From Bacteroidales bacterium (GTDB taxonomy: Bacteria > Bacteroidota > Bacteroidia > Bacteroidales > GWF2-38-335): a DNA stretch of 46,004 nt. Location of the stretch: assembly GCA_016936815.1 (NCBI GenBank), contig JAFGXD010000190.1:1-46004 (forward strand), written 5' to 3'. The notes under the pieces are model-generated. The model made no database searches, was not told the origin of the DNA, and saw only the letters and a list, made by a program, of their open reading frames with translations. This document shows, one piece after another, positions 1 through 46,004 of the stretch (position 1 is the first letter of the stretch; the number at the start of each line of letters is the position of its first letter). The position numbers and the translations under genes were made by a program.

Positions 1-73
1 AATCGTGGACAAGAAAAAATAAATGTAAATTGCTTATTTTGAGTTTTATAGAAAGTTTTTATTTAATTTTTAG

Positions 74-89
74 TGGACACTAGTGTTCA
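74..89. repeat. near-perfect 16-bp palindrome downstream of the first kinase gene
   Basis: The sequence TGGACACTAGTGTTCA is a dyad with a perfect 10-base core (ACACTAGTGT) and one mismatched pair outside it. It lies about 35 bases beyond the stop of the minus-strand kinase gene and could be an operator for a gene beyond the left edge. There is no T-run, so a terminator is unlikely. The role is unknown. Confidence 0.4.
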
Positions 90-122
90 AATATAGCTTG
101 TTAATATTAAATAATCAAGAGT

Positions 123-3100
123 TTACAAAACAAACTTACTAAGTATTTCACGGATTTTTTCCTTTCTAACAGGTTTTGAAAGATAATAGTTACAACCTGC
201 TTCCAAGGCTTTTGTTTCGTCTTCGGGCATGGCATAAGCTGTTTGTGCAATAATTGGAATTTCAGGATTAGTTTTTCTAATTGTTTTTGTTGCTTCAAAA
301 CCATCAATACCGGGAATCTTAATATCCATAATAATAAGGTCAATTTCTTCTGAATTTGCCAATTCAATTGCTTCATTACCGGAAATAGCCCTTATAATCT
401 TGTATCTTAACTGTTTAAGTAGGGCTTCAGTATATAGGAAACTAACCTCGTCATCTTCTACAACTAAAATATTCCTTTCTGTATCAACCGGGTTATAACT
501 AATATTTTTTTTCTCCTTTTGAATTTCTGGTTCTGCTTCAATAAAATCAATTGTAAAACTAAAAATACTGCCTTGCCCCACTGTAGATTCCACTTGTATA
601 GTTCCTCCAAGCATTTCGGCATAAGCTTTAGAAATGGAAAGACCTAAACCTGAGCCTTCGTAAGGTCTGCTAAGTTTTTGGTCGGCTTGCACAAACCGCT
701 CGAAAATAAGATTAAGCTTAGATTTTTCTATTCCCGCTCCGGTATCTTTAACAAAGAAATGCAATTTGTTGTCTTTATATTCGCCGCCAAAACATATATA
801 CCCCATTTCGGTAAATTTAATGGCGTTTTTTAGAAGGTTGGTTAAAATAGACTCTAGTTTAGCTTTGTCTGTTTTTACAATAAAAGGTTTTGGGGTAAAT
901 TTGTTTTCCAGAAAAAACGACAAACATTTTTCTTCAATTTCGCAACTAAAAAATGACTGAAAATACGTTAAAGTTTCATCAATATTAACATTTGAAAGTT
1001 TAATTGGGTTTTGTCCTGCTTCAATTTTCGAAATTTCAATAATATCATTAATTGTAGTTAGCAACCTTTCAGACGATTGCTTAACCATTCTTAAATATTG
1101 TTGTTGCTTATTTTCTTGAATATCGGGTTCCAAAAGCAAATCTATAAAACCCATAATGCCGTTCATTGGGGTTCTAATTTCGTGACTCATATTTGCCAAA
1201 AAGGCGGTCTTAAGTTGGTCTGCTTGTTCAGCTTTTTCTTTAGCAATAAGAAGTTCACTATTTATTTCCCTTAGCTGTTCGTTTTGAATTGCTATTTCTT
1301 CATTTTTCTTATTTACTTCCGATTCGGCTTTTTTTCTATCGGTAATATCTCTGGTAACACCATGAATACCTTGTAGTTGTCCGTCAACAAAATATGGAGA
1401 AATAATTAATTCGCCCCATTTGGTTCCACCATTTTTGCAAATATATTCCAGTTCCAAGTGAATACTATAATCTATTAGCTCTTCGGGTTTATCCCTGTAA
1501 CGCTGTAGTTCCCTTCCAAAAATTCCCATTCCATACTCAACTGATTCTTTTGCAAAACGTTCCTGAATTGTTTGAGAAAGGTACTCTTCGGGTGTAAAAC
1601 CTGTAAATCTTTTTATAGAAGGTGAAACAAAAAGACTTCTGCCGTTTAAATCCATTAGCCAGATAACATCGGTAATTTTCTCGGTAATAATTTTGTATAA
1701 TTTCTGACTTTCCTGCAAGGCATTTTCAGCTTTTTTACGGTCGGTAATTTCACGCATGCTACCTGAAATGCTAATTGGTTTGTTATTGCTATCGCAAATA
1801 AGCCTTGTACTAATACTGCAAATAATAATTGAACCATCTTTGTTTTTTAAGTCAATCTCAAAGTCGGTTACTTTACCATGTTTTTTTAATTCTTCAATTA
1901 AAAGGTTTCTAACTGTGGGATTGGCGTAATATTTATTGATATTAGTATTTAGGAGATCTTCTCGTTTGTACAAACCTTTAGAAATTATTTCTATTGAAGG
2001 ACTTACCTCCAAAATAGTACCATCTAAAGCAGTTTCATAAAAAACATCCTGAAGAGAATCGAATAGAGAGCGATATTTCATTTCACTTTTCCTAAGTTCT
2101 TCTTCGGCATTTTTTCTCTTGTATGCAATTGAAGCCTGATTGCAAAAAGCTTCAATTGTACTGATATTTGTTATATCATAATTTTTTTCGAAAAACATAA
2201 CTGCATTTGCAACAATATTACCATCGGAAACAACCGCAACACCATAAATCTTATCAATATTTAATAGTTTTTCTATTGTTTTTGCCAAAGGTTTTGGTAT
2301 TTGTTTAAAACTTAATTCATGAATGCCCTTAGTAAAAATTGTAACTTTGCCTTCTGCCAATTCTAAAAAGTCATCTGTGTACTTAATTGTTTTTCCAATA
2401 GGACTATAACCTAAAAAAGATGTAACTTTGCTAATTCTTGTATTTGTGCCATATAAGGCTTCTGTTGTAAGGGTTTTATTTGAACTGCAAACAGAATTTA
2501 CAACTATATATGCCTCAGGCACAAGTTCGTATAGTTTCTGACCAATAATTTTATAAAAATCTTCGGTTTCTTCGGATGCAATAAAATTCATTGCAGAATT
2601 TGCAAGAAAATTAATATATCCCAAATGTTTATCTATGGCCTCCTGAAATGCCTTATTTGCAGTTATTTCACGGATATAACTACCAACACCAACTTTTCCG
2701 TTTGTTAATGGAACAGGAAATTTTCTAACCTCAAAAACTTTATTATCAATTATTTCTTCTTCAATTATTAATGTGTTGTATTCTATGGCTTTAATATCAG
2801 ATTGTCTACATTTTTCTGCAATTTCAGAAGGCATTAGGTCAAAATCAGTTTTGCCAATTATTTCTTCAACCGGTTTGCCAATAAAAGCTGCATTTTGCTC
2901 ATTAATAAGAGAATATTGAAATTTTTCATTTTTTAAGAAAACAAAATCCTCTGTTGCATTAATAAATCGAACATACCTTTCTTCAATTTGCTTTCTTTCT
3001 GTAATATCTCTTAATATTCCCAAAACCAGATAAGGCTTGTTGTTTTTATAAATTACTGAAGAGTTAACCTCAATATTTCTTATTTCCTTATCTTTTGTAA

Positions 3101-4280
3101 TTGCTGTGTATTCCTGTATTGGGAAATTAATGTTTAGAGCTCGTTTATTAAGGTTTTCAATAACTGTTTTGCCTTCTTCCGGCATAACCAAATGCTGTAA
3201 ATTACTTAAACTTTCAAGCATTTCGGATTGGTTTTTGTAACCAAAAAAACTACTGCAAGCCTTGTTAATGGCAATTATTTTACCATCAAATTCAGAAAGA
3301 GTGATAGGATCCGGAGAGGTTTCAATTAAATTTCTGTATAAGTTCTCGCTATCAACCAATCTGGATTCGGTAATATTTCGTTTTATGGCAATGCTACTTT
3401 GATTAATAATTGTTTCAATAAAAGAAATATTATTTAGATTTTTTTCTTTTTGAAGAATAACAACCCCACCATACAGTTTATCGTTCCATGTAAAGCCCAT
3501 AACATGAACTTTTTTAATACCCAAAAAGTTCTCAAGAGCCTTACAAATAGTTTTAGCAATTCGCCTTCCGGTTAATGGAAACAGACCTTCAGGAATTTCT
3601 TCAAGTTTCTTGCTTTTATACTTATGTAATTCTTCTTCTTTAATATCCTTTATATGAAACTCAACATCCATGGGATCTTGACCAAGTATTTTAGATATGT
3701 TTTTTAATTTTTCGGAAAGTCCAAAAATTCTTTTGATTTTTAGAAAATCACGGTCGAAGTTATAATCACAAACTAATACAATATTTCCGGGGATTTGATT
3801 ATTAATGGCATTTCCAACCAAATCGAATAATTCATCAAGATTCTCGACACCAACAAGTTTGGCAGTTATTTTGGCCAAAGCAGTTTGCAGATTTGTGTTT
3901 TCCTCTAACTTTTCATGTGCATATTTCCAATCTGTTATATCTGTAAAAACAGCCATAGTTGCCTTACCTTTGGGCATATCCAGCAGACTTACGGAGGTTT
4001 TAACATAGAAAATACTTCCATCTTTTTTTCTACACTTAATTTCATAAGAATCCGAAACTGAAAGTCCATTTTCTCTGTCTTTGGCATTTTTTGCAAATAT
4101 CTTCTCGTATTCCTTATCTACCAAAAACGAAATTGGTTTTCCAATTAGTTCTTCCGGAGAGTTGAATCCTGTCATTTTTAAATATTGCCTATTGCAGAAA
4201 ACATACTTAAAGTCTCGTGAAATTGCAATTGCAACAGGAGCATTTTCTATTAGTAACTGCCAATTTTTCTCTAATAACAT
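123..4280 (-). CDS. Cytosolic hybrid sensor histidine kinase, five PAS, two GAF-like modules, receiver
   Basis: A 1385-aa protein that should autophosphorylate on a histidine and pass phosphate to its own receiver. Approximate order: PAS 5-120, GAF-like 125-305, PAS 312-430, PAS 436-545, GAF-like 552-725, two PAS 733-985, coiled coil, HisKA with SHEIRTPMNG and phospho-acceptor H1033, HATPase with an N-box (NLLKNAIKFTE) and G-boxes (DTGAGI, GSGLGLSI), and receiver about 1270-1385 with phospho-acceptor D1319 and the conserved Lys in LSKPV. I see no signal peptide or membrane segment, so it probably senses intracellular signals. The two GAF-like modules resemble each other and share NIS-x-IE and NQ-x-SIA-x-KR near their ends. 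It is the last of three kinase genes; its ATG lies 17 bases after the stop of the preceding one. No Hpt or DNA-binding domain is present, and the ligands are unknown. Confidence 0.93.
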   Translation of the reverse strand: MLLEKNWQLLIENAPVAIAISRDFKYVFCNRQYLKMTGFNSPEELIGKPISFLVDKEYEKIFAKNAKDRENGLSVSDSYEIKCRKKDGSIFYVKTSVSLLDMPKGKATMAVFTDITDWKYAHEKLEENTNLQTALAKITAKLVGVENLDELFDLVGNAINNQIPGNIVLVCDYNFDRDFLKIKRIFGLSEKLKNISKILGQDPMDVEFHIKDIKEEELHKYKSKKLEEIPEGLFPLTGRRIAKTICKALENFLGIKKVHVMGFTWNDKLYGGVVILQKEKNLNNISFIETIINQSSIAIKRNITESRLVDSENLYRNLIETSPDPITLSEFDGKIIAINKACSSFFGYKNQSEMLESLSNLQHLVMPEEGKTVIENLNKRALNINFPIQEYTAITKDKEIRNIEVNSSVIYKNNKPYLVLGILRDITERKQIEERYVRFINATEDFVFLKNEKFQYSLINEQNAAFIGKPVEEIIGKTDFDLMPSEIAEKCRQSDIKAIEYNTLIIEEEIIDNKVFEVRKFPVPLTNGKVGVGSYIREITANKAFQEAIDKHLGYINFLANSAMNFIASEETEDFYKIIGQKLYELVPEAYIVVNSVCSSNKTLTTEALYGTNTRISKVTSFLGYSPIGKTIKYTDDFLELAEGKVTIFTKGIHELSFKQIPKPLAKTIEKLLNIDKIYGVAVVSDGNIVANAVMFFEKNYDITNISTIEAFCNQASIAYKRKNAEEELRKSEMKYRSLFDSLQDVFYETALDGTILEVSPSIEIISKGLYKREDLLNTNINKYYANPTVRNLLIEELKKHGKVTDFEIDLKNKDGSIIICSISTRLICDSNNKPISISGSMREITDRKKAENALQESQKLYKIITEKITDVIWLMDLNGRSLFVSPSIKRFTGFTPEEYLSQTIQERFAKESVEYGMGIFGRELQRYRDKPEELIDYSIHLELEYICKNGGTKWGELIISPYFVDGQLQGIHGVTRDITDRKKAESEVNKKNEEIAIQNEQLREINSELLIAKEKAEQADQLKTAFLANMSHEIRTPMNGIMGFIDLLLEPDIQENKQQQYLRMVKQSSERLLTTINDIIEISKIEAGQNPIKLSNVNIDETLTYFQSFFSCEIEEKCLSFFLENKFTPKPFIVKTDKAKLESILTNLLKNAIKFTEMGYICFGGEYKDNKLHFFVKDTGAGIEKSKLNLIFERFVQADQKLSRPYEGSGLGLSISKAYAEMLGGTIQVESTVGQGSIFSFTIDFIEAEPEIQKEKKNISYNPVDTERNILVVEDDEVSFLYTEALLKQLRYKIIRAISGNEAIELANSEEIDLIIMDIKIPGIDGFEATKTIRKTNPEIPIIAQTAYAMPEDETKALEAGCNYYLSKPVRKEKIREILSKFVL

Positions 4281-4297
4281 AGCTAATTATTAAATTA

Positions 4298-6976
4298 TTA
4301 TTTTTTTATATTTTTTCTAATCAAGTCGAGAAGCTTTACTGCTGATATTGGTTTGGAAATATAATCGTCGAAGCCCGAATTAAGAATTTCTTCCCTTTCT
4401 GTTGAAAGAGCAAAAGCAGTTTGGGCAATTATTGGTAAATTGCTCCTTAAAGCCTTAATCTCTTTTGTGGCGTCCATTCCATTTTTTAGGGGCATTTTTA
4501 TATCCATAAGAATCAGGTCTATTTCCGGATGTTTAATTGCTTGCTCAACAGCTTCTTCGCCATTCCTGGCAAGAATTAGCGAAAACTTGTTTTTTTCAAG
4601 CATTTCTTGTAATAGAATAATATTGTCTTCTTCATCGTCGGCAACCAAAATAGTTGAAGATTCGTAATTCGTTGTAATTGATTCTTGATATGTTTTCATA
4701 ATATTTTTGGGTGTTTCCTGATTTTTTAAAGTTTTTAATTTAAAGCTGAAACGGCTTCCTTTGCCGGGAGAAGAACTGAGGGTTATTTCAGACCCAAGTA
4801 GTTTTACTAGCGAACCGGCAATTGAAAGTCCCAAACCCACACCTTTTCCAGCCAAATAGCTCTTTTGGTTAACCTGCCTGAATCTTTCGAATACACTTTT
4901 ATGTTCTTCAATTGGAATTCCAATGCCTGAATCTTCAACAAAAATTTCTGCAATTTCGTTTTCTATTTTGTATCCAAAAGAAATTTCCCCTTTTTCGGTA
5001 AATTTAATGGAATTTTGAAGGAAATTATTTACAATTTGTCTAATTCTATTAGCATCTGAAGAAACAATGCAGTTCAGAAATTCAGGCTTTACCTCGTAAA
5101 TAAAGTTTATACCTTTTTCAGAAGCCTGCTTTTCAAAATGGAATTTTAAATCGTAAAGAGTTTGGTGCAAACTAATTGCAGTATTTCTAATACTTATCTG
5201 ATTGGCTTCAATTTTGCTAATATCAATTAAATCGTTAATAATTGTCATTAATTGATTACCGCTTTTTTTAATAATATTCAGATATTTTTCTTTAGTTTCT
5301 TTATTTAATTCATCATCGGTAAGAAGATCGGAAAAACCTAAAATTGAATTCATTGGTGTACGAATTTCGTGACTCATATTGGCCAGAAAAACAGATTTTA
5401 GTTTATCGGCCTCCACAGCCTTCTCCTTTGTGGCAACAAGTTCTTGTTGGGCTTTAACTCTATCGTTAACATTTCTGCTTGCACCTAGTATTATTATTTG
5501 GCCTGATTTCGGACATCTTAAAGCCTTTGCAGAAATCTCGACCCATATTAAATTGCCGTTTTTGTGGTGTTGTTGAATTAAGAAATTTGAAGAAGGAGCC
5601 TTTGGGTGGAGTTGATCTTCATTAATATTCTTTAATGCACTTTTGGCCATTTCACGAGATTCTTCAGACATAGTTTCAATGAAATTCTCATTCATGGCTT
5701 CTTCAACCGTTAAACCTCTTAAATGAAAAACGGAAGGGCTAATATATTCAAATTTTCCGGAGGCAATATTTAATCTCCAAATAACATCTGTTGCATTTTC
5801 GGCAATCATACGGTATTTTTCTTCCGATTCGGCCAAAGCTAATGAATTTTTCTTTTGTTCAGTAATATTAATTACAGTTGAAAGAATAAATTTCTGATTA
5901 TTAGAGTTTAAAATAGAAAGAGATAAAAGGGCAGTAATTATTTTTCCTGATTTTGATACAAACTCACATTCTTCGTTTTCAATAAAACCTTTTTCAATCA
6001 GTTTGCTAACTAGTCTATTCCTCTCATTTGCATCTTTAAAAACCCCAAGATCATGAGATGTTTTTCCAATTACTTCTTCTCTGGTATATTCCAATTCTCT
6101 TGTAAAAGCATTGTTTATCTCAAAATATTTTCCGGTTTCAAGATAAGTTAAAGTAATAACAACAGGGCTATTATTAAAGGCTGCAGCGAATTTTTTTTCT
6201 GAATAATAAAGTGCAGTTTCAAGATTCTTTCTTTCTGTAATATCAAGCATTGCACCTACAAGCCCAATAATTTCATCATTTTGATTTTTAAAAGGCGATT
6301 TATGAAACATAAAATGTCTTAAAACATTATTTTTTCCCAAAACATCGGCTTCGTAAATTTGTATTTCACCTTTCTGAAGTATTTCCATATCGGCATTGTG
6401 GTATATTTTTGCCAAATTTTCTGGTGCAATGTCGAAGGGTGTTTTTCCTATTATTTCTTCTTTGGAAATTCCGAAATAGTCAGCAAATTTTTGATTGCAT
6501 CCAATATATAAACCTTTTTTGTCTTTATAAAAAACAGGAGCTGCTATTGCATCAATAATGGTTGAAAGGAGTTTTTCATTTTCAGTAATAATCTTTTCTG
6601 CATTTTTTTCTTTTGTAATATCCAGAATTGTAAAACTATAGCCTTTCGACAAATCCTTTGAATCTATTGCAGCGGAACTAATTTTAACATCAATTATTTG
6701 CCCGTCTTTTTTTTTATATTTTGTTTCTATTATACCAACGCCTGTTTTTTCAATTTGCAAATACTTCTCTTTACCAACTCTTTCGTATTCTTCTTTAGAA
6801 ACGTAAAGTATGGCAGAATCTTTTCCAATAATTTCTTTACGAGAGTAACCAACAATTGAGCAAAATTTATCGTTTACCTCCAAAATCACTCTGTTTTTTA
6901 CAAAACCAATTCCAATTGGGGCGGCCTTATAAACACTTTGAAGTATAGCGTTTTTTTCATCAAAATTGTTTGTCAT
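4298..6976 (-). CDS. Cytosolic hybrid sensor histidine kinase, four PAS, receiver
   Basis: An 892-aa hybrid kinase. The open frame extends to a TTG at 6988, but the ATG at 6976 (MTNNFDEKN) sits just before the first PAS domain and is preferred. Approximate domains: PAS 6-120, PAS 125-245, PAS 250-375, PAS 380-500, HisKA with SHEIRTPMNS and H536, HATPase with NFLQNSIKFTE and the G-boxes DSGIGI and GVGLGLSI, a linker of about 40 residues, then a receiver with D825 in LILMDIKMP and Lys in YISKP. There are no membrane segments. It is the middle gene of a three-kinase series: 55 bases follow the upstream kinase stop and 17 bases precede the downstream ATG, so co-transcription is likely. Several PAS domains carry the usual IGK-x-x-x-D and DITE-x-K signatures. 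The signal is unknown. Confidence 0.93.
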   Translation of the reverse strand: MTNNFDEKNAILQSVYKAAPIGIGFVKNRVILEVNDKFCSIVGYSRKEIIGKDSAILYVSKEEYERVGKEKYLQIEKTGVGIIETKYKKKDGQIIDVKISSAAIDSKDLSKGYSFTILDITKEKNAEKIITENEKLLSTIIDAIAAPVFYKDKKGLYIGCNQKFADYFGISKEEIIGKTPFDIAPENLAKIYHNADMEILQKGEIQIYEADVLGKNNVLRHFMFHKSPFKNQNDEIIGLVGAMLDITERKNLETALYYSEKKFAAAFNNSPVVITLTYLETGKYFEINNAFTRELEYTREEVIGKTSHDLGVFKDANERNRLVSKLIEKGFIENEECEFVSKSGKIITALLSLSILNSNNQKFILSTVINITEQKKNSLALAESEEKYRMIAENATDVIWRLNIASGKFEYISPSVFHLRGLTVEEAMNENFIETMSEESREMAKSALKNINEDQLHPKAPSSNFLIQQHHKNGNLIWVEISAKALRCPKSGQIIILGASRNVNDRVKAQQELVATKEKAVEADKLKSVFLANMSHEIRTPMNSILGFSDLLTDDELNKETKEKYLNIIKKSGNQLMTIINDLIDISKIEANQISIRNTAISLHQTLYDLKFHFEKQASEKGINFIYEVKPEFLNCIVSSDANRIRQIVNNFLQNSIKFTEKGEISFGYKIENEIAEIFVEDSGIGIPIEEHKSVFERFRQVNQKSYLAGKGVGLGLSIAGSLVKLLGSEITLSSSPGKGSRFSFKLKTLKNQETPKNIMKTYQESITTNYESSTILVADDEEDNIILLQEMLEKNKFSLILARNGEEAVEQAIKHPEIDLILMDIKMPLKNGMDATKEIKALRSNLPIIAQTAFALSTEREEILNSGFDDYISKPISAVKLLDLIRKNIKK

Positions 6977-7031
6977 TATATGCAGCAAAATATTAGTACC
7001 CGTTTATATACTGAAATTCAGTTATTTTGTT

Positions 7032-9404
7032 TCAAAAAGAGACCTTAAAGTATTTAGAAATTAAATTTATTAATTCCGTCTGTTTAGCAGGTTTAGAAAT
7101 ATAATCGTCGCAACCTTCATCAATAAGTTTTTCGTTATCGCCCATCATTGCATAAGCAGTATAGGCAATAATTTTTATTTCAGGGTTATGTGTTTTAATT
7201 ATTTTTGTTGCTTCAATACCCGACATAACGGGCATTTTAATATCCATAATAATTAACTTTATATTTGGATTCCTTTTAACAATATCCACAGCTTCTTTGC
7301 CGTTGTTGGCTCTTAGCAAAGAAATTCCGGTTTTTTCTAAAATAGTTTCTAAATAGAAATAGTTAATATCTTCGTCCTCTGCAATAAGCACTTGCATAGT
7401 TTTCGATTTATTTTCAGACATAGCAGAATTTATTTTTGATTTGTTATATGATTCTACCTTAATAACCGGAATTTTAACAGTAAAAGAAGTTCCTTTACCA
7501 AATTCGGATTCAACAGAAATTGAGCCACCCAGTAATTCTGAAAAAGCTGTAGCAATAGAAAGACCAAGGCCTGCTCCTCCAAAATCGGCTGCAATTTTTT
7601 GATCGGATTGTACAAAATGTTTAAATATTTTTTCTATATGTTCTGGTTTAATACCAACACCTGTGTCTGTAACCTTAAAAACAATTATATTTTCAGTTAA
7701 TTCGCATTTTAGCTCTACAAATCCTTTAGAAGTAAACTTAAAAGCATTGTGGAGTAGGTGGTTAATTATTTGACGGATTTTTGCTTCATCGGAAACTATT
7801 TTCAAATTTTTTATTTTACAATTAAGCCTAAAATCCAGACTCTTAGCAATAGCGAGGTCTTGAAAACTGTTAGTAAGCCCTTTTATGAGGTCGGAAACAA
7901 TAAACTCTTCGTTTTTAAGAGAAATTTGTTTAGTTTCAATTTTGCTTATATCCACAATATCGCTAATTATTTGAAGAAGCTTATTTGAAGAGTTAATTAC
8001 AATTTCGGAATATCTTCTACGGTTTTCTATGGAAATATTGTCTTGGGCAAAAAGTTCAGAAAAACCTATAATTGAGTTCATTGGAGTTCTAATTTCGTGT
8101 GAAATATTCGAAAGAAATGCAGATTTTAATCTTTCTGATTCTTCGGCTTTTTCTTTTGCAAAAAATAGTTCTTCGTTAATTTTTTTGTACTCTTGATTTT
8201 GTAATTCTATTTCTTTTTGTTTTTTAAGAAGCTCAATTTCAGCAATTTTTCTGTCGGTAATATCGTTTAATATTACTGCAAACTGGTTTGGTAATGGTTG
8301 ATAAGCTGTAAGTTCGTAATACTTATCTATATTTTTCGCATAGTTTTCTGTAAAATATGGTTTGCCTGTAATAGCTACATTAAAGAAAATTTCATACCAT
8401 TTGTCTTCAATTGGTAGTTTCAACTCTTTAGTAGTTTTATTAAGAACAATTTCTTTTTTCAGGCCTGTGTATTTTTCGAAAATTTCGTTAATAAGAACAT
8501 ACTTATAATCTATGGGTTCTCCTTTTTTGTCGAAGACCAGTTCGTGCACTGCAAGGCCTTGATTCATTTGGGACACTAAATGCCTAAATTCATTCTCGTT
8601 TTTTTGCAGTTTTTCAATTAGTTCTCTGTTTTGATTTTCTCTTAAAATTCTCTCAGTAATATCTCTTCCTGTTTCAACAGCACCAATTATTTTGTTGTTA
8701 TCATCGTAAACGGGAAAAGATTTTATTAGCCATGTTCTATTCTGTTTATCAGTGTGTTGTGTTTCACATACAATTCCTGAATCTATAGCAACCCTTACAG
8801 GGCAACCCTGACATTCTTTATTAGCACCAAACCAAATTTGGTAACATTTTTTTTGCCTTAGTTCATCATCAGTACAACCGGTATATTTTTTTGTAGCCTT
8901 ATTAGACCATGTGTAATTATGGTTCAAATCCTGAAAGGCTATCCAGTCGGTCATTGAATCCATAATTAATTGTTTTTCCTTTTGGTTGTTTTTCAAAAGA
9001 ATATTTGCTTTTTCTAGCTCTATATTTTCAATAAGTTGCTTATCGGCAATGACTTCTGCCATTCCTGTAACGCCAATTATTTTTCTGGTCTCATCGAATA
9101 TTGGAGAAATACTAACCAATATGGGTATTTCAAGTTTATCTTTTGTAATAAATGTAAATTTGCCTATAAAAGCTTCGTCTTTGTTAAAACTTTCCATTAA
9201 AGATTCCATTCCATTATAGCCTTTTCCCGGAGTTGCAAAATCGGTTATAGGTTTCGAAATCATCTCTTCTGCTTTGTATCCAAGTAAATCGGTTGTTTTC
9301 CTATTTACAAAAAAGATTATACCGGATTTATCGGCACATATTACCGCAACAGGTAAATTATTGAATGCAAGAAATGTTAGATTCTCTATTTTATTTGTAC
9401 TCAT
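7032..9404 (-). CDS. Cytosolic hybrid sensor histidine kinase with a four-cysteine PAS domain
   Basis: A 790-aa hybrid kinase, first of the three in transcription order. Approximate domains: PAS 10-125, cysteine-rich PAS 140-255, a third PAS-like domain 270-385, coiled coil 385-430, HisKA with SHEIRTPMNS and H436, HATPase 540-655 (NHLLHNAFKFTS, DTGVGI, GAGLGLSI) and receiver 670-790 with D721 and Lys in YISKP. The second PAS carries cysteines at 187, 198, 201 and 213, including C-x-x-C-P, a spacing that recurs in some PAS sensors and could bind a metal or respond to redox state (inference). There is no membrane segment. The 220 bases upstream hold a possible TANNTTTG box (TATTTTTG, complement of 9447-9454), so this gene may head a three-kinase operon. 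The start is ATG. Confidence 0.93.
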   Translation of the reverse strand: MSTNKIENLTFLAFNNLPVAVICADKSGIIFFVNRKTTDLLGYKAEEMISKPITDFATPGKGYNGMESLMESFNKDEAFIGKFTFITKDKLEIPILVSISPIFDETRKIIGVTGMAEVIADKQLIENIELEKANILLKNNQKEKQLIMDSMTDWIAFQDLNHNYTWSNKATKKYTGCTDDELRQKKCYQIWFGANKECQGCPVRVAIDSGIVCETQHTDKQNRTWLIKSFPVYDDNNKIIGAVETGRDITERILRENQNRELIEKLQKNENEFRHLVSQMNQGLAVHELVFDKKGEPIDYKYVLINEIFEKYTGLKKEIVLNKTTKELKLPIEDKWYEIFFNVAITGKPYFTENYAKNIDKYYELTAYQPLPNQFAVILNDITDRKIAEIELLKKQKEIELQNQEYKKINEELFFAKEKAEESERLKSAFLSNISHEIRTPMNSIIGFSELFAQDNISIENRRRYSEIVINSSNKLLQIISDIVDISKIETKQISLKNEEFIVSDLIKGLTNSFQDLAIAKSLDFRLNCKIKNLKIVSDEAKIRQIINHLLHNAFKFTSKGFVELKCELTENIIVFKVTDTGVGIKPEHIEKIFKHFVQSDQKIAADFGGAGLGLSIATAFSELLGGSISVESEFGKGTSFTVKIPVIKVESYNKSKINSAMSENKSKTMQVLIAEDEDINYFYLETILEKTGISLLRANNGKEAVDIVKRNPNIKLIIMDIKMPVMSGIEATKIIKTHNPEIKIIAYTAYAMMGDNEKLIDEGCDDYISKPAKQTELINLISKYFKVSF

Positions 9405-9446
9405 GGATAAATTCAGAAAATTTTAATAAAGATAAATAAATACACA

Positions 9447-9454
9447 CAAAAATA
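9447..9454 (-). promoter_or_regulatory. possible -7 box for the three-kinase operon
   Basis: Read on the minus strand this is TATTTTTG, an exact match to the Bacteroidota -7 consensus TANNTTTG, 42 bases before the ATG at 9404. I do not see a matching TTTG at the expected distance upstream, and such boxes occur by chance in AT-rich DNA. Confidence 0.3.
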
Positions 9455-9624
9455 AGATAATATGATTAGGTATTTTTACTCTATTTTTTGGTAAACAGTT
9501 TGATTTTCCGATTTTTTAGCGAGCTCATGGAATAGTTTGGAACTCAGGCATTCCAAATGACACATAGTTTTTAATCTGTAGAAACAAAAAAAATGAAATA
9601 TACTTATAGGTTTTTTATTAGTAA

Positions 9625-10407
9625 TTAATTTCCTGAAATTTTCAAATTCCCGTTTTCAATAATCAAGTCGAATTCTTTCTCACTAACTTTTTCAACCAAT
9701 TCATAATTTTCGTCTTCATCGGTTTCTTCCTGATAATTATAGTAAGTTCCTGTTCCTGAGGATTCTATTGAGCAATACACCAATCTGTGCATTCCAACAG
9801 GAGCATCGCCTGCCGCCATTTGTTCTGCAAGTAGGGTTGAATTTGAGATATTGCCATTATATACTAAAGTTCCGAATATTTGCAATCCGGCGAAAAAAGG
9901 ACAAGCTTCATATGAAGAGAAGTTTGTCATCCAAATTAATAGCATTGTATTTCTATTAATTTCCAGTTTGCCTAAAAAATAAGCATCGCCATATTTTACC
10001 ATGCCAATATCAATAGTTGCCAGATATTTTTCGTACAATTTATTGATTTTGAGAGAATCAACTAAATAAAAGCAATCTAGTCCCCATTGAGCATTTTGGT
10101 TTATTTCGTGTTCCAGAATATTTTTGGCAAGTATTTTTACATCTTTGGTTTTAAGCTCTATACCGGAGGCCGATTCGCCGGCTCCGTTTAAAAATAAGGA
10201 ATCTATTTTTAGGGGTAATTCGAAATTTACACCTTCCATTTCAAGAAAATCTATAATTTCTTCCGAATAGACTATTTCCATAGAGCTATCTGAAATAATT
10301 TTGTTGTCTTTTAAATTCTCATTAGCATCATTATTCTTTTTTTCGGAGCATGAAAAAAAGAAAAGAGAACCAAAAATTAGCATACTAAGAAAGAGATTTG
10401 TTCTCAT
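9625..10407 (-). CDS. Lipoprotein of unknown function
   Basis: A 260-aa protein with a lipoprotein signal: a hydrophobic stretch of about 15 residues ending in FFFSCSEKK, with lipidation predicted at C20, followed by an Asn/Asp/Lys-rich tether. The remainder is soluble and has no motif I recognise. It contains two or three further cysteines (in LDCFYL, EACPFF and LVYCSIE) and a strongly acidic run (EETDEDENYE) near residue 230. It begins 20 bases after the stop of the propeller/SpoIIE sensor on the same strand, so the two are probably co-transcribed. A role as an envelope accessory or target of that sensor is only a guess. The lipoprotein call is firm; the function is not known. Confidence 0.82.
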   Translation of the reverse strand: MRTNLFLSMLIFGSLFFFSCSEKKNNDANENLKDNKIISDSSMEIVYSEEIIDFLEMEGVNFELPLKIDSLFLNGAGESASGIELKTKDVKILAKNILEHEINQNAQWGLDCFYLVDSLKINKLYEKYLATIDIGMVKYGDAYFLGKLEINRNTMLLIWMTNFSSYEACPFFAGLQIFGTLVYNGNISNSTLLAEQMAAGDAPVGMHRLVYCSIESSGTGTYYNYQEETDEDENYELVEKVSEKEFDLIIENGNLKISGN

Positions 10408-10427
10408 ATTGTTTTTAAATTTGATAG

Positions 10428-13400
10428 TTAATTGTTTTTAAACTGAATTCCAATCACTAAAATATCATCTAGTTGTTCGAATTTGCCTTTCCAATTTTCA
10501 ATAGTTTTATCAAGAATCGTTAATTGCTCTTCGGGTTTTTGAGTATGAATTTCCTGTAAAACTTCTTTAAACTGCTTATATTTGAATTTCTTACCGCTAT
10601 CACCACCAAACTGGTCGGCATATCCATCCGAGAAAAGATACATTGTATCATTAGGTTGCAAATCAATAACATGATTTGTAAAAACCTGTTTTTTAATATG
10701 GAAACCAATAGGCATTTTGTCGGGTTTAATTTCTATAAGTTCGTTATTTCTAAAAAGATAAAGAGGATTATTAGCTCCTGCAAACTGAACCTGATTTTTA
10801 TCCCAATCAACTACCAGCAAGGCCATATCCATACCGTCTTTCGATTCGCCTTCTTTTCCTGTTTGGTGAAGCGATTCGATAACATTAAATCTAAGTTGTT
10901 CAAGAATATCGTTAGCTGAAATATCAAGATTATTGGCAACAATTTCATCAAGGAAAGCAATTCCAAGCATACTCATAAAAGCACCCGGCACTCCATGTCC
11001 GGTACAATCGGAAGCTGCAATAAATGAACGATTTTCTCTATTAGCAACCCAATAGAAATCTCCCGACACAATGTCTCTGGGTTTATAAAGAATAAAGGAA
11101 TCGGGGAATTTCTCTTTTATTTCCGATACACTTGGAAGCAAGGCAAGTTGAATATTTTTTGCATAATTAATACTATCGGTAATATCTTTATTTTTTTGTT
11201 CCACAATTTCTTTTTGTTTAACAACTTCCTGAGTTCTCTCCTTAACCTTTTGTTCAAGAATCATTTTATCTCTTTTAAGTGCTGCTTCTCTTCTTTTCAC
11301 AAAAAAATAAATAATAAGGAAAGCCAGAACGGCAATTATTGTATAGAACCACCAGGTTTGCCAGAAAGGAGGTTTTATGGTAAAAGTAAAAGTTGTTGGT
11401 TCTTCCATCCAAACGCCATCGTTGTTACAGGATCTAACTTTAAATGTGTAAGTTCCCGGGGGAAGAGCCGGATATTCGGCTTCGTTTTTCAAACGTGGTG
11501 GAGACCAATCGTTATCAAGTCCTTCAAGCATTACTTGATATTGAACTTTCTCGGGAATACTAATACTTGAAGAAAAGAATTCGAAAGTAATATGGTTTTT
11601 GTTATAAGGAAGAACCAGATTAAGTGGCAATCCGGTTACAGGATCCATTCCTTCGCAATATGGACCCCAGTCGAAATCTTTGTAATCAAGTTTTATTTTA
11701 TTAATTCTTGTTATTGGTTTTATTTTATTAATAACATCGTGAGCAGGGTCGTAAACAGTAACGCCTTTAACAGTTCCAAACCACAATCTGCCGGCTTTAT
11801 CTCGGTAGCAGGCATTTAAGTTACATTCTTGTCCAATAAAACCTTCAAGATTTCCAAGATGCCTTATTTCTAATGTTCCGGTTTTAAAATAATTTTTAGT
11901 ATTAATAACATCTAAACCTTTTGGAGTACCAACAAATAGGTTTTGATTATTGTCAAAAATCAATAAATAAATATTATTGGAAGAAAGTCCGTTTGAATTA
12001 TCAATTTTCTTAAAAGATTGACCATTGTAGAAAAACACACCTTCCTTGGTTCCAAACCATAAATTACCATTATCGTCTTTTGCAACAGTAATAACCATTC
12101 CATCCACAAGGCCTTTTTCTTTGTTGAATAGTTGAATATTTTTGCGGTTATACATATAAGCACCACTGTCGGTTACAAACCATAAATTTCTATCATTATC
12201 CTCATTTATTGCAAAAACGCTTTTTGTTTCAAAAACAGGGAATTTCTTATTAAAATTTTGAAATTTATTATTTTTTATTGTTGTAATTCCTCCGGCTGTT
12301 CCAACCCATAAAACCCCATAAGAGTCTTGAAAAATTGTATTACAACCTCTATGAGAAAGTTCGGGCTCATGAATATTCCATCCGTAGGGATTACTTCCTG
12401 TTGTTGATGTATAGCTTTTTAGAGAATCGTTAAAAAGGCTAACAACGCCATTGGAAGTTGTAACCCACAAGAATCCATTTTTGGCTTCAATTATTGAAGT
12501 TACGCTACTACCAGCAATTTTAAGTAGTTTTTTTAGTTTTCCATCTTCAAAAGCATCAACATAAGTATAGGAATCGAAACTTGCTCTTCTGGAATTACTA
12601 TTTACTACCATTTTAACAAAGCCTTTGTTTTTGGCACCAACCCAGTAATTACCGTCTTTTGTTTGACAAATTGCATAAACGGAATTATTTTGTAACCCGT
12701 CTTTCTCTTCGTTGTAATTCCAAAATCTTAATCCATAAAACTGCACCAATCCCAAATCAATAGTTCCAATCCACAAATTAGATTCTTTGTCGTTATACAT
12801 TGTCCAAATGTTCTTGGCATTTCCAATTCTGTGAATAGTTGTAACAAGAACAAGCTTATTATTTATATACTTATATTTTAGAATGTTTCCTGAATATTTT
12901 GAAACCCACATATAACCATCGGCGGTAAAAACACAATCTGTAATTGTATTTACAGCATTGTCGTCGTTGTTAACAACAACTAAATGAATACTATCGCTTT
13001 TGTAATCGTAATAATTAAGGCCTTCTAATGAACCGACAAAAATTAAGTTATTCAAAGTATCTTCGCTTACACATCTAATTGAGTTAGAATAAAGACCGGA
13101 CTTATCGGAATAAGTAATAATACTTGTTTCATGTAATCTGAGTAGGCCTTTGCTATTTGTTCCAAACCAAACATCTCCTTTTTTATCTGCAAGAATAGTA
13201 AAAACGTAAGTGTTAAGTAAATTATCGCTAAATTCATTCTTTTCAACCTTGTTATTTTTAATAAAAACAACCCCTTCCTGAGTTCCGACCCATATTATGT
13301 CTCTTTTTTTATCGTATTCAAGAGCAAAAACTCTAGAGTGTGGTAAACCATCTTCAATTACAAAATTTTTAAAGGTTTTTCCATCGAAAACACTAACTCC

Positions 13401-13742
13401 GTTGTTTGTTCCAAACCAAAGCAATCCTTTATTGTCTTCTTCAATAGCATACACGTAATTACCTACAAGTCCATCGGAAACGGTATAAGGATGAAATTTT
13501 TTTCCATCGTAAGCTGCTATACCCTCGCCGTTAGTACCTATCCACATTATGCCATATTTATCCTGATGAAGAGAAAGAATTTGTGATTGAGGTAAGCCTT
13601 CTTCTACGTTAAATTCTTTGTATACGTAGGTTTGTGCAAAAATATTGGTGCTATTAAAAAGAAAGAAAAAGATAAGCAGCAGCAAAGTTTTTCCATTATT
13701 ATTGGATAAGAGGTATCTGATGACTTTTGAATATTGTAACAT
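10428..13742 (-). CDS. Two-component-type beta-propeller sensor with SpoIIE/PP2C phosphatase output
   Basis: A 1104-aa inner-membrane sensor. After an N-terminal hydrophobic signal (about 18-37, ending IFAQ) comes a long run of propeller repeats with recurring WIGT/WFGT and GLSSN-like motifs up to about residue 700. Then come a Y_Y_Y immunoglobulin-like domain (about 720-795, with YQVMLEGLDNDWSPP and LPPGTYTFKVRS), one membrane helix (about 798-820), a charged coiled coil and a PP2C/SpoIIE phosphatase (about 870-1104). The phosphatase has the expected acidic metal ligands in SGDFYW, DCTGHGVPG, DGMD and DDILV. Homologues of the N-terminal half are periplasmic, often sugar-sensing, domains of hybrid kinases; here the kinase is replaced by a Ser/Thr phosphatase, suggesting partner-switch control of an anti-sigma-type target (inference). 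No anti-anti-sigma factor is nearby. An unknown lipoprotein gene follows after 20 bases. Confidence 0.9.
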   Translation of the reverse strand: MLQYSKVIRYLLSNNNGKTLLLLIFFFLFNSTNIFAQTYVYKEFNVEEGLPQSQILSLHQDKYGIMWIGTNGEGIAAYDGKKFHPYTVSDGLVGNYVYAIEEDNKGLLWFGTNNGVSVFDGKTFKNFVIEDGLPHSRVFALEYDKKRDIIWVGTQEGVVFIKNNKVEKNEFSDNLLNTYVFTILADKKGDVWFGTNSKGLLRLHETSIITYSDKSGLYSNSIRCVSEDTLNNLIFVGSLEGLNYYDYKSDSIHLVVVNNDDNAVNTITDCVFTADGYMWVSKYSGNILKYKYINNKLVLVTTIHRIGNAKNIWTMYNDKESNLWIGTIDLGLVQFYGLRFWNYNEEKDGLQNNSVYAICQTKDGNYWVGAKNKGFVKMVVNSNSRRASFDSYTYVDAFEDGKLKKLLKIAGSSVTSIIEAKNGFLWVTTSNGVVSLFNDSLKSYTSTTGSNPYGWNIHEPELSHRGCNTIFQDSYGVLWVGTAGGITTIKNNKFQNFNKKFPVFETKSVFAINEDNDRNLWFVTDSGAYMYNRKNIQLFNKEKGLVDGMVITVAKDDNGNLWFGTKEGVFFYNGQSFKKIDNSNGLSSNNIYLLIFDNNQNLFVGTPKGLDVINTKNYFKTGTLEIRHLGNLEGFIGQECNLNACYRDKAGRLWFGTVKGVTVYDPAHDVINKIKPITRINKIKLDYKDFDWGPYCEGMDPVTGLPLNLVLPYNKNHITFEFFSSSISIPEKVQYQVMLEGLDNDWSPPRLKNEAEYPALPPGTYTFKVRSCNNDGVWMEEPTTFTFTIKPPFWQTWWFYTIIAVLAFLIIYFFVKRREAALKRDKMILEQKVKERTQEVVKQKEIVEQKNKDITDSINYAKNIQLALLPSVSEIKEKFPDSFILYKPRDIVSGDFYWVANRENRSFIAASDCTGHGVPGAFMSMLGIAFLDEIVANNLDISANDILEQLRFNVIESLHQTGKEGESKDGMDMALLVVDWDKNQVQFAGANNPLYLFRNNELIEIKPDKMPIGFHIKKQVFTNHVIDLQPNDTMYLFSDGYADQFGGDSGKKFKYKQFKEVLQEIHTQKPEEQLTILDKTIENWKGKFEQLDDILVIGIQFKNN

Positions 13743-13800
13743 ACAAAAATATTATCCAATAAAAATAGAAAAAAAATATGCAGAATAGAAAAAAAACAAA

Positions 13801-13828
13801 AAAAAAGTCCGGAATTCCGGACTTTTTT
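13801..13828 (-). terminator. Rho-independent terminator after the SurA-like gene
   Basis: A perfect 12-bp stem (AAAAAAGTCCGG with CCGGACTTTTTT) closes a four-base AATT loop, with A and T runs on both sides. It directly abuts the stop codon of the isomerase gene at 13829 and lies before the propeller gene, whose ATG is at 13742. Being symmetrical it could act on both strands; nothing on the plus strand needs it. Confidence 0.88.
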
Positions 13829-16033
13829 TTAATAATATTTTATTCTATTATCTTGAATATTTGCTGCTTCTTCAATAAACTTTATCAGATTGTTGGTAAT
13901 AACTCTTTGGGCGTTTGATTTAAGAGTTGCTTTTTGTTCATCGGCATTGGCAATATCGTTAGTTTTTTTCTCTATAACCTCAACAAAATAAATAGTATTA
14001 CCGCTAATAATTGGTTTAGAAACCTTATTTGGCTCTAGTTTTAGAACATGTGCCAATAATATTGCATCAGAGGGTAAACCCTGCATTCTTAAGTCTGCAA
14101 AATTTGCTTCCGGAATACTCATAATGATTGCTGAATCGAGAATGGCAGAAATTTCTTCCATCGATTTGCCGGCAACTTTAGCTTGCAATTCTTTAGACCT
14201 TAATTCGGTTTTCTTCTTTAGTTTAGCTCCATATTCCAATTCGGCTATATTTAATTCCGACATTTTTTTAGGCCCTTTTGTTTCTTTAGTAACAAGTTTT
14301 GCTACAACACACCTGTCTTTTAGTAGAAAAACTCCTGAAACTTTTCCCGGAGTAGCTTCGTTAAATGCCCATCTAATGATATCTCTTGGGCTATTTCTAC
14401 CTTCTTCTAACTGAGGAATAGTTCTGTTTTGTTCGAATAACTTTGCATATCGTTTTTGAAGACCTTCTTCCTCAATAGCTTTTTCAAATTTCTCTTTTGA
14501 ATTATTTGTGCTTGCAAACTTGTTTGCCTGTTGGAAAACCTTTTCAATAGTTTCTGTATGAGGGATAACCTCTTTTACCAAAATAGCAGGTAAAACCTTT
14601 TTAACCGGTATTCCTTTGTCTGTAATTTGAACTATATGAATTCCTAGTGGTGAGCCTGCAAGATAAAATTCTCCTTTTTCTTTCAGAAAGGCTGAATCTA
14701 TCATTTGTTTCATATAGGTGAAATCGTTATTCAAGCTCATTGCCAAAGCAGGAATTGATTTAGTGTTAAACCAACCCAAATCTCCGCCACTCATTTTAGT
14801 AAAATCGTCTTTAGAATGCAAAAGAGCTTGCTGCATAAATTCAGCCTCGTTAGCCTTCAAAAGTTTCATTAAACTATCTGCCATATAAAATGTTTTTTGC
14901 TGGTCGCCTTCGTTAATAACAATATGACGAGCTCTAACAGTATCGGGCATATCTCTTAAGTCGCTAATTTTCGCTAGTTTATATGCATTATTTTCCAAAT
15001 ATGGCCCCATAACATCGCCTTTTTTTCCTGAAAACATAAAAGTGTCGAGGTTATATGGAAGTTCGCCTTGCTTGTAATATACGCCTTCAAACTTAAATTC
15101 ATCTGAGTTGTATGAATTTACTTCTTCGGCATCGTTTAAAGAATTTTTGAAATATTCTTTTCGTTTTTCAATTGCCTCAATAGACATATTGTGGTCGCTT
15201 TCGGTAGGAATAATATCGAATACTACATAATCAATTTCTGCTTCATTATACATTCTGTAGTAGTTGTTTTTATTTTCCTCATAATAGGCTTTAACTTCAG
15301 CATCTGTTACCTGAATTTGGTCAACTGTATCAACAATTTTAACATATTCTCTAATAACTCTGAAACTTACCGAATTATTTTTTTCGTCAATTGCACGTTT
15401 TACCTCAAGGCTTGTTGGATAGGAACCTTTAGCAACCAAATCGAAATATTTTTCAATTTTCCTGCTTTCAGTAATTTGTTCGGTAACATAAAAGAATCTT
15501 TGTTTTGCATCTTCCTGGGTACTTTTTGCCTGATCTTCTGTTTGTTCTTCCTTAATAAAATTAATGTATTGCACCATCAATTCAGCATCAAAATCATCGG
15601 GACCAGTTTTGTTTTCTTTGTTTGGATTAGAAAAGAACTGTCTAATAATTGGGTGAGGGTTGGTAACAGAAAAGTATGAATTTAATTCAGGACTTGATAC
15701 TAAAATTCCCAAGTCTTCAAAACTTGCTTTAAAAAGATAATCTCTTATCATTCTATCCCATTCCTCGTCGCGAATTTCGTCTCTTCTTTCAGAGCTAATA
15801 TCTTCATTACTGAATAGTTTGGCAATTTCTTCTGCCTTGCTAACTCTTTCATCGAATTCAATTCTTTCAATTTCGTTATCGTACACAACGGCTACAATTT
15901 GTTTTTCAGGGCCGCCAAAAAAAGCTTGACCGGAGCTTAAAAAGTCGCCAAGGATAAAAGAAAGCATTGCTAATCCAATTACAACAGCCAGAAGTAGTCC
16001 GGCTCGTTTTCTTAAAGTTTCAAAAGTACCCAT
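13829..16033 (-). CDS. SurA/PpiD-like periplasmic peptidyl-prolyl isomerase
   Basis: A 734-aa membrane-anchored folding factor. The N-terminus (MGTFETLRKRAGLLLAVVIG) is a short cytosolic piece then one membrane helix (about 11-31), the PpiD layout. A SurA-type N-terminal chaperone domain follows (about 40-350, helical and charged). A parvulin domain begins near residue 362 with R-A-R-H-I-V (H370) and includes GGDLGWF and GIHIVQIT (to about 470). The rest is a second helical/parvulin-like region. Family members assist folding of exported and outer membrane proteins. It is the last gene of the coaX-to-isomerase series, 179 AT-rich bases after the CNNM gene, and a strong terminator lies immediately after its stop. 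A possible -7-like box (TATATTCG, one mismatch, complement of 16082-16089) suggests it may also have its own promoter. Confidence 0.9.
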   Translation of the reverse strand: MGTFETLRKRAGLLLAVVIGLAMLSFILGDFLSSGQAFFGGPEKQIVAVVYDNEIERIEFDERVSKAEEIAKLFSNEDISSERRDEIRDEEWDRMIRDYLFKASFEDLGILVSSPELNSYFSVTNPHPIIRQFFSNPNKENKTGPDDFDAELMVQYINFIKEEQTEDQAKSTQEDAKQRFFYVTEQITESRKIEKYFDLVAKGSYPTSLEVKRAIDEKNNSVSFRVIREYVKIVDTVDQIQVTDAEVKAYYEENKNNYYRMYNEAEIDYVVFDIIPTESDHNMSIEAIEKRKEYFKNSLNDAEEVNSYNSDEFKFEGVYYKQGELPYNLDTFMFSGKKGDVMGPYLENNAYKLAKISDLRDMPDTVRARHIVINEGDQQKTFYMADSLMKLLKANEAEFMQQALLHSKDDFTKMSGGDLGWFNTKSIPALAMSLNNDFTYMKQMIDSAFLKEKGEFYLAGSPLGIHIVQITDKGIPVKKVLPAILVKEVIPHTETIEKVFQQANKFASTNNSKEKFEKAIEEEGLQKRYAKLFEQNRTIPQLEEGRNSPRDIIRWAFNEATPGKVSGVFLLKDRCVVAKLVTKETKGPKKMSELNIAELEYGAKLKKKTELRSKELQAKVAGKSMEEISAILDSAIIMSIPEANFADLRMQGLPSDAILLAHVLKLEPNKVSKPIISGNTIYFVEVIEKKTNDIANADEQKATLKSNAQRVITNNLIKFIEEAANIQDNRIKYY

Positions 16034-16212
16034 AAAATATCTAAATAATTATTGTCAAAAATCTTAAAAAAAATGAAGCCACGAATATAGTAAAAATTGA
16101 AGTTTTATTAGTTGTTTTCTGTAAATTATTTATTGATGTTATATAATATTGATAATTAATATCTTAATTATATGCTGCTTATTAATATTGTGTAAATGTA
16201 TATTAGTAAAAA

Positions 16213-17469
16213 TCAATTATCAACAATCTCAAGTTCAACTAATTCAATTCTTGTACTTGAAACCGACTTAATTACAAATTTAAAAGGTGGTATTTCAATA
16301 GTTTGATTGATGTCGGGTATATTTTCTGTCTGATTAATAATAAATCCTGCCAGAGTTTCGTAATCGTAGGAATCAGGAATTTGCAAATCGTATTTTTCAT
16401 TCAGATAATCAATTTCATGTCGCCCCGAGAAAATGAATTTATTTTCTTCCACTTTAATTTCTTCAAGTTCAGGTATATCGTATTCATCATCGATTTCTCC
16501 AAAGATTTCCTCCATAATATCCTCTATGGTAACAATACCTGAAGTGCCACCAAATTCGTCAACCACAAGAGCAATGCTTTTACGTTGCTGAATGAAAATT
16601 GAAAGTAATTTATTGGCTGTCATTGTTTCGGGTACAATAGGAATAGTTCTAAGAATATTTCTTATTGATTTGGGATTCTTAAATAATTCAGAAGAATGTA
16701 CATAGCCAATAATATTGTCGATAGATTCCTTATATATTAGTATTTTAGAGATTCCGGATTCTACGAAAGTATTTTTTAAAATATCCATTTCGGTGTTTAG
16801 TTCCTGAGCAATAATTTCATTTCTTGGCACCATGCATTCGCGAAGTTTAATATCTGAAAAATCGAGTGCATTCTGAAAAATTTTCAGTTCATGGTCAACC
16901 TCACTATTATCGCTACCCGACTGTGATTCAGAGATAAGGTCGTCGAGGTCGACTTTTCCAAAAACTGTTTTTTTCTTATCATCATAAGAAGGAGTATTGA
17001 AAACCCTTTTTAGAATTTTATCGGAAAGAAAAATTGTAAAAACAGTAAAAGGGTAAAAAATGATGTAAAAAATGAAAACAGGGATACTAAAGAACTTGAG
17101 TGCAGCATTAGGATTAATTCTAAATAAAGTTTTTGGAAGAAATTCGGCAGTTAGTAATATTATTAATGTAGATATTAGTGTCTGAATAAGCAAAACCCAG
17201 ATATCTTCGGTAGTAAAATGAAGAATAACAGGCGTTAATGCAATAGCCATACAAATACCATAAATAACAAGAGAAATATTATTTCCAATTAGCATTGTAG
17301 CAATATACTGAGCAGGTTTAGCAGTTACAATTCCTATTATTCTTGAATTCAAATTCCCCGCCTGTTTTTCCATTTCAAGCCTCAAGCGGTTTGATGTAAC
17401 AAAAGCTATTTCCATTCCCGAAAAAAATGCGGAAAAAACCAGAGTTAATATTATGTAGAAAGTAAGCAA
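16213..17469 (-). CDS. CNNM/CorC-family (DUF21-CBS-HlyC) membrane protein
   Basis: A 418-aa inner-membrane protein of the HlyC/CorC family, members of which move or regulate divalent cations such as Mg2+. DUF21/CNNM domain about 1-190 with several hydrophobic helices (FFSGMEIAFVTSNRLRLEME, then MLIGNNISLVIYGI), a CBS pair about 200-325 (MVPRNEI opening the first, VVDEFGGTSGIVTIEDI in the second) and a C-terminal CorC/HlyC domain about 335-415. The start is a TTG, two bases after the stop of the 66-aa gene. The next ATG is residue 19, inside the first helix and within the conserved family sequence, so TTG is preferred. In Bacteroidota the gliding gene gldE is a related paralogue; this copy, by its neighbours, belongs to the LptC cluster instead. 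Transport specificity cannot be read from the sequence. Confidence 0.9.
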   Translation of the reverse strand: MLTFYIILTLVFSAFFSGMEIAFVTSNRLRLEMEKQAGNLNSRIIGIVTAKPAQYIATMLIGNNISLVIYGICMAIALTPVILHFTTEDIWVLLIQTLISTLIILLTAEFLPKTLFRINPNAALKFFSIPVFIFYIIFYPFTVFTIFLSDKILKRVFNTPSYDDKKKTVFGKVDLDDLISESQSGSDNSEVDHELKIFQNALDFSDIKLRECMVPRNEIIAQELNTEMDILKNTFVESGISKILIYKESIDNIIGYVHSSELFKNPKSIRNILRTIPIVPETMTANKLLSIFIQQRKSIALVVDEFGGTSGIVTIEDIMEEIFGEIDDEYDIPELEEIKVEENKFIFSGRHEIDYLNEKYDLQIPDSYDYETLAGFIINQTENIPDINQTIEIPPFKFVIKSVSSTRIELVELEIVDN

Positions 17470-17471
17470 AA

Positions 17472-17672
17472 TTATTTTTCGTTGTTCTTATTAAAATGTT
17501 TTCTTGTATATCTGCGATATGTAAACATTAAAAATGCAATGAAGGTCATTATAAACCACACATAACTTTCTTCCATTCCTTTATTATTGGTTTCATAAAA
17601 ACCTGTAATAAGGCTCAATATGGCCAAAGCCAGCCAGATATACTCTATTCCTGTAGCAATTTTTTTATTCAT
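17472..17672 (-). CDS. 66-aa membrane protein between LptC and the CNNM protein
   Basis: A small protein with two predicted membrane helices (about 9-27 and 38-51) joined by a polar loop (YETNNKGMEESYV) and ending in a basic tail (RRYTRKHFNKNNEK). I recognise no family motif. It is clearly a gene: it starts with ATG two bases after the lptC stop and ends two bases before the TTG of the CNNM gene, so the three are probably translationally coupled. The position suggests a helper of one of its neighbours, for example an accessory subunit of the CNNM protein (inference only). Confidence 0.82.
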   Translation of the reverse strand: MNKKIATGIEYIWLALAILSLITGFYETNNKGMEESYVWFIMTFIAFLMFTYRRYTRKHFNKNNEK

Positions 17673-17674
17673 TT

Positions 17675-18256
17675 TTATTCCTTATCAATTGATAAGTCTC
17701 CTTTAATTTTAAGAATTTTATACTGTGTGAGATTTTGATTAGCTTCAAGACCATTACCCCAAATAACCTCTTGATTTGTGGTAATTCTAACAAATTTATT
17801 TGAATAAATTTTTTCCTTTTGCTGATCCCAAATAAGCAATTCTGTATTTAGTTTCATGCTGTCGGTATAATTATTAACAACCACATCATCTCTGGCTTCC
17901 CAAACGTTTTGTTTTGTTTTCCATTTTGCGTAACCGGCTGTTATTCTCGATTCTATTTCTAAAGTTTTGCCATAAAATAGAACATCAATTCCTTCAGGAA
18001 ATTCCACATAGGGTTCTTTTTCGTTATCGAAAGCTAAAAGTTTGGGAGCTTTTAGTTTTAGTTTAACTACACCCGAATCGGAGTAAATAGTTTCTATTGA
18101 ATCGGCTGATTGGTTTGGATATTTAACATTGCTGCCCAAAATAGCGTCAACTTTTTCGATGTCGTTCTTACAGGCAACAAAAAACAATGTGACCCCTAAT
18201 AGGGTCACAATGAAAAAATTGTTTTTATTTTTTTTGGAGAATTTTTTAATTCTCAT
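17675..18256 (-). CDS. lptC: LptC-like LPS export protein, lipoprotein form
   Basis: A 193-aa protein with an N-terminal basic region, hydrophobic segment and lipobox (LFFVACKN, C29). The rest has the LptC/OstA-like beta pattern, including the characteristic IYSDSGVVKLKLKAP strand near residue 60, the EPYVEFPEGIDVLFY stretch and a late VRITTNQEVIWGNGLEANQ segment. LptC links the inner-membrane LPS ABC transporter to the periplasmic bridge that delivers lipopolysaccharide to the outer membrane. Most proteobacterial LptC proteins carry a plain membrane anchor; this one appears lipid-anchored, as often seen in Bacteroidota. It overlaps the upstream TPR gene by 11 bases. A hairpin (GTGACCC with GGGTCAC, 18189-18208) falls within the signal-peptide codons and could affect translation. 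Confidence 0.88.
   Translation of the reverse strand: MRIKKFSKKNKNNFFIVTLLGVTLFFVACKNDIEKVDAILGSNVKYPNQSADSIETIYSDSGVVKLKLKAPKLLAFDNEKEPYVEFPEGIDVLFYGKTLEIESRITAGYAKWKTKQNVWEARDDVVVNNYTDSMKLNTELLIWDQQKEKIYSNKFVRITTNQEVIWGNGLEANQNLTQYKILKIKGDLSIDKE
18189..18208. repeat. hairpin inside the lptC signal-peptide codons
   Basis: GTGACCC, a six-base loop and GGGTCAC form a perfect 7-bp stem within codons about 17-23 of lptC. It is more stable than most local structure in this AT-rich DNA. It could slow translation while the signal is recognised, or simply reflect codons for the V-T-L-L-G-V-T stretch. Confidence 0.4.
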
Positions 18257-19616
18257 TGGGTCTTACTGTAGTTGTTTCATTAATCCAACATTCAACTTTA
18301 TGAGAATCTCCCGGATTCTTTGTGGCAAAGAATATTTCTTGTTGTGTGGGCCATGCGCCTTTAAAGCTGGTCATTAGTTTGTTAACCTGATTTCTCATTC
18401 CGTCTGAAAGCTCATAATTTAATGCTTTTGCTACCATATCATAGGCAATCCAGTAAACATCTTTATTTCCTAGCTTCGAATCTCCACAAGAGCCCGCAGA
18501 TTTTCCATAGAAAGTTCCAACAAGAATATATACGTTTGGAGCTAAATCGGGGTTAAGGTCTTTAGCCAAATATGCATAATTTCTAGCCGAACCATAGCTG
18601 TTAAGGTATGAGCCTGAAATTTTGGCAATTTCGAAATTGTAATTACCCTTGTTTTTATCAACAACCGATAATTCTAAGGCTTTTTTGTAATATTCAACAG
18701 CATCGGAGTATTTTCCTTTTTCTTCAGACAGTCTGGCAAGAATAGCATAAGTACTTTCAGATGGGTCTTCTTTTACAAGTTTTTCTAAAGCATTAAAGAA
18801 AACCTTACTATCTGTTAATTTTTTTGCTTCTTCAGGTCTTTCTTCACGTTTTTCTTTGTCGGCTTTTGCAGAAATAACAGAAATAATTGCTCTGGCAACA
18901 TACAATTCACCATTTTTATCAGTCCATAGTGTTTCAAAAGTACTTATTAGCTTAACATTATCTTTTCCAATATCTGAATTCATTAACAATGAAAGCACAA
19001 TTTCTTTTGTTTTGTTTCCATTTGGATCATCAGGATTATTTTCCATAAAGTATCCAATGGTTTCAAAAGTTCTGGAAAAATTGTCAACAAATTGCTTGTC
19101 GTCAATTATCTTTTTCATGTGCATAAGTACTGTGGCTTGCATGTATTTTACAAGAACTGCAGGGTGAGTTTCATTCTGACAAAGGTCGAATGCTTTTACC
19201 AAATACTCATAAGATTTTTCAAGTTCTACTTTTCTTCTAAAATTAAAATAATCAACCGATTTTAACCCCCAAACCTTACATTCCTCTTCAAAATACTTCA
19301 TTCGTTTATCGTAAATCATCATAAGAGTATCTACATATTTGTCTTTTACGGCCTCATCTTCTATGGTTTCCATTATTTTATTTACAATTTTATTACCATC
19401 AATGTAAATTCTTTTAGAAACTTCCGGGCAATTATTAAAAACCCATCTCCAGTGTGTTAAGGCATCTTTATAATTTTCCTGTTGCAAAAAGCCATCGTAT
19501 AACGAAAGTCGTTTTACACATTCAACACTGTCGTTTCCGTATTTTCCCTGTGCCTGAATACCTGTTGAAATAAATAAGGCGGCAATAACTGTAGTAATTA
19601 AAATCCTTGTGCTCAT
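18246..19616 (-). CDS. Exported TPR protein of the CoaX-LptC cluster
   Basis: A 456-aa protein with a cleavable signal (ITTVIAALFISTGIQAQ) and a mostly helical, repeat-rich body. The clearest TPR-like unit is AILARLSEEKGKYSDAVEYYKKALELSV near residues 275-305; other helical pairs precede and follow it. It has several cysteines, including ECVKR near the N-terminus, CGDSK and CWINE near the end. TPR proteins act as protein-protein scaffolds; the location between an outer membrane barrel and LptC suggests a periplasmic role in envelope assembly (inference). It begins 12 bases after the barrel gene and overlaps lptC by 11 bases, so translation is probably coupled. The exact function is unknown. 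Confidence 0.85.
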   Translation of the reverse strand: MSTRILITTVIAALFISTGIQAQGKYGNDSVECVKRLSLYDGFLQQENYKDALTHWRWVFNNCPEVSKRIYIDGNKIVNKIMETIEDEAVKDKYVDTLMMIYDKRMKYFEEECKVWGLKSVDYFNFRRKVELEKSYEYLVKAFDLCQNETHPAVLVKYMQATVLMHMKKIIDDKQFVDNFSRTFETIGYFMENNPDDPNGNKTKEIVLSLLMNSDIGKDNVKLISTFETLWTDKNGELYVARAIISVISAKADKEKREERPEEAKKLTDSKVFFNALEKLVKEDPSESTYAILARLSEEKGKYSDAVEYYKKALELSVVDKNKGNYNFEIAKISGSYLNSYGSARNYAYLAKDLNPDLAPNVYILVGTFYGKSAGSCGDSKLGNKDVYWIAYDMVAKALNYELSDGMRNQVNKLMTSFKGAWPTQQEIFFATKNPGDSHKVECWINETTTVRPNEN

Positions 19617-19628
19617 AATATTATGTTT

Positions 19629-20957
19629 TTAATCAAATTTTCTTTTGTTGAACCATCTGTCGTGCAAGGAAAGGCTCAAAGAAACAATTCCGTAGTTTTC
19701 CTGCAACAAATTGTTTGCCAATGTTCCCGTTTTGCCAAATTCAAATGATATGTTCATAGTAGATTTTGTAAATTTATTTATAGGTAATCCCAAACCAAAA
19801 CTTATGCCAAAGTCTTTAATGGCCTCATTATTAATTTGCACATAACCTGTATTTGTATGAAAGCCAAATCTATAAAAAACCTTTTGAAAATATCCTACAT
19901 TTTTTCTGGGGTAGTAATTTGGTACATATTCAATTCCCATTCCAATAATATTGTTGTTAAGAAGCGAATCGTTTCTTCCAAAGAATCTTGCGTCTTCCCA
20001 GTTTTGCATCCTAAAATCGGCTGCAACAGTAAAACGGCTATTATTATTACTAAATAATCCATTCATAAAAGTAATAGAAAAACCAAGGCCTATATTTTGT
20101 GGAATATCAACATAACCATTGTCAATAGTTTCATTTTGCAAAGTGTCGAGAGAAGAACCTGCTCCCAATGAGGTAGTAGAAAAAATGCTTGAAGATCCGT
20201 TTATTTTGGATGCATTGTCGTAAGTGAAACCAAAATTAAATTTAATTTTTCTGGCCAAATCTCTGCTAATTGCAGAATCCTTTTTTACAATAATGGTGTC
20301 GGTAAATGAGGCTCCGAAATTAAAAAACAAATCCCCTAAAACTGTACTTTGTTCGTTGTAGAAATTATATACATAACTGCTTCCCGGAAAGCTTACCTTT
20401 CTGGTATAGCTTATGTCGCCAAACAAGTATGATGCGTTTACTCCTAAAGAAAAGTGTTTAAAAAACATAAAAGAGTTGCCCAGATAAAATTGTTGCAAAC
20501 CGCCCGTTCCGGTATAAAAATGACTGGCAGTACCAACTGCTGTTTCCTCGGTCATTTCCAAATTATAACCAACAAAACTAAAAGGAACAAGGCCTATTGT
20601 GCTGTGCCATTTTGAATGAATAACAGGGAATCCCATAACAAAATAGTCTATGTTGGAGCTATTATCGGTATAAGATTGTTCGTTGGTTTTAAAAATACTA
20701 GCTTTAGATTTAAGACCAAACTCAAAAATAAATGATCTGTTTTCAAAACAGGAAAAAGAGGCCGGATTAACCATATTAATTTGTCCGGGGTCGAAAAGCC
20801 CGATTGCAACGCCTCCCATTGCTCTTGACTGACCAAAGCCTCGGTTAATAAGCTCACCTAAACCATAACGAGAATAGGGAGAGGTAGTATTGTTCTGAGC
20901 TAAAGCAGAAAATACTGTAATAATCAGCAATAAAGCAATAAGGTTAATTTTTCGCAT
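19629..20957 (-). CDS. Outer membrane beta-barrel protein (PorV/FadL-like)
   Basis: A 442-aa protein with a signal peptide ending SALAQNN and a beta-rich body of alternating hydrophobic and aromatic residues. The early motif SPYSRYGLGELINRGFGQSR and MVNPASFSC is typical of Bacteroidota outer membrane proteins, where N-P-A-S marks FadL/PorV-like barrels. The C-terminal strand ends in an aromatic (SLSLSLHDRWFNKRKFD). It probably forms a barrel in the outer membrane; whether it transports lipids or supports secretion is not visible. Its ATG overlaps the end of coaX by 14 bases and its stop is 12 bases before the TPR gene, so it belongs to the same operon. Fold call is good, function is tentative. 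Confidence 0.82.
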   Translation of the reverse strand: MRKINLIALLLIITVFSALAQNNTTSPYSRYGLGELINRGFGQSRAMGGVAIGLFDPGQINMVNPASFSCFENRSFIFEFGLKSKASIFKTNEQSYTDNSSNIDYFVMGFPVIHSKWHSTIGLVPFSFVGYNLEMTEETAVGTASHFYTGTGGLQQFYLGNSFMFFKHFSLGVNASYLFGDISYTRKVSFPGSSYVYNFYNEQSTVLGDLFFNFGASFTDTIIVKKDSAISRDLARKIKFNFGFTYDNASKINGSSSIFSTTSLGAGSSLDTLQNETIDNGYVDIPQNIGLGFSITFMNGLFSNNNSRFTVAADFRMQNWEDARFFGRNDSLLNNNIIGMGIEYVPNYYPRKNVGYFQKVFYRFGFHTNTGYVQINNEAIKDFGISFGLGLPINKFTKSTMNISFEFGKTGTLANNLLQENYGIVSLSLSLHDRWFNKRKFD

Positions 20958-21660
20958 TATATTTTAAAATAGTTTTTAAACCAATAAATATTAAATTTGG
21001 CTCTGCAAAGATGGGTTTTTTTAGTTTTTTTGCAAAATTTATACTGTCTCCGCCTGTAATTATTGTCTTAAGTTTAGGATATTTTTTTGAAAAAGCATTT
21101 ATATACCCCTCTATTTCAAAAATAATTCCGTTCTGAACTCCCGAAACAATAGCATCTTCTGTATTTGCAGCAAAAAGATATTCAGAATCGTTAGGCTCGC
21201 ATAATGGCAATTTGTCTGTAAACAAATTAAGTGATTTAAATCTGGTATTTAACCCGGGAGAAATAGTGCCTCCTAAATAATTTTTGTTCGAATCGATAAA
21301 ATCGAAGGTAATTGCAGTACCCAAATCTACCACTAAAACAGGTTCATTCGGAAAAATTGTATAAGCTCCAATAACTCCGGCTAGACGGTCTTTACCAAGG
21401 TTTTCGGGTTGCGCATATAAATTAATAATAGGTATGGGAGTTAACTGGTTGAACAATATGAAAACAGATACTTTCTTAGAAATATAATTTATAAGATTAG
21501 AATCTAAATTCTTTACACTTGAAATAATGCAGGAATTAATGTCCTTAAAAGTTGTAAACAGTTCATCTATTGCTTCTTGAGTAAATTCTTCAACAATACC
21601 TAAATGCTTACCAACTAAATATTTTGTCCTAGTATTTCCTATATCTAAAATTAAATCCAT
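20944..21660 (-). CDS. coaX: Type III pantothenate kinase
   Basis: A 238-aa enzyme that phosphorylates pantothenate, the first step of coenzyme A synthesis. It shows the acetate/sugar-kinase fold motifs of CoaX: N-terminal phosphate loop LILDIGNTRTKY (D6), GKDRLAG (D91, R92), VVDLGTAITFDFI (D112) and GGTISPGL, then ITGGD near the C-terminus. The open frame extends to an ATG at 21717, but the M at 21660 places the start exactly at the conserved MDLILDIGNT and the extra 19 residues (with FFCINKQF) have no counterpart in the family. It heads the envelope cluster and overlaps the barrel gene by 14 bases. The 177-base gap upstream is shared with the divergent response-regulator gene. Confidence 0.93.
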   Translation of the reverse strand: MDLILDIGNTRTKYLVGKHLGIVEEFTQEAIDELFTTFKDINSCIISSVKNLDSNLINYISKKVSVFILFNQLTPIPIINLYAQPENLGKDRLAGVIGAYTIFPNEPVLVVDLGTAITFDFIDSNKNYLGGTISPGLNTRFKSLNLFTDKLPLCEPNDSEYLFAANTEDAIVSGVQNGIIFEIEGYINAFSKKYPKLKTIITGGDSINFAKKLKKPIFAEPNLIFIGLKTILKYNAKN

Positions 21661-21837
21661 TAAAAACTGTTTGTTTATACAAAAAAAAATTGCATATTTG
21701 GAATTACCAAAAAACAAAGTAACTCAGAAAAATTGTATCTTGTTTTAAATTAATAGATAAAAATTGTTAAAAAACACCATCAATTGTACAGCAAAATATT
21801 GTAAGACTGGAAGTTGATTTTTATAATACTTTTCAGA

Positions 21838-24144
21838 ATGAAAGATAAAAAAATACTTGTTGTTGAAGATGACAGAATGTTGTCAACCGTTTTTAAAATG
21901 TTCTTAACAGATTTAGGTTATCAACTGGTGGGCTTTTTTGCAGATGCCGATGAAGCTTTGGAGAAGTTTAGAGAACTAGATCCCGATTGTGTGTTAATGG
22001 ATATTCATTTACCCGGAAAAACAGATGGAATTAAAGCGGCAGAGATAATATATCAAAAGTATAACGTTCCGGTAATATACCTCACTAGCGACACAAAGGA
22101 ATCTACTATTCAAAGGGCTGTAGCAACAAATTCTTACGGGTATCTTCTAAAACCTGTAAACAAAACTGTTTTGGGTATTAGTATAGAAATGGCTCTTGCC
22201 AAACACAAATACGATAAAGAAATCTTTGTAAGGGAAAGCCGTTACAGAACCCTTATTGAAGATTCTCCTGACACAATAGTTGTGCTTACCGATGACAAAA
22301 TTCAGTACATAAATTTTGCCGGCCTAAAACTTTTTGAAACTATTTACATTGAAGAACTTCTTGAAAAAAATATTTACGATTTTGTTGAACCTGAGAATCA
22401 ATCGCTTTTTAGAGAAAAAATTGAATATGCTTTAAAAAACAAAACAAAAACAGGTTCATTTAGCTTTCATCTAAACACCCTAAAGAATAAACAATTATTT
22501 ATTGAAGGAATTGGCTCACAAATTGAATTTAAAAACAAAAACTCCGTACAAATTATTTTTCGTAAGCTTTCCGATTCTGAATCTTTCGACGACAAACCTC
22601 TTTACAACGAGGAATTAATGAAAAACCTAAATGAAAGCGAAGGCGCTTTTCAATCGGTTATTAACTCAAATCAGGATGCTATGTTTGTAATAGACAAGGC
22701 ATTCAATATTAAAATAACAAACCGGGCTGCTAGAAAATTTGTTTCAAGTATTTTAAAAAAGGAAATATCATTAGACCGGTCGATTTTTGATTTATTAAAC
22801 TTTCTTGACAAAGAAGAATTTTCAGGACTTTTTGTTAATTCTTTGGAAGGAGTATCGCATTTTCTTAACAGAGTTTTCAGGTTTCAGGATGAAAAACTAT
22901 TTTTCAGGATGCAAATTTTTCCATTGGTAAAAAAAGCAGAGGAAAAGCTTGAATATGTTTGCATTAGAATGCACGACTTTTCGGAAAGAAAGAAAATGGA
23001 AAACGAAATAAACGAAATAAAATCTGACCTTATGCCTTTGTTTAATTCAAGTATTCAGAGGTTTTATTTGGTAGATTTTAATTATAGAATTGTTACATTT
23101 AACAAGGCTTCGGAGGAAATAATTAAGGAAGAGTTTAATCATAAGCTCTCTAAAGGTGACAATTTGCTTGATTTTATTCCTAAAGAAAGACGTCACGATC
23201 CGGGATATTTTATTGAGAAATTTCAACGTGCCAGAAATGGCGAACATGTAATTTACAGGCAAAAAATTAATGTAGAAGACTCTGAACAATGGGTTGAAGC
23301 TCATTTGGAACCCGTTTCAAACGAGAAAGGTGAAATTAACAGAATTCTAATGTGGACTGTTGATGTGACTAAGGAAAAGCTATCTGAAAACGCACTCTTA
23401 GAAAGTCAAAAACGCTATTATTCATTATTTTCTGAAGCTAATGATGCAATATTAATGGTTGATCACGACGCCGGAGATGTTTTGGTTGATTGTAACAGTA
23501 AATCGAATGAGATGTTTGGCTATACCAGAGATGAAATGCTGGGAATGGATTTGCTTGTTTTATCGCCCGAATCTCAACCATCAGGTGTTCTTTCCAGAGA
23601 AAAAAGGGAGAAGAAAATTCAGGAAGCCTACGAAGGTAATTGTAAACCATTTTACTGGGTTTATAAAAGAAAAGATGGCAGCTTGTTCGATTCTGAAGTT
23701 AGTCTTACTGCAATAAAAATTGACGAAAACCAAAAGTTTGTTTATGCAATTATTAGAGACATTTCGGAAAGAAAGGCTCTTGAGAATAATCTTCGTAAAT
23801 CGGAACAAAAAATTCAAAGTCTTTTTGAGGCTATTCCCGATGCTATTTTTACAGTAAATAAATCCGGAGAGTATACCGATTTTAAACCTGATGTTAATAA
23901 TTTCCTTGGCTTAGACAATAGAATTGTTGGAAAAACTTTAGCAGATTTGTTTCCCTCCGATAAGGTGTTAGAGATGAAAGAAAAAATAAATCTGGTTCTT
24001 GAAACAGGAAAACCGGAATCTGCAATTTATGAGATTCCAACAAGAAAAGGAAAGAAATGGTTCGAGTCAAGAATTGCTAAACTTAACGATTCTGAAGTTA
24101 TTTCTGTTGTTAGAGAAGTTACAAGTTTTGATAAACCTGAATAA
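21838..24144 (+). CDS. Response regulator with about five PAS domains and no kinase or DNA-binding output
   Basis: A 768-aa soluble protein. Receiver about 1-120: KKILVVEDD, phospho-acceptor D55 in VLMDIHLPG, a Thr/Ser in YLTSDT and Lys in YLLKPV. PAS-like domains follow near 130-245, 265-385, 395-510, 518-640 and 645-760; the fourth has the clear FGYTRDEMLG motif, and several end in the DVTKE or DISERK signature. The chain stops with the fifth PAS (VREVTSFDKPE), where a histidine kinase would usually begin. The open frame starts upstream at 21814, but the ATG at 21838 matches the normal receiver start. It may act as a phosphorylation-gated scaffold, or a kinase partner may be encoded elsewhere. 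A truncated kinase is possible, but no kinase remnant follows. Confidence 0.9.
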   Translation: MKDKKILVVEDDRMLSTVFKMFLTDLGYQLVGFFADADEALEKFRELDPDCVLMDIHLPGKTDGIKAAEIIYQKYNVPVIYLTSDTKESTIQRAVATNSYGYLLKPVNKTVLGISIEMALAKHKYDKEIFVRESRYRTLIEDSPDTIVVLTDDKIQYINFAGLKLFETIYIEELLEKNIYDFVEPENQSLFREKIEYALKNKTKTGSFSFHLNTLKNKQLFIEGIGSQIEFKNKNSVQIIFRKLSDSESFDDKPLYNEELMKNLNESEGAFQSVINSNQDAMFVIDKAFNIKITNRAARKFVSSILKKEISLDRSIFDLLNFLDKEEFSGLFVNSLEGVSHFLNRVFRFQDEKLFFRMQIFPLVKKAEEKLEYVCIRMHDFSERKKMENEINEIKSDLMPLFNSSIQRFYLVDFNYRIVTFNKASEEIIKEEFNHKLSKGDNLLDFIPKERRHDPGYFIEKFQRARNGEHVIYRQKINVEDSEQWVEAHLEPVSNEKGEINRILMWTVDVTKEKLSENALLESQKRYYSLFSEANDAILMVDHDAGDVLVDCNSKSNEMFGYTRDEMLGMDLLVLSPESQPSGVLSREKREKKIQEAYEGNCKPFYWVYKRKDGSLFDSEVSLTAIKIDENQKFVYAIIRDISERKALENNLRKSEQKIQSLFEAIPDAIFTVNKSGEYTDFKPDVNNFLGLDNRIVGKTLADLFPSDKVLEMKEKINLVLETGKPESAIYEIPTRKGKKWFESRIAKLNDSEVISVVREVTSFDKPE

Positions 24145-24164
24145 TTAGTAATTTCGGTATCGCT

Positions 24165-24692
24165 TTGTTTGAATTAACAAAATCTATTATTGTTGCGGGA
24201 ACCGGCAAAAATGTTGGCAAGACCAGTTTTGTACGAGCTTTGTTAAGGAAATTAATTGCTTTTAGTCCAATTGCAGTAAAAATTACACCTCATTTTCATA
24301 CAAGCGATCCGGGTATTATTTTGATTGAATCGGAGAATTTCATTATTTCAAAAGAAAATAAAACAAATACAGGAAAGGATACCTCCAATTTTTTGCTTGA
24401 TGGAGCAAAGGAAGTCTATTTTATACAGGTTAAAGATGAATATTTAAATGAAGCATTTATTAAATTCTGCGAGATAGTAGATTGTGGTAGGTTTATTGTT
24501 TTTGAATCTGCAAGTTTAATAAAACATGTAAAACCCGGATTGTTTTTTTTAATAACCGACAATAGTGGTCAGAATAAAAATCAGGATTTAACGCAATATG
24601 CTGATTTGCTGATAATAAACAATAAAATGGATAAAGACTTTAAAAATAAGGATATTGACAGACTAATAATGGATTTTGTAAAAAAGTTTTGA
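24165..24692 (+). CDS. Small P-loop NTPase, MobB/dethiobiotin-synthase-like, TTG start
   Basis: A 175-aa protein with a Walker A at residues 9-19 (AGTGKNVGKTS), followed by AVKITPHFH. The A-G-T-G-x-N-V-G-K-T arrangement resembles the MobB and dethiobiotin synthetase/CobB groups. A switch-like VFESAS near residue 115 and LLIINNKMD near 150 fit the same fold. No ATG occurs before the P-loop and it must be near the N-terminus, so the TTG at 24165 is the likely start. It lies 20 bases after the receiver-PAS5 gene and is probably co-transcribed. No molybdopterin or biotin genes are nearby, so the substrate is unknown. Confidence 0.75.
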   Translation: MFELTKSIIVAGTGKNVGKTSFVRALLRKLIAFSPIAVKITPHFHTSDPGIILIESENFIISKENKTNTGKDTSNFLLDGAKEVYFIQVKDEYLNEAFIKFCEIVDCGRFIVFESASLIKHVKPGLFFLITDNSGQNKNQDLTQYADLLIINNKMDKDFKNKDIDRLIMDFVKKF

Positions 24693-24771
24693 GATTTTCA
24701 ATTATCGATTACAACTTAATAGTTAATTATATTATTTCCTTGTCTTTTTTCCAGGCGAGCTTGTAACCAGG

Positions 24772-26679
24772 TTACTTATCCCAAATAACAAATTCCACTC
24801 TTCGGTTTTGGGCAGCGAAAAATTCTATTTTATCATCTTGATAAACCGGAAGTTTTTTGCCCATTGGAACCGATTCTATTCTATTAACTGATATCCCTTT
24901 TGATATTAAAAATCTTTTTACGGCCTCAGCTCTTCTCTTAGATAATTCCATATTATAATTTTCTGATCCTCTGGTATCGGTGTGACCATAAATTTTAATT
25001 ATTGAGCGGGGATTTGCTTTCATATATTTTACAATATTTTGCAAAGATTGGTAATACTGATTCTTAACTTCCGATTTATCAAGATCAAAATTAACCAATG
25101 CCTGTGGAGCTGTAGCAATATAGTAGTTATTATTAATCATTTGAGCATTGTACCAATAGGAAGCTGTATCTATTTCCAAAGCCATAAAATCGCCAACATC
25201 ACCAATAAAATAAGGTCTTTGGGTTATTGATGTATCTTTTGTGTTAAAATAATTCAAGGAAATTAAATGTTCTCCTGATTTTTTAACCGGCTTTATAATT
25301 ATTTCATAATAAGTTCTGAAATTATGCTGCATTTCCTTATAAACTTCGTAAATCTGTTGGGCATTGTCGAGATAATAAAAAGACCCGTTTGTATAATATG
25401 ATAGCTCTTTTAAGAGTCTATAATTAACCGTTCCATATCCAACCAAAATTAATTTTGTACCTTTTTCCCGACTTTCCTTAACAACCTGATTAATCGTTGC
25501 TGTGTATTGTCCCAAATATCCAAATGAGGAATTTTCGAAACCATCGGTAAACAGCATAACAACCTTTTGGTTTTCAGCATTTTCCAAGCTATTTATCCCT
25601 TTTCCAATTGCTGCATAAAGGGCGGTAGAGCCTCCTAAAGTATCGAGACCTTTAAAGTTTGATTTTTTTGAAAGCAAAGTTTTACTGTTAGTAAGTTCGC
25701 AGGCTTCTGCCAGTCTGTGATCGAATTTAATTAAAGAATACTTATCTCCATCGAATTTCATAGAAATAAACATTGCGGTGGCATCTTCCAAAACAGGATT
25801 AGTATTTGTCATTGAGCCTGAATAGTCCAAAGTAAGTGCAACATCGTAAAGCTGTGGACTTTCTCTAACTTCCTTTACCTCGTATTCAATTTCTGTTGAA
25901 AGTCCATCAACTGTTTCTGCAATAGATTTGAAGTAAGTTTTTGCAATTTCCTCGTTAGCAAATGGAGGTGCAAGATTTGTAATAAAATTTCCCAGCGAGT
26001 CGTAAACAAGAACTTTAAGCTTTACGTAATTTGGAAAGCTATCGATATTTGTTTCAAGAATTTCCATATTAAATTGCTGATTGGAGCCCAAATCTTCAAT
26101 ATTCTTTTTCTTATATACAAAAGGTCTGAATTGGCTAGAACCCTCAACATAAACAGTTTTAGAAATAGTCTGAAAAGGAGTGGAACCAACCAAAGTATAA
26201 TTGCCTCTGCTTAATGATCTAATTCGTTTTTCGCCCGAAGAAGGTATTCTTTCCGGGAAGCCATGTAGCATAACGGTTTCAAAGTTTTTTGTTTTCCATT
26301 TAATAATTACCATAGTACTGTCGAAACGGTCTCTATAAGCAGTAAAAGATTCTATCTCAGGCTTTTTAACAGATATTTTAACTTTCTTTACTGAAGGTTT
26401 TACAAATCCTTTTATTTTGGTTTTAATACTAAAAACCGCACTTGTATCGGGTTTAAGAAGGGTGTCGCCAACTAATTTTGTAATTTTAATTGAATCGTTA
26501 AGCAAAATTTCACTAATCTTTTTTGATTTTGCAATATTCCATGAAAACTTAATAGAATCGCCGGCAAATATTTCTCTTTTATCGGCTTTAATTTTGACGG
26601 TGGGCCGTTTTACACTACAAGAAATCATTAATAAAGATAGTGTTAACAGAAGCAGAAAAAATAAGTTCAGCGTTTTCAT
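24772..26679 (-). CDS. Lipoprotein with von Willebrand A and OmpA peptidoglycan-binding domains
   Basis: A 635-aa lipoprotein: MKTLNLFFLLLLTLSLLMIS then C21 (S-C-S lipobox). An ATG at 26733 would add 18 residues but would precede the lipoprotein signal awkwardly, so 26679 is preferred. Immunoglobulin-like sheet about 25-150, vWA domain about 275-460 with the MIDAS motif DYSGSM (D285) and later TDGFEN, and an OmpA-family C-terminal domain about 530-635 with YGHTDTRGS (D568), YNMELSKRRAEAV and NRRVEF, the residues that bind meso-diaminopimelate in peptidoglycan. It probably tethers the outer membrane to peptidoglycan while presenting an adhesive or protein-binding vWA domain. The gene converges with the P-loop gene, 79 bases away, and miaA lies upstream. 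Confidence 0.9.
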   Translation of the reverse strand: MKTLNLFFLLLLTLSLLMISCSVKRPTVKIKADKREIFAGDSIKFSWNIAKSKKISEILLNDSIKITKLVGDTLLKPDTSAVFSIKTKIKGFVKPSVKKVKISVKKPEIESFTAYRDRFDSTMVIIKWKTKNFETVMLHGFPERIPSSGEKRIRSLSRGNYTLVGSTPFQTISKTVYVEGSSQFRPFVYKKKNIEDLGSNQQFNMEILETNIDSFPNYVKLKVLVYDSLGNFITNLAPPFANEEIAKTYFKSIAETVDGLSTEIEYEVKEVRESPQLYDVALTLDYSGSMTNTNPVLEDATAMFISMKFDGDKYSLIKFDHRLAEACELTNSKTLLSKKSNFKGLDTLGGSTALYAAIGKGINSLENAENQKVVMLFTDGFENSSFGYLGQYTATINQVVKESREKGTKLILVGYGTVNYRLLKELSYYTNGSFYYLDNAQQIYEVYKEMQHNFRTYYEIIIKPVKKSGEHLISLNYFNTKDTSITQRPYFIGDVGDFMALEIDTASYWYNAQMINNNYYIATAPQALVNFDLDKSEVKNQYYQSLQNIVKYMKANPRSIIKIYGHTDTRGSENYNMELSKRRAEAVKRFLISKGISVNRIESVPMGKKLPVYQDDKIEFFAAQNRRVEFVIWDK

Positions 26680-26818
26680 TGTAGTAAAGTTTTGGTTAGA
26701 CAAAGGGTTAGATATAAAACAAAAACTTTTCAAAAAAAATTGTGTTTGTCTGAAAATATTTTACGCTAGTGTAAGAAAAATGTTTCTTTGTTTCAAAAAA
26801 ATGTTGTTTGGTCAAAGT

Positions 26819-27733
26819 TCAAAAATTCACCAAATCCATAATTTCATTGCTGTTTTGGGGTTGAAAATATTTATAATCATTGTCTCTGCCAAACCAAGAA
26901 AGTTGACGTTTTGCATATCTTCTTGAATTTCGTTTAATAAGTTCTACTGCTTCTTCAATGCTTGTTTTATTTTCTAAATAGTCGAAAAGTTCTTTGTAAC
27001 CAACAGTTTTAAGGGCATTAGCTCCTTTAAAATTCAGTACTGACTTTACCTCCTCAAGTAAACCATCTTTCATCATTTGGTCAACTCGTCGGTTAATTCC
27101 GGAATAGAGCTCATCTCTTTTGCGGTTAATAACCACCTTAATTATTTCAAAATCTCTTTCTTTTTTCTTTTCAGTTCTAAAAGAGGAATATGGTTTTCCG
27201 GTATGCAAAGTAACTTCCAAAGCACGTAGTAAACGTTGTTTATTTTTCAAATCAATAAAATTGTAAGCAACAGGGTCTAATCTTTTCAACTCAAAACGCA
27301 TTGCTTCAAGACCTTCATTTTCAATCCTTTCAATTAATTTGGCTCTTAATTTCATATCAATGTCGGGAATATCGTCAATTCCGTTGCATACGGCATCAAT
27401 ATACATTCCCGAACCGCCGGTCATTATTACAATTTTATTTTTTTTAAAAAGATTTTCAAGCAGCGCCAAACAATCGAATTCAAACATACTGGCATTATAA
27501 TAGTCGGTAATTGAAAGATGCTGAACAAAATGATGTTTGACTTCGGCAAGTTGTTCTGAAGAAGGCACAGCAGTACCAATTTTCATTTCACGGTAAAACT
27601 GGCGACTATCGCATGAAATAATTTCTGTTTGGAAGTTTTTTGCTAATTCAATAGATAAATTGGTTTTACCCACGCCTGTTGGGCCGGTAATAACCAGCAA
27701 ACAATTTTTTGTTTTGTCGACAATTTTTTTCAT
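26819..27733 (-). CDS. miaA: tRNA dimethylallyltransferase
   Basis: A 304-aa enzyme that adds dimethylallyl to A37 of tRNAs reading UNN codons. Walker A G17-PTGVGKT is followed by the catalytic region EIISCDSRQFYREMKIGTA and PSSEQLAEVKHHFVQHLS, the GGSGMYIDAV substrate loop and the C-terminal MMKDGLLEEVKSV and RRYAKRQLSWFGRD motifs, all expected for MiaA. Length is normal. It lies 64 bases after folC on the same strand and 139 bases before the OmpA/vWA gene. Confidence 0.95.
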   Translation of the reverse strand: MKKIVDKTKNCLLVITGPTGVGKTNLSIELAKNFQTEIISCDSRQFYREMKIGTAVPSSEQLAEVKHHFVQHLSITDYYNASMFEFDCLALLENLFKKNKIVIMTGGSGMYIDAVCNGIDDIPDIDMKLRAKLIERIENEGLEAMRFELKRLDPVAYNFIDLKNKQRLLRALEVTLHTGKPYSSFRTEKKKERDFEIIKVVINRKRDELYSGINRRVDQMMKDGLLEEVKSVLNFKGANALKTVGYKELFDYLENKTSIEEAVELIKRNSRRYAKRQLSWFGRDNDYKYFQPQNSNEIMDLVNF

Positions 27734-27797
27734 TTATTAAGCCTGTATTGAAAGGCAAAAATAGGAAAGTTATATTAATGTTTGAATAAAGAGGCAA

Positions 27798-29108
27798 TTA
27801 TATGTTTTGTTCTAGCAATAATAACAAATCGGCAACAACAAATGTGCTACCTCCCACAAAAACGAGATCATTTTCTTCAGCATTAGAAAGAGCCGATAAA
27901 TATGCTTGTGAAACCGTAGAAAAAGCATTTCCATACAAGCCTTGCAGTCTCGCTTTCTCAGCTAATTCATTAGAGTTTAAAGCTCTGGGTACAGATGCTT
28001 TTGCAAAATAATAATGTGCATTTTTAGGCAATAAGTCCAATATAGAATCTATTTTCTTATCGTTAACCATTCCTAAAACAAAATGAAGTTTTTTATAGGG
28101 AGTATTATTAATTTGATTAACAATTTCGCTTATTCCTTCAAAATTATGACCTGTATCGCATATTGTTAAGGGGGCCTGATTTATTATTTCCCACCGACCT
28201 CTTAATCCGGTATTTACTGCTACCTTTTCGAATCCAAGAATAAGTTGATTTTCAGATATTTCTAAAGTTTCCTTTAATATTTCAACAACTTGAAAAGCTG
28301 TAATTACATTTTTTATCTGATATTTTCCAAGAAGGCTTGTTTTAATCTGGATTTTTTTACCTAATCCCTCAATATTAAATATTTGCAAATTATCAAGTCC
28401 CAACATAGAGTATTCGCATGAATAGTTAGAATCGGCAAAAATAATAGGTGAATTTTCTGAATTTGCCTTATTCTCAAATACATGCTTTATTTCCTCTTGT
28501 GTTTCGCCAATAATTATTGCCTTATTTTGTTTAATAATACCTGCTTTTTCAAATGCCCTTAATTCTGCCGAAGAACCCAGTAAATCGCTATGGTCGTTGC
28601 CAATATTAGTAATAACCGAACAAACAGGTGAAATAATATTTGTTGAATCAAGTCTACCTCCTAGACCAACTTCAATAATTGCAATATCTACTTTTTCTTT
28701 TGCAAAATAATCGAAAGCCATAGCAACAGTCATTTCAAAAAATGAAGGTTTAATTTGGTTGAAATTAATGTAGTATGAATTTACAAAATCTACCACTGCA
28801 TTTTTGCTAATTTCTATTCCGTTAATTTTAATTCGTTCTCTAAAATCTAACAAATGAGGGGATGTATATAAACCTGTTTTATAGCCTGCTTCCATTAAAA
28901 CCGATGCCAACAAATGAGAAACAGAGCCTTTTCCGTTTGTTCCGCCAACATGCACTGTTAAAAACTTTTTATGAGGCTGTTTGGTTAATTCGTCTAATTT
29001 CAAAGTATTTTTCAAATTGGCTTTATATGCAGCTTTTCCTGTGCGTTGATACATAGGTAGTTGTGCAAACAAATAATCAATAGTTTCCTGATAAGATGTA
29101 AATTTCAT
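27798..29108 (-). CDS. folC: Bifunctional folylpolyglutamate/dihydrofolate synthase
   Basis: A 436-aa Mur-ligase-type enzyme that adds glutamate to folates and, in many bacteria, also joins glutamate to dihydropteroate. It shows the P-loop HVGGTNGKGSVSHLLASVL, LYTSPHLLDFRERIKING, EVGLGGRLDSTN, ITNIGNDHSDLLG and the C-terminal ICDTGHNFEGI. An upstream ATG at 29171 would add 21 hydrophobic residues not seen in the family, so the ATG at 29108 is preferred. It is separated from nifJ by a terminator and precedes miaA by 64 bases. Confidence 0.93.
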   Translation of the reverse strand: MKFTSYQETIDYLFAQLPMYQRTGKAAYKANLKNTLKLDELTKQPHKKFLTVHVGGTNGKGSVSHLLASVLMEAGYKTGLYTSPHLLDFRERIKINGIEISKNAVVDFVNSYYINFNQIKPSFFEMTVAMAFDYFAKEKVDIAIIEVGLGGRLDSTNIISPVCSVITNIGNDHSDLLGSSAELRAFEKAGIIKQNKAIIIGETQEEIKHVFENKANSENSPIIFADSNYSCEYSMLGLDNLQIFNIEGLGKKIQIKTSLLGKYQIKNVITAFQVVEILKETLEISENQLILGFEKVAVNTGLRGRWEIINQAPLTICDTGHNFEGISEIVNQINNTPYKKLHFVLGMVNDKKIDSILDLLPKNAHYYFAKASVPRALNSNELAEKARLQGLYGNAFSTVSQAYLSALSNAEENDLVFVGGSTFVVADLLLLLEQNI

Positions 29109-29186
29109 TAAGAAAAAATTATGTAGCAAAATTAGAAATAAAAATGATTCTTTAAGGGAAGACTGTTTCATAAATTAGAGTGAAAA

Positions 29187-29215
29187 AAAAAGCTGCCCAA
29201 ATAGAGCAGCTTTTT
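29187..29215 (-). terminator. Rho-independent terminator after nifJ
   Basis: AAAAAGCTGC and GCAGCTTTTT form a perfect 10-bp stem around a nine-base loop, with an eight-base T-run on the minus strand. It sits 15 bases after the nifJ stop and ends nifJ transcription before folC. Confidence 0.85.
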
Positions 29216-29230
29216 CCATGTTTATAATGG

Positions 29231-32200
29231 TTAATATTCCATTTGCGACAAACGCACATAATTTCTATATCTCCATTTTGCATCTTCCTCTGCAATCTTG
29301 AAAAGCTTATCGGCTTCACCTGGGAACGATTTCATTAATGAAGAGTAGCGTACTTCAGACTTAAGGAAGTTTTGGAATTTATCCCAATCCGGTTCTTTTG
29401 AATCTAAAGTGAAAGGATTTTTTCCTTCGGTTTCTAAAAGCGGATTGTATCTGTAAAGATGCCAGTAACCTGACTCAACAGCCTTTTTGGTTTCAAGTTG
29501 TGTTGCGCCCATTCCTTCTTTCAATCCGTGAGCAATACAAGGAGCATAAGCAATAATTAGGGATGGTCCGGGGTATGCTTCAGCTTCTTTAATTGCTTTA
29601 AAATACTGAGCCTGACTTGAACCCATTGCAACCTGAGCAATATAAACGTAACCATAAGTCATTGCCATTGCCCCAAGGTCTTTCTTTCGAGTTTTCATTC
29701 CAGAAGCAGCAAATTTTGCAACCGCACCAACAGGGGTTGATTTAGAAGCCTGTCCTCCGGTATTCGAATAAACTTCTGTATCCAAAACAAGAATGTTAAC
29801 ATCGTCGCCGGATGCAATAACATGATCTAATCCACCGTATCCTATATCGTAAGCCCAGCCGTCGCCACCAAAAATCCAGATTGATTTCTTAACAAGATAC
29901 TGCTCAAGAGAAAGAATTTCCTTAACAAGTGGGTTACTTTCTTTTTTCATTATTGGAACAAGTTTGGCTGCAAGTTCCATAGTTAAATCAGCATTATTTT
30001 TGTTGTCAATCCATTCTTTGAATAATGACTTAAGTTCTCCGGAAATTTCAGTTTCCATTGCTTTTTTCATGCGGTCTTCAATTCTTCTTCGCATTTGTTC
30101 AACGCCAAGACCAATTCCGTAGCCGTATTCAGCATTATCTTCAAAAAGTGAATTTGCCCAAGCCGGTCCGTATCCAGTTTTTAGATTTTTGCAGTATGGA
30201 GAAGCTGGGAAAGTTCCGCCATAAATTGAAGAACAACCTGTTGCATTGGCAACAATCATTCTTTGTCCGTAAAGCTGAGTTATTGCCTTAATATATGGTG
30301 TTTCTCCACAACCGGCGCAAGCTCCCGAAAACTCGAATAATGGCTGAGCAAACTGAGAATTTTTAACGGTTGAATATTTATCCAAAACGGCATCTTTATA
30401 TCCAACTTTATGATGCATGTGCTCCCATCTGTTAATTTCAGCTTCTTGTGTTCCAAGAGGTTTCATTTCAAGAGCTTTAGTTTTAGAAGGACAAACGTCA
30501 ACACAGTTACCACAACCTGTACAATCTAGCGGAGAAATCTGCATTCTGAATTTGTATGCTTTGGTTCCTCCAATTCCTTGAATAAGTTCAGTATTTGCAG
30601 GAGCAGCAGCAGCTTCTTTTTCATCTAAAAGGAAAGGTCTGATAGCAGCATGAGGACAAACATAAGAACACTGGTTACACTGAATACAGTTTGCACCAAT
30701 CCATTCGGGAATGTTAACTGCAATACCTCGTTTTTCGAAAGCAGTTGTTCCTTGTGGAAGTTGACCATCTTCTCTTCCTACAAATGCGCTAACAGGTAAA
30801 TCATCACCTTTAAGAGCATTAATTGGAAGCATTACATTTTTAACAAAATCGGGAAGATTTTCGTCAATTTGTTTTGGACTTGAACTTAGATTTGCCCATT
30901 CTTTTGGCACAATAAGTTCGGCAACCTCACCACCCTTATCAACTGAAGCATAGTTCATTTTTACAATATGCTCACCTTTTCTGCCGTAAGATTTATCGAT
31001 TGCCTTTTTCATTTCCTTAACAGCAAGTTCGTAAGGAATTACATTAGAAACTTTAAAAAAAGCTGCTTGCATAATGGTATTAGTACGATTACCTAAACCA
31101 ATTTCTTCGGCTATTGCAGTTGCATTAATAATGTATACTTTAATATTTTTATCAGCCAAAGTTTTTTTCATGTGGTTAGGGAAACGATTTTTTGTTTCCT
31201 CAACATCCCAGATGCTATTAAAAAGGAAAGTTCCGCCTTCTTTAATGCCTTTAAGCATATCGTATTTATCTAGGTAAGAAGGAACGTGACAAGCAACAAA
31301 ATCGGGAGTACTAACAAGATAAGGAGCTCTAATTTGCTGATCGCCAAAACGAAGGTGAGAAGTTGTAATACCACCTGATTTTTTGGAGTCGTAAGCAAAA
31401 TAAGCCTGACAATACTTATCTGTAGAATCGCCAATAATTTTAATAGAGTTTTTATTTGCTCCAACAGTACCATCAGCTCCTAATCCATAGAATTTACCTT
31501 CGAAAGTACCTTTTGGTAAAACAGAAATTTCAGGTAATAAAGGAAGAGAAGAAAACTTAACATCGTCGACAATACCAACTGTAAAACGATTTTTTGGTTC
31601 TTTCATCTTCATATTATCAAAAACAGAAACCATCATTGCAGGGGTAGTATCTTTTGAACTTAACCCGTAACGACCACCAACAATTAATGGAGCATTTTCG
31701 CTTCCATAGAATAAGTCTTTAACATCTAAATACATTGGTTCGCCATTTGCTCCCGGTTCTTTTGTTCTGTCGAGAACAGTAATTCTCTTAACTGATTTTG
31801 GAATAACCTTAAAGAAATATTTTGGAGAGAATGGTCTGTAAAGATGAACAATAACCAAACCTGTTTTTTCGCCTTTTGCATTTAGGTGATCAACTACATC
31901 TTTTATAGTGCTTGTAATTGAGCCCATTGCAATAATAATATTTTCAGCATTTTGGTCTCCGTAATAAACAAAAGGATGATATTCTCTACCTGTAAGTTTT
32001 GTAATTTCCTGCATATACATTTCAACAGTATCGGGAACAGGATCTAAGAATTTATCCGCAGCTTCTCTAGCTTGGAAAAATACGTCCGGGTTCTGAGCAG
32101 TTCCTTTAGTTACAGGATGTTCAGGGTTTAGAGCATTTTTTCTGAATTGCTGAAGTGCATCATAATCTACTAAATGAGCAATATCTTCATTATCGAAATA

Positions 32201-32758
32201 TTCAACTTTTTGTATTTCGTGTGAAGTTCTAAAACCATCGAAGAAATGTAGGAAAGGAATTCTTGTTTTAATTGCAGTAAGATGGGCAACACAAGCTATA
32301 TCCATTATTTCCTGAGCACTTCCGGTTGCTAACATTGCAAATCCGGTCTGACGGCAAGCCATAACATCGCTGTGGTCTCCAAAGATTGAAAGAGCCTGAG
32401 TTGCAACTGTTCTGGCGCTAACGTGAAAAACTGCAGGAAGAAGTTCTCCCGAAATTTTGTACATATTTGGAATCATAAGCAACAAACCTTGAGAGGCTGT
32501 GTATGTACTTGTTAACGCACCACCCTGAAGAGATCCGTGCAAAGCTCCGGCAGCTCCGGCTTCAGATTGCATTTCGGAAACTCTAACTGTTTCGCCAAAA
32601 ATATTTTTTCTACCCGCAGCAGACCATGAATCAACATACTCTGCCATGTCGGAAGAAGGAGTGATAGGGTAAATAGCCGCTACTTCACTAAACATATAAG
32701 CTACATGAGAAGCAGCATAGTTTCCTTCACAAGTGATAAATTTTTTTTGTTTTGTCAT
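29231..32758 (-). CDS. nifJ: Pyruvate:ferredoxin (flavodoxin) oxidoreductase, single-chain
   Basis: A 1175-aa fused enzyme that converts pyruvate and CoA to acetyl-CoA and CO2, reducing ferredoxin or flavodoxin. Domain I begins EGNYAASHVAYMFSEVAAIYPITPSS; the CoA region follows. A two-cluster ferredoxin insert has C691, C694, C697, C701 and C746, C749, C752, C756 (C-x2-C-x2-C-x3-C-P each). The thiamine diphosphate domain has FSGACAGCGETPY, GGDGWAYDIGYGG and the metal-binding DTEVYSNTGGQ. Full length for the family, with no break. The ATG at 32758 is preceded by AAGGAG on the minus strand, an unusually good Shine-Dalgarno for this window. It indicates anaerobic or fermentative capacity. A terminator follows. 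Confidence 0.97.
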   Translation of the reverse strand: MTKQKKFITCEGNYAASHVAYMFSEVAAIYPITPSSDMAEYVDSWSAAGRKNIFGETVRVSEMQSEAGAAGALHGSLQGGALTSTYTASQGLLLMIPNMYKISGELLPAVFHVSARTVATQALSIFGDHSDVMACRQTGFAMLATGSAQEIMDIACVAHLTAIKTRIPFLHFFDGFRTSHEIQKVEYFDNEDIAHLVDYDALQQFRKNALNPEHPVTKGTAQNPDVFFQAREAADKFLDPVPDTVEMYMQEITKLTGREYHPFVYYGDQNAENIIIAMGSITSTIKDVVDHLNAKGEKTGLVIVHLYRPFSPKYFFKVIPKSVKRITVLDRTKEPGANGEPMYLDVKDLFYGSENAPLIVGGRYGLSSKDTTPAMMVSVFDNMKMKEPKNRFTVGIVDDVKFSSLPLLPEISVLPKGTFEGKFYGLGADGTVGANKNSIKIIGDSTDKYCQAYFAYDSKKSGGITTSHLRFGDQQIRAPYLVSTPDFVACHVPSYLDKYDMLKGIKEGGTFLFNSIWDVEETKNRFPNHMKKTLADKNIKVYIINATAIAEEIGLGNRTNTIMQAAFFKVSNVIPYELAVKEMKKAIDKSYGRKGEHIVKMNYASVDKGGEVAELIVPKEWANLSSSPKQIDENLPDFVKNVMLPINALKGDDLPVSAFVGREDGQLPQGTTAFEKRGIAVNIPEWIGANCIQCNQCSYVCPHAAIRPFLLDEKEAAAAPANTELIQGIGGTKAYKFRMQISPLDCTGCGNCVDVCPSKTKALEMKPLGTQEAEINRWEHMHHKVGYKDAVLDKYSTVKNSQFAQPLFEFSGACAGCGETPYIKAITQLYGQRMIVANATGCSSIYGGTFPASPYCKNLKTGYGPAWANSLFEDNAEYGYGIGLGVEQMRRRIEDRMKKAMETEISGELKSLFKEWIDNKNNADLTMELAAKLVPIMKKESNPLVKEILSLEQYLVKKSIWIFGGDGWAYDIGYGGLDHVIASGDDVNILVLDTEVYSNTGGQASKSTPVGAVAKFAASGMKTRKKDLGAMAMTYGYVYIAQVAMGSSQAQYFKAIKEAEAYPGPSLIIAYAPCIAHGLKEGMGATQLETKKAVESGYWHLYRYNPLLETEGKNPFTLDSKEPDWDKFQNFLKSEVRYSSLMKSFPGEADKLFKIAEEDAKWRYRNYVRLSQMEY

Positions 32759-32761
32759 TTT

Positions 32762-32767
32762 CTCCTT
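32762..32767 (-). promoter_or_regulatory. nifJ: Shine-Dalgarno of nifJ
   Basis: AAGGAG lies three bases before the ATG on the minus strand. Most other genes here have no such site, so this supports high expression or an unusual control of nifJ translation. Confidence 0.6.
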
Positions 32768-32992
32768 GTATTTAGTTTTGTTTTATTACAAAATAATATA
32801 AAATTTAGGCTTGCTAATTTAGAATAAATAGTTTAGAATTCTTATGATTTATAACTTGTTTTAAGTAAGAATTATTTAGACTATTTTAAAATAGAGGGGT
32901 GGTTTGAGTTAATTATTGTTTTTGATTCTTTGTTTAAGTCCCTGATTAATCCTTTGATGTTTAATTAAAGTTTTTATAGAATTTTATTTTTT

Positions 32993-33017
32993 TAGTACCA
33001 TGTATTGCATAGTACTA
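32993..33017 (+). promoter_or_regulatory. predicted PadR operator over the padR promoter
   Basis: Two 10-bp arms, TAGTACCATG and CATAGTACTA, match at nine of ten positions around a five-base centre (TATTG). The centre contains the likely -33 element (ATTG, 33004-33007), and an exact -7 box TATATTTG lies at 33028-33035. A PadR dimer bound here would block the polymerase, so autorepression is likely. PadR-type sites are commonly dyads of this size. Confidence 0.7.
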
Positions 33018-33027
33018 AATTTTCATT

Positions 33028-33035
33028 TATATTTG
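33028..33035 (+). promoter_or_regulatory. -7 box of the padR-pspC promoter
   Basis: TATATTTG is an exact TANNTTTG match. A -33-like ATTG lies 20 bases upstream, inside the operator dyad. The ATG of padR is 20 bases downstream, giving a short leader. Confidence 0.65.
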
Positions 33036-33055
33036 CAGTGTAAAACTTTTCTAAA

Positions 33056-33385
33056 ATGAATATAGAAAACATAAGAGCACAAATGCGCAAAGGGGTTTTG
33101 GAATACTGCATTCTTTCAGTACTCTCAAACAAAGCTTGTTATGTTTCCGATATTATCAGTAATCTAAAAGAATCGGAAATGCTGGTGGTTGAAGGAACAC
33201 TTTACCCATTGCTTACAAGACTGAAAAACAACGGACTTTTATCGTACCGCTGGGAAGAATCAACTCAGGGTCCTCCTCGAAAATACTACAGTCTAACAGA
33301 AAAGGGAATTGAATTTCTTGCTCAGATGGATAATTCATGGAACGAACTTGTTGAAACAGTAAATCAAATTAGAAAAAATTCTTAA
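33056..33385 (+). CDS. PadR-family transcriptional regulator
   Basis: A 109-aa winged-helix regulator. The N-terminal MRKGVLEYCILSVLSNKACY and the wing segment VVEGTLYPLLTRLKNNGLLSYRWEESTQGPPRKYYSLTEKG are diagnostic of PadR. It is the short form, without a long C-terminal effector domain. It lies 12 bases before a PspC-domain membrane protein on the same strand, a pairing often seen in Bacteroidota. A near-perfect dyad covers the promoter, so it probably represses its own operon in response to an unknown envelope-related signal. Confidence 0.93.
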   Translation: MNIENIRAQMRKGVLEYCILSVLSNKACYVSDIISNLKESEMLVVEGTLYPLLTRLKNNGLLSYRWEESTQGPPRKYYSLTEKGIEFLAQMDNSWNELVETVNQIRKNS

Positions 33386-33397
33386 TTCAAAATAGAG

Positions 33398-34972
33398 ATG
33401 AAAAAGACATTCACAATTAACATTAGCGGACAAATCTTTCATATTGATGAAGATGCTTATGAAAGACTTGGAAAATACCTGAATTCAATTAATTCCAGAT
33501 TTTCGAACCGCGAGGAAGGTGCAGAAATAATTAGCGATGTGGAAGCTCGTATTGCTGAGCTTTTTAGAGAAAGGACTTCCGATTCTAATCAGGTTATTAC
33601 CATGAAAGATGTTGGAAGTGTAATTGAAATTATGGGCGAACCTGAGGTATTCAGCGATGAAGAACCTGTGGAAAATAATGAAGAAAAGTATCAAAACGAT
33701 GAAAAAACGGTGAAAAGAGTCTACCGCGACCCCGATGATCAGATTTTTGGAGGTGTTTGTGGTGGATTAGGAGCCTATTTCGGAATAGATCCTGTTATTG
33801 TTAGAATAATTTTTGTTGTTCTTGCCATTGGTTTTATAGGTTTTTGGATTTATCTTATTCTTTGGGCCATTACTCCAAAAGCAAATTCAGCAAGAGAAAA
33901 ACTTCACATGAGAGGAGAGAAAATTAATGTTTCAAATATTGAAAAAACAATTAAGGAAGAATTTGCAAACGTAAAAAGCAACCTTAAAGACATTAAGAAA
34001 AAAAAACCTTATAAGGATGCAAGAAATTTTTTTGATGATAGCTTTGAAAATGTGGGGCATGGTGCAAGGTCGTTTTTTCGTGCAGCACTATATATTTTTG
34101 GTGTTGTTCTTGTTGTAACAGGTTTATTTTTTATTATTTCTTTCTTTTCAACATATTACTCAGAAAATGGGATTTTTTCAATGGGATTTTGGTCATCCGA
34201 CTCCTATTCTTTAGCTTCTGTTCTAGAATCGGTTTTTATGAGCTCTAATGTAACCATGCTCTTTATTGGTATTTTCTTTCTTATAGGAATTCCTGTTTTA
34301 TCAATGATTTTTGGTGGAATAAAGCTAATTTTTAACATTAGGGGAAAGAACAGATTAGTTGGTAGTATTTTCCTTATATTCTGGATTTTAGGTTTTATTA
34401 TCCTAGCGGTTGTTGGTATTTCCGAAGGAAAAAATTTCCGCTTTAAAGGTAAGGAAATTCAGAACTATGCAATTTCTACCAACGGCTCCGACACCCTTGT
34501 TGTAAGAATGATGCCCGATAAACTTAATGATGAATACTTTGCTGTTTCGGAACATTCATTTAATATTTTTGAAGAAAATGGAGAAAGAACCGTTTTTGGA
34601 AGACCAAAAGTTTCTGTAAGTATTTCCGATACAAAAGAATACGAAATAGTTATTAAAAAGCGTTCAAGAGGCAAAAACCGCAAAAATGCAAACGAAAATT
34701 CAAGTGAAATTATTTATCAGTGGAATCTTGAAGGTAATCAGCTTATACTCGACCAGTACTTTTTTCTTTTAAAAGACGAAAAATGGCGCAAACAAGAAGT
34801 TGAAATTCTTTTGAAAGTTCCGGTTGGCAAAGCCATTTACATTGACCCAAAAATGAACGATATTATTAACGATGTAGTTAACAAACCGGGTGTTCCAGTT
34901 GAGGAAATTGCAGGCAAAACCTGGGTTATGCGGGAAGATGGGTTAGGTTTAATGCTCGATACAGTAAGGTAG
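33398..34972 (+). CDS. PspC-domain membrane protein
   Basis: A 524-aa protein. The soluble N-terminus (about 1-100, with MKKTFTINISGQIFHIDEDAYERL and ISDVEARIAELF) is common in Bacteroidota PspC proteins. A PspC domain follows at about 105-165 (DQIFGGVCGGLGAYFGIDPVIVRIIF and a helix ending in LILWAITPK). Three more membrane helices lie near 225-256, 280-305 and 318-340, and the last 170 residues form a beta-rich domain. PspC in enteric bacteria senses envelope stress and controls PspA/PspF, but no psp partner is visible here. It is co-transcribed with padR and ends within a hairpin shared with the converging dsbD gene. Confidence 0.88.
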   Translation: MKKTFTINISGQIFHIDEDAYERLGKYLNSINSRFSNREEGAEIISDVEARIAELFRERTSDSNQVITMKDVGSVIEIMGEPEVFSDEEPVENNEEKYQNDEKTVKRVYRDPDDQIFGGVCGGLGAYFGIDPVIVRIIFVVLAIGFIGFWIYLILWAITPKANSAREKLHMRGEKINVSNIEKTIKEEFANVKSNLKDIKKKKPYKDARNFFDDSFENVGHGARSFFRAALYIFGVVLVVTGLFFIISFFSTYYSENGIFSMGFWSSDSYSLASVLESVFMSSNVTMLFIGIFFLIGIPVLSMIFGGIKLIFNIRGKNRLVGSIFLIFWILGFIILAVVGISEGKNFRFKGKEIQNYAISTNGSDTLVVRMMPDKLNDEYFAVSEHSFNIFEENGERTVFGRPKVSVSISDTKEYEIVIKKRSRGKNRKNANENSSEIIYQWNLEGNQLILDQYFFLLKDEKWRKQEVEILLKVPVGKAIYIDPKMNDIINDVVNKPGVPVEEIAGKTWVMREDGLGLMLDTVR

Positions 34973-34989
34973 GGAAGGTTTTTCCCTAC
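34969..34989. terminator. hairpin between convergent pspC and dsbD, spanning both stop codons
   Basis: GTAGGGAA and TTCCCTAC form a perfect 8-bp stem around a GGTTT loop. The pspC stop (34970-34972) and the dsbD stop (complement of 34986-34988) both lie in the arms. T-runs are weak, so it may act as a bidirectional terminator or as 3'-end protection. Confidence 0.55.
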
Positions 34990-37109
34990 TCTTTCTTTTC
35001 TTCAGCTTTTGCTTTGTTCTTTTTCTTATAAACTTTTATACCTTTTTTCAGAAAGTTTCTAAAGTTTTCTTCAGTTGAATATCCTACCGATTCATCAATA
35101 ACTTTCTTTCCGGTATGATCCAGAATATAGTATTTTGGCTGAGAGTTTTCACCGTAAACTCTTGCCTGATAATCAGAATATTTATCGCCAATTGTCTTCT
35201 TAACCCTACCATCTTTTGAAACATCTGCAGGTGTCCAATCAGCTTCATCAAGTTTTGTTCTATCGTCAACATACAAAGAAACAATAATATACTCATCTCT
35301 AAGCATTTCCAAAATGCCTTCTCGGTTCCAAACGTTTTCTTCCATTAATCTGCAGTTATTACATGCTAAACCTGTAAAGTCAACAAAAATTGGTTTGTTG
35401 GTATTTTTAGAGCATTCAAGAGCCTGATTTAGGTCGAAATATCCCTGTAATCCGTGGGGTATTTCTAAATGTTCATCGTATTTTGGTTTTTCGCATAAAC
35501 CATCGTACATAATATCTCCTTTTCCCGAGTTTTTAACTGTTTCTCTCATTATAGACCTCAAATCGAAACTATGTGTTTTTTCGGGTGGAATCCATCCTGC
35601 AAGAAGTTTAAGCGGGGCTCCAAACATTCCGGGAATCATGTATATTACAAAACCAAATGTAAAAATTGCCAAAATTAATCTTGGAACCGGAATGTACTTT
35701 AAATCGTCGTCGTGCTTGAATTTTATTTTCCCAATTAAGTAAATTCCCATTAGTGAAAAAATTGCAATCCAAAGAGCCAGATAAATATCACGATTTAGCA
35801 GTCCCCAATGGTAAGTTAAATCTGGCATACTTAAGAACTTAAGTGCAAGAGCAAGTTCAACAAAACCAAGCACTACTTTAACTGAGTTTAACCATCCACC
35901 CGATTTTGGCATATTATTTAACCACCTTGGAAACAAAGCAAAAAGCGTAAACGGAAGAGCAAATGCCAGTCCAAATCCTGCCATTCCAACAATTGGAATA
36001 AGAAATTCGCCCTGAGCCGAGAAAACCAAAATAGAACCAACAATGGGAGCGGTACATGAAAATGATACTAAAACCAGAGTAAATGCCATAAAGAAAACGC
36101 CCATAAAACCACCCTTATCTGCATGTTTGTCGGATTTATTAATTAACCAAGCCGGCATTGTTAGCTCAAACATTCCAAAGAAAGCAGCGGCAAAAAACAT
36201 GAAAATAAGAAAAAACAATATGTTTGGTAACCAATGCGTACTCAGCCAGTTACTAAATTGTTCTCCAAAGGCAAAAGCAACGGCAGTTCCAAGAATAACA
36301 AATATAATAATAATAAAAATTCCGAATAAAACAGCCTGTCTTCTTCCTTTAGCTTTGTTTTCCGAGCCTTTCATAAAGAATGAAACAGTCATTGGAATCA
36401 TTGGTAAAACACAAGGAGTAACAATTGCAATTAAGCCGGCTCCAAATGCAATCCAGAATATCATCCACAAAGATTCCTTTGAAATATCTGTATCTGTTTC
36501 AATTTCAATATCTTCATCGAGTTCAGCCTGACTAACTGTTAATTCGGCAGAATCTTCTTCTGTACTATCAATCAGTACAGCAATATTTTGAGAGCTATCT
36601 TCAACAACAATTTCAGAATTTTCCTCATGCTTAATTTCATTTATCTCAATTTTAGGACTGGAAAATTCAAAAGAAAAGTCTTCTTTTTCAAATTGACAAA
36701 TTCCTCCATGTTCCTCATCTACACATGTTTGATAATCAATATATCCGGTAATTTTTTTATCTTCTTTTCCGGAATACTTAACCTTAACCTTAAATGTTGC
36801 TGCACCTGCAAATTCTTCTCTGTCGAAACCCATAAGGTCATCGAAGTATTTTTTTGGCTGTGGAGATTGAGATATCTTGCCAATTACTTTAACCAACTTC
36901 TCATCATCGAAAACTATTTCGAAGGCTTTTCCTTTATCATTAACTCCATACATGTGCCAATGCTCGTTGGGAATTCCTGCAAAGGTTAGCTCATATTCAC
37001 CGTTACCAAGAGACTTCGAAGATTTTGTCCACTTAACCTGATTTTCCTGAGAAAAAGAAAAGGATAAACCCAAAAGGATTAAAATTACTGATGCGCTTAG
37101 TCTAGACAT
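34986..37109 (-). CDS. dsbD: Thiol:disulfide interchange protein DsbD-like
   Basis: A 707-aa inner-membrane protein that carries electrons from cytosolic thioredoxin to the periplasm. After a signal peptide ending FSFSQ, the N-terminal DsbD-alpha-like domain has C129 and C138. The central membrane domain has about eight helices with the reactive cysteines C233 (VTPCVLPM) and C352 (VSFSCTAP). The C-terminal thioredoxin domain has VDFTGLACNNCRLMEENVW with C583 and C586. An acidic stretch rich in Glu (residues about 175-215) separates the alpha and membrane domains. It converges with pspC. The 315-base gap upstream separates it from the LytTR gene. A basic/acidic tail (KKKNKAKAEEKKE) closes the protein. 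Confidence 0.93.
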   Translation of the reverse strand: MSRLSASVILILLGLSFSFSQENQVKWTKSSKSLGNGEYELTFAGIPNEHWHMYGVNDKGKAFEIVFDDEKLVKVIGKISQSPQPKKYFDDLMGFDREEFAGAATFKVKVKYSGKEDKKITGYIDYQTCVDEEHGGICQFEKEDFSFEFSSPKIEINEIKHEENSEIVVEDSSQNIAVLIDSTEEDSAELTVSQAELDEDIEIETDTDISKESLWMIFWIAFGAGLIAIVTPCVLPMIPMTVSFFMKGSENKAKGRRQAVLFGIFIIIIFVILGTAVAFAFGEQFSNWLSTHWLPNILFFLIFMFFAAAFFGMFELTMPAWLINKSDKHADKGGFMGVFFMAFTLVLVSFSCTAPIVGSILVFSAQGEFLIPIVGMAGFGLAFALPFTLFALFPRWLNNMPKSGGWLNSVKVVLGFVELALALKFLSMPDLTYHWGLLNRDIYLALWIAIFSLMGIYLIGKIKFKHDDDLKYIPVPRLILAIFTFGFVIYMIPGMFGAPLKLLAGWIPPEKTHSFDLRSIMRETVKNSGKGDIMYDGLCEKPKYDEHLEIPHGLQGYFDLNQALECSKNTNKPIFVDFTGLACNNCRLMEENVWNREGILEMLRDEYIIVSLYVDDRTKLDEADWTPADVSKDGRVKKTIGDKYSDYQARVYGENSQPKYYILDHTGKKVIDESVGYSTEENFRNFLKKGIKVYKKKNKAKAEEKKE

Positions 37110-37339
37110 TTCATTTTGTATTTTTGATTACGTATGCAAAGATATGAATAAATCAATGAGTTTTTCAAGTCATTAAAATGTGCTAAGTTTTTTTAACAAA
37201 TTGACCGGCGATAGTTATGTACATAAAATCAGAACGTTAGCAAAATATTCTATTTTTTACCGCAGATGTCCTATGCAAAATTGGGTTTTTGCACTTAGTT
37301 TTTTTTCCTGGAAATTACGGGATTTTATGTAGAAAAACG

Positions 37340-37347
37340 TATTTTTG
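37340..37347 (+). promoter_or_regulatory. -7 box of the LytTR regulator gene
   Basis: TATTTTTG matches the TANNTTTG consensus exactly. No good TTTG is seen 19-20 bases upstream, so the assignment is moderate. It predicts a leader of about 70 bases. Confidence 0.45.
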
Positions 37348-37348
37348 A

Positions 37349-37387
37349 ATCTTGCCTTAAAATGGGTTCAGGCAATATAGGCAAGAT
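37349..37387 (+). promoter_or_regulatory. inverted repeat at the predicted LytTR gene transcription start
   Basis: ATCTTGCCT (37349-37357) and AGGCAAGAT (37379-37387) are perfect 9-bp arms 21 bases apart. The centre holds another GGCAA. Coming directly after the -7 box, it could be an operator or an mRNA hairpin at the 5' end. Confidence 0.5.
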
Positions 37388-37424
37388 GAATGGAAATATT
37401 TTTATTTAAAAAACTCTTTTTCAA

Positions 37425-38189
37425 ATGGATAATAAAAGGCTTAAAGCTGTAATAGTAGATGATGAAAAAAACGCCTGCAATCTTATTGAAGCTATTATTG
37501 CTGATAAATGTCCTGAAATTGAAGTGATTACAAGTCTACATTCGGCTTTTGAAGCAATTCAGGAAATTAATAGAATTGAACCGGATATTGTTTTTTTAGA
37601 TATTGAAATGCCTTTTGCCAGCGGTTTCGAAGTGCTTGAGGCAATCCCCGATAGAAAATTTGACGTTATTTTTGTTACTGCATTCAATCAATATGCCATT
37701 AAAGCCTTTAAATTTAGTGCTGCAGATTATTTGCTAAAACCACTCGATGAAAAGGAAATCGTTGCTGCCGTTAAAAAGGTTATTGCAAAAAGAAATTCCA
37801 ACAGAGAAAAAGATGAACGAATTGATGTTCTGTTGAAAAACATTCAAAGCGAAAAACCAAAAAAAATTGCTCTCTACCTTAACGAAAATATGGAGTTTAT
37901 TAATCTCGATAAAATTGTTAGGCTTGAAGCCGATACAAGATATACTTACATCTATTTTGCAAAAGACCCACGACAACTTGTTACAAAAAATATTGGGGAA
38001 TTCGAAGATTTGTTGTGCGATAAAGGTTTTTTCAGGGTTCACAAATCGCATATTGTAAATATGGAGTTTGTTAAATCTATTAGCAAAAAAGCCGGTGCCC
38101 ACTTAACAATGCTCGATGGAACCGAAATAGCTGTCTCACGCCGAAAGATTGAAGATTTTGTTAATGAAATGAAAAACTATATTAAATAA
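37425..38189 (+). CDS. LytTR-family response regulator
   Basis: A 254-aa two-domain regulator. Receiver about 1-120 has VIVDDEKNA, phospho-acceptor D59 in IVFLDIEMP, a Thr in FVTAFNQYA and Lys in YLLKPL. The LytTR DNA-binding domain at about 148-254 has IVRLEADTRYTYIYF, FFRVHKSHIVN and ISRRK-like VSRRKIEDF. LytTR regulators usually work with a LytS-type membrane kinase, but none is adjacent. A dyad at its predicted transcription start may be an autoregulatory site. The ftcD gene follows after 71 bases with its own promoter. Confidence 0.93.
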   Translation: MDNKRLKAVIVDDEKNACNLIEAIIADKCPEIEVITSLHSAFEAIQEINRIEPDIVFLDIEMPFASGFEVLEAIPDRKFDVIFVTAFNQYAIKAFKFSAADYLLKPLDEKEIVAAVKKVIAKRNSNREKDERIDVLLKNIQSEKPKKIALYLNENMEFINLDKIVRLEADTRYTYIYFAKDPRQLVTKNIGEFEDLLCDKGFFRVHKSHIVNMEFVKSISKKAGAHLTMLDGTEIAVSRRKIEDFVNEMKNYIK

Positions 38190-38194
38190 TCTTT

Positions 38195-38226
38195 TTTGAA
38201 CCATAAGTAAAAAATACTTAATTTTG
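38195..38226 (+). promoter_or_regulatory. ftcD: ftcD promoter with a dyad between its boxes
   Basis: TTTG (38195-38198) and TAATTTTG (38219-38226) are exact -33 and -7 boxes 20 bases apart. A perfect dyad TAAGTA, five A, TACTTA lies between them at 38204-38220 and touches the -7 box. The ATG is 34 bases downstream. A repressor bound to the dyad would block the promoter. Confidence 0.7.
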
Positions 38227-38260
38227 ATTCCAATTTTATAAACTCTCTAATACCGGAAAA

Positions 38261-39952
38261 ATGAAAAAACTTATTGAATGTGTGCCCAATATTAGCGAAG
38301 GCCGAGATCATGCAATTATTAAACAAGTTACCGATGAAATTGAAAAAGTAGAGGGCGTTAAACTTCTGGATGTTGACCCGGGAGCTGCAACTAATCGTAC
38401 TGTGATAACCTTTGTGGGAACACCCGACGAGGTCTGCGAAGCCGCTTTCAGAGTTGTTAAAAAAGCTTCTGAATTAATTGATATGAGCAAACAAAAAGGT
38501 GAACATCCTCGTTTTGGAGCTACCGATGTTTGTCCTCTTGTTCCTGTTTCTAATATTACTATGGAAGAAACCGTTGAGTATGCCAGAAAACTTGGCGAGA
38601 GAATTGGGAAAGAACTGAAAATTCCGGTTTATTGTTACGAAAATGCCGCATTCGATGAAAAACGAAAAAATCTTGCGTATTGTCGCTCAGGAGAATACGA
38701 GGCTTTACCTAATAAACTTGGAACTGCTGAATGGAAACCCGATTTCGGCCCAAATGAATTTAATAACTTTGTTTCTAAAACCGGCGTAACCGCAGTTGGT
38801 GCAAGAGATTTTTTGGTAGCTTTTAATGTTAATCTTAACACAACTTCAACCAGAAGAGCCAATGCAATTGCTTTTGATGTTAGAGAAAAAGGCCGGAAAA
38901 AAACCGACCCTGTAACCGGAAAACCTGTTAAAGATGAAAAAGGTAACGATGTTTGGATTCCCGGAACTCTTAAATGTGTAAAAGGAATTGGATGGTTTAT
39001 TGATGAGTACAATATTGCTCAAATTTCAATGAATTTAACAAATATTTCCATTACTCCAACTCATATTGCTTTTGACGAGGTTTGCAAAAAAGCCGATGCA
39101 CGAGGCGTTAGAGTTACAGGATCGGAACTTGTTGGTTTAGTACCCCTTAATGCCATGCTTGATGCCGGTAAATATTTCTTGAAAAAACAAAACCGTTCTA
39201 CCGGAATTTCCGATGCAGAGCTTATTAGAATTGCTGTAAAATCTATGGGTTTAGATGAACTTTATCCTTTTAAACCCGAAGAAAAAATTATTGAATATGT
39301 TCTTGAAAAGCAAAACAAGAGCAAGAAGTTAATTGATATGAAGCTTACCGATTTTGTTTTCGAAACGGCTTCAGAATCTCCTGCTCCGGGTGGCGGATCA
39401 ATATCGGCATATATGGGCTCTTTAGGTGCTGCTTTGGCAACTATGGTGGCAAACCTTTCTTCACACAAAAGAGGCTGGGACGAACGTTGGGAGGAGTTTT
39501 CTAACTGGGCAGATAAGGGAAAATATTACCACGATATGCTTATTAAAATGGTTGATGAAGACACAATTGCTTTTAATAAAATAATGGACGGGTTTTCGCT
39601 TCCAAAAAAGACTGATGAAGAAAAAGCTTTGCGTACCGCTGCTATTCAGGATGCTACAAAATACGCCATTGAGGTGCCTTTTAATACCATGAAACTCGCT
39701 TACGAAAGCATGGAAGTAATTAAAGCTATGGCCGAAACCGGTAATCCAAATTCAGTTACCGATGCCGGAGTTGGTGCATTGGCCGCTCGTTCTGCCGTTA
39801 TTGGGGCATTTCTAAATGTAAAAATTAATGCCTCAGGTCTAAACGATAAAGCTTATGTAGAAAAGGTACTTGCCGAGGGCGAAGAAATTCAGAAAAAAGC
39901 CATTGCTCTGGAAAACACTATTTTGGAAATTGTAAATTCTAAAATCAATTAA
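38261..39952 (+). CDS. ftcD: Fused glutamate formimidoyltransferase / formimidoyltetrahydrofolate cyclodeaminase
   Basis: A 563-aa bifunctional enzyme that transfers the formimino group from formiminoglutamate to tetrahydrofolate, then cyclises it to methenyl-THF with release of ammonia. It closes the histidine degradation route. The transferase N-terminal domain (1 to about 180) has CVPNISEGRD and the expected catalytic His82 (GEHPRFGATDVCPLVP). The transferase C-terminal half (about 181-330) contains a lysine-rich loop (about 213-245). The cyclodeaminase begins near 355 and has SPAPGGGS at 373-380, followed by LGAALATMVANLS. Both halves look intact. No hut genes (hutH, hutU, hutI) are in this window. 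The dyad in its promoter suggests specific control. Confidence 0.95.
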   Translation: MKKLIECVPNISEGRDHAIIKQVTDEIEKVEGVKLLDVDPGAATNRTVITFVGTPDEVCEAAFRVVKKASELIDMSKQKGEHPRFGATDVCPLVPVSNITMEETVEYARKLGERIGKELKIPVYCYENAAFDEKRKNLAYCRSGEYEALPNKLGTAEWKPDFGPNEFNNFVSKTGVTAVGARDFLVAFNVNLNTTSTRRANAIAFDVREKGRKKTDPVTGKPVKDEKGNDVWIPGTLKCVKGIGWFIDEYNIAQISMNLTNISITPTHIAFDEVCKKADARGVRVTGSELVGLVPLNAMLDAGKYFLKKQNRSTGISDAELIRIAVKSMGLDELYPFKPEEKIIEYVLEKQNKSKKLIDMKLTDFVFETASESPAPGGGSISAYMGSLGAALATMVANLSSHKRGWDERWEEFSNWADKGKYYHDMLIKMVDEDTIAFNKIMDGFSLPKKTDEEKALRTAAIQDATKYAIEVPFNTMKLAYESMEVIKAMAETGNPNSVTDAGVGALAARSAVIGAFLNVKINASGLNDKAYVEKVLAEGEEIQKKAIALENTILEIVNSKIN

Positions 39953-39985
39953 TTCTTTTAGTCAAAACGACCGAAAGATAAAAAA

Positions 39986-41869
39986 ATGCGAAAATCTATT
40001 CTGTTTCTGTTAATCTGCGCTTCTCTGTTTCCAAAGGCTCAAAGCTTTACCGACAGTGTTTCGAATTCTTACAAAAATTTGCCTTTTAAAAACCAGGTAG
40101 ATTCTATTAATGAGCTAAGTCGCAGTTACAGAATTTCTTATCCCGATAAAGCCATTATTCTTAATTTTTTGGCTGATAAAATTTCCACTGAAAACCGGTA
40201 TAATGAGGGAAGAATAAAATCCCTTCAATTATTAGGCTATACTTATCATTATCATCAGGTTAACGATTCGGCAATTTTTTACTACAAAAAAGCTCTTGAT
40301 ATAGCAAAAAAAAGCAAAAATGTAAAAGAGAGAGCTGTTTGCCACGGTTCTATGGCAATTAATTTCAACCAACAAAATCTTTACGATAAGTCAATTGAAT
40401 ATTTTGAGCTGGCAAGAAAAGATTTTCAGGAATTAAAGGATATTAACGGTGAAGCAAAGGTTTATGCAAATATTGGAAATGTGTATTTAAGCAAAGGCTC
40501 TTCCAGAAAGGCATTGGAGTCGTATTTACAATCTGTTAATTTGTGCGAGAAAATTGACGATAACAATCTTATGGCGGCCAATTTGAGTAATATTGCAATT
40601 ATTTACCAAAATCTGGAAGAAATTGATAAGGCCATAGAATATCAGTTTAGGGTTTTGAAATTGATAAAGAACCGGGAAATTCCAATTATAGTAGATTCTT
40701 ATAATAATATTGGCCTTTCTTACAAAATGTTGGGTAAAACCGATTCGGCAAAGTACTATTTTACAATTGCCATTGAAACAGCCGATAAACTTGCAATTAA
40801 GGATAAATACTGTCTGGCTCTCAATAATATGGGGACATTGTTTTATGAGGCAAAAGATTTTAAAAAGGCTTATGAATTGTTTGCAAAAGCTCTTGTTATT
40901 TCCGAAGAAATTGGTGATTTGCGAGCAACAGCTTTTTACCAGAATAATATTGCTTCAACCTATATTGAAATAGGAAAATTTGAATTGGCAACAGAAAAAG
41001 CCTACAGCAGTCTTCAAATTGCACTGCCCCTTGATGCAAAAAATGAGATTACCGAGTCTTATAAGCTTCTTGCTGAGGGCAATTACCGTCAGGGTTTATA
41101 CAAGGAGGCCTTCGATTACCTTAAACTTTTTAATGTTTACAACGACTCTCTAATTAAAGAAAATGCTACTAAGGAAATCGCAAGACTTAAGAACCGTTTC
41201 GAGCTTTTGGAAAAAGAGAAGGAATTAAAAATTAAGAATCAGGAAATAGAACTTTATAAGAAAAACGAAAAAATTAGTGAATTGAATCGAATGGGTTTGG
41301 TTTTCGTAATATTTTTTGTGGTTGTAATAGCCTTTTTAATTATTATTAATCAGAGACGAAGGTTAAAGAAAAACAAGCTTCTTCAGGAAAAAGAATCGGC
41401 TCTTATGTCGGAAAAATTGAGAAATGCCGATTTGGAAAGAACCCATTTGGAAACTGAATTGGAATATAAAAATCAGGAAATCACAAATTTTGCACTTCAT
41501 ATTGTTGAAAAGAACGAGTTTCTTGAAAAACTTAAATCCATAGCCGAACAAAATTCTGAAACTGAGTCGTCTCAGCTAAAAACCCTTATAGCTCAAAATC
41601 TTACTATTGAAAAAGAAAGGGAGGAATTTAGAGCCCAGGTAGAACAAATAAACGAAGGATTTTTTCTTAAACTAAACGAGCAGTTTCCTAATTTAACCAA
41701 AAACGAAATAAGGTTGGCTGCACTTTTAAGATTGAATCTTTCTTCAAAAGAAATTTCAACTCTGTTAAACATCTCACCCTCAAGTGTTGATATGAACCGC
41801 CACAGACTTAGAAAAAAGATAAATCTTGATGCAGATTTGGTTTTATCGGATTTTTTCAAAACAATTTGA
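39986..41869 (+). CDS. Membrane-anchored TPR protein with C-terminal LuxR-type HTH
   Basis: A 627-aa protein. A signal peptide (ILFLLICASLFPKAQS) leads to about eight TPR units (about 80-400, with repeats such as AKVYANIGNVYLSKGSSRKALESYLQSV). A single membrane helix follows at about 434-456 (LVFVIFFVVVIAFLIIINQ). Next is a cytosolic coiled coil (about 460-560) and a helix-turn-helix (about 565-627, LTKNEIRLAALLRLNLSSKEISTLLNISPSSVDMNRHRLRKK). It should sense something in the periplasm and bind DNA from the membrane. It lies 33 bases after ftcD and may be co-transcribed with it. The ligand is unknown. Confidence 0.9.
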   Translation: MRKSILFLLICASLFPKAQSFTDSVSNSYKNLPFKNQVDSINELSRSYRISYPDKAIILNFLADKISTENRYNEGRIKSLQLLGYTYHYHQVNDSAIFYYKKALDIAKKSKNVKERAVCHGSMAINFNQQNLYDKSIEYFELARKDFQELKDINGEAKVYANIGNVYLSKGSSRKALESYLQSVNLCEKIDDNNLMAANLSNIAIIYQNLEEIDKAIEYQFRVLKLIKNREIPIIVDSYNNIGLSYKMLGKTDSAKYYFTIAIETADKLAIKDKYCLALNNMGTLFYEAKDFKKAYELFAKALVISEEIGDLRATAFYQNNIASTYIEIGKFELATEKAYSSLQIALPLDAKNEITESYKLLAEGNYRQGLYKEAFDYLKLFNVYNDSLIKENATKEIARLKNRFELLEKEKELKIKNQEIELYKKNEKISELNRMGLVFVIFFVVVIAFLIIINQRRRLKKNKLLQEKESALMSEKLRNADLERTHLETELEYKNQEITNFALHIVEKNEFLEKLKSIAEQNSETESSQLKTLIAQNLTIEKEREEFRAQVEQINEGFFLKLNEQFPNLTKNEIRLAALLRLNLSSKEISTLLNISPSSVDMNRHRLRKKINLDADLVLSDFFKTI

Positions 41870-42062
41870 TTTACTCTCTTTGTTTTGTAACACAAATAAT
41901 TATTCCTAAGTTTTTCTTAATAGAATAAAGAATCTGCCTTCTCTACTTATTGCTGTAAAACAGAACAATTATTTCATAAAAATTATTAAACGCTGTTCTT
42001 TTCTAAACACAATTGCTTAATTTCGTGAGATTAAATTATTCGTTAAATAAATGATTATTAAT

Positions 42063-44930
42063 ATGAAAACAATTGGAATAATTCTATTTCTGCAAATCTT
42101 TTTTCTTAACTTACTTAATGCTCAGCAAATTAAAGTAGAGGAATATACTTTAGAGAATGGACTAACCGTGTATCTTACAGTTGATAACTCAAAACCAGAG
42201 GTGTTTGGTTGTGTAATGGTTAAAGCCGGAGGTAAAAACGACCCTTCCGATGCTACCGGAATGGCTCATTATATGGAACACATGTTGTTTAAAGGAACCA
42301 CTGAATTAGGAACAACAAGCTGGGAAAAAGAGAAACCTCATATAGATAAGATATTTAGTCTTTACGATGAATTGGGAAAAACTACTGATGATGAAAAGAG
42401 AAAAGAAATTCAGAAAAAGATAAATGAAGAATCGCTTAAAGCTGCCGAATTTGCAATACCTAACGAGCTTAGCGATATAATTAACAGCATGGGCGGCACA
42501 AATTTGAATGCTGGAACAGGGCCGGATAATACTATTTTTTACAATGCATTTCCACCCTCTCAAATGGAAAGATGGCTAGATCTTTACAGCCATAGATTTA
42601 TGGAACCGGTTTTCAGGTCTTTTCAAGCCGAGCTGGAAGTGGTGTACGAGGAAAAAAACATGTACGAAGACATTTTCTTTTTCCCGCTTTTAGAGAAGTT
42701 TAATGAAAACTTTTTCAAAAATCATCCGTACGGACAGCAAACACTTATTGGTACAATAGACGATTTAAAAAACCCTTCCTTAACAAAAATGTATGAGTTT
42801 TTTAAGACTTACTATGTGCCTAACAATATGGCTCTTATTATAGCAGGAGATTTCGATTTAGAATATACCAAAAAACTTATTGAGAAAAAATTCGGTCAAT
42901 TAAAAAGAGGCAAACTTCCGGAGAAAAAAACATGGGATGAGCAAGCTTTTAAAGGAAGGGAAGAAGTTGTTGCCAAAATGACACCAATAAAGCTTGGTCT
43001 TTTGGGTTTTAGAACTGCTCCATCCGGGCACGAAGACGAAATGCCCTTAGAAATTTGCAATAGCATTTTGTCTAATGAAAGTCAGACCGGCCTTTTAGAC
43101 CGTCTGGTTCTCGACAATAAAATAATGGCTGCTCAGGCACTTTCCATGCCATATATGGATCATGGTGCAACAATTTTCTTGTTTGTTCCAAAAATACTTG
43201 GTCAGAAATTGGAAAATGCAGAAAAATTAATTCTAGATGAAATAGCAAAAGTAAAAGCCGGAGAATTTGAAGATTGGATGGTTGAAGCTATTAAGCATGA
43301 ATTATATAAGGGTATTTCCCAAACATTGGAAACAGCCGAAGGAAAAGCCTTAATGCTTGCTGAAGTGTTTGTTATGGAAAAAAAATCCGACTATTTGAAT
43401 GAAATAATTAAGCAAATTAACAGCATTACTAAAGAAGATGTGGTTAGAATTGCCAACAAATATTATGGCGATAACTATCTGGCATTTATGTCGAAAATGG
43501 GATTTCCAAAGAAACAAAAAATTGAAAAGCCAGGATTTGAGCCTCTTATTGCTAATACAGATGCTACTTCAAAATATGCTGAAAGATTTAAAAACATACC
43601 TACAGGCGCGGTAAAAGAAAAATACGTTGATTTCAAAAACGATGTGGAATTGGTTGAATTTGAAGGTGTTGATATTTATCTTACAAAAAATCCTCATAAC
43701 CATGTTTTTTCTCTAAAAATTAAATTCGCAGGCGGAGAGCAAAAATATCCAATGCTAAAATACGCATCCTACATGATGAATATGGCAGGCACAGAAGACT
43801 TGTCGGTTAACGATTTAAAAAACAAATTCAGTAAATTGGGATGCAGCTATGAGATTTATTCAGATTTAGGATTTTTGTACATTAACCTTACAGGAATACA
43901 GAAAAACTATCGTCAGAGTTTAGATTTGTTGAAGGATTTTCTTGCCTCACCGGTAATTGATCCCGAAAAACTAAAGAACCTTATAGATGAAGAAAAAACG
44001 AATAGAAAGATGGAAAAATCGGAGCCAGATAATGTTGCCGATGCATTGGTTGAATATTCGCTTTACGGTAATCAGTCGGAATATCTAGACAGATTGAGTT
44101 TAAAAGAAATTAAGGCTATAGATGTTAAGGCTCTTGAAGAAACATTTAAGCAAGCAATTGCTAATAAAATTGAAATGCACTACGTAGGACAAGATAATAT
44201 TGAGGAAATTGCCAAATACTCGGCAGGAATATTTGCAACATCAACTCCACGCGAGGGAGAGCTTGTTCCCGCATACAAAGAATGTAAAAAATATACTGAA
44301 AACACCGTAATTTTTGTGAATAAGAAAAAAGCCCTTCAAAGTAAAATATACTTTTTTGCAAACGGAAAAGATTTCGAAATTGACGATCAGCCTGTTATGG
44401 ATGCGTTTAATGAGTATTTTGGAGGAGGATTTTCGGGATTAGTTTTGCAGGAAGTTAGAGAATACCGTAGTTTAGCTTATTCTGCCGGCGCTAGTTTTTC
44501 TAAACCCGGAATAAAAGGAAAACCGGCAAATTTTATAGGATATGTTGGTACACAAGCCGATAAGACTTTTGATGCCTTGGAAATTTTCGATTCACTTATT
44601 AGAGAAATGCCTGTTAAAAAAGAAAGAATGGAAATGATTAGAGATTACTTAATTCAATCGGCATTAAGCTCGAAACCCGATATGAGAAATCTTAGCGAAA
44701 CTATTGTTAGATGGAAACATCAGGGCTTTAGAGAAGATCCTGCCGTTAGAAATATTAAGCGTTATAAGCATATTGACTACGAACATATTGACAAGTTCTA
44801 TAAAACCAGACTAAAAGAACAGCCCGTTGTAATTATGGTTGTTGGAAACAAAAAGAAAATAGACGTGAAGGAATTTGAAAAATATGGCAAATTTGTGAGC
44901 ATTAAGGAAGCCGATTTGTTTAAAGATTAA
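42063..44930 (+). CDS. M16 family zinc metalloprotease, exported
   Basis: A 955-aa insulinase/pitrilysin-type protease. An ATG at 42051 is four codons upstream, but MKTIGIILFLQIFFLNLLNAQ from 42063 is a clean signal peptide. Zinc motif HYMEH (H69, E72, H73) with the downstream glutamate in EVVYEEKNMYED is present. About 50 residues rich in Lys and Glu are inserted after the zinc motif. The C-terminal M16 half has the usual substrate-binding R/Y signature in EVREYRSLAYSAGASF. It is a two-half, full-length enzyme, expected to degrade peptides in the periplasm. A -7-like box TAATTTCG (one mismatch, 42018-42025) precedes it. Confidence 0.93.
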   Translation: MKTIGIILFLQIFFLNLLNAQQIKVEEYTLENGLTVYLTVDNSKPEVFGCVMVKAGGKNDPSDATGMAHYMEHMLFKGTTELGTTSWEKEKPHIDKIFSLYDELGKTTDDEKRKEIQKKINEESLKAAEFAIPNELSDIINSMGGTNLNAGTGPDNTIFYNAFPPSQMERWLDLYSHRFMEPVFRSFQAELEVVYEEKNMYEDIFFFPLLEKFNENFFKNHPYGQQTLIGTIDDLKNPSLTKMYEFFKTYYVPNNMALIIAGDFDLEYTKKLIEKKFGQLKRGKLPEKKTWDEQAFKGREEVVAKMTPIKLGLLGFRTAPSGHEDEMPLEICNSILSNESQTGLLDRLVLDNKIMAAQALSMPYMDHGATIFLFVPKILGQKLENAEKLILDEIAKVKAGEFEDWMVEAIKHELYKGISQTLETAEGKALMLAEVFVMEKKSDYLNEIIKQINSITKEDVVRIANKYYGDNYLAFMSKMGFPKKQKIEKPGFEPLIANTDATSKYAERFKNIPTGAVKEKYVDFKNDVELVEFEGVDIYLTKNPHNHVFSLKIKFAGGEQKYPMLKYASYMMNMAGTEDLSVNDLKNKFSKLGCSYEIYSDLGFLYINLTGIQKNYRQSLDLLKDFLASPVIDPEKLKNLIDEEKTNRKMEKSEPDNVADALVEYSLYGNQSEYLDRLSLKEIKAIDVKALEETFKQAIANKIEMHYVGQDNIEEIAKYSAGIFATSTPREGELVPAYKECKKYTENTVIFVNKKKALQSKIYFFANGKDFEIDDQPVMDAFNEYFGGGFSGLVLQEVREYRSLAYSAGASFSKPGIKGKPANFIGYVGTQADKTFDALEIFDSLIREMPVKKERMEMIRDYLIQSALSSKPDMRNLSETIVRWKHQGFREDPAVRNIKRYKHIDYEHIDKFYKTRLKEQPVVIMVVGNKKKIDVKEFEKYGKFVSIKEADLFKD

Positions 44931-44954
44931 TTGTTACAATAAATACATTTTTAA

Positions 44955-45542
44955 GTGTCAAATAAAGATGATGTAAGAGAAAACATTGTTGAACTTGCCC
45001 GTGTAATTTTTTCGAAATTCGGTTACAAGAAAACAACAATGGACGATATTGCTAATGCAGCAGGAAAAGGAAAAAGCTCGCTTTACTACTATTTTAAAAG
45101 TAAGGAAGAAGTATTTGAAGCCGTTGTAGAAAACGAAGCCTCAATTCTTAGCGCAGAGTTGAACAAAGTTTTAGACAAAGATATTAACCCTAAAGAAAAA
45201 CTTCGGGAGTACATTTTAGTAAGGTTGAAAGTAATAGAAACACTTTCAAACATTATGGAAGTTATTAAAAACAAGTACCTTACCGAAATTGAATGTGTTT
45301 ACGGCATACGAAAAAAATACGACCAAGATGAATTGCGTATGTTAAGACTAATTCTTGAAGAAGGAGTAGAAAAAGGAGTTTTTGAAATTGAAAATGAAGA
45401 ACTTGCGGCCGAGGGAATTTTAACATTTATGAAAGGATTGCAAATCCCTTTATTTATTGATAATTATTTGTCGAAAACTGAACCAAGATTAGATAATATT
45501 CTTTCTATGTTGTTTTTCGGGATTCTTAGTAAGAAAGGTTGA
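44955..45542 (+). CDS. TetR/AcrR-family transcriptional regulator, GTG start
   Basis: A 195-aa regulator. The N-terminal helix-turn-helix at about 8-55 reads VIFSKFGYKKTTMDDIANAA then GKSSLYYYFKSKEEVFEAVV, which is a strong TetR match. The C-terminal ligand-binding region is helical and has no specific signature. The start is GTG at 44955, 24 bases after the M16 stop. The two may form an operon. The ligand and targets are unknown. Confidence 0.92.
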   Translation: MSNKDDVRENIVELARVIFSKFGYKKTTMDDIANAAGKGKSSLYYYFKSKEEVFEAVVENEASILSAELNKVLDKDINPKEKLREYILVRLKVIETLSNIMEVIKNKYLTEIECVYGIRKKYDQDELRMLRLILEEGVEKGVFEIENEELAAEGILTFMKGLQIPLFIDNYLSKTEPRLDNILSMLFFGILSKKG

Positions 45543-46004
45543 TTTTGGAGATGGCTCATAAGTATGCAAAATCAATTTCCCCGGCTCGCTTTTATAAGGG
45601 GGAATAATGTTTTTCTTGTGACAATTTTCTCCATACCATTAAACCCGAAGATACTCGTCTTCAGGAGGTTTTCGTTATATTTTTGATTTTTGGCTATTTG
45701 GGTTTGATTTATCATTCTGTTTTTTTAGAGACTTTAAAGATAATAATTTTTTTCTTGCCTTACATTTTTCCAAATCAATTTGGGTGCTTTTATAAAAAAT
45801 GATTCCTGGTTTCGCAGCCTACGGCAGCTACACGCGGAATGACAGCTTGTTGTTTTAGTTGGGGTCGGAGGAGGAAGAATAGCCGCGCTGCGGCTATTCT
45901 TCCTCCTCCGACCATGCCCTGCGAGAACCCTGTCATTCCGAGACCCAAAAATTTTAAATTTAGTAATGGGAAATGACGATTAATAGCTATCTTTATGATT
46001 GCTA
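45543..46004. other. non-coding right end of the window
   Basis: This 462-base stretch has no credible open frame. The first half is ordinary AT-rich sequence with two weak dyads (TTCCCC with GGGGAA around 45580-45606; GAAGA with TCTTC at 45647-45662). The second half holds the GC-rich nested repeat at 45802-45940. Confidence 0.6.
45802..45940. repeat. nested inverted-repeat element (REP/MITE-like)
   Basis: A perfect inverted repeat has 24-bp arms (45863-45886 and 45890-45913) around a three-base loop; each arm is purine- or pyrimidine-rich (GGAGGAGGAAGAA type) and ends in a GCCGC/GCGGC clamp. Outside it, CGGAATGACAG (45835-45845) and CTGTCATTCCG (45930-45940) are perfect 11-bp arms, and ATTCC at 45802-45806 begins a third, shorter one. 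The block is much richer in GC than its surroundings. The GGAATGACAG end resembles dispersed repeats seen in many bacterial genomes. It encodes nothing. Confidence 0.75.

Follow-up and report, generated by a model that had tools for sequence, protein, structure and literature searches.

The canonical PadR box, ATGT-N8-ACAT, is reported for LmrR, LadR and PadR. cdPadR1, a PadR-s2 protein of Clostridioides difficile, has been reported to bind TACT(N11-12)AGTA by EMSA, with one of its two boxes overlapping predicted promoter elements, and 200 matches to the motif are given (PMC5050560). Binding by cdPadR1 was not stopped by a change in spacer length, and a strict N11 is therefore not required (PMC5050560). 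In Listeria, LltR is described as an autorepressor whose target is mainly its own operon; in an lltR mutant, the lltR-DUF1700 (HAAS)-DUF4097 (toastrack) operon was upregulated 107-151-fold and liaIH 2.6-3.8-fold (PMC6624303). For LftR, also a Listeria PadR, binding to a 28-mer from its own promoter, palindromic in part, is reported at 6.2 nM (PMC6457526). The padR-pspC locus analyzed here lies in a 46,004-nucleotide stretch of Bacteroidales DNA, referred to as the window, and its features are collected in Table 1.

Table 1. Features of the padR-pspC locus, in coordinates of the window
Feature	Position	Strand	Basis
25-bp dyad, proposed PadR operator	32993..33017	+	Sequence; kept before padR in 175/189 loci
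TTG, putative -33 promoter element at dyad centre	33005..33007	+	Sequence; TTG there in 127/175 sites
TATATTTG, exact TANNTTTG (-7 element, Bacteroidota primary sigma factor)	33028..33035	+	Sequence; consensus as reported in PMC7366714
padR, 109 aa, PadR-s2 type winged-helix regulator	33056..33385	+	Pfam PadR E 1.4e-19; AlphaFold2 model
PadR helix 46-58 codons, predicted recognition helix	33191..33229	+	AlphaFold2 model; residues 54, 58 vary where operator lost
PspC protein gene (Pfam PspC, LiaI-LiaF-TM_PspC, Toast-rack_PspC-Cterm)	33398..34972	+	Pfam
HAAS-like domain, residues 26-85, N-terminus of PspC protein	33473..33652	+	PF22564 E 1.5e-4

A dyad overlapping the predicted padR promoter

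A sequence-only reading of the window had proposed a PadR operator built around the padR-pspC promoter, with a 25-bp dyad matched at nine of ten arm positions, a putative -33 element in its centre and an exact -7 element further on. All three elements were found in the sequence. The dyad, TAGTACCATGTATTGCATAGTACTA, carries the pattern TAGTAC-C-ATG-TATTG-CAT-A-GTACTA exactly; nine of its ten named arm positions pair, the exception being position 7/19 (C/A). In the middle, 12/14 pairs and 11/15 (T/G) does not, leaving 7/19 and 11/15 as the sole failures up to 12 bases from the centre at 33005, which is also the first base of the TTG. The dyad is flanked by extra outer pairs, TT...AA (32991-32992 with 33018-33019). 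Ten bases lie between the dyad and TATATTTG, and 20 bp between TTG and TATATTTG. Promoters for the primary sigma factor of Bacteroidota have TAnnTTTG at -7 together with an element of the TTG type around -33, and the sequence matches both. The gene begins 38 bp beyond the dyad, with the padR ATG at 33056.

The specific pattern, with up to three mismatches, matched once in the window as against 0 matches in 100 shuffles, and it was found as a single copy in the 3.58-Mb genome of the window organism (95.5% complete). Odd-centred dyads with at least 9/10 pairs at offsets 3-12 occur at four centres in the 46-kb window, one of the four having 10 pairs, and the rarity of the dyad alone was rejected as evidence. 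The dyad is considered to be above chance because it is conserved, and not because of its symmetry alone. The three centres other than 33005 are at 10348, 29201 and 45888; the repeat at 29201, a possible terminator, is located just beyond the end of a pyruvate:ferredoxin oxidoreductase gene.

Conservation of the dyad before orthologous padR genes

PadR orthologues were drawn from three sources, namely, the genomes of 99 relatives (57 with a strong orthologue), loci of named genomes (the best 80 of 563) and a phylum-wide sample of 247 genomes, which gave 58 strong matches, down to 51% identity, all 58 in genomes of the window's own class. A first-look set of 140 loci was reduced to 132 by the removal of duplicates. 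These split into two groups with respect to the consensus, as 58 loci had at most 7/25 mismatches and 74 had at least 9 in up to 400 bp upstream; of 2,640 Markov-resampled stretches, none had six mismatches or fewer and two had seven. A matrix was trained on the 58 sites and then scanned over all loci. Among 189 distinct loci (duplicates removed, PadR E < 1e-25, PadR identity 50-100%), 175 were found to score at least 16 within 2.5 kb upstream of padR. The same held for 117 of the 131 loci held out from the training, and 685,731 bases downstream of padR starts, taken as background, contained no score of 14 or above. In 185 of the 189 loci, pspC was matched at a distance of 200-900 bp downstream of the padR start. 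With up to three mismatches, the padR-linked pattern was present in 49 of the 57 relatives' genomes with a strong orthologue. A lack of conservation in related genomes had been set beforehand as the first half of the refuting test for the sequence-only reading, and these counts speak strongly for conservation; on comparison of the regions before homologous padR-pspC pairs, both the dyad and its promoter-overlapping position proved to be kept.

Of the 14 loci that missed the threshold, L175 and L086 have less than 200 bp of upstream DNA and were excluded, leaving 187 judgeable loci. In L132, a miss within 2.5 kb, the site heads an ABC exporter operon and is located 5.8 kb upstream. The remaining 11 of the 187 have a sub-threshold or absent site: L174, L183 and L188 carry a weaker dyad 11 bp before TANNTTTG, and in L123, L126, L171, L176, L227, L233, L234 and L236 the dyad is absent or degenerate. 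A few loci carry more than one dyad, as in L114 (-1948 and -1398 from padR), L225 (paired at -108 and -69) and L072 and L091 (the first site followed 50 bp on by a weaker one). On contig 14 of G062, a second, divergent PadR-like stretch (44366-44599) is present between the dyad and the padR orthologue.

Arm-to-arm covariation was weak, with one of 12 pairs, 3/23, exceeding shuffles (p 0.0125), and it was set aside as proof of a dimer site. What is conserved is the letters of the dyad and not pairing alone. This bears on the reading of the near-perfect inverted repeat as an RNA hairpin, a terminator or a repeat element instead of an operator, which we regard as extremely unlikely: the dyad would be untranscribed from the padR promoter because it lies upstream of the -7 element, no Rfam family was found in 32700-33500 and no terminator-like site in 32750-33100, and the single copy in the genome does not suit a repeat element.

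Position of the dyad relative to the promoter

The spacing from the dyad to TANNTTTG was 11 bp in 136, 10 bp in 21 and 9 bp in 6 of the 175 loci, i.e., 9-11 bp in 163; TANNTTTG was found at another distance in three loci and was absent after the dyad in nine. TTG at the dyad centre on the padR strand is missing in 48 of the 175 sites. At 62 loci the dyad and padR are at most 150 bp apart; at the other 113 the dyad lies more than 150 bp upstream, and in 111 of these no ORF-free stretch of more than 250 bp separates it from padR (ORFs were counted from 50 codons upwards, and such an ORF does not prove a gene). In operons with padR further down, the dyad is found at the operon head; the site therefore goes with the operon promoter rather than with the start of padR.

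Across the 58 training sites, the consensus is palindromic throughout with the exception of 11/15, which is paired in 8 of the 58, and this asymmetric position is the G of TTG. Our interpretation is that the operator incorporates the -33 element; it is equally possible that PadR itself tolerates or prefers asymmetry there.

The dyad is kept before nearly every related operon examined, and for this reason it is very probably the landing site of PadR. The location upstream of the -7 element, which is left free, would also suit a PadR that activates from the dyad or modulates the promoter both ways rather than repressing; this we consider very unlikely, as overlap with the -33 contact would be the usual place of a repressor and the studied relatives LltR and LmrR are reported to repress themselves.

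PadR protein and its predicted recognition helix

The AlphaFold2 model of PadR (pLDDT 91.9) showed helices at 3-25, 30-39 and 46-58, strands at 62-67 and 75-80 and a helix at 82-108. The protein has the traits of the PadR-s2 type, i.e., about 110 residues, a winged helix and one C-terminal helix with a Trp, and this residue, W95, is invariant in 30 sequences. The motifs EGT(L/I)YPxLxRLE, G(P/R)RKYYx(L/I)TxxG and YGYE(I/L) are reported for PadR-s2 proteins (PMC3506622). The first two are present in the window PadR as EGTLYPLLTRLKN and GPPRKYYSLTEKG, the last residue of the first motif being different; in place of the third, the window PadR has CYVSDI and most of the 30 aligned orthologues have YASDI, with one Tyr kept. 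The best PDB match of PadR, both by profile and by fold, was 5h20 (Bacteroides fragilis PadR) with 65% identity, and in the comparison of the model with the PDB this entry ranked ahead of LmrR, BC4206 and the Listeria proteins. We take 5h20 to be BF2549 of Lee, Kim and Hong 2017.

Among the conserved positions of PadR, substitutions at residues 54 (p 1.3e-6) and 58 (p 4.8e-5), both inside the predicted recognition helix 46-58, were best associated with a missing operator. Shared descent of the loci makes these p-values overstate the association, and operator loss with a changed residue 54 is confined to three lineages (L123; L126; and L233, L234 and L236, which form one family). A weaker association, overstated for the same reason, was observed for residues 62, 19, 38, 33 and 52 (p 8e-4 to 0.02), mostly outside the recognition helix. 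After L132 was moved to the loci with a site, residue 54 was Thr in 172 loci with and 6 without the site, and another residue in 4 with and 5 without (Fisher p 2.9e-5, to be read with the same caution). Covariation of operator positions 2/24, 3/23 and 8/18 with PadR residues was also looked for and gave nothing convincing.

It is improbable, in our judgment, that a different regulator controls the operon from the dyad while PadR acts elsewhere. PadR binding to the dyad is itself inferred, the site is kept in four of the nine loci with a changed residue 54, and it is missing in six loci in which residues 54 and 58 are unchanged; against these points, the dyad tracks padR and follows its operon's promoter, the window operon contains no other regulator gene, loss of the site accompanies changes in the PadR recognition helix, and the PadR-s2 homologue cdPadR1 is reported to bind the same TACT-N11-AGTA frame (PMC5050560).

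The HAAS-like domain of the PspC protein and the proposed switch

The match of HAAS PF22564 to the PspC protein of the window has 22.5 bits, which is below the Pfam cut-off of 27. In alignment A2, comprising 50 PspC N-termini chosen for variety from the window's own plus 76 found, 46 of the 50 matched HAAS at E <= 0.01. The conserved motif reported for HAAS is GxP (PMC11237479), and in the 50 sequences G80 is invariant and P82 is present in at least 90%. A search of the whole genome of the window organism with the HAAS family gave no match at E <= 0.001 (the single protein scores 1.5e-4). The structure model of the HAAS-like domain had no match in the PDB at E <= 0.001, and the HAAS profile had four chance-like matches among PDB sequences, with E of 0.75 or worse. 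It is probable that the PspC protein carries a HAAS domain, and the locus therefore looks like a HAAS-PadR system.

We consider it highly probable, on the sequence evidence above, that the dyad is the operator of PadR and that PadR represses its own operon, padR-pspC, by covering the -33 region. Sitting on the two GTAC-containing half-sites of the dyad, a PadR dimer would block RNA polymerase by occupying the -33 region of the padR promoter, resulting in negative autoregulation. We further infer that membrane stress would be the inducing signal, sensed by the PspC/LiaI-LiaF-TM/toastrack protein made from the same transcript, and that the N-terminal HAAS-like domain of this protein would probably act on PadR and loosen it from the operator. 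By analogy, release of PadR through the HAAS-like domain has about an even chance of being correct.

The operator proposed in the sequence-only reading is supported; the HAAS-like domain, the match to the cdPadR1 site and the fact that such dyads are not rare by symmetry alone had been missed there. The PadR-PspC switch, present in 57 of the 99 sampled relatives, thereby receives a concrete predicted binding site, and the system offers a route to test how a HAAS domain may hand a membrane signal to a PadR repressor.

Specificity of the site and possible other targets

Matrix scanning of 22 stretches with paralogous PadRs from the same phylum showed a site in none of them, with a best score of -0.5. 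These stretches were 14 of the 15 weak matches in the relatives' genomes and eight of the many weak matches in the phylum sample, and 13 of the 22 span 0.9-1.5 kb, of which about 0.5-0.9 kb is upstream DNA. The stretches scanned showed no pspC near the paralogous padRs, which says little where the downstream DNA is short.

It had been suggested that the site is specific enough to search for other targets of the regulator. In the genome of the window organism, a loose pattern matched 69 places as against 68 for a reversed control, none of which stands out, and a regulon in this genome was rejected. In the 99 relatives, 22 places with up to three mismatches were unlinked to padR, as against 14 matches of the reversed control; eight of the 22 were examined and two looked convincing, both beside ABC transporter ATPase genes. 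In these second copies of the dyad (G060, L149, 2031-2055; G074, L150, 2027-2051), TANNTTTG follows 8 bp on and faces the ATPase gene, and it is possible from the sequence that both are second PadR targets. The search of viral contigs came to only two relatives.

In G041 (L132/L153), about 5.8 kb separate the dyad from padR; the dyad heads an operon that codes for an ABC ATPase, two MacB/FtsX permeases, an HlyD-type adaptor and an outer membrane efflux protein and closes with padR-pspC. This operon and the L149 and L150 dyads, considered with the LmrR and LftR precedents, suggest by analogy that exporters may be occasional second targets of PadR. The matrix serves to predict targets, with ABC exporters indicated as occasional ones.

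PadR loci of other phyla

A set of 27 PadR loci from other phyla was composed of 24 plasmid records and three phage-labelled records resembling host DNA; L255, a near-duplicate of L254, and L246 and L257, which are from Bacteroidota, were left out. With the plain Bacteroidia matrix, the best place of the stretch was at most 160 bp upstream of padR in 10 of the first 13 loci. The matrix was then made symmetric, and 14 more loci were chosen for variety before scanning. With the symmetric matrix, scanned over entire stretches of 3.9-6.3 kb, the top-scoring place fell between -200 and +10 of padR in 21 of the 27 loci (11 from the initial set of 13 and 10 from the 14 added), while symmetric matrices with permuted columns gave a mean of 1.8 and a maximum of 8 of 27 in 300 trials. 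L259 and L261 are among the low-scoring sites of the 21, and the misses are L247, L249, L268, L276, L280 and L281.

The padR neighbour was HAAS, DUF1700, DUF1048 or DUF1129 (annotated or at E <= 0.01) in 22 of the 27 loci, 18 of these being within the 21. Among the other five loci, the neighbour was compared in four, of which L250 and L278 have the site and L276 and L281 do not; the fifth, L275, has the site. HAAS linkage is therefore offered as a hypothesis for the dividing line.

The records L246 (Parabacteroides) and L257 (Bacteroides), labelled as plasmids, have padR-pspC beside the housekeeping genes prfB, greA and ybaK and look like mislabelled pieces of chromosome. Similarly, the records L253-L256, named as Listeria or Enterococcus phages, look like host chromosome and not phage, and in L253, L254 and L256, which were tested, padR is followed by a HAAS or DUF1048 gene.

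We lean toward the view that HAAS-linked PadRs across bacterial phyla share one operator code, that the version in Bacteroidota is interlocked with the promoter, and that the Bacteroidia matrix predicts targets including ABC exporters. The shared code would be an odd-centred 25-bp dyad, approximately TAGTAC-TATGTA-N-TACATA-GTACTA, distinct from the textbook ATGT-N8-ACAT box, and the one asymmetric consensus position of the Bacteroidota operator would be the G of its -33 TTG. If this is true, a matrix from Bacteroidia only would predict targets for a large, mostly unstudied class of envelope-stress switches.

Comparison with known systems

The open literature searched yielded no study of an operator of the padR-pspC switch in Bacteroidota, and a search by the letters of the dyad gave no paper on a PadR regulator among the matches listed. 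This operator may already be on record in the study of BF2549 (Lee, Kim and Hong 2017).

The dyad resembles the canonical box in that it would be read by a PadR dimer at a promoter. The letters ATGT-N8-ACAT are absent near padR; their one match in the window (44971-44986) is far off and expected by chance, and ATGT-N8..10-ACAT occurs within 1 of the 175 sites. The frame of the cdPadR1 type is closer, since the window dyad contains TACC-N11-AGTA, one mismatch from TACT-N11-AGTA, and the latter is exact in 71 and present with at most one mismatch in 155 of the 175 sites. The window dyad differs from the cdPadR1 site in its length of 25 bp, its outer TA/TA and inner TG...CA, and in that one copy stands out in the genome; in addition, the promoter belongs to the -33/-7 type of Bacteroidota, and the window showed no second box. 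The tandem or paired dyads of L114, L072, L091 and L225 recall the cdPadR1 promoter of C. difficile with its two boxes.

With respect to gene content, the locus is similar to that of LltR (Lmo0599), which is described as a PadR-like regulator with two neighbours, one a membrane protein with DUF1700 (HAAS) and the other a protein with DUF4097 (toastrack) (PMC6624303). In Listeria, HAAS and toastrack are separate genes, whereas here the HAAS-like and toastrack domains are found in a single protein together with PspC and LiaI-LiaF-TM. The HAAS-PadR system linked to PSP has been described in terms of its proteins and gene neighbourhoods, and the portions of that account available to us mention no operator (PMC11237479).

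In the literature searched, we did not find the Bacteroidota operator, the depth of its conservation or its fusion with the promoter described. From the precedents of cdPadR1, LltR and LftR, operators and circuits of this kind are known. The predicted site would be an autorepressor operator of this known type that is conserved to an unusual depth and merges with the -33 element, a reading that is well supported by conservation.
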